Of a stretch of 64,000 nt of DNA, positions 1-64,000 are shown one piece after another. The stretch lies in contig OX030956.1 in assembly GCA_943735955.1 (NCBI GenBank), positions 62,501 to 126,500 of the forward strand, in the 5' to 3' direction. The DNA is from Piscicola geometra (Eukaryota; Annelida; Clitellata; Hirudinida; Piscicolidae). Position 1 is the stretch's first letter, and each line of letters starts with the position of its first letter. The notes beneath the pieces were generated by a model. The model did not search any database. It had not been told where the DNA came from and saw only the letters and a program-made list of their open reading frames with translations. The translations under genes and the position numbers were made by a program.

Positions 1-1497
1 ATACAGATAGGTACACCTACACACACATACACCACACACACGTTTGCACACGTTTGCTAGCGCAAGACTCTAGCATAAATATGCATACAGACAAGCACAC
101 TTACTTACACACATGTACACAGACAAGTACACCTACACACACATACACCACACACACGTTTGCACACGTTTACTAGCGCAAGACTCTAGCATAAATATGC
201 ATACAGACAAGCACACTTACTTATACACACGTACACAGACAAGTACCTCTACACACCTACACACACATACACCACACACACGTTTGCACACGTTTGCTAG
301 CGCAAGACTCTAGCATAAATATGCATACAGATAAGTACACCTACACACACATACACCACACACACGTTTGCACACGTTTGCTAGCGCAAGACTCTAGCAT
401 AAATATGCATACAGACAAGCACACTTACTTACACACATGTACACAGACAAGTACACCTACACACACATACACCACACACACGTTTGCACACGTTTACTAG
501 CGCAAGACTCTAGCATAAATATGCATACAGACAAGCACACTTACTTACACACACGTACACAGACAAGTACACCTACACACCTACACACACATACACCACA
601 CACACGTTTGCACACGTTTGCTAGCGCAAGACTCTAGCATAAATATGCATACAGACAAGTACACCTACACACCTACACACACATACACCACACACACGTT
701 TGCACACGTTTGCTAGCGCAAGACTCTAGCATAAATATGCATACAGACAAGTACACCTACACACCTACACACACATACACCACACACATGTTTGCACACG
801 TTTGCTAGCGCAAGACTCTAGCATAAATATGCATACAGACAAGCACACTTACTTATACACACGTACACAGACAAGTACCTCTACACACCTACACACACAT
901 ACACCACACACACGTTTGCACACGTTTGCTAGCGCAAGACTCTAGCATAAATATGCATACAGATAAGTACACCTACACACACATACACCACACACACGTT
1001 TGCACACGTTTGCTAGCGCAAGACTCTAGCATAAATATGCATACAGACAAGCACACTTACTTACACACATGTACACAGACAAGTACACCTACACACACAT
1101 ACACCACACACACGTTTGCACACGTTTACTAGCGCAAGACTCTAGCATAAATATGCATACAGACAAGCACACTTACTTACACACACGTACACAGACAAGT
1201 ACACCTACACACCTACACACACATACACCACACACACGTTTGCACACGTTTGCTAGCGCAAGACTCTAGCATAAATATGCATACAGACAAGCACACTTAC
1301 TTACACACATGTACACAGACAAGTACACCTACACACACATACACCACACACACGTTTGCACACGTTTACTAGCGCAAGACTCTAGCATAAATATGCATAC
1401 AGACAAGCACACTTACTTACACACATGTACACAGACAAGTACACTTACACACCTACACACACATACACCACACACACATTTGACACACACACACACC
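1..1497. repeat. Composite satellite with 86-123 bp units
   Basis: Tandem units share the core GCAAGACTCTAGCATAAATA followed by CA-rich spacers. The core recurs at irregular spacings of about 86, 90, 117 and 123 bp, so several unit variants are mixed. A higher-order period of about 632 bp is visible, since the stretches beginning near 294 and 926 are near-identical. The array runs off the left edge. Short open frames in it (rich in Thr and His) are repeat artefacts. Confidence 0.9.
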
Positions 1498-1508
1498 CCC
1501 CTCGAACA

Positions 1509-1745
1509 ACAACTACAATAATAACTACAACAATATGAACAGCAACAACAACAATAACAACAACAGCAGCAACAACAACAATAACAACTACAACAACGCC
1601 GACAACAACAACTACAATAACATCAACAACAACGACTTCTACAAAAAGATAAAAAACAACAACCACACTAACAACAACAACAACAGAATTTACAATGACA
1701 ACAACAACTATAATAACAACAACTACAATAACGACACTTTCACAT
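1509..1745. repeat. AAC-rich imperfect trinucleotide tract
   Basis: Imperfect AAC/ACA triplets interrupted by TAC, GAC and AGC. It separates the left satellite from the Penelope-like terminal repeat. Frames reading poly-Asn or poly-Val are composition artefacts. Confidence 0.85.
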
Positions 1746-1754
1746 TTTAACTTC

Positions 1755-2505
1755 ACTACTCACACTTGAATTTGATTAACAGTATTAAATAATTTTTTAC
1801 CTTTATATTCCTCATTTACATTATTCCACCTTTCAAATTATTTCCACTATTCCCCACTTTATTCATTTATTTTTTACTCACCTCTCCATTTAGATACTTC
1901 CACTTTTAGCCTTTTATTATCGTTCATACCTTGCTCTGTTTTATTACTTCATCATAGGCCTGATGAGACTCAAAACGAGTCGAAATCGATAGCCGTACAC
2001 TGATGAATAGGGATAAAAATAGAGCAAAAAAAGTTTGATTTTTTCTTTATTCATAGTTTTTTATTCCTCGACACGACTCTCGACCCTTCAGCGTGCCTCT
2101 TCACCACGCCACCTCCCTCTTCAAAAACAACACCAATAATTCTTCACCACTACACCACCACCCTCTAGCATCATCACAATCTTTCAAATTCGCCTTCACC
2201 TCCACGCCGCCACCCTCTTGCATAATCCCAAACCTTCAAATTTCTTCTCCACGCCGCCATCTTTCGTGCATCACCCCAATTTAAAGAACCATGAACAACA
2301 ACAACCCCAGCAACGGCAACAACAAAAGCAACAATTACAACAACTACAACAGTCACAACAACAACAACAGCCACAACAACCACAACAACAACAACATTTC
2401 ATGAGCACATGACGGCCAATTCGGCGCCAATAAACTTCTATTTTTCTTCTTCTTCTTCTAATTCTCTCAAAAAACCCCCTCAAACCTAACCCTAACCCAT
2501 CCTCC
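1755..2505 (+). mobile_element. Penelope-like terminal direct repeat, copy A
   Basis: This block of about 750 bp is repeated in the same orientation at 15879-16641 with scattered substitutions and small indels. Both copies start with ACTCACACTTGAAT, contain a hammerhead-type motif, an AAC/CAA-rich tract and the motif GGCGCCAA, and end in CCTAACCCTAACCC. Direct repeats around a Penelope-type reverse transcriptase, carrying a hammerhead ribozyme, fit the pseudo-LTRs of Penelope-like retroelements; Penelope-like elements are known to carry hammerhead ribozymes. Assignment is inference from structure and neighbours. Confidence 0.65.
1949..2006 (+). ncRNA. Type I hammerhead ribozyme motif, copy A
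   Basis: The conserved core is complete: CTGATGA at 1960-1966, stem II GACTC/GAGTC (1967-1971 with 1977-1981, loop AAAAC), then GAAA at 1982-1985. A minimal palindromic stem III ATC/GAT (1985-1990) precedes the cleavable A at 1991. Stem I is formed by GGC (1957-1959) with GCC (1992-1994) and, beyond an internal loop, TCATCA (1949-1954) with TGATGA (2001-2006). The stem III is too short to fold stably alone, which in this class suggests activity as a dimer. Expected cleavage is after 1991. Activity is not shown by sequence alone. Confidence 0.82.
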
Positions 2506-3624
2506 TTCTCCATCCCCCAATATCTTTCATACACACCACCACGTACGCACCAACGACCCTCCAAACCTTAACAAGAACCAAAAAATAGAACTACAAAAAT
2601 TAATTTCCCTCACCAAAAACAATGACTTAATTATACGCAAGGCCGACAAAGGTGACACCATAGTCATAATGAGCTCAACAAACTACAACCTAGAAGCACA
2701 CAGACAACTAAACGACCCTCAATAATACAAACCAACTATCCCAAACCAACATCTAAACACCTGTAACTTAATCAAAAGAATACTCTACACCCACAAACAC
2801 CTAATTGATAACAAAACCCGGCTCTTCCTAACCCCACCAAACAACCCCAAAATTAGAAAATTCTACCTACTCCCAAAAATCCATAAACCAATATCAAAGT
2901 GGCCCAACCCCTGCACCCCCCCGGGCATCAGCACAGCCCCAGCCTTAGCCAACATTTATTTACAAACACTAGACAATCACAATATAAGAAAATACAAACC
3001 TATCATATACAAACGCTACATTGATGACATAAATATTATTACCAACATAGACTATACCACATACTCCGACAATGAACACTTTATCACAACACTCTCACAC
3101 GACCTTAACTCATGCATCCCCAACATCAAAGTCGAACTCACACACAGTCCCACCACAACAACCTTCCTTGACCTCCAAATCACACTGAGGAACAACACCA
3201 TCTCAACAAGAATACACATAAAACCCACCAATACATTCTCTCTCCTACACAAAAGTTCAAACCATCCCCCCCGTATATTTAAAAGCATCTGCTCATCCTC
3301 CTTCATTCGATTTAGACGCCTCTCTACCCATAACCCCGACTACATACAAACATCAAAATCCTTCATCAAATCACTATCAAACAGAGGCTACAACCCCACC
3401 ACCCTAAAACGCCTAATGAAAAAACACCTTACCCACACACACACAAATACAAAAAACACTAACTCCGACCCTAAAACCCAAATCCTTCCATTAATCATAG
3501 AATACTCCAACACCAAACTCTCCCTTCTCACAAAAATTCAACATGCCATCAAACATACCCAACATTTAAATACAACAAGACCGATCAACGCCTTTGAAGT
3601 TGGCAGACCCTTGGGCCGCCTTCC
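2506..3624 (+). pseudogene. Penelope-like reverse transcriptase remnant
   Basis: One forward frame reads almost throughout as a reverse transcriptase of the Penelope-like class. It shows IIRKADKGDT near 2631, FYLLPKIHKP near 2860, APALANIYL near 2936, the catalytic-type YIDDI at about 3017-3031, FLDLQI near 3170, KPTNTFSLLHKSSNHPP near 3220 and RGYNPTTLKRLMKKHL near 3385. It is broken: an in-frame TAA lies at 2723-2725, and KWPNPCTPPG is joined directly to ISTAPALANIYL, so the segment with the first catalytic Asp and neighbouring RT motifs is deleted without loss of frame. No GIY-YIG endonuclease follows; the frame runs into the 28-bp array. An old non-functional copy. Confidence 0.78.
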
Positions 3625-6600
3625 CCACCCTTGAAGATCATCATCGCCTCCTCCACCCTTGAAGATCATCATCGCCTCCCCCACCCTTGAAGATCATCAT
3701 CGCCTCCTCCACCCTTGAAGATCATCATCGCCTCCCCCACCCTTGAAGATCATCATCGCCTCCTCCACCCTTGAAGATCATCATCGCCTCCTCCACCCTT
3801 GAAGATCATCATCGCCTCCCCCACCCTTGAAGATCATCATCGCCTCCCCCAGCCTTGAAGATCATCATCGCCTCTCCCACCCTTGAAGATCATCATCGCC
3901 TCTCCCACCCTTGAAGATCATCATCGCCTCCCCCACCCTTGAAGATCATCATCGCCTCTCCCACCCTTGAAGATCATCATCGCCTCCTCCACCCTTGAAG
4001 ATCATCATCGCCTCCCCCACCCTTGAAGATCATCATCGCCTCTCCCACCCTTGAAGATCATCATCGCCTCCTCCACCCTTGAAGATCATCATCGCCTCCT
4101 CCACCCTTGAAGATCATCATCGCCTCCTCCACCCTTGAAGATCATCATCGCCTCCCCCACCCTTGAAGATCATCATCGCCTCCCCCACCCTTGAAGATCA
4201 TCATCGCCTCCCCCACCCTTGAAGATCATCATCGCCTCCCCCACCCTTGAAGATCATCATCGCCTCCCCCACCCTTGAAGATCATCATCGCCTCCCCCAC
4301 CCTTGAAGATCATCATCGCCTCCCCCACCCTTGAAGATCATCATCGCCTCCCCCACCCTTGAAGATCATCATCGCCTCCCCCACCCTTGAAGATCATCAT
4401 CGCCTACCCCACCCTTGAAGATCATCATCGCCTCCTCCACCCTTGAAGATCATCATCGCCTCCTCCACCCTCGAAGATCATCATCGCCTCCTCCACCCTT
4501 GAAGATCATCATCGCCTCCCCCACCCTTGAAGATCATCATCGCCTCCCCCACCCTTGAAGATCATCCTCGCCTCCTCCACCCTTGAAGATCATCATCGCC
4601 TTCTCCACCCTTGAAGATCCTCATCGCCTCCCCCACCCTTGAAGATCATCATCGCCTCCCCCACCCTTGAAGATCATTTTTGCCTCCTCCACCCTTGAAG
4701 ATCATCATCGCCTCCCCCACCCTTGAAGATCATCATCGCCTCCCCCACCCTTGAAGATCATCATCGCCTCCCCCACCCTTGAAGATCATCATCGCCTCCC
4801 CCACCCTTGAAGATCATCATCGCCTCCCCCACCCTTGAAGATCATCATCGCCTCCCCCACCCTTGAAGATCATCATCGCCTCCCCCACCCTTGAAGATCA
4901 TCATCGCCTCCCCCACCCTTGAAGATCATCATCGCCTCCCCCACCCTTGAAGATCATCATCGCCTCCTCCACCCTTGAAGATCATCATCGCCTCCTCCAC
5001 CCTCGAAGATCATCATCGCCTCCTCCACCCTTGAAGATCATCATCGCCTCCCCCATCCTTGAAGATCATCATCGCCTCCCCCACCCTTGAAGATCATCAT
5101 CGCCTCCTCCACCCTTGAAGATCATCATCGCCTCCTCCACCCTTGAAGATCATCATCGCCTCCCCCACCCTTGAAGATCATCATCGCCTCCCCCACCCTT
5201 GAAGATCATCATCGCCTCCTCCACCCTTGAAGATCATCATCGCCTCCCCCACCCTTGAAGATCATCATCGCCTCCCCCACCCTTGAAGATCATCATTGCC
5301 TCCCCCACCCTTGAAGATCATCATCGCCTCCCCCACCCTTGAAGATCATCATCGCCTCCTCCACCCTTGAAGATCATCATCGCCTCCCCCACCCTTGAAG
5401 ATCATCATCGCCTCCTCCACCCTTGAAGATCATCATCGCCTCCTCCACCCTTGAAGATCATCATCGCCTCCCCCACCCTTGAAGATCATCATCGCCTCCC
5501 CCAGCCTTGAAGATCATCATCGCTTCTCCCACCCTTGAAGATCATCATCGCCTCCTCCACCCTTGAAGATCATCATCGCCTTCCCCACCCTTGAAGATCA
5601 TCATCGCCTCTCCCACCCTTGAAGATCATCATCGCCTTCCCCACCCTTGAAGATCATCATCGCCTCCCCCACCCTTGAAGATCATCATCGCCTCCCCCAC
5701 CCTTGAAGATCATCATCGCCTCCCCCACCCTTGAAGATCATCATCGCCTCCCCCACCCTTGAAGATCATCATCGCCTCCTCCACCCTTGAAGATCATCAT
5801 CGCCTCCCCCACCCTTGAAGATCATCATCGCCTCCCCCACCCTTGAAGATCATCATTGCCTTCCCCACCCTTGAAGATCATCATCGCCTCCCCCACCCTT
5901 GAAGATCATCATCGCCTCCCCCACCCTTGAAGATCATCATCGCCTCCTCCACCCTTGAAGATCATCATCGCCTCCTCCACCCTTGAAGATCATCATCGCC
6001 TCCCCCACCCTTGAAGATCATCATCGCTCCCCCCACCCTTGAAGATCATCATCGCCTCCCCCACCCTTGAAGATCGTCATCGCCTCCCCCACCCTTGAAG
6101 ATCATCATCGCCTCCCCCACCCTTGAAGATCATCATCGCCTCCTCCACCCTTGAAGATCATCATCGCCTCCTCCACTCTTGAAGATCATCATCGCCTCCC
6201 CCACCCTTGAAGATCATCATCGCCTCCCCCACCCTTGAAGATCATCATCGCCTCCTCCACCCTTGAAGATCATCATCGCCTCCCCCACCCTTGAAGATCA
6301 TCATCGCCTCCCCCACCCTTGAAGATCATCATTGCCTTCCCCACCCTTGAAGATCATCATCGCCTCCCCCACCCTTGAAGATCATCATCGCCTCCTCCAC
6401 CCTTGAAGATCATCATCGCCTCCCCCACCCTTGAAGATCATCATCGCCTCCTCCACCCTTGAAGATCATCATCGCCTCCCCCACCCTTGAAGATCATCAT
6501 CGCTCCCCCCACCCTTGAAGATCATCATCGCCTCCCCCACCCTTGAAGATCGTCATCGCCTCCTCCACCCTTGAAGATCATCATCGCCTCCTCCACCCTC

Positions 6601-9600
6601 GAAAATCATCATCGCCTTCTCCACCCTTGAAGATCATCATCGCCTCCCCCACCCTTGAAGATCATCATCGCCTCCCCCACCCTTGAAGATCATCATCGCC
6701 TCCCCCACCCTTGAAGATCATCATCGCCTCCCCCACCCTTGAAGATCATCATCGCCTCCTCCACCCTTGAAGATCATCATCGCCTCCTCCACCCTTGAAG
6801 ATCATCATCGCCTCCCCCACCCTTGAAGATCATCATCGCCTCCCCCACCCTTGAAGATCATCATCGCCTCCCCCACCCTCGAAGATCGTCATCGCCTCCC
6901 CCACCCTTGAAGATCATCATCGCCTCCCCCACTCTTGAAGATCATCATCGCCTCCTCCACCCTTGAAGATCATCATCGCCTCCTCCACCCTTGAAGATCA
7001 TCATCGCCTCCTCCACCCTTGAAGATCATCATCGCCTCCCCCACCCTTGAAGATCATCATCGCCTCCCCCACCCTTGAAGATCATCATCGCCTCCTCCAC
7101 CCTTGAAGATCATCATCGCCTCCTCCACCCTTGAAGATCGTCATCGCCTCCCCCACCCTTGAAGATCATCATCGCCTCCCCCACCCTTGAAGATCATCAT
7201 CGCCTCCCCCACCCTTGAAGATCATCATCGCCTCCCCCACCCTTGAAGATCATCATCGCCTCCTCCACCCTTGAAGATCATCATCGCCTCCTCCGCCCTT
7301 GAAGATCATCATCGCCTCCTCCACCCTTGAAGATCATCATCGCCTCCCCCACCCTTGAAGATCATCATCGCCTCCCCCACCCTTGAAGATCATCATCGCC
7401 TCCTCCACCCTTGAAGATCATCATCGCCTTCTCCACCCTTGAAGATCATCATCGCCTCCCCCACCCTTGAAGATCATCATCGCCTCCTCCACCCTTGAAG
7501 ATCATCATCGCCTCCTCCACCCTTGAAGATCATCATCGCCTCCCCCACCCTTGAAGATCATCATCGCCTCCTCCACCCTTGAAGATCATCATCGCCTCCC
7601 CCACCCTTGAAGATCATCATCGCCTCCTCCACCCTTGAAGATCATCATCGCCTCCTCCACCCTTGAAGATCATCATCGCCTCCCCCACCCTTGAAGATCA
7701 TCATCGCCTCCCCCACCCTTGAAGATCATCATCGCCTCTCCCACCCTTGAAGATCATCATCGCCTCCTCCACCCTTGAAGATCATCATCGCCTCCCCCAC
7801 CCTTGAAGATCATCATCGCCTCCCCCACCCTTGAAGATCATCATCGCCTCCTCCACCCTTGAAGATCATCATCGCCTCCTCCACCCTTGAAGATCATCAT
7901 CGCCTCCCCCACCCTTGAAGATCATCATCGCCTCCCCCACCCTTGAAGATCATCATCGCCTCCCCCACCCTTGAAGATCATCATCGCCTCCCCCACCCTT
8001 GAAGATCATCATCGCCTCCCCCACCCTTGAAGATCATCATCGCCTCCCCCACCCTTGAAGATCATCATCGCCTCCCCCACCCTTGAAGATCATCATCGCC
8101 TCCCCCACCCTTGAAGATCATCATCGCCTCCCCCACCCTTGAAGATCATCATCGCCTCCCCCACCCTTGAAGATCATCATCGCCTCCCCCACCCTTGAAG
8201 ATCATCATTGCCTCCCCCACCCTTGAAGATCATCATCGCCTCCCCCACCCTTGAAGATCATCATCGCCTCCTCCACCCTTGAAGATCATCATCGCCTCCC
8301 CCACCCTTGAAGATCATCATCGCCTCCTCCACCCTTGAAGATCATCATCGCCTCCTCCACCCTTGAAGATCATCATCGCCTCCCCCACCCTTGAAGATCA
8401 TCATCGCCTCCCCCAGCCTTGAAGATCATCATCGCTTCTCCCACCCTTGAAGATCATCATCGCCTCCTCCACCCTTGAAGATCATCATCGCCTTCCCCAC
8501 CCTTGAAGATCATCATCGCCTCTCCCACCCTTGAAGATCATCATCGCCTCCTCCACCCTTGAAGATCATCATCGCCTCCCCCACCCTTGAAGATCATCAT
8601 CGCCTCCTCCACCCTTGTAGATCATCATCGCCTCCCCCACCCTTGAAGATCATCATCGCCTCCTCCACCCTTGAAGATCATCATCGCCTCCTCCACCCTT
8701 GAAGATCATCATCGCCTCTCCCACCCTTGAAGATCATCATCGCCTCCCCCACCCTTGAAGATCATCATCGCCTCCCCCACCCTTGAAGATCATCATCGCC
8801 TCCCCCACCCTTGAAGATCATCATCGCCTCCCCCACCCTTGAAGATCATCATCGCCTCCCCCACCCTTGAAGATCATCATCGCCTCCCCCACCCTTGAAG
8901 ATCATCATCGCTCCCCCCACCCTTGAAGATCATCATCGCCTCCCCCACCCTTGAAGATCATCATCGCCTCCCCCACCCTTGAAGATCATCATCGCCTCCC
9001 CCACCCTTGAAGATCATCATCGCCTCCCCCACCCTTGAAGATCATCATCGCCTCCCCCACCCTTGAAGATCATCATCGCCTCCTCCACCCTCGAAGATCT
9101 TCATCGCCTCCTCCACCCTTGAAGATCATCATCGCCTCCCCCACCCTTGAAGATCATCATCGCCTCCCCCACCCTTGAAGATCATCATCGCCTCCTCCAC
9201 CCTTGAAGATCATCATCGCCTCCTCCACTCTTGAAGATCATCATCGCCTCCCCCACCCTTGAAGATCATCATCGCCTCCCCCACCCTTGAAGATCATCAT
9301 CGCCTCCTCCACCCTTGAAGATCATCATCGCCTCCCCCACCCTTGAAGATCATCATCGCCTCCCCCACCCTTGAAGATCATCATTGCCTTCCCCACCCTT
9401 GAAGATCATCATCGCCTCCCCCACCCTTGAAGATCATCATCGCCTCCCCCACCCTTGAAGATCATCATCGCCTCCTCCACCCTTGAAGATCATCATCGCC
9501 TCCTCCACCCTTGAAGATCATCATCGCCTCCCCCACCCTTGAAGATCATCATCGCTCCCCCCACCCTTGAAGATCATCATCGCCTCCCCCACCCTTGAAG

Positions 9601-12600
9601 ATCATCATCGCCTCCTCCACCCTTGAAGATCATCATCGCCTCCTCCACCCTCGAAAATCATCATCGCCTTCTCCACCCTTGAAGATCATCATCGCCTCCC
9701 CCACCCTTGAAGATCATCATCGCTTCCCCCACCCTTGAAGATCATCATCGCCTCCCCCACCCTTGAAGATCATCATCGCCTCCCCCACCCTTGAAGATCA
9801 TCATCGCCTCCTCCACCCTTGAAGATCATCATCGCCTCCTCCACCCTTGAAGATCATCATCGCCTCCCCCACCCTTGAAGATCATCATCGCCTCCCCCAC
9901 CCTTGAAGATCATCATCGCCTCCCCCACCCTCGAAGATCGTCATCGCCTCCCCCACCCTTGAAGATCATCATCGCCTCCCCCACTCTTGAAGATCATCAT
10001 CGCCTCCTCCACCCTTCAAGATCATCATCGCCTCCTCCACCCTTGAAGATCATCATCGCCTCCTCCACCCTTCAAGATCATCATCGCCTCCCCCACCCTT
10101 GAAGATCATCATCGCCTCCCCCACCCTTGAAGATCATCATCGCCTCCTCCACCCTTGAAGATCATCATCGCCTCCTCCACCCTTGAAGATCGTCATCGCC
10201 TCCCCCACCCTTGAAGATCATCATCGCCTCCCCCACCCTTGAAGATCATCATCGCCTCCCCCACCCTTGAAGATCATCATCGCCTCCCCCACCCTTGAAG
10301 ATCATCATCGCCTCCTCCACCCTTGAAGATCATCATCGCCTCCTCCGCCCTTGAAGATCATCATCGCCTCCTCCACCCTTGAAGATCATCATCGCCTCCC
10401 CCACCCTTGAAGATCATCATCGCCTCCCCCACCCTTGAAGATCATCATCGCCTCCTCCACCCTTGAAGATCATCATCGCCTTCTCCACCCTTGAAGATCA
10501 TCATCGCCTCCCCCACCCTTGAAGATCATCATCGCCTCCTCCACCCTTGAAGATCATCATCGCCTCCTCCACCCTTGAAGATCATCATCGCCTCCCCCAC
10601 CCTTGAAGATCATCATCGCCTCCTCCACCCTTGAAGATCATCATCGCCTCCCCCACCCTTGAAGATCATCATCGCCTCCTCCACCCTTGAAGATCATCAT
10701 CGCCTCCTCCACCCTTGAAGATCATCATCGCCTCCCCCACCCTTGAAGATCATCATCGCCTCCCCCACCCTTGAAGATCATCATCGCCTCTCCCACCCTT
10801 GAAGATCATCATCGCCTCCTCCACCCTTGAAGATCATCATCGCCTCCCCCACCCTTGAAGATCATCATCGCCTCCCCCACCCTTGAAGATCATCATCGCC
10901 TCCTCCACCCTTGAAGATCATCATCGCCTCCTCCACCCTTGAAGATCATCATCGCCTCCCCCACCCTTGAAGATCATCATCGCCTCCCCCACCCTTGAAG
11001 ATCATCATCGCCTCCCCCACCCTTGAAGATCATCATCGCCTCCCCCACCCTTGAAGATCATCATCGCCTCCCCCACCCTTGAAGATCATCATCGCCTCCC
11101 CCACCCTTGAAGATCATCATCGCCTCCCCCACCCTTGAAGATCATCATCGCCTCCCCCACCCTTGAAGATCATCATCGCCTCCTCCACCCTTGAAGATCA
11201 TCATCGCCTCCTCCACCCTTGAAGATCATCATCGCCTCCCCCACCCTTGAAGATCATCATCGCCTCCCCCACCCTTGAAGATCATCATCGCCTCCCCCAC
11301 CCTCGAAGATCGTCATCGCCTCCCCCACCCTTGAAGATCATCATCGCCTCCCCCACTCTTGAAGATCATCATCGCCTCCTCCACCCTTGAAGATCATCAT
11401 CGCCTCCTCCACCCTTGAAGATCATCATCGCCTCCTCCACCCTTCAAGATCATCATCGCCTCCCCCACCCTTGAAGATCATCATCGCCTCCCCCACCCTT
11501 GAAGATCATCATCGCCTCCTCCACCCTTGAAGATCATCATCGCCTCCTCCACCCTTGAAGATCGTCATCGCCTCCCCCACCCTTGAAGATCATCATCGCC
11601 TCCCCCACCCTTGAAGATCATCATCGCCTCCCCCACCCTTGAAGATCATCATCGCCTCCCCCACCCTTGAAGATCATCATCGCCTCCTCCACCCTTGAAG
11701 ATCATCATCGCCTCCTCCGCCCTTGAAGATCATCATCGCCTCCTCCACCCTTGAAGATCATCATCGCCTCCCCCACCCTTGAAGATCATCATCGCCTCCC
11801 CCACCCTTGAAGATCATCATCGCCTCCTCCACCCTTGAAGATCATCATCGCCTTCTCCACCCTTGAAGATCATCATCGCCTCCCCCACCCTTGAAGATCA
11901 TCATCGCCTCCTCCACCCTTGAAGATCATCATCGCCTCCTCCACCCTTGAAGATCATCATCGCCTCCCCCACCCTTGAAGATCATCATCGCCTCCTCCAC
12001 CCTTGAAGATCATCATCGCCTCCCCCACCCTTGAAGATCATCATCGCCTCCTCCACCCTTGAAGATCATCATCGCCTCCTCCACCCTTGAAGATCATCAT
12101 CGCCTCCCCCACCCTTGAAGATCATCATCGCCTCCCCCACCCTTGAAGATCATCATCGCCTCTCCCACCCTTGAAGATCATCATCGCCTCCTCCACCCTT
12201 GAAGATCATCATCGCCTCCCCCACCCTTGAAGATCATCATCGCCTCCCCCACCCTTGAAGATCATCATCGCCTCCTCCACCCTTGAAGATCATCATCGCC
12301 TCCTCCACCCTTGAAGATCATCATCGCCTCCCCCACCCTTGAAGATCATCATCGCCTCCCCCACCCTTGAAGATCATCATCGCCTCCCCCACCCTTGAAG
12401 ATCATCATCGCCTCCCCCACCCTTGAAGATCATCATCGCCTCCCCCACCCTTGAAGATCATCATCGCCTCCCCCACCCTTGAAGATCATCATCGCCTCCC
12501 CCACCCTTGAAGATCATCATCGCCTCCCCCACCCTTGAAGATCATCATCGCCTCCCCCACCCTTGAAGATCATCATCGCCTCCCCCACCCTTGAAGATCA

Positions 12601-15600
12601 TCATCGCCTCCTCCACCCTTGAAGATCATCATCGCCTCCTCCACCCTCGAAGATCATCATCGCCTCCTCCACCCTTGAAGATCATCATCGCCTCCCCCAC
12701 CCTTGAAGATCATCATCGCCTCCCCCACCCTTGAAGATCATCCTCGCCTCCTCCACCCTTGAAGATCATCATCGCCTCCTCCACCCTTGAAGATCATCAT
12801 CGCCTCCCCCACCCTTGAAGATCATCATCGCCTCCCCCACCCTTGAAGATCATCATCGCCTCCTCCACCCTTGAAGATCATCATCGCCTCCCCCACCCTT
12901 GAAGATCATCATCGCCTCCCCCACCCTTGAAGATCATCATCGCCTCCCCCACCCTTGAAGATCATCATCGCCTCCCCCACCCTTGAAGATCATCATCGCC
13001 TCCCCCACCCTTGAAGATCATCATCGCCTCCCCCACCCTTGAAGATCATCATCGCCTCCCCCACCCTTGAAGATCATCATCGCCTCCCCCACCCTTGAAG
13101 ATCATCATCGCCTCCCCCACCCTTGAAGATCATCATCGCCTCCTCCACCCTTGAAGATCATCATCGCCTCCTCCACCCTCGAAGATCATCATCGCCTCCT
13201 CCACCCTTGAAGATCATCATCGCCTCCCCCATCCTTGAAGATCATCATCGCCTCCCCCACCCTTGAAGATCATCATCGCCTCCTCCACCCTTGAAGATCA
13301 TCATCGCCTCCTCCACCCTTGAAGATCATCATCGCCTCCCCCACCCTTGAAGATCATCATCGCCTCCCCCACCCTTGAAGATCATCATCGCCTCCTCCAC
13401 CCTTGAAGATCATCATCGCCTCCCCCACCCTTGAAGATCATCATCGCCTCCCCCACCCTTGAAGATCATCATTGCCTCCCCCACCCTTGAAGATCATCAT
13501 CGCCTCCCCCACCCTTGAAGATCATCATCGCCTCCTCCACCCTTGAAGATCATCATCGCCTCCCCCACCCTTGAAGATCATCATCGCCTCCTCCACCCTT
13601 GAAGATCATCATCGCCTCCTCCACCCTTGAAGATCATCATCGCCTCCCCCACCCTTGAAGATCATCATCGCCTCCCCCAGCCTTGAAGATCATCATCGCT
13701 TCTCCCACCCTTGAAGATCATCATCGCCTCCTCCACCCTTGAAGATCATCATCGCCTTCCCCACCCTTGAAGATCATCATCGCCTCTCCCACCCTTGAAG
13801 ATCATCATCGCCTCCTCCACCCTTGAAGATCATCATCGCCTCCCCCACCCTTGAAGATCATCATCGCCTCCTCCACCCTTGTAGATCATCATCGCCTCCC
13901 CCACCCTTGAAGATCATCATCGCCTCCTCCACCCTTGAAGATCATCATCGCCTCCTCCACCCTTGAAGATCATCATCGCCTCTCCCACCCTTGAAGATCA
14001 TCATCGCCTCCCCCACCCTTGAAGATCATCATCGCCTCCCCCACCCTTGAAGATCATCATCGCCTCCCCCACCCTTGAAGATCATCATCGCCTCCCCCAC
14101 CCTTGAAGATCATCATCGCCTCCCCCACCCTTGAAGATCATCATCGCCTCCCCCACCCTTGAAGATCATCATCGCTCCCCCCACCCTTGAAGATCATCAT
14201 CGCCTCCCCCACCCTTGAAGATCATCATCGCCTCCCCCACCCTTGAAGATCATCATCGCCTCCCCCACCCTTGAAGATCATCATCGCCTCCCCCACCCTT
14301 GAAGATCATCATCGCCTCCCCCACCCTTGAAGATCATCATCGCCTCCTCCACCCTCGAAGATCTTCATCGCCTCCTCCACCCTTGAAGATCATCATCGCC
14401 TCCCCCACCCTTGAAGATCATCATCGCCTCCCCCACCCTTGAAGATCATCATCGCCTCCCCCACCCTTGAAGATCATCATCGCCTCCTCCACCCTTGAAG
14501 ATCATCATCGCCTCCCCCACCCTTGAAGATCATCATCGCCTCCCCCACCCTTGAAGATCATCATTGCCTTCCCCACCCTTGAAGATCATCATCGCCTCCC
14601 CCACCCTTGAAGATCATCATCGCCTCCCCCACCCTTGAAGATCATCATCGCCTCCTCCACCCTTGAAGATCATCATCGCCTCCCCCACCCTTGAAGATCA
14701 TCATCGCTCCCCCCACCCTTGAAGATCATCATCGCCTCCCCCACCCTTGAAGATCATCATCGCCTCCTCCACCCTTGAAGATCATCATCGCCTCCTCCAC
14801 CCTCGAAAATCATCATCGCCTTCTCCACCCTTGAAGATCATCATCGCCTCCCCCACCCTTGAAGATCATCATCGCCTCCCCCACCCTTGAAGATCATCAT
14901 CGCCTCCCCCACCCTTGAAGATCATCATCGCCTCCCCCACCCTTGAAGATCATCATCGCCTCCTCCACCCTTGAAGATCATCATCGCCTCCTCCACCCTT
15001 GAAGATCATCATCGCCTCCCCCACCCTTGAAGATCATCATCGCCTCCCCCACCCTTGAAGATCATCATCGCCTCCCCCACCCTCGAAGATCGTCATCGCC
15101 TCCCCCACCCTTGAAGATCATCATCGCCTCCCCCACCCTTGAAGATCATCATCGCCTCCTCCACCCTTGAAGATCATCATCGCCTCCTCCACCCTTGAAG
15201 ATCATCATCGCCTCCTCCACCCTTGATGATCATCATCGCCTCCCCCACCCTTGAAGATCATCATCGCCTCCCCCACCCTTGAATATCATCATCGCCTCCC
15301 CCACCCTTGAAGATCATCATCGCCTCCTCCACCCTTTAAGATCGTCATCGCCTCCCCCACCCTTGAAGATCATCATCGCCTCCCCCACCCTTGAAGATCA
15401 TCATCGCCTCCCCCACCCTTGAAGATCATCATCGCCTCCCCCACCCTTGAAGATCATCATCGCCTCCTCCACCCTTGAAGATCATCATCGCCTCCCGCAC
15501 CCTTGAAGATCATCATCGCCTCCCCCACCCTTGAAGATCATCATCGCCTCCTCCACCCTTGAAGATCATCATCGCCTTCTCCACCCTTGAAGATCATCAT

Positions 15601-15784
15601 CGCCTCCCCCACCCTTGAAGATCATCATCGCCTCCTCCACCCTTGAAGATCATCATCGCCTCCTCCACCCTTGAAGATCATCATCGCCTCCCCCACCCTT
15701 GAAGATCATCATCGCCTCCTCCACCCTTGAAGATCATCATCGCTCCCCCCACCCTTGAAGATCGTCATCGCCTCCCCCACACTC
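3625..15784. repeat. 28-bp satellite, 434 units in one register
   Basis: The consensus is CACCCTTGAAGATCATCATC followed by GCCTCCCC, with C/T variation near the end. The GAAGAT of the unit falls at 3633 and still falls on a multiple of 28 at 15757, giving exactly 434 unit positions with no net insertion or deletion. Units differ by substitutions. Rare variants recur at spacings that are multiples of 28: the GTAGATC variant near 8616 and 13880, and the CAGCCTTG/CGCTTCTCC pair near 8414 and 13678, both 5,264 bp apart, so large blocks have been duplicated. Non-coding: TGA recurs every 84 nt in each forward frame. Confidence 0.95.
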
Positions 15785-15878
15785 CCTCCCACACACCCTC
15801 CCAACCTTCAGGAGCACTGAACGAACAATACGGCGCCAAAACTTCCCTTCCTCCTTCCTAACCCCCACAAACCTAACC
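15785..15878 (+). mobile_element. Tail fragment of a Penelope-like terminal repeat
   Basis: The stretch with GAGCACTGAACG, ACGGCGCCAAAACTTC and CCTAACCCT resembles the last 100 bp of the terminal repeats near 2401-2500 and 16551-16640. It abuts the start of copy B, so a repeat tail is joined to a repeat head, as in tandemly arranged Penelope-like copies. Confidence 0.5.
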
Positions 15879-16641
15879 CTACTCACACTTGAATCTGATT
15901 AACAGTATTAATTAATTTTTTACCTTTACATTCCTCATTTACATTATTCCACCTTTCTCATTATTTCCACTACTCACACCTTCATTCCCCACTTTTTTAT
16001 TTGTTTTTTACACACTTCTCCATTTAGATACTTCCACTTTTCGCTTTTTATTATCGTTCACCTTGCTCTATTTTGTTTCATCATAGGCCTGGTGAGGCTC
16101 AAATTGAGTCGAAATCGATAGCCGTTCACTGATAAATAAAAATTAGAGCAAAAAAAGTTTTGTTTTTTCTTCTTTATTTATAGTTATTTGTTCTCGACAC
16201 GACTCTCCACCCTTCGGCGTGCTTCTTCGCCACGCCACCTCCCTCTTCAAAAACAACACCAATAATTCTTCACCACTACACCACCACCCTCTAGCATCAT
16301 CACAATCTTTCAAATTCGCCTTCACCTCCACGCCGCCACCCTCTTGCATCATCCCAAACCTTCAAATTTCTTCTCCACGCCGCCATCTTTCGTGCATCAC
16401 CCCAATTTAAAGAACCATGAACAACAACAACACCAACAACGGCAACAACAATAGCAACAATTACAACAATAATAACAACAACCACAACAACTACAACAGT
16501 CACAACAACAACAACAGCCTCAACAACCACAACAACAACAGCATCTCATGAGCACATGACGGCCAATACGGCGCCAAAAAACTTCTCTTCTTCTTCTTCT
16601 AATTTTCTCAAAAACCCCCACAACCCTAACCCTAACCCTAA
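15879..16641 (+). mobile_element. Penelope-like terminal direct repeat, copy B
   Basis: Second copy of the block at 1755-2505, same orientation and order of internal features, beginning ACTCACACTTGAATCTGATT and ending in three CCCTAA-type repeats. Homology with copy A extends over the whole block, with a longer AAC-rich tract here. It closes the right side of the 28-bp array, so array plus reverse transcriptase remnant lie between two direct repeats. Confidence 0.65.
16078..16136 (+). ncRNA. Degenerate hammerhead motif, copy B
   Basis: Same architecture as the motif at 1949-2006, but the core reads CTGGTGA (16089-16095) instead of CTGATGA, changing an invariant core adenine. Stem II GGCTC/GAGTC still pairs through a G-U wobble, GAAA and the short palindromic stem III are kept, and the outer part of stem I is weakened (TCATCA against TGATAA). 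Probably inactive. Confidence 0.65.
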
Positions 16642-17239
16642 CGCCAGGAGTCTTCAGACTCCATCCGACCCATTCCCAACCCTAACCCTAACATTTTGAA
16701 AGTATTGAGTCTTATTTATTGTTCTATTCAAAACCTTTCAAAGTTTTCTGCTTTGTATACAGTGATTCAACCATTTTGAATATGCAACAATTAAACCATA
16801 TTTCCAGTCGATCAAAGTTAAAGTTCACCAAGATTTGGTAATGGCTAAACAAAATAAATAAATGGCTAATCAAATAATCATCTTAAGATTGGGATGAAAA
16901 TATATGTGGTCGGATGGTTACACGAATGATGGATAAAGAGTTGAATGCACCAAAATGAATTCAACCTAAAACAAATACAGTGAAAGAAAGCTGCAGAGGT
17001 TTTGGCCTTATTCGATGCTTGCTTAATACAATTTTCAAGAAGTCAATATTCTTTCGATTAGTTGGGTTTAATTCTCATATTCTTTTAAAAAACACTGATA
17101 TTTACTTTAAGGATACAATTTTAAACTATAAGTGGCTTCATAATCGCTGAAAAACGCCCCAATTCTTTCAAATGTACCCTGCTTGCAAACCAAGGACTCC
17201 AAAAAACACCATTGCCGAGTTGAAGATGCTTCAAGACAT
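16642..17239. other. Unannotated AT-rich stretch
   Basis: Apart from a short CCCTAA run at 16677-16692 no coding or repeat structure was recognised. It is the downstream flank of the minus-strand calpain gene, and TTTATT near 16708 could be its poly(A) signal on the minus strand. Confidence 0.5.
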
Positions 17240-32352
<15,113 letters not shown>

Positions 32353-33176
32353 CGTGCTGTTGCTCCACAAAGTAAGCCAAAAACTTGCTTTTAAGGGAAG
32401 TTTGTTACTTATCTTCTAAGCACAGAAAACACAGCCTTAATTAGTCCGCGCTAGAGCCCTATAAATAACGCCATTGTTCTGCTCCAGTAGAGCCACCAGC
32501 CCCACTCTCTCACTCTATAAAATGAACACTAAGTCTTCCTCACTTGATCTTGCATGAAAAATTCATTCTCCCATCATGCATTCATATAATTAAAAAGATA
32601 TTTCCACAAATATTTTTAATCAGAAAGACATCTCGATTCAGAAAATAAAATTTGAAATACTAGTTTTTTCATACGAACCATAGTATTAATATGATAATAA
32701 TTATAATTGTAGTGGAAAATTTTTGCCAACTTTTATGATACAAATCATGCAAAGCAGAGATGCTTTCTCATATTTCACATAGGGGTTCGCATTTGCAGTA
32801 AATGTTTTCTAAAATATAAGAAATATTAATATTCCTATAAAATATTATTTGGCACACTAGTTTGTAGGCAAAACGCGACATTACGTGATGCGGTAGTTGC
32901 AACTAGTAAAAAGCGAGAAAATACTGCGAAAATTCAAGAATTTGTCTCATTATTTCAAATTCTTTTTTATATTAATTATATATTTTTAAAAGTTTTTTCA
33001 ATAAATACTATAATTACCCGATTTTAAAATGTTATTGTTATAATCTTTTTAATTTTATTCTTATTCTTGGTCATCAGAGCCAAATAGTTTGTTTTAATAA
33101 TTGTTAGGCGCAAAAAAACATATTTAAAGAAAATTCACTTTTAAAAAGAATAAACTCCGTAAAATTTACGGCGTAA
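32353..33176. promoter_or_regulatory. Divergent intergenic region between calpain and BABAM1-like genes
   Basis: The 824 bp separate two start codons on opposite strands and must contain 5' ends and promoters of both genes if no upstream exons exist. The sequence is AT-rich. CTATAAAA near 32513 is a possible TATA-like match, unproven. An AG just before the calpain start (CAACAG then CACGATG) could be an acceptor after a 5' UTR intron. Confidence 0.45.
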
Positions 33177-36100
33177 ATGGATCGAACTCAGGAACTACGT
33201 GAAGACGTTGAGAAAAATGAAGAAGCTTCAAAGCCTTCATTAAAAATTGAAAATGATCATACGAAATTTAAGTTAACTTTGAAACCAAATCTTTCTGAAA
33301 AAATAGTATGAAAAAATATTTTATATAATAAAAAAGTAATATTTTTGTCCATAACAAAAAATGTAAATAAATGTGCTTCATCATATTTTTAAAATTCTTA
33401 TAGTATTATTAATTTTCTAATTTTACAAATAAGATAATATATTTTCAGGTGCTTTGTATAGATGTGTCAAATGAAATGAAGAAACACTATTTCAGTTTGA
33501 AGTGAGTTAAAGTTTAACTGTAAAACGTTTTTATAAGAATATTAACCAGAATGATGATTTCCATTTATTAATAAAGAACTTGTTTTGCTGAAATGCCTTT
33601 TATATACCTAATTTAGCTGCTTCAATCTTTTAGCTTTGTAAGCTGACTTAAAGCAAATCGACAGAGACATGCAGAATGGGCAGAGCTTCAGTGAGGTGCT
33701 GGTAAAGTCTCTGATCATCTTCATCCGTGTCAAACTGCTTCTGAGTCCGCAACATGAGATCGCCATTCTCATGTACGCCAACACAGCCTTCTGGGTTAGT
33801 CACTCTTTCCAACTATTACGTTAGGAACACTCAGTAGCTTTCTAAGAAATTGCGTATCTATTCATCATCCCTATATCCATCCAGCCCTTCTCTCACCCAC
33901 CCACCCATCCATCAATCCATTCATTCGGCAACTATCCATTCGCTCAAAATTTATCTAACCATTTACCCATCCTTCTATTTATTAGTTCATCCTTGCAACC
34001 ATGCATGCATCCATCACAACTTATGCATCTTCAGATGAGTGACTTCTCGAGAGATGCTGACAAACTGATCGAGGTGCTCAGGAGTTTGCCCGTCCTGCAG
34101 TCTTCCCACCACCACCTCGACATGTCCGCCATCTTTGACTCTCTGTCAGTAATGCAGTTACATTCTGTTGCATGCCACTTCCTTTCTGACCTCAAGCATC
34201 TCAATCACCACCACCTTCATCACCATGAACACCACCTTCGTCACCATGACGGTATGCATTGAACTCTTCGCAACATGAACTCATCGAAACAATTTTTTTT
34301 ATATTTTAATTTTGTGAATAAATATGATTATAAATACTTATTAATAGTGAAATTAAAAACTTACTCGTCGAAAGAGGCTAAATGTAGGCTAACTTGTCGA
34401 AAGTAAAAAATTTTCACTATTAATAAGTATTTATAATCAGATTTATTCACAAAATTAAAATGTATTTTTTTATATTTGTTTGACGAGTTCATGTTGCGAC
34501 GAGTCCAATGCAACCACATGACCACCACCTTCATCACCATGACCACCACTTTCATCACTATGACCACCACCTTCATCACCATGACCACCACCTTCATCAC
34601 CATGACCACCACCTTCATCACCATGACCACCACCTTCATCACCATGACCACCACCTTCATCACCATGACCACCACCTTCATCACCATGACCACCACCTTT
34701 ATCACCATGACCACCACCTTCATCACTATGACCACCACCTTCATCACCATGACCACCACCTTCATCACCATGACCACCACCTTCATCACCATGACCACCA
34801 CCTTCATCACCATGACCACCACCTTTATCACCATGACCACCACCTTCATCACTATGACCACCACCTTCATCACCATGACCACCACCTTCATCACCATGAC
34901 CACCACCTTCATCACCATCATCACCATCACCACCACCTTCATCACCATGACCACCACCTTCATCACCATGACCACCACCTTCATCACCATGACCACCACC
35001 TTCATCACCATGATCACCACCTTCATCACCATGATCACCACCTTCATCACCATGACCACCACCTTCATCACCATGACCACCTCCCCCACCAGACTGCAGA
35101 AGGTGTCTCTGCAGGGCAGCAAAGCCCTCTTCCTGCACAGAGCGATCTTCTTTTTCGGCAGACATTTCTGCATGCCTTCCTTCAACCCCGCTGTACGTTC
35201 CTTCGCATGGCTGAATTAGGTTTGCAAGCACTAAGCACACTTTCAACACACTCTCACTTTGACACACATTCACACACAAACACATACACACTCTCACTTG
35301 GACACACACACAAACACATACACACTCTCACTTGGACACATATTCACAAACTCTCACTTGGACACACATTCACACACAAACACATACACACTCTCACTTG
35401 GACACACATTCACACACAAACACATACACACTCTCACTTGGACACACATTCACACACAAACACATACACACTCTCACTTGGACACACACACAAACACATA
35501 CACACTCTCACTTGGACACACATTCACACACAAACACATACACACTCTCACTTGGACACACACACAAACACATACACACTCACACTTGGACACACACACA
35601 AACACACTCTCACTTGGGCACACATTCACACACAAACACATACACACTCTCACTTTGACACACATTCACACACAAACACATACACACTCTCACTTGGACA
35701 CACACTCACACACAAACACATACACACTCTCACTTGGACACACACACAAACACATACACACTCTCACTTGGACACACACACAAACACATACACACTCTCA
35801 CTTGGACACACACACAAACACATACACACTCTCACTTGGACACACACACAAACACATACACACTCTCACTTGGGCACACATTCACACACAAACACATACA
35901 CACTCTCACTTGGACACACATTAACACACAAACACATACACACTCTCACTTGGACACACACACAAACACATACACACTCTCACTTGGACACACATTCACA
36001 CACAAACACATACACACTCTCACTTGGACACACATTCACACACAAACACATACACACTCTCACTTGGACACACATTCACACACAAACATATACACACTCA

Positions 36101-39100
36101 CTTGGGCACACATTCACACACAAACACATACACACTCTCACTTGGACACACACACAAACACATACACACGAAAACTTGGACACACCAAGCTAAAACATGC
36201 ATGCAAGCTTGGGCACACACACACACAAAAAACATACGCACGCACACACATACACACGCAAACACACAGAGTTACCGGGTGTTCAAGGAGTGCGACTCTT
36301 TCACGATGGACCTTCTCTACCTCTGCAACCCTTCCACCAGCGACAACCGCTGCCAAGTGCCTTCTCATTTACTTCCTTCGAGGCAGTGTAGCAGTGTGGT
36401 AGTGTGGCAGTGTGGCAGTGTGGTAGTGTGGTAGTGTAGCAGTGTGGTAGTGAGGCAGTGTGGTAGTGTGGCAGTGTGGCAGTGTGGCAGTGTGGTAGTG
36501 AGGCAGTGTGGTAGTGTGGCAGTGTGGTAGTGTGGCAGTGTGGCAGTGTGGTAGTGTGGTAGTGTAGCAGTGTGGTAGTGAGGCAGTGTGGTAGTGAGGC
36601 AGTGTAGCAGTGTGGCAGTGTGGTAGTGAGGCAGTGTGGTAGTGTGGCAGTGTGGTAGTGTGGCAGTGTGGCAGTGTGGTAGTGAGGCAGTGTGGTAGTG
36701 TGGCAGTGTAGCAGTGTGGTAGTGAGGCAGTGTGGTAGTGTGGCAGTGTAGCAGTGTGGCAGTGTGGTAGTGAGGCAGTGTGGTAGTGTGGCAGTGTAGC
36801 AGTGTGGCAGTGTGGTAGTGTGGTAGTGAGGCAGTGTGGTAGTGAGGCAGTGTGGTAGTGAGGCAGTGTGGCAGTGTGGTAGTGTGGTAGTGAGGCAGTG
36901 TGGCAGTGAGGCAGTGTGGTAGTGTGGCAGTGTGGCAGTGTGGCAGTGTGGTAGTGTGGTAGTGAGGCAGTGTGGTAGTGTGGCAGTGAGGCAGTGTGGC
37001 AGTGTGGTAGTGTAGCAGTGTGGTAGTGTGGTAGTGAGGCAGTGTAGCAGTGTGGTAGTGTGGCAGTGTGGTAGTGAGGCAGTGTGGTAGTGTGGCAGTG
37101 AGGCAGTGTGGTAGTGTGGTAGTGTGGCAGTGTGGTAGTGTGGCAGTGTGGCAGTGTGGTAGTGTGGTAGTGAGGCAGTGTGGTAGTGTGGCAGTGAGGC
37201 AGTGTGGCAGTGTGGCAGTGTGGTAGTGTGGTAGTGTAGCAGTGTGGTAGTGAGGCAGTGTGGTAGTGTGGCAGTGTGGCAGTGTGGCAGTGTGGTAGTG
37301 AGGCAGTGTGGTAGTGTGGCAGTGTGGTAGTGTGGCAGTGTGGCAGTGTGGTAGTGTGGTAGTGTAGCAGTGTGGTAGTGAGGCAGTGTGGTAGTGAGGC
37401 AGTGTAGCAGTGTGGCAGTGTGGTAGTGAGGCAGTGTGGTAGTGTGGCAGTGTGGTAGTGTGGCAGTGTGGCAGTGTGGCAGTGTGGTAGTGTAGCAGTG
37501 TGGTAGTGTGGTAGTGAGGCAGTGTAGCAGTGTGGTAGTGTGGCAGTGAGGCAGTGTGGTAGTGAGGCAGTGTGGTAGTGTAGCAGTGTGGTAGTGTGGC
37601 AGTGAGGCAGTGTGGTAGTGAGGCAGTGTGGTAGTGTAGCAGTGTGGTAGTGTGGCAGTGAGGCAGTGTGGCAGTGAGGCAGTGTGGTAGTGTGGCAGTG
37701 TGGTAGTGTGGTAGTGTGGCAGTGTAGCAGTGTGGTAGTGAGGCAGTGAGGCAGTGTAGCAGTGTGGTAGTGTGGCAGTGTGGCAGTGTGGTAGTGTGGT
37801 AGTGTAGCAGTGTGGTAGTGAGGCAGTGTGGTAGTGTGGCAGTGTGGCAGTGTGGTAGTGAGGCAGTGTGGTAGTGTGGCAGTGTGGTAGTGTGGCAGTG
37901 TGGCAGTGTGGTAGTGTGGTAGTGTAGCAGTGTGGTAGTGAGGCAGTGTGGTAGTGAGGCAGTGTAGCAGTGTGGCAGTGTGGTAGTGAGGCAGTGTGGT
38001 AGTGTGGCAGTGTGGTAGTGTGGCAGTGTGGCAGTGTGGCAGTGTGGTAGTGTGGCAGTGTAGCAGTGTGGCAGTGTGGTAGTGAGGCAGTGTGGTAGTG
38101 TGGCAGTGTAGCAGTGTGGCAGTGTGGTAGTGTGGTAGTGAGGCAGTGTGGTAGTGAGGCAGTGTGGTAGTGAGGCAGTGTGGCAGTGTGGTAGTGTGGT
38201 AGTGAGGCAGTGTGGCAGTGAGGCAGTGTGGTAGTGTGGCAGTGTGGCAGTGTGGCAGTGTGGTAGTGTGGTAGTGAGGCAGTGTGGTAGTGTGGCAGTG
38301 AGGCAGTGTGGTAGTGAAGCAGTGTAGCAGTGTGGTAGTGTGGTAGTGAGGCAGTGTAGCAGTGTGGTAGTGTGGCAGTGTGGTAGTGAGGCAGTGTGGT
38401 AGTGTGGCAGTGAGGCAGTGTGGCAGTGTGGTAGTGTAGCAGTGTGGTAGTGTGGTAGTGAGGCAGTGTAGCAGTGTGGTAGTGTGGCAGTGTGGTAGTG
38501 AGGCAGTGTGGTAGTGTGGCAGTGAGGCAGTGTGGTAGTGTGGTAGTGTGGCAGTGTGGTAGTGTGGCAGTGTGGCAGTGTGGTAGTGTGGTAGTGAGGC
38601 AGTGTGGTAGTGTGGCAGTGAGGCAGTGTGGCAGGTGGCAGTGTGGTAGTGTGGTAGTGTAGCAGTGTGGTAGTGAGGCAGTGTGGTAGTGTGGCAGTGT
38701 GGCAGTGTGGCAGTGTGGTAGTGAGGCAGTGTGGTAGTGTGGCAGTGTGGTAGTGTGGCAGTGTGGCAGTGTGGTAGTGTGGTAGTGTAGCAGTGTGGTA
38801 GTGAGGCAGTGTGGTAGTGAGGCAGTGTAGCAGTGTGGCAGTGTGGTAGTGAGGCAGTGTGGTAGTGTGGCAGTGTGGTAGTGTGGCAGTGTGGCAGTGT
38901 GGCAGTGTGGTAGTGTAGCAGTGTGGTAGTGTGGTAGTGAGGCAGTGTAGCAGTGTGGTAGTGTGGCAGTGAGGCAGTGTGGTAGTGAGGCAGTGTGGTA
39001 GTGTAGCAGTGTGGTAGTGTGGCAGTGAGGCAGTGTGGTAGTGAGGCAGTGTGGTAGTGTAGCAGTGTGGTAGTGTGGCAGTGAGGCAGTGTGGCAGTGA

Positions 39101-42100
39101 GGCAGTGTGGTAGTGTGGTAGTGTGGCAGTGTGGTAGTGTGGTAGTGTGGCAGTGTAGCAGTGTGGTAGTGAGGCAGTGTAGCAGTGTGGTAGTGTGGCA
39201 GTGTGGCAGTGTGGTAGTGTGGTAGTGTAGCAGTGTGGTAGTGAGGCAGTGTGGTAGTGTGGCAGTGTGGCAGTGTGGCAGTGTGGTAGTGAGGCAGTGT
39301 GGTAGTGTGGCAGTGTGGTAGTGTGGCAGTGTGGCAGTGTGGTAGTGTGGTAGTGTAGCAGTGTGGTAGTGAGGCAGTGTGGTAGTGAGGCAGTGTAGCA
39401 GTGTGGCAGTGTGGTAGTGAGGCAGTGTGGTAGTGTGGCAGTGTGGTAGTGTGGCAGTGTGGCAGTGTGGTAGTGTGGCAGTGTAGCAGTGTGGCAGTGT
39501 GGTAGTGAGGCAGTGTGGTAGTGTGGCAGTGTAGCAGTGTGGCAGTGTGGTAGTGAGGCAGTGTGGTAGTGAGGCAGTGTGGTAGTGAGGCAGTGTGGTA
39601 GTGTGGTAGTGAGGCAGTGTGGCAGTGAGGCAGTGTGGTAGTGTGGCAGTGTGGCAGTGTGGCAGTGTGGTAGTGTGGTAGTGAGGCAGTGTGGTAGTGT
39701 GGCAGTGAGGCAGTGTGGTAGTGAAGCAGTGTAGCAGTGTGGTAGTGTGGTAGTGAGGCAGTGTAGCAGTGTGGTAGTGTGGCAGTGTGGTAGTGAGGCA
39801 GTGTGGTAGTGTGGCAGTGAGGCAGTGTGGTAGTGTGGTAGTGTGGCAGTGTGGTAGTGTGGCAGTGTGGCAGTGTGGTAGTGTGGTAGTGAGGCAGTGT
39901 GGTAGTGTGGCAGTGAGGCAGTGTGGTAGTGTGGCAGTGTGGTAGTGTAGCAGTGTGGTAGTGTGGTAGTGAGGCAGTGTAGCAGTGTGGTAGTGTGGCA
40001 GTGAGGCAGTGTGGTAGTGAGGCAGTGTGGTAGTGTAGCAGTGTGGTAGTGTGGCAGTGTGGTAGTGAGGCAGTGTGGTAGTGTAGCAGTGTGGTAGTGT
40101 GGCAGTGAGGCAGTGTGGCAGTGAGGCAGTGTGGTAGTGTGGTAGTGTGGCAGTGTGGTAGTGTGGTAGTGTAGCAGTGTGGTAGTGAGGCAGTGTGGTA
40201 GTGTGGCAGTGTGGTAGTGAGGCAGTGAGGCAGTGTGGTAGTGTGGTAGTGTAGCAGTGTGGTAGTGTGGCAGTGAGGCAGTGTGGTAGTGTGGCAGTGT
40301 AGCAGTGTGGTAGTGAGGCAGTGTGGTAGTGTGGCAGTGTGGCAGTGTGGTAGTGAGGCAGTGTGGTAGTGTGGTAGTGTGGTAGTGTAGCAGTGTGGTA
40401 GTGTGGCAGTGAGGCAGTGAGGCAGTGTGGTAGTGTGGCAGTGTGGTAGTGAGGCAGTGTGGTAGTGTGGCAGTGTAGCAGTGTGGCAGTGTGGTAGTGA
40501 GGCAGTGTGGTAGTGAGGCAGTGTGGTAGTGAGGCAGTGTGGCAGTGTGGTAGTGTGGTAGTGAGGCAGTGTGGTAGTGTGGCAGTGAGGCAGTGTGGTA
40601 GTGTGGCAGTGTGGTAGTGTGGCAGTGTGGCAGTGTGGTAGTGTGGTAGTGAGGCAGTGTGGCAGTGAGGCAGTGTGGCAGTGTGGTAGTGTAGCAGTGT
40701 GGTAGTGTGGTAGTGAGGCAGTGTAGCAGTGTGGTAGTGTGGCAGTGTGGTAGTGTGGCAGTGTAGCAGTGTGGCAGTGTGGTAGTGAGGCAGTGTGGTA
40801 GTGTGGCAGTGTAGCAGTGTGGCAGTGTGGTAGTGTGGTAGTGAGGCAGTGTGGTAGTGAGGCAGTGTGGTAGTGAGGCAGTGTGGCAGTGTGGTAGTGT
40901 GGTAGTGAGGCAGTGTGGCAGTGAGGCAGTGTGGTAGTGTGGCAGTGTGGCAGTGTGGCAGTGTGGTAGTGTGGTAGTGAGGCAGTGTGGTAGTGTGGCA
41001 GTGAGGCAGTGTGGTAGTGAAGCAGTGTAGCAGTGTGGTAGTGTGGTAGTGAGGCAGTGTAGCAGTGTGGTAGTGTGGCAGTGTGGTAGTGTGGTAGTGA
41101 GGCAGTGTGGTAGTGTGGCAGTGAGGCAGTGTGGCAGTGTGGTAGTGTAGCAGTGTGGTAGTGTGGTAGTGAGGCAGTGTAGCAGTGTGGTAGTGTGGCA
41201 GTGTGGTAGTGAGGCAGTGTGGTAGTGTGGCAGTGAGGCAGTGTGGTAGTGTGGTAGTGTGGCAGTGTGGTAGTGTGGCAGTGTGGCAGTGTGGTAGTGT
41301 GGTAGTGAGGCAGTGTGGTAGTGTGGCAGTGAGGCAGTGTGGCAGGTGGCAGTGTGGTAGTGTGGTAGTGTAGCAGTGTGGTAGTGAGGCAGTGTGGTAG
41401 TGTGGCAGTGTGGCAGTGTGGCAGTGTGGTAGTGAGGCAGTGTGGTAGTGTGGCAGTGTGGTAGTGTGGCAGTGTGGCAGTGTGGTAGTGTGGTAGTGTA
41501 GCAGTGTGGTAGTGAGGCAGTGTGGTAGTGAGGCAGTGTAGCAGTGTGGCAGTGTGGTAGTGAGGCAGTGTGGTAGTGTGGCAGTGTGGTAGTGTGGCAG
41601 TGTGGCAGTGTGGCAGTGTGGTAGTGTAGCAGTGTGGTAGTGTGGTAGTGAGGCAGTGTAGCAGTGTGGTAGTGTGGCAGTGAGGCAGTGTGGTAGTGAG
41701 GCAGTGTGGTAGTGTAGCAGTGTGGTAGTGTGGCAGTGAGGCAGTGTGGTAGTGAGGCAGTGTGGTAGTGTAGCAGTGTGGTAGTGTGGCAGTGAGGCAG
41801 TGTGGCAGTGAGGCAGTGTGGTAGTGTGGTAGTGTGGCAGTGTGGTAGTGTGGTAGTGTGGCAGTGTAGCAGTGTGGTAGTGAGGCAGTGTAGCAGTGTG
41901 GTAGTGTGGCAGTGTGGCAGTGTGGTAGTGTGGTAGTGTAGCAGTGTGGTAGTGAGGCAGTGTGGTAGTGTGGCAGTGTGGCAGTGTGGCAGTGTGGTAG
42001 TGAGGCAGTGTGGTAGTGTGGCAGTGTGGTAGTGTGGCAGTGTGGCAGTGTGGTAGTGTGGTAGTGTAGCAGTGTGGTAGTGAGGCAGTGTGGTAGTGAG

Positions 42101-45100
42101 GCAGTGTAGCAGTGTGGCAGTGTGGTAGTGAGGCAGTGTGGTAGTGTGGCAGTGTGGTAGTGTGGCAGTGTGGCAGTGTGGTAGTGTGGCAGTGTAGCAG
42201 TGTGGCAGTGTGGTAGTGAGGCAGTGTGGTAGTGTGGCAGTGTAGCAGTGTGGCAGTGTGGTAGTGAGGCAGTGTGGTAGTGAGGCAGTGTGGTAGTGAG
42301 GCAGTGTGGTAGTGTGGTAGTGAGGCAGTGTGGCAGTGAGGCAGTGTGGTAGTGTGGCAGTGTGGCAGTGTGGCAGTGTGGTAGTGTGGTAGTGAGGCAG
42401 TGTGGTAGTGTGGCAGTGAGGCAGTGTGGTAGTGAAGCAGTGTAGCAGTGTGGTAGTGTGGTAGTGAGGCAGTGTAGCAGTGTGGTAGTGTGGCAGTGTG
42501 GTAGTGAGGCAGTGTGGTAGTGTGGCAGTGAGGCAGTGTGGTAGTGTGGTAGTGTGGCAGTGTGGTAGTGTGGCAGTGTGGCAGTGTGGTAGTGTGGTAG
42601 TGAGGCAGTGTGGTAGTGTGGCAGTGAGGCAGTGTGGTAGTGTGGCAGTGTGGTAGTGTAGCAGTGTGGTAGTGTGGTAGTGAGGCAGTGTAGCAGTGTG
42701 GTAGTGTGGCAGTGAGGCAGTGTGGTAGTGAGGCAGTGTGGTAGTGTAGCAGTGTGGTAGTGTGGCAGTGTGGTAGTGAGGCAGTGTGGTAGTGTAGCAG
42801 TGTGGTAGTGTGGCAGTGAGGCAGTGTGGCAGTGAGGCAGTGTGGTAGTGTGGTAGTGTGGCAGTGTGGTAGTGTGGTAGTGTAGCAGTGTGGTAGTGAG
42901 GCAGTGTGGTAGTGTGGCAGTGTGGTAGTGAGGCAGTGAGGCAGTGTGGTAGTGTGGTAGTGTAGCAGTGTGGTAGTGTGGCAGTGAGGCAGTGTGGTAG
43001 TGTGGCAGTGTAGCAGTGTGGTAGTGAGGCAGTGTGGTAGTGTGGCAGTGTGGCAGTGTGGTAGTGAGGCAGTGTGGTAGTGTGGTAGTGTGGTAGTGTA
43101 GCAGTGTGGTAGTGTGGCAGTGAGGCAGTGAGGCAGTGTGGTAGTGTGGCAGTGTGGTAGTGAGGCAGTGTGGTAGTGTGGCAGTGTAGCAGTGTGGCAG
43201 TGTGGTAGTGAGGCAGTGTGGTAGTGAGGCAGTGTGGTAGTGAGGCAGTGTGGCAGTGTGGTAGTGTGGTAGTGAGGCAGTGTGGTAGTGTGGCAGTGAG
43301 GCAGTGTGGTAGTGTGGCAGTGTGGTAGTGTGGCAGTGTGGCAGTGTGGTAGTGTGGTAGTGAGGCAGTGTGGCAGTGAGGCAGTGTGGCAGTGTGGTAG
43401 TGTAGCAGTGTGGTAGTGTGGTAGTGAGGCAGTGTAGCAGTGTGGTAGTGTGGCAGTGAGGCAGTGTGGTAGTGTGGTAGTGAGGCAGTGTGGTAGTGTG
43501 GCAGTGAGGCAGTGTGGCAGTGAGGCAGTGTGGCAGTGTGGTAGTGTGGCAGTGTAGCAGTGTGGTAGTGAGGCAGTGAGGCAGTGTGGTAGTGTGGTAG
43601 TGTGGCAGTGTGGTAGTGTGGTAGTGTAGCAGTGTGGTAGTGAGGCAGTGTGGTAGTGTGGCAGTGTGGTAGTGAGGCAGTGAGGCAGTGTGGTAGTGTG
43701 GTAGTGTAGCAGTGTGGTAGTGTGGCAGTGAGGCAGTGTGGTAGTGTGGCAGTGTAGCAGTGTGGTAGTGAGGCAGTGTGGTAGTGTGGCAGTGTGGCAG
43801 TGTGGTAGTGAGGCAGTGTGGTAGTGTGGTAGTGTGGTAGTGTAGCAGTGTGGTAGTGTGGCAGTGAGGCAGTGAGGCAGTGTGGTAGTGTGGCAGTGTG
43901 GTAGTGAGGCAGTGTGGTAGTGTGGCAGTGTAGCAGTGTGGCAGTGTGGTAGTGAGGCAGTGTGGTAGTGAGGCAGTGTGGTAGTGAGGCAGTGTGGCAG
44001 TGTGGTAGTGTGGTAGTGAGGCAGTGTGGTAGTGTGGCAGTGAGGCAGTGTGGTAGTGTGGCAGTGTGGTAGTGTGGCAGTGTGGCAGTGTGGTAGTGTG
44101 GTAGTGTGGTAGTGTGGTAGTGTAGCAGTGTGGTAGTGTGGCAGTGAGGCAGTGTGGTAGTGTGGCAGTGTGGTAGTGAGGCAGTGTGGTAGTGTGGCAG
44201 TGTAGCAGTGTGGCAGTGTGGTAGTGAGGCAGTGTGGTAGTGAGGCAGTGTGGTAGTGAGGCAGTGTGGCAGTGTGGTAGTGTGGCAGTGTGGCAGTGTG
44301 GTAGTGTGGTAGTGTGGTAGTGTGGTAGTGTAGCAGTGTGGTAGTGTGGCAGTGTGGCAGTGTGGTAGTGTGGTAGTGTGGTAGTGTGGTAGTGTAGCAG
44401 TGTGGTAGTGTGGCAGTGAGGCAGTGTGGTAGTGTGGCAGTGTAGCAGTGTGGTAGTGAGGCAGTGTGGTAGTGTGGCAGTGTGGCAGTGTGGTAGTGAG
44501 GCAGTGAGGCAGTGTGGTAGTGTGGTAGTGTGGTAGTGTAGCAGTGTGGTAGTGTGGCAGTGAGGCAGTGTGGTAGTGTGGCAGTGTGGTAGTGAGGCAG
44601 TGTGGTAGTGTAACAGTGTGGTAGTGTGGTAGTGAGGCAGTGTGGTAGTGTGGCAGTGTAGCAGTGTGGTAGTGTGGCAGTGAGGCAGTGTGGTAGTGTG
44701 GCAGTGTGGTAGTGAGGCAGTGTAGCAGTGTGGTAGTGTGGCAGTGAGGCAGTGTGGTAGTGTGGTAGTGTGGCATTGAGGCAGTGTGGTAGTGAAGCAG
44801 TGTGGCAGTGTGGTAGTGTGGTAGTGAGGCAGTGTGGTAGTGTGGTAGTGAGGCAGTGTGGCATCATGGTGCGAGATGAAAGTGTATGATGCTTTTTTGA
44901 AGCTGTTTGCCTTCACCATCCCATCCACAACCGATGCACCCATCAACCATCCCATCCACAACCGATGCACTCATCAACCATCCGCTCCACAACCGATGCA
45001 CCCATCAACCATCCCATCCACAACCGATGCACCCATCAACCATCCCATCCACAACCAACGCACCCATCAACCATCCCATCCACAACTGATGCACCCATCA

Positions 45101-47549
45101 ACCATCCCATCCACAACCGATGCACCCATCAACCATCCCATCCACAACCGATGCACCCATCAACCATGCCATCCACAACCAACGCACCCATCAACCATCC
45201 CATCCACAACCGATGCACCCATCAACCATGCCATCCACAACCGATGCACCCATCAACCATCCCATCCACAACCAATGCACCCATCAACCATGCCATCCAC
45301 AACCGATGCACCCATCAACCATGCCATCCACAACCGATGCACCCATCAACCATGCCATCCACAACCGATGCACCCATCAACCATCCGCTCCACAACCGAT
45401 GCACCCATCAACCATCCCATCCACAACCGATGCACCCAGCAACCATCCCATCCACAACCGATGCACCCATCAACCATCCGCTCCACAACCGATGCACCCA
45501 TCAACCATCCGCTCCACAACCGATGCACTCATCAACCATGCCATCCACAACCAATGCACCCATCAACCATCCCATCCACAACCAATGCACCCATCAACCA
45601 TGCCATCCACAACCGATGCACCCATCAACCATGCCATCCACAACCGATGCACCCATCAACTATGCCATCCACAACCGATGCACCCATCAACCATGCCATC
45701 CACAACCGATGCACCCATCAACCATCCCATCCACAACCGATGCACCCATCAACCATTCCATCCACAACTGATGCACCCATCAACCATCCCATCCACAACT
45801 GATGCACCCATCAACCATGCCATCCACAACCGATGCACCCATCAACCATCCCATCCACAACCGATGCACCCATCAACCATGCCATCCACAACCAACGCAC
45901 CCATCAACCATCCCATCCACAACCGATGCACCCATCAACCATGCCATCCACAACCGATGCACCCATCAACCATCCCATCCACAACCAATGCACCCATCAA
46001 CCATGCCATCCACAACCGATGCACCCATCAACCATGCCATCCACAACCGATGCACCCATCAACCATGCCATCCACAACCGATGCACCCATCAACCATCCG
46101 CTCCACAACGATGCACCCATCAACCATCCCATCCACAACCGATGCACCCATCAACCATCCCATCCACAACCGATGCACCCATCAACCATCCGCTCCACAA
46201 CCGATGCACTCATCAACCATGCCATCCACAACCAATGCACCCATCAACCATCCCATCCACAACCAATGCACCCATCAACCATGCCATCCACAACCGATGC
46301 ACCCATCAACCATGCCATCCACAACCGATGCACCCATCAACCATCCCATCCACAACCGATGCACCCATCAACCATGCCATCCACAACCGATGCACCCATC
46401 AACCATCCCATCCACAACCGATGCACCCATCAACCATTCCATCCACAACTGATGCACCCATCAACCATCCCATCCACAACTGATGCACCCATCAACCATC
46501 CCATCCACAACTGATGCACCCATCAACCATGCCATCCACAACCGATGCACCCATCAACCATCCCATCCACAACCGATGCACCCATCAACCATCCCATCCA
46601 CAACCGATGCACCCATCAACCATGCCATCCACAACCAACGCACCCATCAACCATCCCATCCACAACCGATGCACCCATCAACCATGCCATCCACAACCGA
46701 TGCACCCATCAACCATCCCATCCACAACCAATGCACCCATCAACCATGCCATCCACAACCGATGCACCCATCAACCATGCCATCCACAACCGATGCACCC
46801 ATCAACCATGCCATCCACAACCGATGCACCCATCAACCATCCGCTCCACAACCGATGCACCCATCAACCATCCCATCCACAACCGATGCACCCATCAACC
46901 ATCCCATCCACAACCGATGCACCCATCAACCATCCGCTCCACAACCGATGCACCCATCAACCATCCGCTCCACAACTGATGCACCCATCAACCATGCCAT
47001 CCACAACCGATGCACCCATCAACCATCCCATCCACAACCGATGCACCCATCAACCATCCCATCCACAACCGATGCACCCATCAACCATCCCATCCACAAC
47101 TGATGCACCCATCAACCATGCCATCCACAACCGATGCACCCATCAACCATCCCATCCACAACCGATGCACCCATCAACCATCCCATCCACAACCAATGCA
47201 CCCATCAACCATCCCATCCACAACCGATGCACCCATCAACCATCCGCTCCACAACCGATGCACCCATCAACCATCCCGTCCACAACTGATGCACCCATCA
47301 ACCATGCCATCCACAACTGATGCACCCATCAACCATGCCATCCACAACCGGTGCACCCATCAACCATGCCATCCACAACCAACGCAGGAGATCTTCGAGA
47401 GCTTCTGCCAATTGGACTTGCATGGAGGCTCGTACTTGATGGCGGCCTCGGAGGCTTGTGAGGTGCAGCAGGCACTGGCCCAGATGCTGGCTCATCCAGC
47501 TCAGAGACCACTCCAGAAGGAGGCCCTTCTCACCTTGCAGGCGCTGTAG
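33177..47549 (+). CDS. BABAM1: BABAM1/MERIT40-like protein, 7 exons
   Basis: Homologue of the scaffold subunit of the BRCA1-A and BRISC deubiquitinase complexes, a von Willebrand A-like protein. Exons: 33177-33305, 33449-33501, 33665-33794, 34035-34144, 35093-35192, 36270-36356, 47388-47549; all phases agree, giving about 256 residues. Matching segments are LSEKIVLCIDVSNEM (VWA strand 1), SPQHEIAILMYANTAFW, ALFLHRAIFFFGRHFCMPSF (strand with RTILVYSR-type pattern), DSFTMDLLYLCNPS, and the diagnostic C-terminus ALAQMLAHPAQRPLQ. Vertebrate proteins are about 330 residues with a longer disordered N-terminus. Introns 4, 5 and 6 are nearly all tandem repeat; intron 6 is 11,031 bp. The first Met is in an acceptable context (AAATGG), but an upstream exon cannot be excluded. 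Confidence 0.85.
34255..34512. mobile_element. Foldback/MITE-like inverted repeat element
   Basis: Left arm starts TGCATTGAACTCTTCGCAAC and the right arm ends in its near inverse complement (GTTGCGACGAGTCCAATGCA). Arms are about 100 bp each around a centre of about 55 bp; the inner arms pair as GATTATAAATACTTATTAAT with its complement. It lies inside the 21-bp array of BABAM1 intron 4, with array units on both sides. Confidence 0.75.
34513..35085. repeat. 21-bp minisatellite, BABAM1 intron 4
   Basis: About 27 units of CACCATGACCACCACCTTCAT; a few more units precede the foldback element at 34205-34250. It ends within 10 bp of the acceptor of exon 5 (35093). As 21 is a multiple of 3 it reads as heptapeptide repeats on both strands, an artefact. 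Confidence 0.93.
35225..36265. repeat. 34/40-bp minisatellite and CA-rich tract, BABAM1 intron 5
   Basis: Units of ACACATACACACTCTCACTT plus GGACACAC, in a 40-bp form (with CATTCACACACAAAC) and a 34-bp form. It degenerates into CA-rich sequence ending at the acceptor CACACAG of exon 6 (36270). It fills the intron apart from about 30 bp after the donor. Confidence 0.9.
36385..44862. repeat. 8-bp satellite, about 1,060 copies, BABAM1 intron 6
   Basis: Units are AGTGTGGT, AGTGTGGC, AGTGAGGC and AGTGTAGC in mixed order. Since 8 is not a multiple of 3, all three minus-strand frames read the same octapeptide cycle (TLPHCHTT-like), and no unit variant makes a stop on that strand, so three parallel frames of 2,800-2,889 codons exist; none is a gene. 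Rare variants show higher-order duplication: GTAGTGAAGC at 38311, 39718, 41024 and 42429, and GCAGGTGGCA at 38631 and 41342, giving a period of about 2,711 bp. Confidence 0.96.
44920..47385. repeat. 31-bp satellite, about 80 copies, BABAM1 intron 6
   Basis: Unit ACCGATGCACCCATCAACCA followed by TCCCATCCACA, with CCC/GCC and CGCT variants. A higher-order period of 713 bp (23 units) is visible from repeated variant order starting near 45120, 45833 and 46545; a single-base deletion occurs near 46110. The last unit runs into the exon 7 acceptor: CCAACGCAC of the repeat becomes CCAACGCAG followed by exon 7. Open frames over it are artefacts. Confidence 0.95.
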
Positions 47550-47551
47550 CA

Positions 47552-47890
47552 GATGTGCTCTTACAGTGGTGGTGCAGTGGTGGTGCTGTTGTGTGGTGCA
47601 GTGGTGGTGCTATGGTGGTGTGGTGCATTGGTGCTGTGGTGGTGTGGTGCAGGGGTGGTGTAGTGGTGTGGTGGTGTGGTGCAATGGTGGTGCAGTGATG
47701 GTGCAGTGATGGTGCAGTGGTGTTGTGGTGCAGTGGTGGTGTGGTGTAGTACAGTGGTGGCATGGTGGTGTGGTGCAGGGGTGGTGTGGTGCAGTGGTGC
47801 AGTGGTAGTGTGGTGCAGTGGTGGTGTGGTGCAGTGGTGGAGTGGTGCAATGATGGTGTGGTGTAGTGGTGGTGTGGTGCTGTGGTGGTA
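47552..47890. repeat. GTGGTG-type low-complexity repeat in BABAM1 3' flank
   Basis: Irregular GTGGTGCAGTGGTGGTGTGG repeats, starting right after the stop codon and so probably within the 3' UTR. Confidence 0.8.
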
Positions 47891-47992
47891 TTGAGGTTTG
47901 GATAAATGAAGATGATCATTACTCATTAAATATTTTATTAAGACTGTCTTTAAAATAACATGGAATTATTGTACAGAGTTTTTACAAGTGTA

Positions 47993-47998
47993 AATAAA
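47993..47998 (+). terminator. Candidate poly(A) signal of BABAM1-like gene
   Basis: AATAAA about 445 bp after the stop codon; the first canonical signal downstream on the plus strand. Confidence 0.45.
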
Positions 47999-48036
47999 TA
48001 TAATGGAAACTGTTTCAGTTTCTTAGAGCATTTTAT

Positions 48037-48052
48037 GGGTTAGGGTTAGGGT
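48037..48052. repeat. Short telomere-type motif
   Basis: GGGTTAGGGTTAGGGT in intergenic sequence. Confidence 0.65.
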
Positions 48053-48274
48053 AGTGTTTTTCTTATAGCATTTTTTGATCAAAAATGCTAACAAAATTTT
48101 CTTGCGATCAAAAACGATAAACAATGCGCTTAATTTATAAAACCGTTTCACGCCTTACTAGATACGTTTTGAGGTTGGGAAGAAGAGGTTATTTAGACAA
48201 TAAAATAGTTACAATGTAAAAATAATATTTATGTACATTTCATGTATTCTCTTACTTTCATATCTTTGCAATCG

Positions 48275-48412
48275 TACCTTGAGAGATCTTTGCAAACCAA
48301 ACGACCAAGTGCAGTTGTCTTGTTGAGGTGCTGGTATTAAGTTGGCGAAAACAGATCGATTGTCTTCCGGGAGATGTTTTAGTTTAGTAGTTTTCTTGGC
48401 TGGTTTAATCAT
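48275..48412 (-). CDS. Possible first exon of an unidentified gene
   Basis: A minus-strand ATG frame of about 46 codons (starts MIKPAKKTTKLKHLP, includes NRSVFANLIPAPQQ and ends GLQRSLK) finishes at a consensus donor CTCAAG/GTACGA. No downstream exon was found between it and BABAM1, so it may be chance. No family recognised. Confidence 0.25.
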
Positions 48413-49021
48413 TTTTGATTTCTGAATAATTTAGAGGTCTTGCAGGCTGCATGGCGTGTTCGTCAGTCGACCAGCACCTAGGACCCTTGCTGCTTTGTTA
48501 GTTCATTTAGAATGTCCAAAGTTAGTAATTACGCGTTCTCGTGAAATGAGATAGCATGCTGTGACGTTGAAGGCTTCTTAATGGCGTCTAACGAATGGCA
48601 AGTCTCCCTCGCTGATGTCCAACAACACTCTGGAGCAGCTCGAAGTTTCCAAACAAAGGTTCGTCTTACTGACGAAGAAGGAAGTCTGAGGCGATTCTAG
48701 TGTCCTCTACCGCCAGTTAACAATCAGAAGCTGGTGAATGCGGAAGAAAATTCCTTCACTGTCCAAAAAGAACCACTCAATGAACACTAGAATATGAATT
48801 TTATAACTATTCTTAAAAGAATCATCAAATTTTCTAAAGGTTTTGCGAGACGGAGCAGTCAAAAGCTAGAAAGTTACTTGATTTGCATAAAATCATAAAA
48901 TGTCCAAATAGGTGATTTAAATGTTTGATCACGCTTTTCTCTAGTCATCGTAAAGCCATCATCTCCTTGTGCTCACTAATGAGTGCGAACAACACATATA
49001 ACATCTCTCCGAAGGCTCAGC

Positions 49022-49030
49022 TCTATATAA
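49022..49030 (+). promoter_or_regulatory. TATA-box candidate for the gene at 49133
   Basis: CTATATAAAG lies about 110 bp upstream of the start codon on the same strand. Confidence 0.4.
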
Positions 49031-49132
49031 AGATTACGACAGGTGGTTTTTTCAGATATTTCATATTTTGAAAAGTGTCTTAGCTGTTCAATATAGTCAT
49101 TGAGAACCTGTGCCTGAAGCTTTCTCTGAGCA

Positions 49133-50149
49133 ATGGCCATAATCATTCGACTTTCTTATACAGTGCTCAACAATTTCCTCACAATCAAAGGTGAGTTTCG
49201 AAAAAATACAGAACTCTTCGGACATTAAAAATATTTTTAAGGATTTTATTCCATAATTAAGTTTTTGGAGATTTTCGAGTTTTATTATTTAAAATTCAAA
49301 TACTGAATAAAGATTTTGCAACTGCAGAAAACTTGAAGCATATTATAACTCATTCTTTTTCTAGTGAAAGAAGCTAAAGGTGTGGAGAAGTTTCCTAACT
49401 GTTGTGTGCACATCAGAATCCTCAAGGTATCAAACAACTCAAACAAGACCAAATTATCTGAAGCAATCTGCTCAAGCAAGACTCCGCTGCTTTGGAACAC
49501 CAACAATGCCCGCTTCAACCACAAGGTGTCTTTCGAGCTGGGACGTGGAACATGGAAGGCGGGTCAGGTGCAGCTCCAAGTGGTCCTCTGCTCCGTGGAC
49601 CCCCTCCATAGGTGCCTCTCATTCAGTTTTGCGCCTTTAAATCTATATATTTTTACTTCTATAGATTCAATACGTTAATAAACCAATGATTTAATGCATT
49701 TTTTTTCAACACAATTTTTATTTATACTTTATAATTTTATTCATAGATATAAAGAAATTATAGGAACGACAGGCTGTAATATTGACTTGAGCAATGGTCT
49801 GATTACCAAAGACTTCAAACTAGTTTTAAAGAAAGATGAGTCAAACGTATTTAAAAAGTGTTCGAAGAAAGAATCAGTAGCAACTGAGTATCCTCCAATG
49901 AACGACTCTCCTTCCTGCTGCTCTCAAGACTTTTTGCAGCGTCTTCTCCACCCCACTTCTCGCATATCCAAACTTTCCAGACAATGCGATAAGAGCCCTC
50001 CACGCCGACTCATCTTAGAAATTAGAAATCATTTCGTTTCCAATCACAAGAAAGAAGCTTTGGCCGAGTGTCACAACGAAAATAAAAATGAATCAGTGCG
50101 TCTTATACATGGTGTTTTAAGGCACATAGATTTTCCAGTTGAAGCCTGA
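49133..50149 (+). CDS. Unrecognised 3-exon gene with possible C2-like domain
   Basis: Exons 49133-49190, 49365-49611 and 49747-50149 join in phase with good GT-AG borders to about 235 residues. The N-terminal 130 residues (IRLSYTVLNNFL, CCVHIRILKVSN, NARFNHKVSFELGRG, QVQLQVVLCSVD, GTTGCNIDLSNG, KDFKLVLKK) have alternating strands like a C2 sandwich, distantly resembling the N-terminal C2 of EEIG1/EHBP1 proteins (inference). The C-terminal 100 residues are polar, Cys- and Lys-containing and unlike anything recognised (SPSCCSQDFLQRLLHP, SPPRRLILEIRNHF). A TATA-like box lies upstream and AATAAA at 50355. The joined frames, start context GCAATGG and signals support a real gene; the function is unknown. 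Confidence 0.62.
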
Positions 50150-50242
50150 TGCCTCGAGCGACAAGACCTTCTTCATAATGAGGTCACTTTTGTCACCTGA
50201 GCACCCCCAATAAGGCTCCCAACCCTATTTATAACATCTTAT

Positions 50243-50266
50243 CCTAACTCTAACCCTAACCCTAAC
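50243..50266. repeat. Short telomere-type motif
   Basis: CTAACTCTAACCCTAACCCT followed by AAC, in the 3' flank of the preceding gene. Confidence 0.65.
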
Positions 50267-50354
50267 ATCCTATTTATTGAGCAAAATTGTGCATATTGTT
50301 TTTGAATTTACTTGATTGCTTGACAAATGAATCCTACTTTACTTGAATTCTGTA

Positions 50355-50360
50355 AATAAA
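50355..50360 (+). terminator. Candidate poly(A) signal of the C2-like gene
   Basis: AATAAA about 205 bp after the stop codon at 50147-50149. Confidence 0.5.
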
Positions 50361-51085
50361 ACTTTCCAGTACATAATTTCAAAACTAGACCAAATACGAA
50401 AGTAGATGTAAAAACTGAAGCTTTTCTTTAGTCTTTAAACTTTTGATTAATGCGTTACTCAATTAACATTTTCAATCGTGGAACGCTGACTCGCTTCAGT
50501 TCCCCGACCAAACTTTTTTCAAAGCGAGTGACGGGTTAAAAATACCATTTTTCAGAATGAATAAAACTCTGAAGATATGCAAGTTCAGGATTTTGCATAA
50601 TATAAGACGATTTTATATATTGATGAAGTTACACATAACACATAATTAAACATTAACATATTCAAAATAATGTATGTACAAATTAAATAAAAAGTTCTAT
50701 ATGAATACGTGTTATAGTTTTGAGGCAAGCTCTGATCGGTAATCCGTGTTTACTATGATCATGCATCATAGTAAAGTGAATCGAGTAGACTTTGTGGACT
50801 AATACACAGTGGCTCTGGACATCTTTTTGTCTTCATAAATTGATATAATATCTGTTGAGGTGAAAGCTTGAAGAGTTAAAATAAAAAATGTTCATTGAAT
50901 AAAACTTTAGCTGATGTTCTTACTTCTTGCAAACACCCTTCAATTACTCGGACTGTAGCCCCATTTTGAAGATCTTTATTCAATAGCACTGAAAAAGCGA
51001 ATAACCCACCAAGGCAATATTCGAGGACTGCAATCAACAAGCACAGCCACGAAAGCACGTAGTTGACACCCTGCAGACCACTGTG

Positions 51086-52894
51086 ATGGGCTATGAGATC
51101 CCTGAGCCTTATGTATGGGACGAGAGCTTCAGAGTCTTTGTGAGTCATTGTTTTGCTGCTGTTTATTTCTTATCTTCTGAACCAATTTCTAGCTGCTATT
51201 AGAAAATGAATGATTAACGCTGGAAGCTATGTTGAAATTCAGCTATAATGATAAAAGATGAGCTCTAATAGTCAAATTAGTGAAAGTCTATTCATCGAAT
51301 TTACATGATATATCAATTCTATTAACAAAGAAAATTTCGGAATGATTATTCAACAACTAAGTGAAATACGTTTCATTCATTCAGTCAAACGACTTGTTGA
51401 GCTCATTGATAATATTTATTGATAACATTAACGGTAGCTGAGTGGGCAACGACTCTCGGTTTGACCAATAATCAAAGGTCCTAGATTCAAGTGCAACCAA
51501 TGCCCTAGTAACCCAAAGGCGCAAATGAAAATATGCAGCCTAAGTGGCCTAAAAGCCCGTTCGGGTTATACGCCACTATAATAATGCTCGTCATTATTAT
51601 TATTATTATTATTAAATGCCAACCAGGGCAGAACTTTAACCTTTGTTTTAATACAAGAAATAAACAAATCTATGATAAAAGTATTGTATCCAAAATATAG
51701 GTGTTTGAAATGAATCAATAGATTTGACACACTAGTTACAAAAGTGCAGAAAGGCACTAACTGTTCTCAACATTACATCGTTTATCAAACTTTTTAGAAT
51801 TTGAGCGAAAGCTTGAACCAAGATGCCACGTGATCTTTTATTTCGTAGATACTTCTCCCATCAATCGGGCATCAAAAAGTTTACCGTATTTAATTCTTTC
51901 ACAGTACGACCAGCTGGACGAGCAGCACCAGAGCCTCTTCCAGGAGATCTTCCGACTCAGTGAGGCACGAGAAGACGCTGCCGTCCTGGAGCACTTCAAG
52001 AGCATCATCAACGAACACTTCTCGCAAGAGGAGGTACCTAGACGTCCATAAGTCTTGTAGCTTCAACATCTCTCTATTTATCACCTTCATCTGGTGGATG
52101 GTTATTCGAGTGTGTAATGTCTCTTGACTTGACCAATGGTAAAAGGTCCTAGCTTGAATGCAAGCGATGTCCTAGTAGCACATAGACTCGAATGAAAATT
52201 TGCAGCCTAAGTGGCCTGGAATCCCGTTAGGTACATACGCCACTATAATAAGACTCGTCGTCACGTTTAAATTATTCTTTATACATATAATTTTTATTTT
52301 AAAAATTATTAATACTCATAAATTATGTCCGAAATCACGGCCAAACACAACAAGTTTGTAAAAAGTTTAGATGTTCTAAAATGGAGAATGTATTTGTTTG
52401 AATTGTATTTTTATGTTTCAATCACCTTTTCAACTTGAAGAATTTATTTGTCTGCATTGCAATGACGTTTCACTCTCTATGGCACGTGGCAGGAGCTGAT
52501 GATGAAAGCCGACTACGCCGACTACGACATCCACCACATGGAGCACGAGGAGTTTCTTCGCATCACGAGGACCTTCCACGCGCCCGTCTCCACCGACCAA
52601 GTGCAGTGGATCAAGGATTGGTGAGTGAACGAGCCTTCGCTAGTTTTGAACTTTTCGCTTTTCATATCTTATTTATCATGGCTTTTATTGCTATAATATT
52701 CTTTATTTGAAATTAATCCTTTAAATTTGAAATCATCAATACACTTTTCATACAATTACTTGATCGATTTTATCCAAATATTTATTTTAAAAAATTGAAA
52801 TCTCATTTAACTTTTTCATACAACTGCGAACGTCCCTGACAGGCTGGTGAACCACATCAAGGGAACCGACCTGCAATACAAAGGAAAACTCTGA
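51086..52894 (+). CDS. Hemerythrin, non-haem di-iron oxygen-binding protein
   Basis: Reversible oxygen carrier or store with a non-haem di-iron centre in a four-helix bundle. Exons 51086-51139, 51905-52033, 52493-52620, 52843-52894 join in phase to 120 residues, the usual length. The N-terminus reads [12 protein letters not shown] as in canonical family members, and the C-terminus [17 protein letters not shown] is nearly invariant. All seven iron ligands are present: His26 (DEQHQSLF), His56 and Glu60 (NEHFSQEE), His75 and His79 (DIHHMEH), His108 and Asp113 (NHIKGTD). No signal peptide, so intracellular as in coelomocyte or muscle forms. Two SINEs lie in its introns. AATAAA follows at 53071. 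The family is typical of annelids, sipunculans, brachiopods and priapulids. Confidence 0.95.
51430..51615 (+). mobile_element. tRNA-derived SINE, copy 1, hemerythrin intron 1
   Basis: Pol III A box TAGCTGAGTGGG near 51435 and a B-box-like AGGTCCTAGATTCAAGTGC near 51477, then body CAGCCTAAGTGGCCTAAAAG, CCCGTTCGGGTTATACGCCA and an ATT-repeat tail. The same body and tail recur at 52091 and 31166. Confidence 0.78.
52091..52265 (+). mobile_element. tRNA-derived SINE, copy 2, hemerythrin intron 2
   Basis: Aligns along its length with the copy at 51430: AAAGGTCCTAGCTTGAATGC, GCAGCCTAAGTGGCCTGGAA and ATACGCCACTATAATAAGAC. The A box is degenerate. Confidence 0.75.
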
Positions 52895-53070
52895 TTTAAG
52901 CATTTTAAAAGTTCTCCTAGGAAATTTCAGTCTAGATAGACTAAATTTATGTTTTTGAAAATACCTTTACGTACTCATATTTATTATTAAAAATAATCGT
53001 GCCATTTGTAGATTTGATCAGCTGTTTTATGTATGCGACAATATTTATAATTTCCAATTACAAATATATA

Positions 53071-53076
53071 AATAAA
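53071..53076 (+). terminator. Candidate poly(A) signal of hemerythrin
   Basis: AATAAA about 177 bp after the stop codon. Confidence 0.5.
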
Positions 53077-53499
53077 CTTTACAAGCCAAATAATATTTTT
53101 TGATCTAATAGGAAAATAAACAAGCGTGTTTGTGTTTTCTGAATGTTTTGGATGCTTCAATCAGCCCCATAAAACAAATGAAGGCGTGAAGTGAAGACTT
53201 AATGCAAGGAGTTACAATGCCACTCCAGGATTGAAAGAGTGTTGAAATGTAATAAACAATTTAAATATAGAAATCTACGTTTTGATTTTCTGCACTTTAT
53301 GATAAGAAAAAAATCGTTGTAACCTATTTTAAATGTATATTTGTTGTTTCTCTCTACGAAAAAGGAATGGAACAGCGCTGGAGGACGGACACGAAAGCAG
53401 TTCTCAATAACAAATCACCTCAGCTTTAAGGCTCATCATTAGCAAAGGCTGCAAGAACCCCGATTTTCCTGAGTTGACACTAAAAAAAACATTTTGTTC

Positions 53500-53940
53500 C
53501 ATTGCTGTAAAGGCTTTGGAAGCAAACATTTTCTTCAATTGTTGTAAAGGCTTTGGAAACAAACATTTTCTTCAATTTCTGTAAAGGCTTTGGAAGCAAA
53601 CATTTTGTTCAGTTGCTGTAAAGGCTTTGGAAACAAACTTTTTATTCAATTGCTGTAAAGGCTTTGGAAGCAAACATTTTGTTGAGTTGCTGTAAAGGCT
53701 TTGGAAGCAAACTTTTTGTTCAATTGCTGTAAAGGCTTTGGAAGCAAACATTTTCTTCAATTGCTGTAAAGGCTTTGGAAGCAAACATTTTGTTCAATTG
53801 TTGTAAAGGCTTTGGAAGCAAACATTTTGTTCAATTGCTGTAAAGGCTTTGGAAACAAACTTTTTATTCAATTGCTGTAAAGGCTTTGGAAGCAAACTTT
53901 TTGTTCAATTGCTGTAAAGGCTTTGGAAGCAAACCTTTTT
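53500..53940. repeat. 37-bp minisatellite
   Basis: About 12 units of TTGCTGTAAAGGCTTTGGAA followed by GCAAACATTTTGTTCAA. Intergenic between hemerythrin and the stress protein gene. A Cys/Gln-containing minus frame over it is repeat translation. Confidence 0.92.
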
Positions 53941-54890
53941 CCCCCTCAAGGCTTAGAACAGCAAGAATACAGATAGCATTTCACTGAATTATGAATACTT
54001 AAATTATAAATAGAGATTACTTATAATTAATCTGCAAACGAAATCTTTTTTCGATAGAAGTTTGTCTTCGACCGCAAAGCATAAGGTATAAAAGTCAGTT
54101 GTTTTCCCACGTAAGAGGGCATCGTAATAGGAACAAGGAAAGCCTTATATTGAAACATCAAGGAGAATTAAAAAATTAAAGTCATGAATTTTGTTTTTTT
54201 GGGTTCTGGAGCTCATTAGAGCTAACGCCACATTAGGGATATTCTTCGTTTTATGGCACTGTGGGTCGAAAGAACTTTTACAGCCTGAACTAGCAGATAA
54301 AGCTTATTCGAGTGGCTTCCAAAGGCCAATGCATGTTTACTCAGAATTCATTAGTATTCAAAATCTTTCCTTGAAGTAGTTCAAATTTTCAAAGTTTAGC
54401 ATAAAAGTAATTCACACCACCTAAATTTTAAATATTCTTTTTTTTATTTAGTTTTAAATAAATTTGACTCGAACTCAAACTCACGATGACGTGGTTCTCA
54501 CAGCTCCGAATGCATTCCATCGAGAGAATCAGTTGTTTGCCAATGAGAGTTGCATCAGCAGACAGGAAAGTAGGAAGAAATGGAAATTGCATCATTGCCT
54601 TCATACATTCACTCTCAGCTCACCTTCACTTACACGGAGGGTGTAAGCCAAAACGTGAAAGGGGACTTCCGCGTATGACCGGAAATTAAGAAAATAGTGT
54701 GGTGTATTGATTAAAAAGAGTTGAAATGGTTAAAAATATATATTTTCGTGTCAGTCAAACTGTGAAACAACCCAGAAGTATGTAATCTTAAGCCATTTGT
54801 TAAGTTCTTTTCGTTCAATACGCGTGATCAATCCTCACACGAGTGCCTGACTTTCAGGCTTTACGCGAAAAGCCTGCTTACGCGCCTTGA
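53941..54890. other. Intergenic region without recognised features
   Basis: AT-rich sequence; short frames at 54191-54379 and 54464-54689 show no family motifs and no convincing splice context. Confidence 0.5.
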
Positions 54891-54896
54891 CTGTAA

Positions 54897-54907
54897 CATA
54901 TATAAAA
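54897..54907 (+). promoter_or_regulatory. TATA-box candidate of the universal stress protein gene
   Basis: CATATATAAAATAG about 120 bp upstream of the ATG at 55024. Confidence 0.45.
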
Positions 54908-55023
54908 TAGACGAATGTATGAAGCAGAAGCAAATTATAAGACTTTTTCATATAAAAGCAAAGAACGTTGATAAGAAAAACATAGTTAAGACAGCAGCTG
55001 TTAATGTGATTGCAAGTTGTGTG

Positions 55024-58378
<3,355 letters not shown>

Positions 58379-58577
58379 CGTGCTCTGAATCCCTGCCCCC
58401 ACAATGCCACAGACTTGATAATTGCCAGTGTGGAAGGTTTTTCAAGATGATTTAGATAAAACTTTGCTCTCTTTTATTGTTTATTCTTTGGGCTTGGCTA
58501 CTTCTTAAGAAAAAATCTGCCTCGATTCGAAATCGTTCCTGACCTTACGGTATAGTTGACTTGAACGAAATTTTGCA

Positions 58578-58583
58578 AATAAA
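58578..58583 (+). terminator. Candidate poly(A) signal of the stress protein gene
   Basis: AATAAA 200 bp after the stop codon. Confidence 0.5.
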
Positions 58584-58689
58584 ACTCTTGAAATGTTTTG
58601 CTTCGACTTAATCATTTCCACAACGAACCAGGTTTTTACATTTTTGCAATATGAAGCTGTCTCGTTCTCATAAGCGCTGACAGCTTCGT

Positions 58690-59095
58690 ATGATCTGATA
58701 TGATCTAATAGGATTTGAAATGATATGATATGATCTGAAATAACTTTCTTTGATCTGAAATGAATTGATTTTATCTGAAATGAATTGATTTTATCTGAAA
58801 TGAATTGATTTTATCTAAAATGAATTGATTTGATCTGAAATGAATTGACTTGATCTGAAATGAATTGATTTGATCTGAAATGAATTGATTTGATCTGAAA
58901 TGAATTGATTTGATCTGAAATGAATTGATTTGATCTGAAATGAATTGATTTGATCTGAAATGAATTGATTTGATCTGAAATGAATTGATTTTATCTGAAA
59001 TGAGTTGATTTGATCTGATATGATCTGGTTTGATTTGAAAGGATCAGATATGATCAGATATTATCTGAAAAGATCTGATATGGTATTGTAAGATT
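58690..59095. repeat. 20-bp minisatellite
   Basis: About 15 units of TGATCTGAAATGAATTGATT, degenerating at both ends into TGATATGATCTGA motifs. Confidence 0.9.
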
Positions 59096-60360
59096 AGATG
59101 AGATTAATTCCGTGGAGCCCTTGGAGAACGGCAGTCTTGAGGGCCTGGTTCAGTATTTACCGCATCACTGCGTTCAGGCGTTCTCTACAAGTTTGTTTAC
59201 GAAGCTTTTTGGGTTAAGGTTTCACCATATTTCCATTTCGAGCATGCTTGCCAAGATATTATTTAAATAATGTTTAACTTGTTTTTGCGCGGAAGATGAA
59301 TGAAGAGGCAATGGGATTCACTTGACAACCGTCTATGACCTTGAAACACTTCAATACTTTTCTAAATATATTTTGATGCATGTAAAAATATAGAGAAACT
59401 TTAAGATTTAAAATAATAAAATGTAAAGATAACGTTTGCGAAAGGATTGTGTTTACACTTGAGCGCACTTGAGAGACCAGCCTCTTCTCTCTGCTTTTCT
59501 AACCTCTTACAATCTTTTTTTGTTTTATTTTCTCTGCTTAATTATTTATTCACTACAGACTATTGTTGTCCATGAATGTACAACTTCTTTAACGACAATA
59601 TTTATAAAAAAATTAAATGTTCTTAAACACTACTTAATTAGTTTATAAGTGTGTTGGCGCCAGCATTAAAATGAATAATAGAATTCCGCATGCATGGGTT
59701 GTGTGGCATGATGGCTTGCTGATTTATGAATAGTGGGTCAGAGTCAAAAGATGTATGCCTATTTTATCTGAATGACTTAAATATTTCGGCTGCATAACAT
59801 TTTTTTTCTCATTTTATTTTGTGATAATTTTTTTTGCTTGCGTTTTTTATATTGTAATTTCTTGTATTGCAGCGTATCTTATTTTATGACTGACTGTCCA
59901 TTTCCCCAAGGCAACAGGAGCGCATGGGCTTCATGCATTTCCAATCAGAACTGTTCAGACTCTGTAGCTATGGGGAAGCTTGCTGGCGTTCATTAAGTTC
60001 TTCCGTTTCAGTCTGCCTTGATTCCTGCCTTGGAGCATTATGACTTGGCTCGTCATTCAAACACCCACTTGTCAATTCGACTGTTATAGTGATGAAATAC
60101 ATTCTTTCATTGTTCCAAAATCTAAAACTTATGCTCTTGACTACTTTTCAAACAAAAAAGACTACATCACATTTTTCCCAAAACATAAAAAATATTTGCT
60201 TTTATTTTTCCACAACAGTTTACTTTGAAGAGATTTCATGCATCGTTAAATCAAGCTGCCTATTTGGATTCCTTAAGAAGGCCTGCTAACGTCCCGAGTC
60301 TCTCTGAGAGCATTTACTTTCACTGCTTCGAGAGTCACTCAAACCTCAAAAAGACTCTTG
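59096..60360. other. Intergenic region without recognised features
   Basis: AT-rich; short frames near 59274 and 60040-60289 have no family motifs. Confidence 0.5.
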
Positions 60361-60364
60361 CATG

Positions 60365-60500
60365 GCCTGAAAGTCTGCTCGTGAGGCCTCCATGCAGCTT
60401 GAAAGTCTGCTTGTGAGGCCTCCATGCAGCTTGAAAGTCTGCTTGTGAGGCCTCCATGCAGCTTGAAAGTCTGCTTGTGAGGCCTCCATGCAGGATTGAA
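60365..60500. repeat. 32-bp minisatellite
   Basis: Four to five units of GAAAGTCTGCTTGTGAGGCC followed by TCCATGCAGCTT; GAAAG recurs at 60369, 60401, 60433, 60465 and weakly at 60497. Confidence 0.9.
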
Positions 60501-61913
60501 AGTACATTCGTGATGTTTTGTTTGACTTCGCTTCGACTTAATGCACACTTGAACTCCCTCACGGCAGCGACAGAATAAGAATCATCAAGACCGCGACTGT
60601 GCATTAGTCATCTCTGGATTAATATTTTTATATTCTCAGATTTATTATTATAACTTTTTGATCTTTCTTAGTCTGAGAGACCGACACTCAGCAAACAGCT
60701 GAAGTTTTTGTCTTACGCAAAAAGAAGAGTTCTAGTTATTTTAAAGATTAGAAAATATAAATAATAAATTCTGTTGAAGTCCTTATTAAATATGTTTGAA
60801 GTGATGTCGTGAAATATTGAAGTAGGTCTGACGTAGTGGTGCAAAGTAAAGACTTCCCTCCTTAACCCTTCTCTCGAATTACTCGACGGCGATTCCTTCG
60901 AGTCATTTATCACCTCTAAATTCTCTCGGCGCTCCCTCATTGTTTTACTTCGCAGTTCTCGTGCGGCGTGCCGAGCAGGCATGCAGACGTTTCAAGGACA
61001 TCTTGCCTTTGTATTGAGAAGTATGTATACATGTATGTGTGTGTTTGTATTTTTATATAGATTTGTAAGATTAAATTAAGAATGAGTGTATAGAGACATG
61101 ATTGCATTTATATATGTATTTATGTATTTATATGCTAGCCATTTATATAAATTAAAGAATATTAAATTGTTGTATAAAAACATGTGAAAGTTTCCAAGTC
61201 GGAAGAATTAAAGCTTTTTGACGATTCGAGAAGACGTTGACGAGGCTGGATGTCTTCTTCTTGAAGTTGAAAACTTTTCTAATTTATAGAGTGAGTCATC
61301 TTATTTATTCTTTCAAATAATTTAACAATGAGCAATAAGAACCTTTTCTGCGACTAACTGCATCTTCACACTTGACGCCTGCACACATGTGTCTTGGAAG
61401 CATCAGAGTGGTTGTTGTGGCGTGACAAGTCGAGAGCAGCAGTCGCGTGTGAATCTCGTGATTTCAAAGGCATAAGGCACTTTAAATGACTTCCTCCACA
61501 TTCTTTCTTTGTGTGCTCACTTCAGTTGCGGCAATCTCAGTGCAAGTGTTTAAAAGCTTTTCCGATCTTGTGGACCTTGTTTCCATCTGCCGTAATTGCC
61601 CTCCCACCCACACAGTCTCTGTTTCCACTACTTGTGCTTTTTAATGCATTGAAGTTTGGTGGAACTTAACATATTTTCATACTTTTCAATCGCCCCGTGT
61701 TTTTTCAATTTTTTTTAAAGTTTAATTTTTGTTAATTTATTATCTTCTTTCGTTTTGGACTGTTTAAAAAAAATAGAATCTAGTTCTTAAGCGACAGAAA
61801 TAACACAGAAATAGTTTCAATTATCTAGATTATCTCATTATAAAGCATCAGTGACTTTTAGCATGCCTTCGCTACATTTTAAAGCAACATCGCAGTTGAT
61901 CGAAGCACCAAAG
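60501..61913. other. Intergenic region without recognised features
   Basis: No coding or RNA signal identified; contains short TATG/TG-rich tracts near 61021-61140. Confidence 0.45.
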
Positions 61914-61980
61914 ATGAACCTCCTGGCAAAGCCCTTCATCACCCTTTTCCTCACTACGACACTCTTCTCAACTTTCTCAG
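61914..61980 (+). CDS. Possible signal-peptide exon of an unidentified gene
   Basis: ATG followed by 21 further codons, MNLLAKPFITLFLTTTLFST then FS, a typical signal peptide pattern, ending at CTCAG/GTTACC. No downstream exon was recognised before the window end. Could be chance in AT-rich DNA. Confidence 0.22.
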
Positions 61981-62504
61981 GTTACCTGCTTTGCTTTCTC
62001 AATCACCATCATTTGCACTCATTTCAGCCTTCAAGCCTTCTTGTTTACAAATCAATAAAGACTTTAATTTTCATTAACATTTTGCATTGTTAAGAATGTA
62101 TTCAATTTTATGCTGCACACTTCACGGGAGATGGATGAACATTTAAATAGTTCGCAAGGCAAAAATTAAGAAAGAAAAAGTGAAAAAGAGATAGAAAGAG
62201 GAAGAAGGAATATCGATTGGTCTTCTCACATGTGTATGACACCTGTATTATGTGTGTTCCTTCAACACGCTCATTCATGCGTAGCCGCACAACACATGTG
62301 CTCGCATACACCCAAGCATGCGTACACCCCATTCAAAGCGGGTAAGCACACACCAATTGGTCTACAAAACACATAACAATATCTAAACACACATACACAT
62401 TCAGACATACTGACTATTAAACACATAATCACACATACAGTTACAAACCATTAATCACGCAACAATGCATCCGGAAGGTAACTAATCACATCATTTCATG
62501 AAGT

Positions 62505-63275
62505 AACCGTACCAACAAGCATGCAACTGCACACCAATGCAACCACAACAAGCAACCAATTGCAAACCAATGCAACCACAACAAGCAACCAATTGCAAAC
62601 CAATGAAACCACAACAAGCAACCAATTGCAAACCAATGCAACCACAACAAGCAACCAACTGCAAACCAATGCAACCACAACAAGCAACCAACAGCAAACC
62701 AATGCAACCACAACAAGCAACCAACTGCACACCAATGCAACCACAACAAGCAACAAACTGTACACCAATGCAACCACAACAAGCAAAAAACTGTACAACA
62801 ATGAAACCACAACAAGCAACAAACTGCACACCAATACAACCACAACAAGCAACCAACTGCACACCAATGCCACCACAACAAGCATGCAACTGCACACCAA
62901 TGCCACCACAACAAGCAACCAACTGCACACCAATACAACCACAACAAGCATGCAACTGCACACCAATGCAACCACAACAAGCAACAAACTGCACACCAAT
63001 GCAACCACAACAAGCATGCAACTGCACACCAATGCAACCACAACAAGCAACCAACTGCACACCTATGCCACCACAACAAGCATGCAACTGCACACCAATG
63101 CAACCACAACAAGCAACCAAATGCACACCAATGCAACCACAACAAGCATGCAACTGCACACCAATACAACCACAACAAGCAACCAACTGCACACCAATGC
63201 CACCACAACAAGCATGCAACTGCACACCAATGCGACCACAACAAGCAACCAAATGCACACTAATGCAACCAAATT
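62505..63275. repeat. 33-bp minisatellite
   Basis: About 23 units of ACCAATGCAACCACAACAAG followed by CAACCAACTGCAC. In the right half two unit types alternate (CAACCAACTG and CATGCAACTG), giving a 66-bp dimer. Because 33 is a multiple of 3, several frames on both strands stay open over 180-300 codons (11-residue repeats such as TPMQPQQATNC). No start context, splice site or family supports coding. Confidence 0.92.
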
Positions 63276-64000
63276 TAATGAAGCAGCCTCAAGACCACAC
63301 TATCACGTTTCGGATGTATTATTAATAATAATAATCATTTATCAGCCATTTTCTTCGCAACTGCCACGAACCTTTAATCACTCTTGCTCACTGATACGTC
63401 ATCGCATTCACTCACGCGTGCATGGACTCTGTGACTAAGAATGACAAACTCTCAGTTAATCGATCTGAAAATCTATTTCTGAGGCGCAATGCTGATTGAT
63501 CACAGTTGAAGTGATTTTTAAGTTTCTGAAGTCTTGATTACACATTCAAGGTTGGCATTACCTTTCCAGACGCGCTTAGTTTTAATACTTGTGAAAAGGG
63601 CTCCAAGCTTTGTAAAGAAGCACAAAGGAGGTCCAGTCATAATTAAAATTACAAGCCTCTTCTCTTCACATCCAACTTCAATTTTTCTTCTTCTCACGAT
63701 CCCACGCTATTGATAATGATCTCGAATGGTGTTTTCAAAATATTTTCGATGATTTTTCTGCCAGTCTCACGTTTCAAATACTTTTTCGATAGCGAAGCTT
63801 TAAAAACATGATTATTTTAATAGTGAGGAATTTCTTAACAGCGTTGTAATGCTGATTCATCCGTGTTTACAGTGTGTCATAATATTCTGCATTAAGACTT
63901 CTTACGTCATACATTTCTCATTAATGATAAATATCTGTCGTGGCTAAAATCTTTCATGCTTTGCCGGCCAACTGGGAAAAGAAAATTCACCGGTTAAATG
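63276..64000. other. Right-edge region without recognised features
   Basis: AT-rich; only a short AATAAT run at 63320-63340 stands out. Confidence 0.5.

Follow-up and report, generated by a model that had tools for sequence, protein, structure and literature searches.

A 434-unit, 28-bp minisatellite at the stop codon and 3′ UTR of an endonuclease-less telomeric retroelement in Piscicola geometra

A 12-kb array of 28-bp units in the Piscicola geometra genome sits exactly where relatives of its host retroelement have one or two copies of that 28-bp sequence, spanning the stop codon of their reverse transcriptase (RT). We conclude, with a probability of about 0.85, that the array grew there by repeated block duplication after the element had landed. 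The array lies in a stretch of 64,000 nucleotides of contig C2 (C2:62501-126500), hereafter the window, in an assembly of 171,024,195 bases and 66 contigs. It forms part of a head-to-tail chain that comprises a 0.75-kb unit with a hammerhead motif (unit A), a 5′-truncated RT copy (unit B) and a second 0.75-kb unit (unit C), each terminated by CCCTAA-like sequence. The features of the locus, in window coordinates, are:

1755..2510, + strand: short unit A, with a 5′ region, a hammerhead, a CAA-rich stretch and a tail ending CCTAACCCTAACCC (2485-2498)
1948..2007, + strand: hammerhead motif of unit A, with an intact core and predicted cleavage after 1991 (pattern match C2:64458-64493)
2503..3634, + strand: unit B, a 5′-truncated, endonuclease-less RT copy, with TAA at 2723-2725 and the TGA stop at 3632-3634 in the first 28-bp unit
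3617..15780, + strand: array of 434 units of 28 bp, spanning the RT stop codon and 3′ UTR of unit B
15781..15881, + strand: 3′ tail of unit B, ending CCTAACCCTA, which matches the tails behind the RT in relatives
15879..16642, + strand: short unit C, ending CCCTAACCCTAACCCTAAC, 88% identical to unit A
16077..16136, + strand: hammerhead motif of unit C, with an altered core (CTGGTGA)

The array is highly regular. All 434 units, a count taken from the assembly that may differ from the true number, are exactly 28 bp long, with a mean of 0.62 mismatches to the consensus and 33 distinct unit types. A pattern search of the window at three mismatches returned 434 matches, against none in 100 shuffles, in agreement with a preliminary description of a 12-kb, 434-unit satellite at this site. 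Across the genome, the same unit at up to three mismatches gave 441 matches, 438 forward and 3 reverse. Beyond the 434 in the window, the remaining seven (three on C1, one on C10, one on C15 and two on C11) all fall at RT ends of the window's RT family, and this search found neither a long array outside the window nor any 28-bp array apart from the element. This distribution indicates that the element's own stop codon and 3′ UTR gave rise to the array, which has not spread. The preliminary description had proposed an origin in the element's own 3′ coding region; the element's 3′ end is upheld as the source, but relatives with one or two units at the same site place the origin not in coding sequence but at the stop codon and 3′ UTR.

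The RT frame runs from 2462 to 2722, meets a TAA stop and continues from 2726 to 3631. The second piece has an RVT_1 match that passes the curated cut-off (PF00078, E 1.9e-7), confirming the RT remnant noted earlier, while the first has no Pfam match above its cut-off. Compared with the copies on C1 and at the C2 tip, unit B lacks 378 bp in frame at 2925/2926, and both edges of the deletion read GGG. The frame does lead into the array, as first described, but it ends there: the stop is the sixth codon of the array, within the first 28-bp unit, and the final residues read GRLPHP*. An intact relative at the C2 tip (751 aa; RVT_1 match, E 5.1e-9) ends GRLLHP* at the same place, its stop likewise lying in the first 28-bp unit; no endonuclease has therefore been displaced. 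A whole-genome search with PF01541 (GIY-YIG), which divergent domains could escape, yielded a single match, at C6:6743426, away from the listed RT loci. The family thus has an RT domain and no GIY-YIG behind it, the intact frame being followed by the tail and CCCTAA repeats, and the idea that the array had taken the place of an endonuclease was ruled out by the C2-tip frame end and the lone PF01541 match. We found no full-length copies with an endonuclease and without 28-bp units; the relatives have no endonuclease and do have one or two units. We presume the family to be Penelope-like from its architecture and from its motifs. A PDB profile search with the RT returned RTs of other kinds, with no telomerase among the matches. 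RT matches also recur at constant spacing, of 5,074 bp at C2:9300-29596 and 5,849 bp at C35:11799-29346, where whole elements seem to stand in tandem.

The relatives show what the site looks like in the absence of an array. Among nine RT ends read (an RT-end fragment at C2:8506924 was left out), six carry two units (C10, C1 twice, the C2 tip, C11 and C15) and three about one (C8, C3 and C16, the C16 unit being diverged). In all nine the tail follows after these one or two units; none has three or more, against 434 in the window copy. The commonest type of array unit (type A, 226 copies) agrees with the C8 copy in its first 26 bases, and the second (type B, 119 copies) is identical to the first unit of C1a, C11 and C15. 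The position of the array, at the exact site of one or two units in relatives, suggests that it grew in place by repeated DNA duplication.

The internal order of the array points the same way. Duplicated blocks of variant units, up to 73 units long, cover 354 of the 434 units, which points to duplication at the level of DNA. Blocks recur at distances of 109 units (block of 73, 67 matching), 292 (55, 51), 49 (51, 50), 158 (55, 54) and 188 (37, 37), and the best block score was 81.5 compared with 12.4 in 20 shuffles. This structure informs on how the array was enlarged, not on the first steps from two units. Spread through RNA or rolling-circle intermediates, suggested in the preliminary description, finds no support, as the long array is confined to one locus and its blocks indicate DNA duplication.

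Tandem repeats make up 33,083 of the 64,000 window bases (merged tandem-repeat rows). Three of the five other arrays in the window (16-bp, 31-bp at 44915 and 116-bp) hold exact duplicates far above those in 20 unit shuffles, although the 16-bp and 116-bp arrays contain indels, so that shuffling at a fixed period controls them only weakly. The exact duplicate in the 33-bp array barely exceeds its shuffles (82 vs 74 bp), and that in the 31-bp array at 24396 does not (186 vs 221; 20 unit shuffles). Block duplication therefore occurs in this region apart from the element too. Within the 16-bp array (36385-44863, about 534 copies), a stretch of 2,371 bp is duplicated exactly.

Three other accounts of the array were weighed. 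In the first, which we regard as very unlikely, repeated slippage of the RT on the 28-nt doublet while it copied its RNA, much as telomerase does on its template, produced the first long array, and recombination enlarged the product later. Most relatives do have a two-unit doublet in their template, and Penelope-type RTs share ancestry with telomerase (PMC3846280). However, the present array consists mostly of duplicated blocks with shared variants, unlike the outcome of repeated copying of one template, and no other copy has even three units in the nine RT ends read. Were slippage the origin, a telomeric retroelement could write a new satellite at a chromosome end, which recombination then enlarges. 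It is also highly improbable that the unit number is an artefact of assembly: long, near-identical blocks are hard to assemble and the figure comes from the assembly, but 434 units without a length change, with 33 unit types in structured order, argue against it. Least probable of all, and already contradicted within this genome, is the capture or insertion of an existing 28-bp satellite in place of an endonuclease, which would fit a long, homogeneous array in a degraded element but is opposed by the want of a long array elsewhere, by the fact that all seven outside matches are one- or two-unit occurrences at the family's RT ends, and by array-less relatives with the same stop and tail; capture followed by spread was ruled out by the same seven matches.

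Growth in place accounts for the array within unit B; the units on either side have a history of their own. Positions 1756-2498 and 15879-16638 form the two direct repeats of about 750 bp seen at the outset, with 88% identity over 780 alignment columns. They had been viewed as the terminal repeats of one element. We dropped that reading in favour of separate units, since 0.75-kb units also occur without this RT and each piece has its own CCCTAA-like tail. Relatives of unit A without the window's RT family were found on C5, C17, C4, C9 and C10 and at other loci; the genome search scored 40 of 855 candidates, so that copy counts are lower bounds. From its anatomy, we infer that the chain arose by successive additions, the outermost last. 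At C6:10063399-10075302, short-unit relatives form a pair separated by 7,591 bp, some 110-120 kb away from the contig end and in the orientation opposite to that at other ends. A matching series of short units stands behind about 200 CCCTAA repeats both near the start of C17 (C17:11-24 kb) and 1.2 Mb inside C4 (C4:11.161-11.180 Mb), reflecting either a duplication or an assembly matter.

Hammerhead motifs had been reported in both direct repeats, and both are present, though they score below Rfam cut-offs. The motif of unit A is a minimal type I hammerhead: the core and both stems I and II are present, and a six-base palindrome stands where stem III would be. At its gathering scores, Rfam reported neither a hammerhead nor any other match in the window, and ARAGORN found no tRNA; the motif of unit A reached 14.8 bits with Hammerhead_HH9, against a cut-off of 52, and that of unit C gave no Rfam hammerhead match up to E 10. 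A core pattern nonetheless matched seven times in the genome and never in the reversed control, with six of the seven in element loci that we read and the seventh at C6:2409578. Eight copies, picked from the core-pattern matches and relatives with near-identical copies and the divergent C2:49710 motif left out, were aligned: 89.7% of cells were paired, and five pairs had changed on both sides (0 of 500 shuffles), in support of the fold, while one outer stem I pair fails in six of the eight. The CTGGTGA core of unit C is, we assume, an inactivating change. The hammerhead belongs to the short units, whose RNA it would probably trim, and no link between it and the array was found in the sequences analysed. 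In Penelope elements and Terminons, minimal type I motifs are described as having no helix III and may act as dimers (PMC7761336).

The elements are associated with chromosome ends. The C2 tip (C2:1-10000) starts inside an ORF, which the intact 751-aa RT frame overlaps; behind that frame come a short tail, then 516 CCCTAA repeats, then a second element family. The ATG of the RT frame (1050) overlaps the stop of the upstream ORF (TGA 1054-1056), as if translation were coupled. Further in, at 42-56 kb of C2, are five more RT frames on the same strand, four of them with a CCCTAA run within about 130 bp behind. Eight further contig tips were examined (C1 left, C3 right, C5 left, C8, C10, C11, C15 right and C17 left). 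CCCTAA repeats terminate five, namely C1 left, C8, C10 (40 bp only), C11 and C15 right; the C3 right tip sequence has none, the C5 left tip has 78 repeats at 3.5 kb and the C17 left tip is N. Just inside the terminal CCCTAA, the right tips of C11 and C10 hold extended three-base-like repeats in which very long reading frames stay open. The genome also encodes a telomerase RNA-binding domain, at C3:11028776 (E 2.4e-28). Around the locus, a long N stretch adjoins the left edge of the window (C2:57.5-62.5 kb), and the window contains another RT fragment (26589-28004; RVT_1, E 1.5e-13) and a universal stress protein exon (57860-58378; Usp, E 8.7e-16).

Truncated RT copies are joined to CCCTAA at their 5′ ends at three different points in four loci: one point is common to C1 and C15, another occurs in C10 and the third in the window. 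The telomere-repeat/RT junctions at C1:305797-305816 and C15:6803449-6803468 are identical, which suggests exchange between chromosome ends. Orientation was tested on 43 rows, one per copy (32 short-unit rows at E ≤1e-40 and 11 RT rows at ≥58% identity), excluding other RT families and the smaller RT fragments. Of the 11 contig ends that have copies within 150 kb, 10 have every 3′ end pointing inward (one-sided p 0.006); with a 400-kb limit the figure is 11 of 13 (p 0.011). At the right end of C6, four rows all have the opposite orientation. Internal copies, away from contig ends, occur on C4, C10 and C12 and at C2:15.5 Mb.

This anatomy suggests how the locus may have formed. The elements would reverse-transcribe by priming from the G-rich telomere end, the CCCUAA tail of the element RNA pairing with the telomeric overhang. 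Such priming would leave copies with the 3′ end inward and the 5′ end cut short, with telomeric repeats or the next unit as their cap. Within copy B, the long array would have grown from a 28-bp doublet already in place, probably by unequal exchange or replication-coupled duplication.

Endonuclease-deficient Penelope-like elements (PLEs) are described as priming at exposed chromosome ends, after which the truncated 5′ end receives telomeric repeats (PMC3846280). Like Athena of bdelloid rotifers, the elements described here have an RT without GIY-YIG, two overlapping ORFs, 5′ truncations joined to telomeric repeats, and head-to-tail chains at chromosome ends. Unlike in Athena-type PLEs, the host telomere is TTAGGG and one copy holds a 12-kb array; the likeness is one of architecture. 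With Terminons, the giant telomeric Penelope-type elements of Adineta vaga, they share 3′ telomeric repeats, hammerhead motifs and chains. However, telomeric repeats stand directly beside the 3′ hammerhead in Terminons (PMC6431247), whereas the short-unit hammerhead ends about 480 nt upstream of the telomere-like tail (2007 vs 2485), so we do not class the locus as a Terminon; nor were accessory genes seen in the copies read here. Canonical Penelope elements with pseudo-LTRs likewise have a hammerhead in repeated flanking sequence and a tandem arrangement, but here no frame with RT and GIY-YIG lies between terminal repeats, the flanks being separate telomere-tailed units. Among LTR elements, Ogre retrotransposons gave rise to satellites expanded from 3′ UTR repeats (PMC7004042). 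There too, a short 3′ UTR tandem repeat became a long array in a favoured chromosome region, although the present case involves a presumed Penelope-type element, a single subtelomeric locus and a unit spanning the stop codon. The titles and abstract openings surveyed name no minisatellite from a Penelope 3′ UTR. The locus joins two known kinds, a presumed endonuclease-deficient telomeric PLE and a satellite derived from a retroelement 3′ UTR.

Satellite growth from a retroelement 3′ UTR is known; what distinguishes this case is that both states stand side by side, with no unit match elsewhere. The origin of the minisatellite is unusually clear, as its starting state (one or two units in relatives) and its end state (434 units) are found in one genome. 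The same genome encodes a telomerase domain and has TTAGGG repeats next to telomeric elements that lack an endonuclease, whose chains also include short units with hammerheads. The locus is therefore well suited to testing why small tandem repeats are enlarged in subtelomeres.
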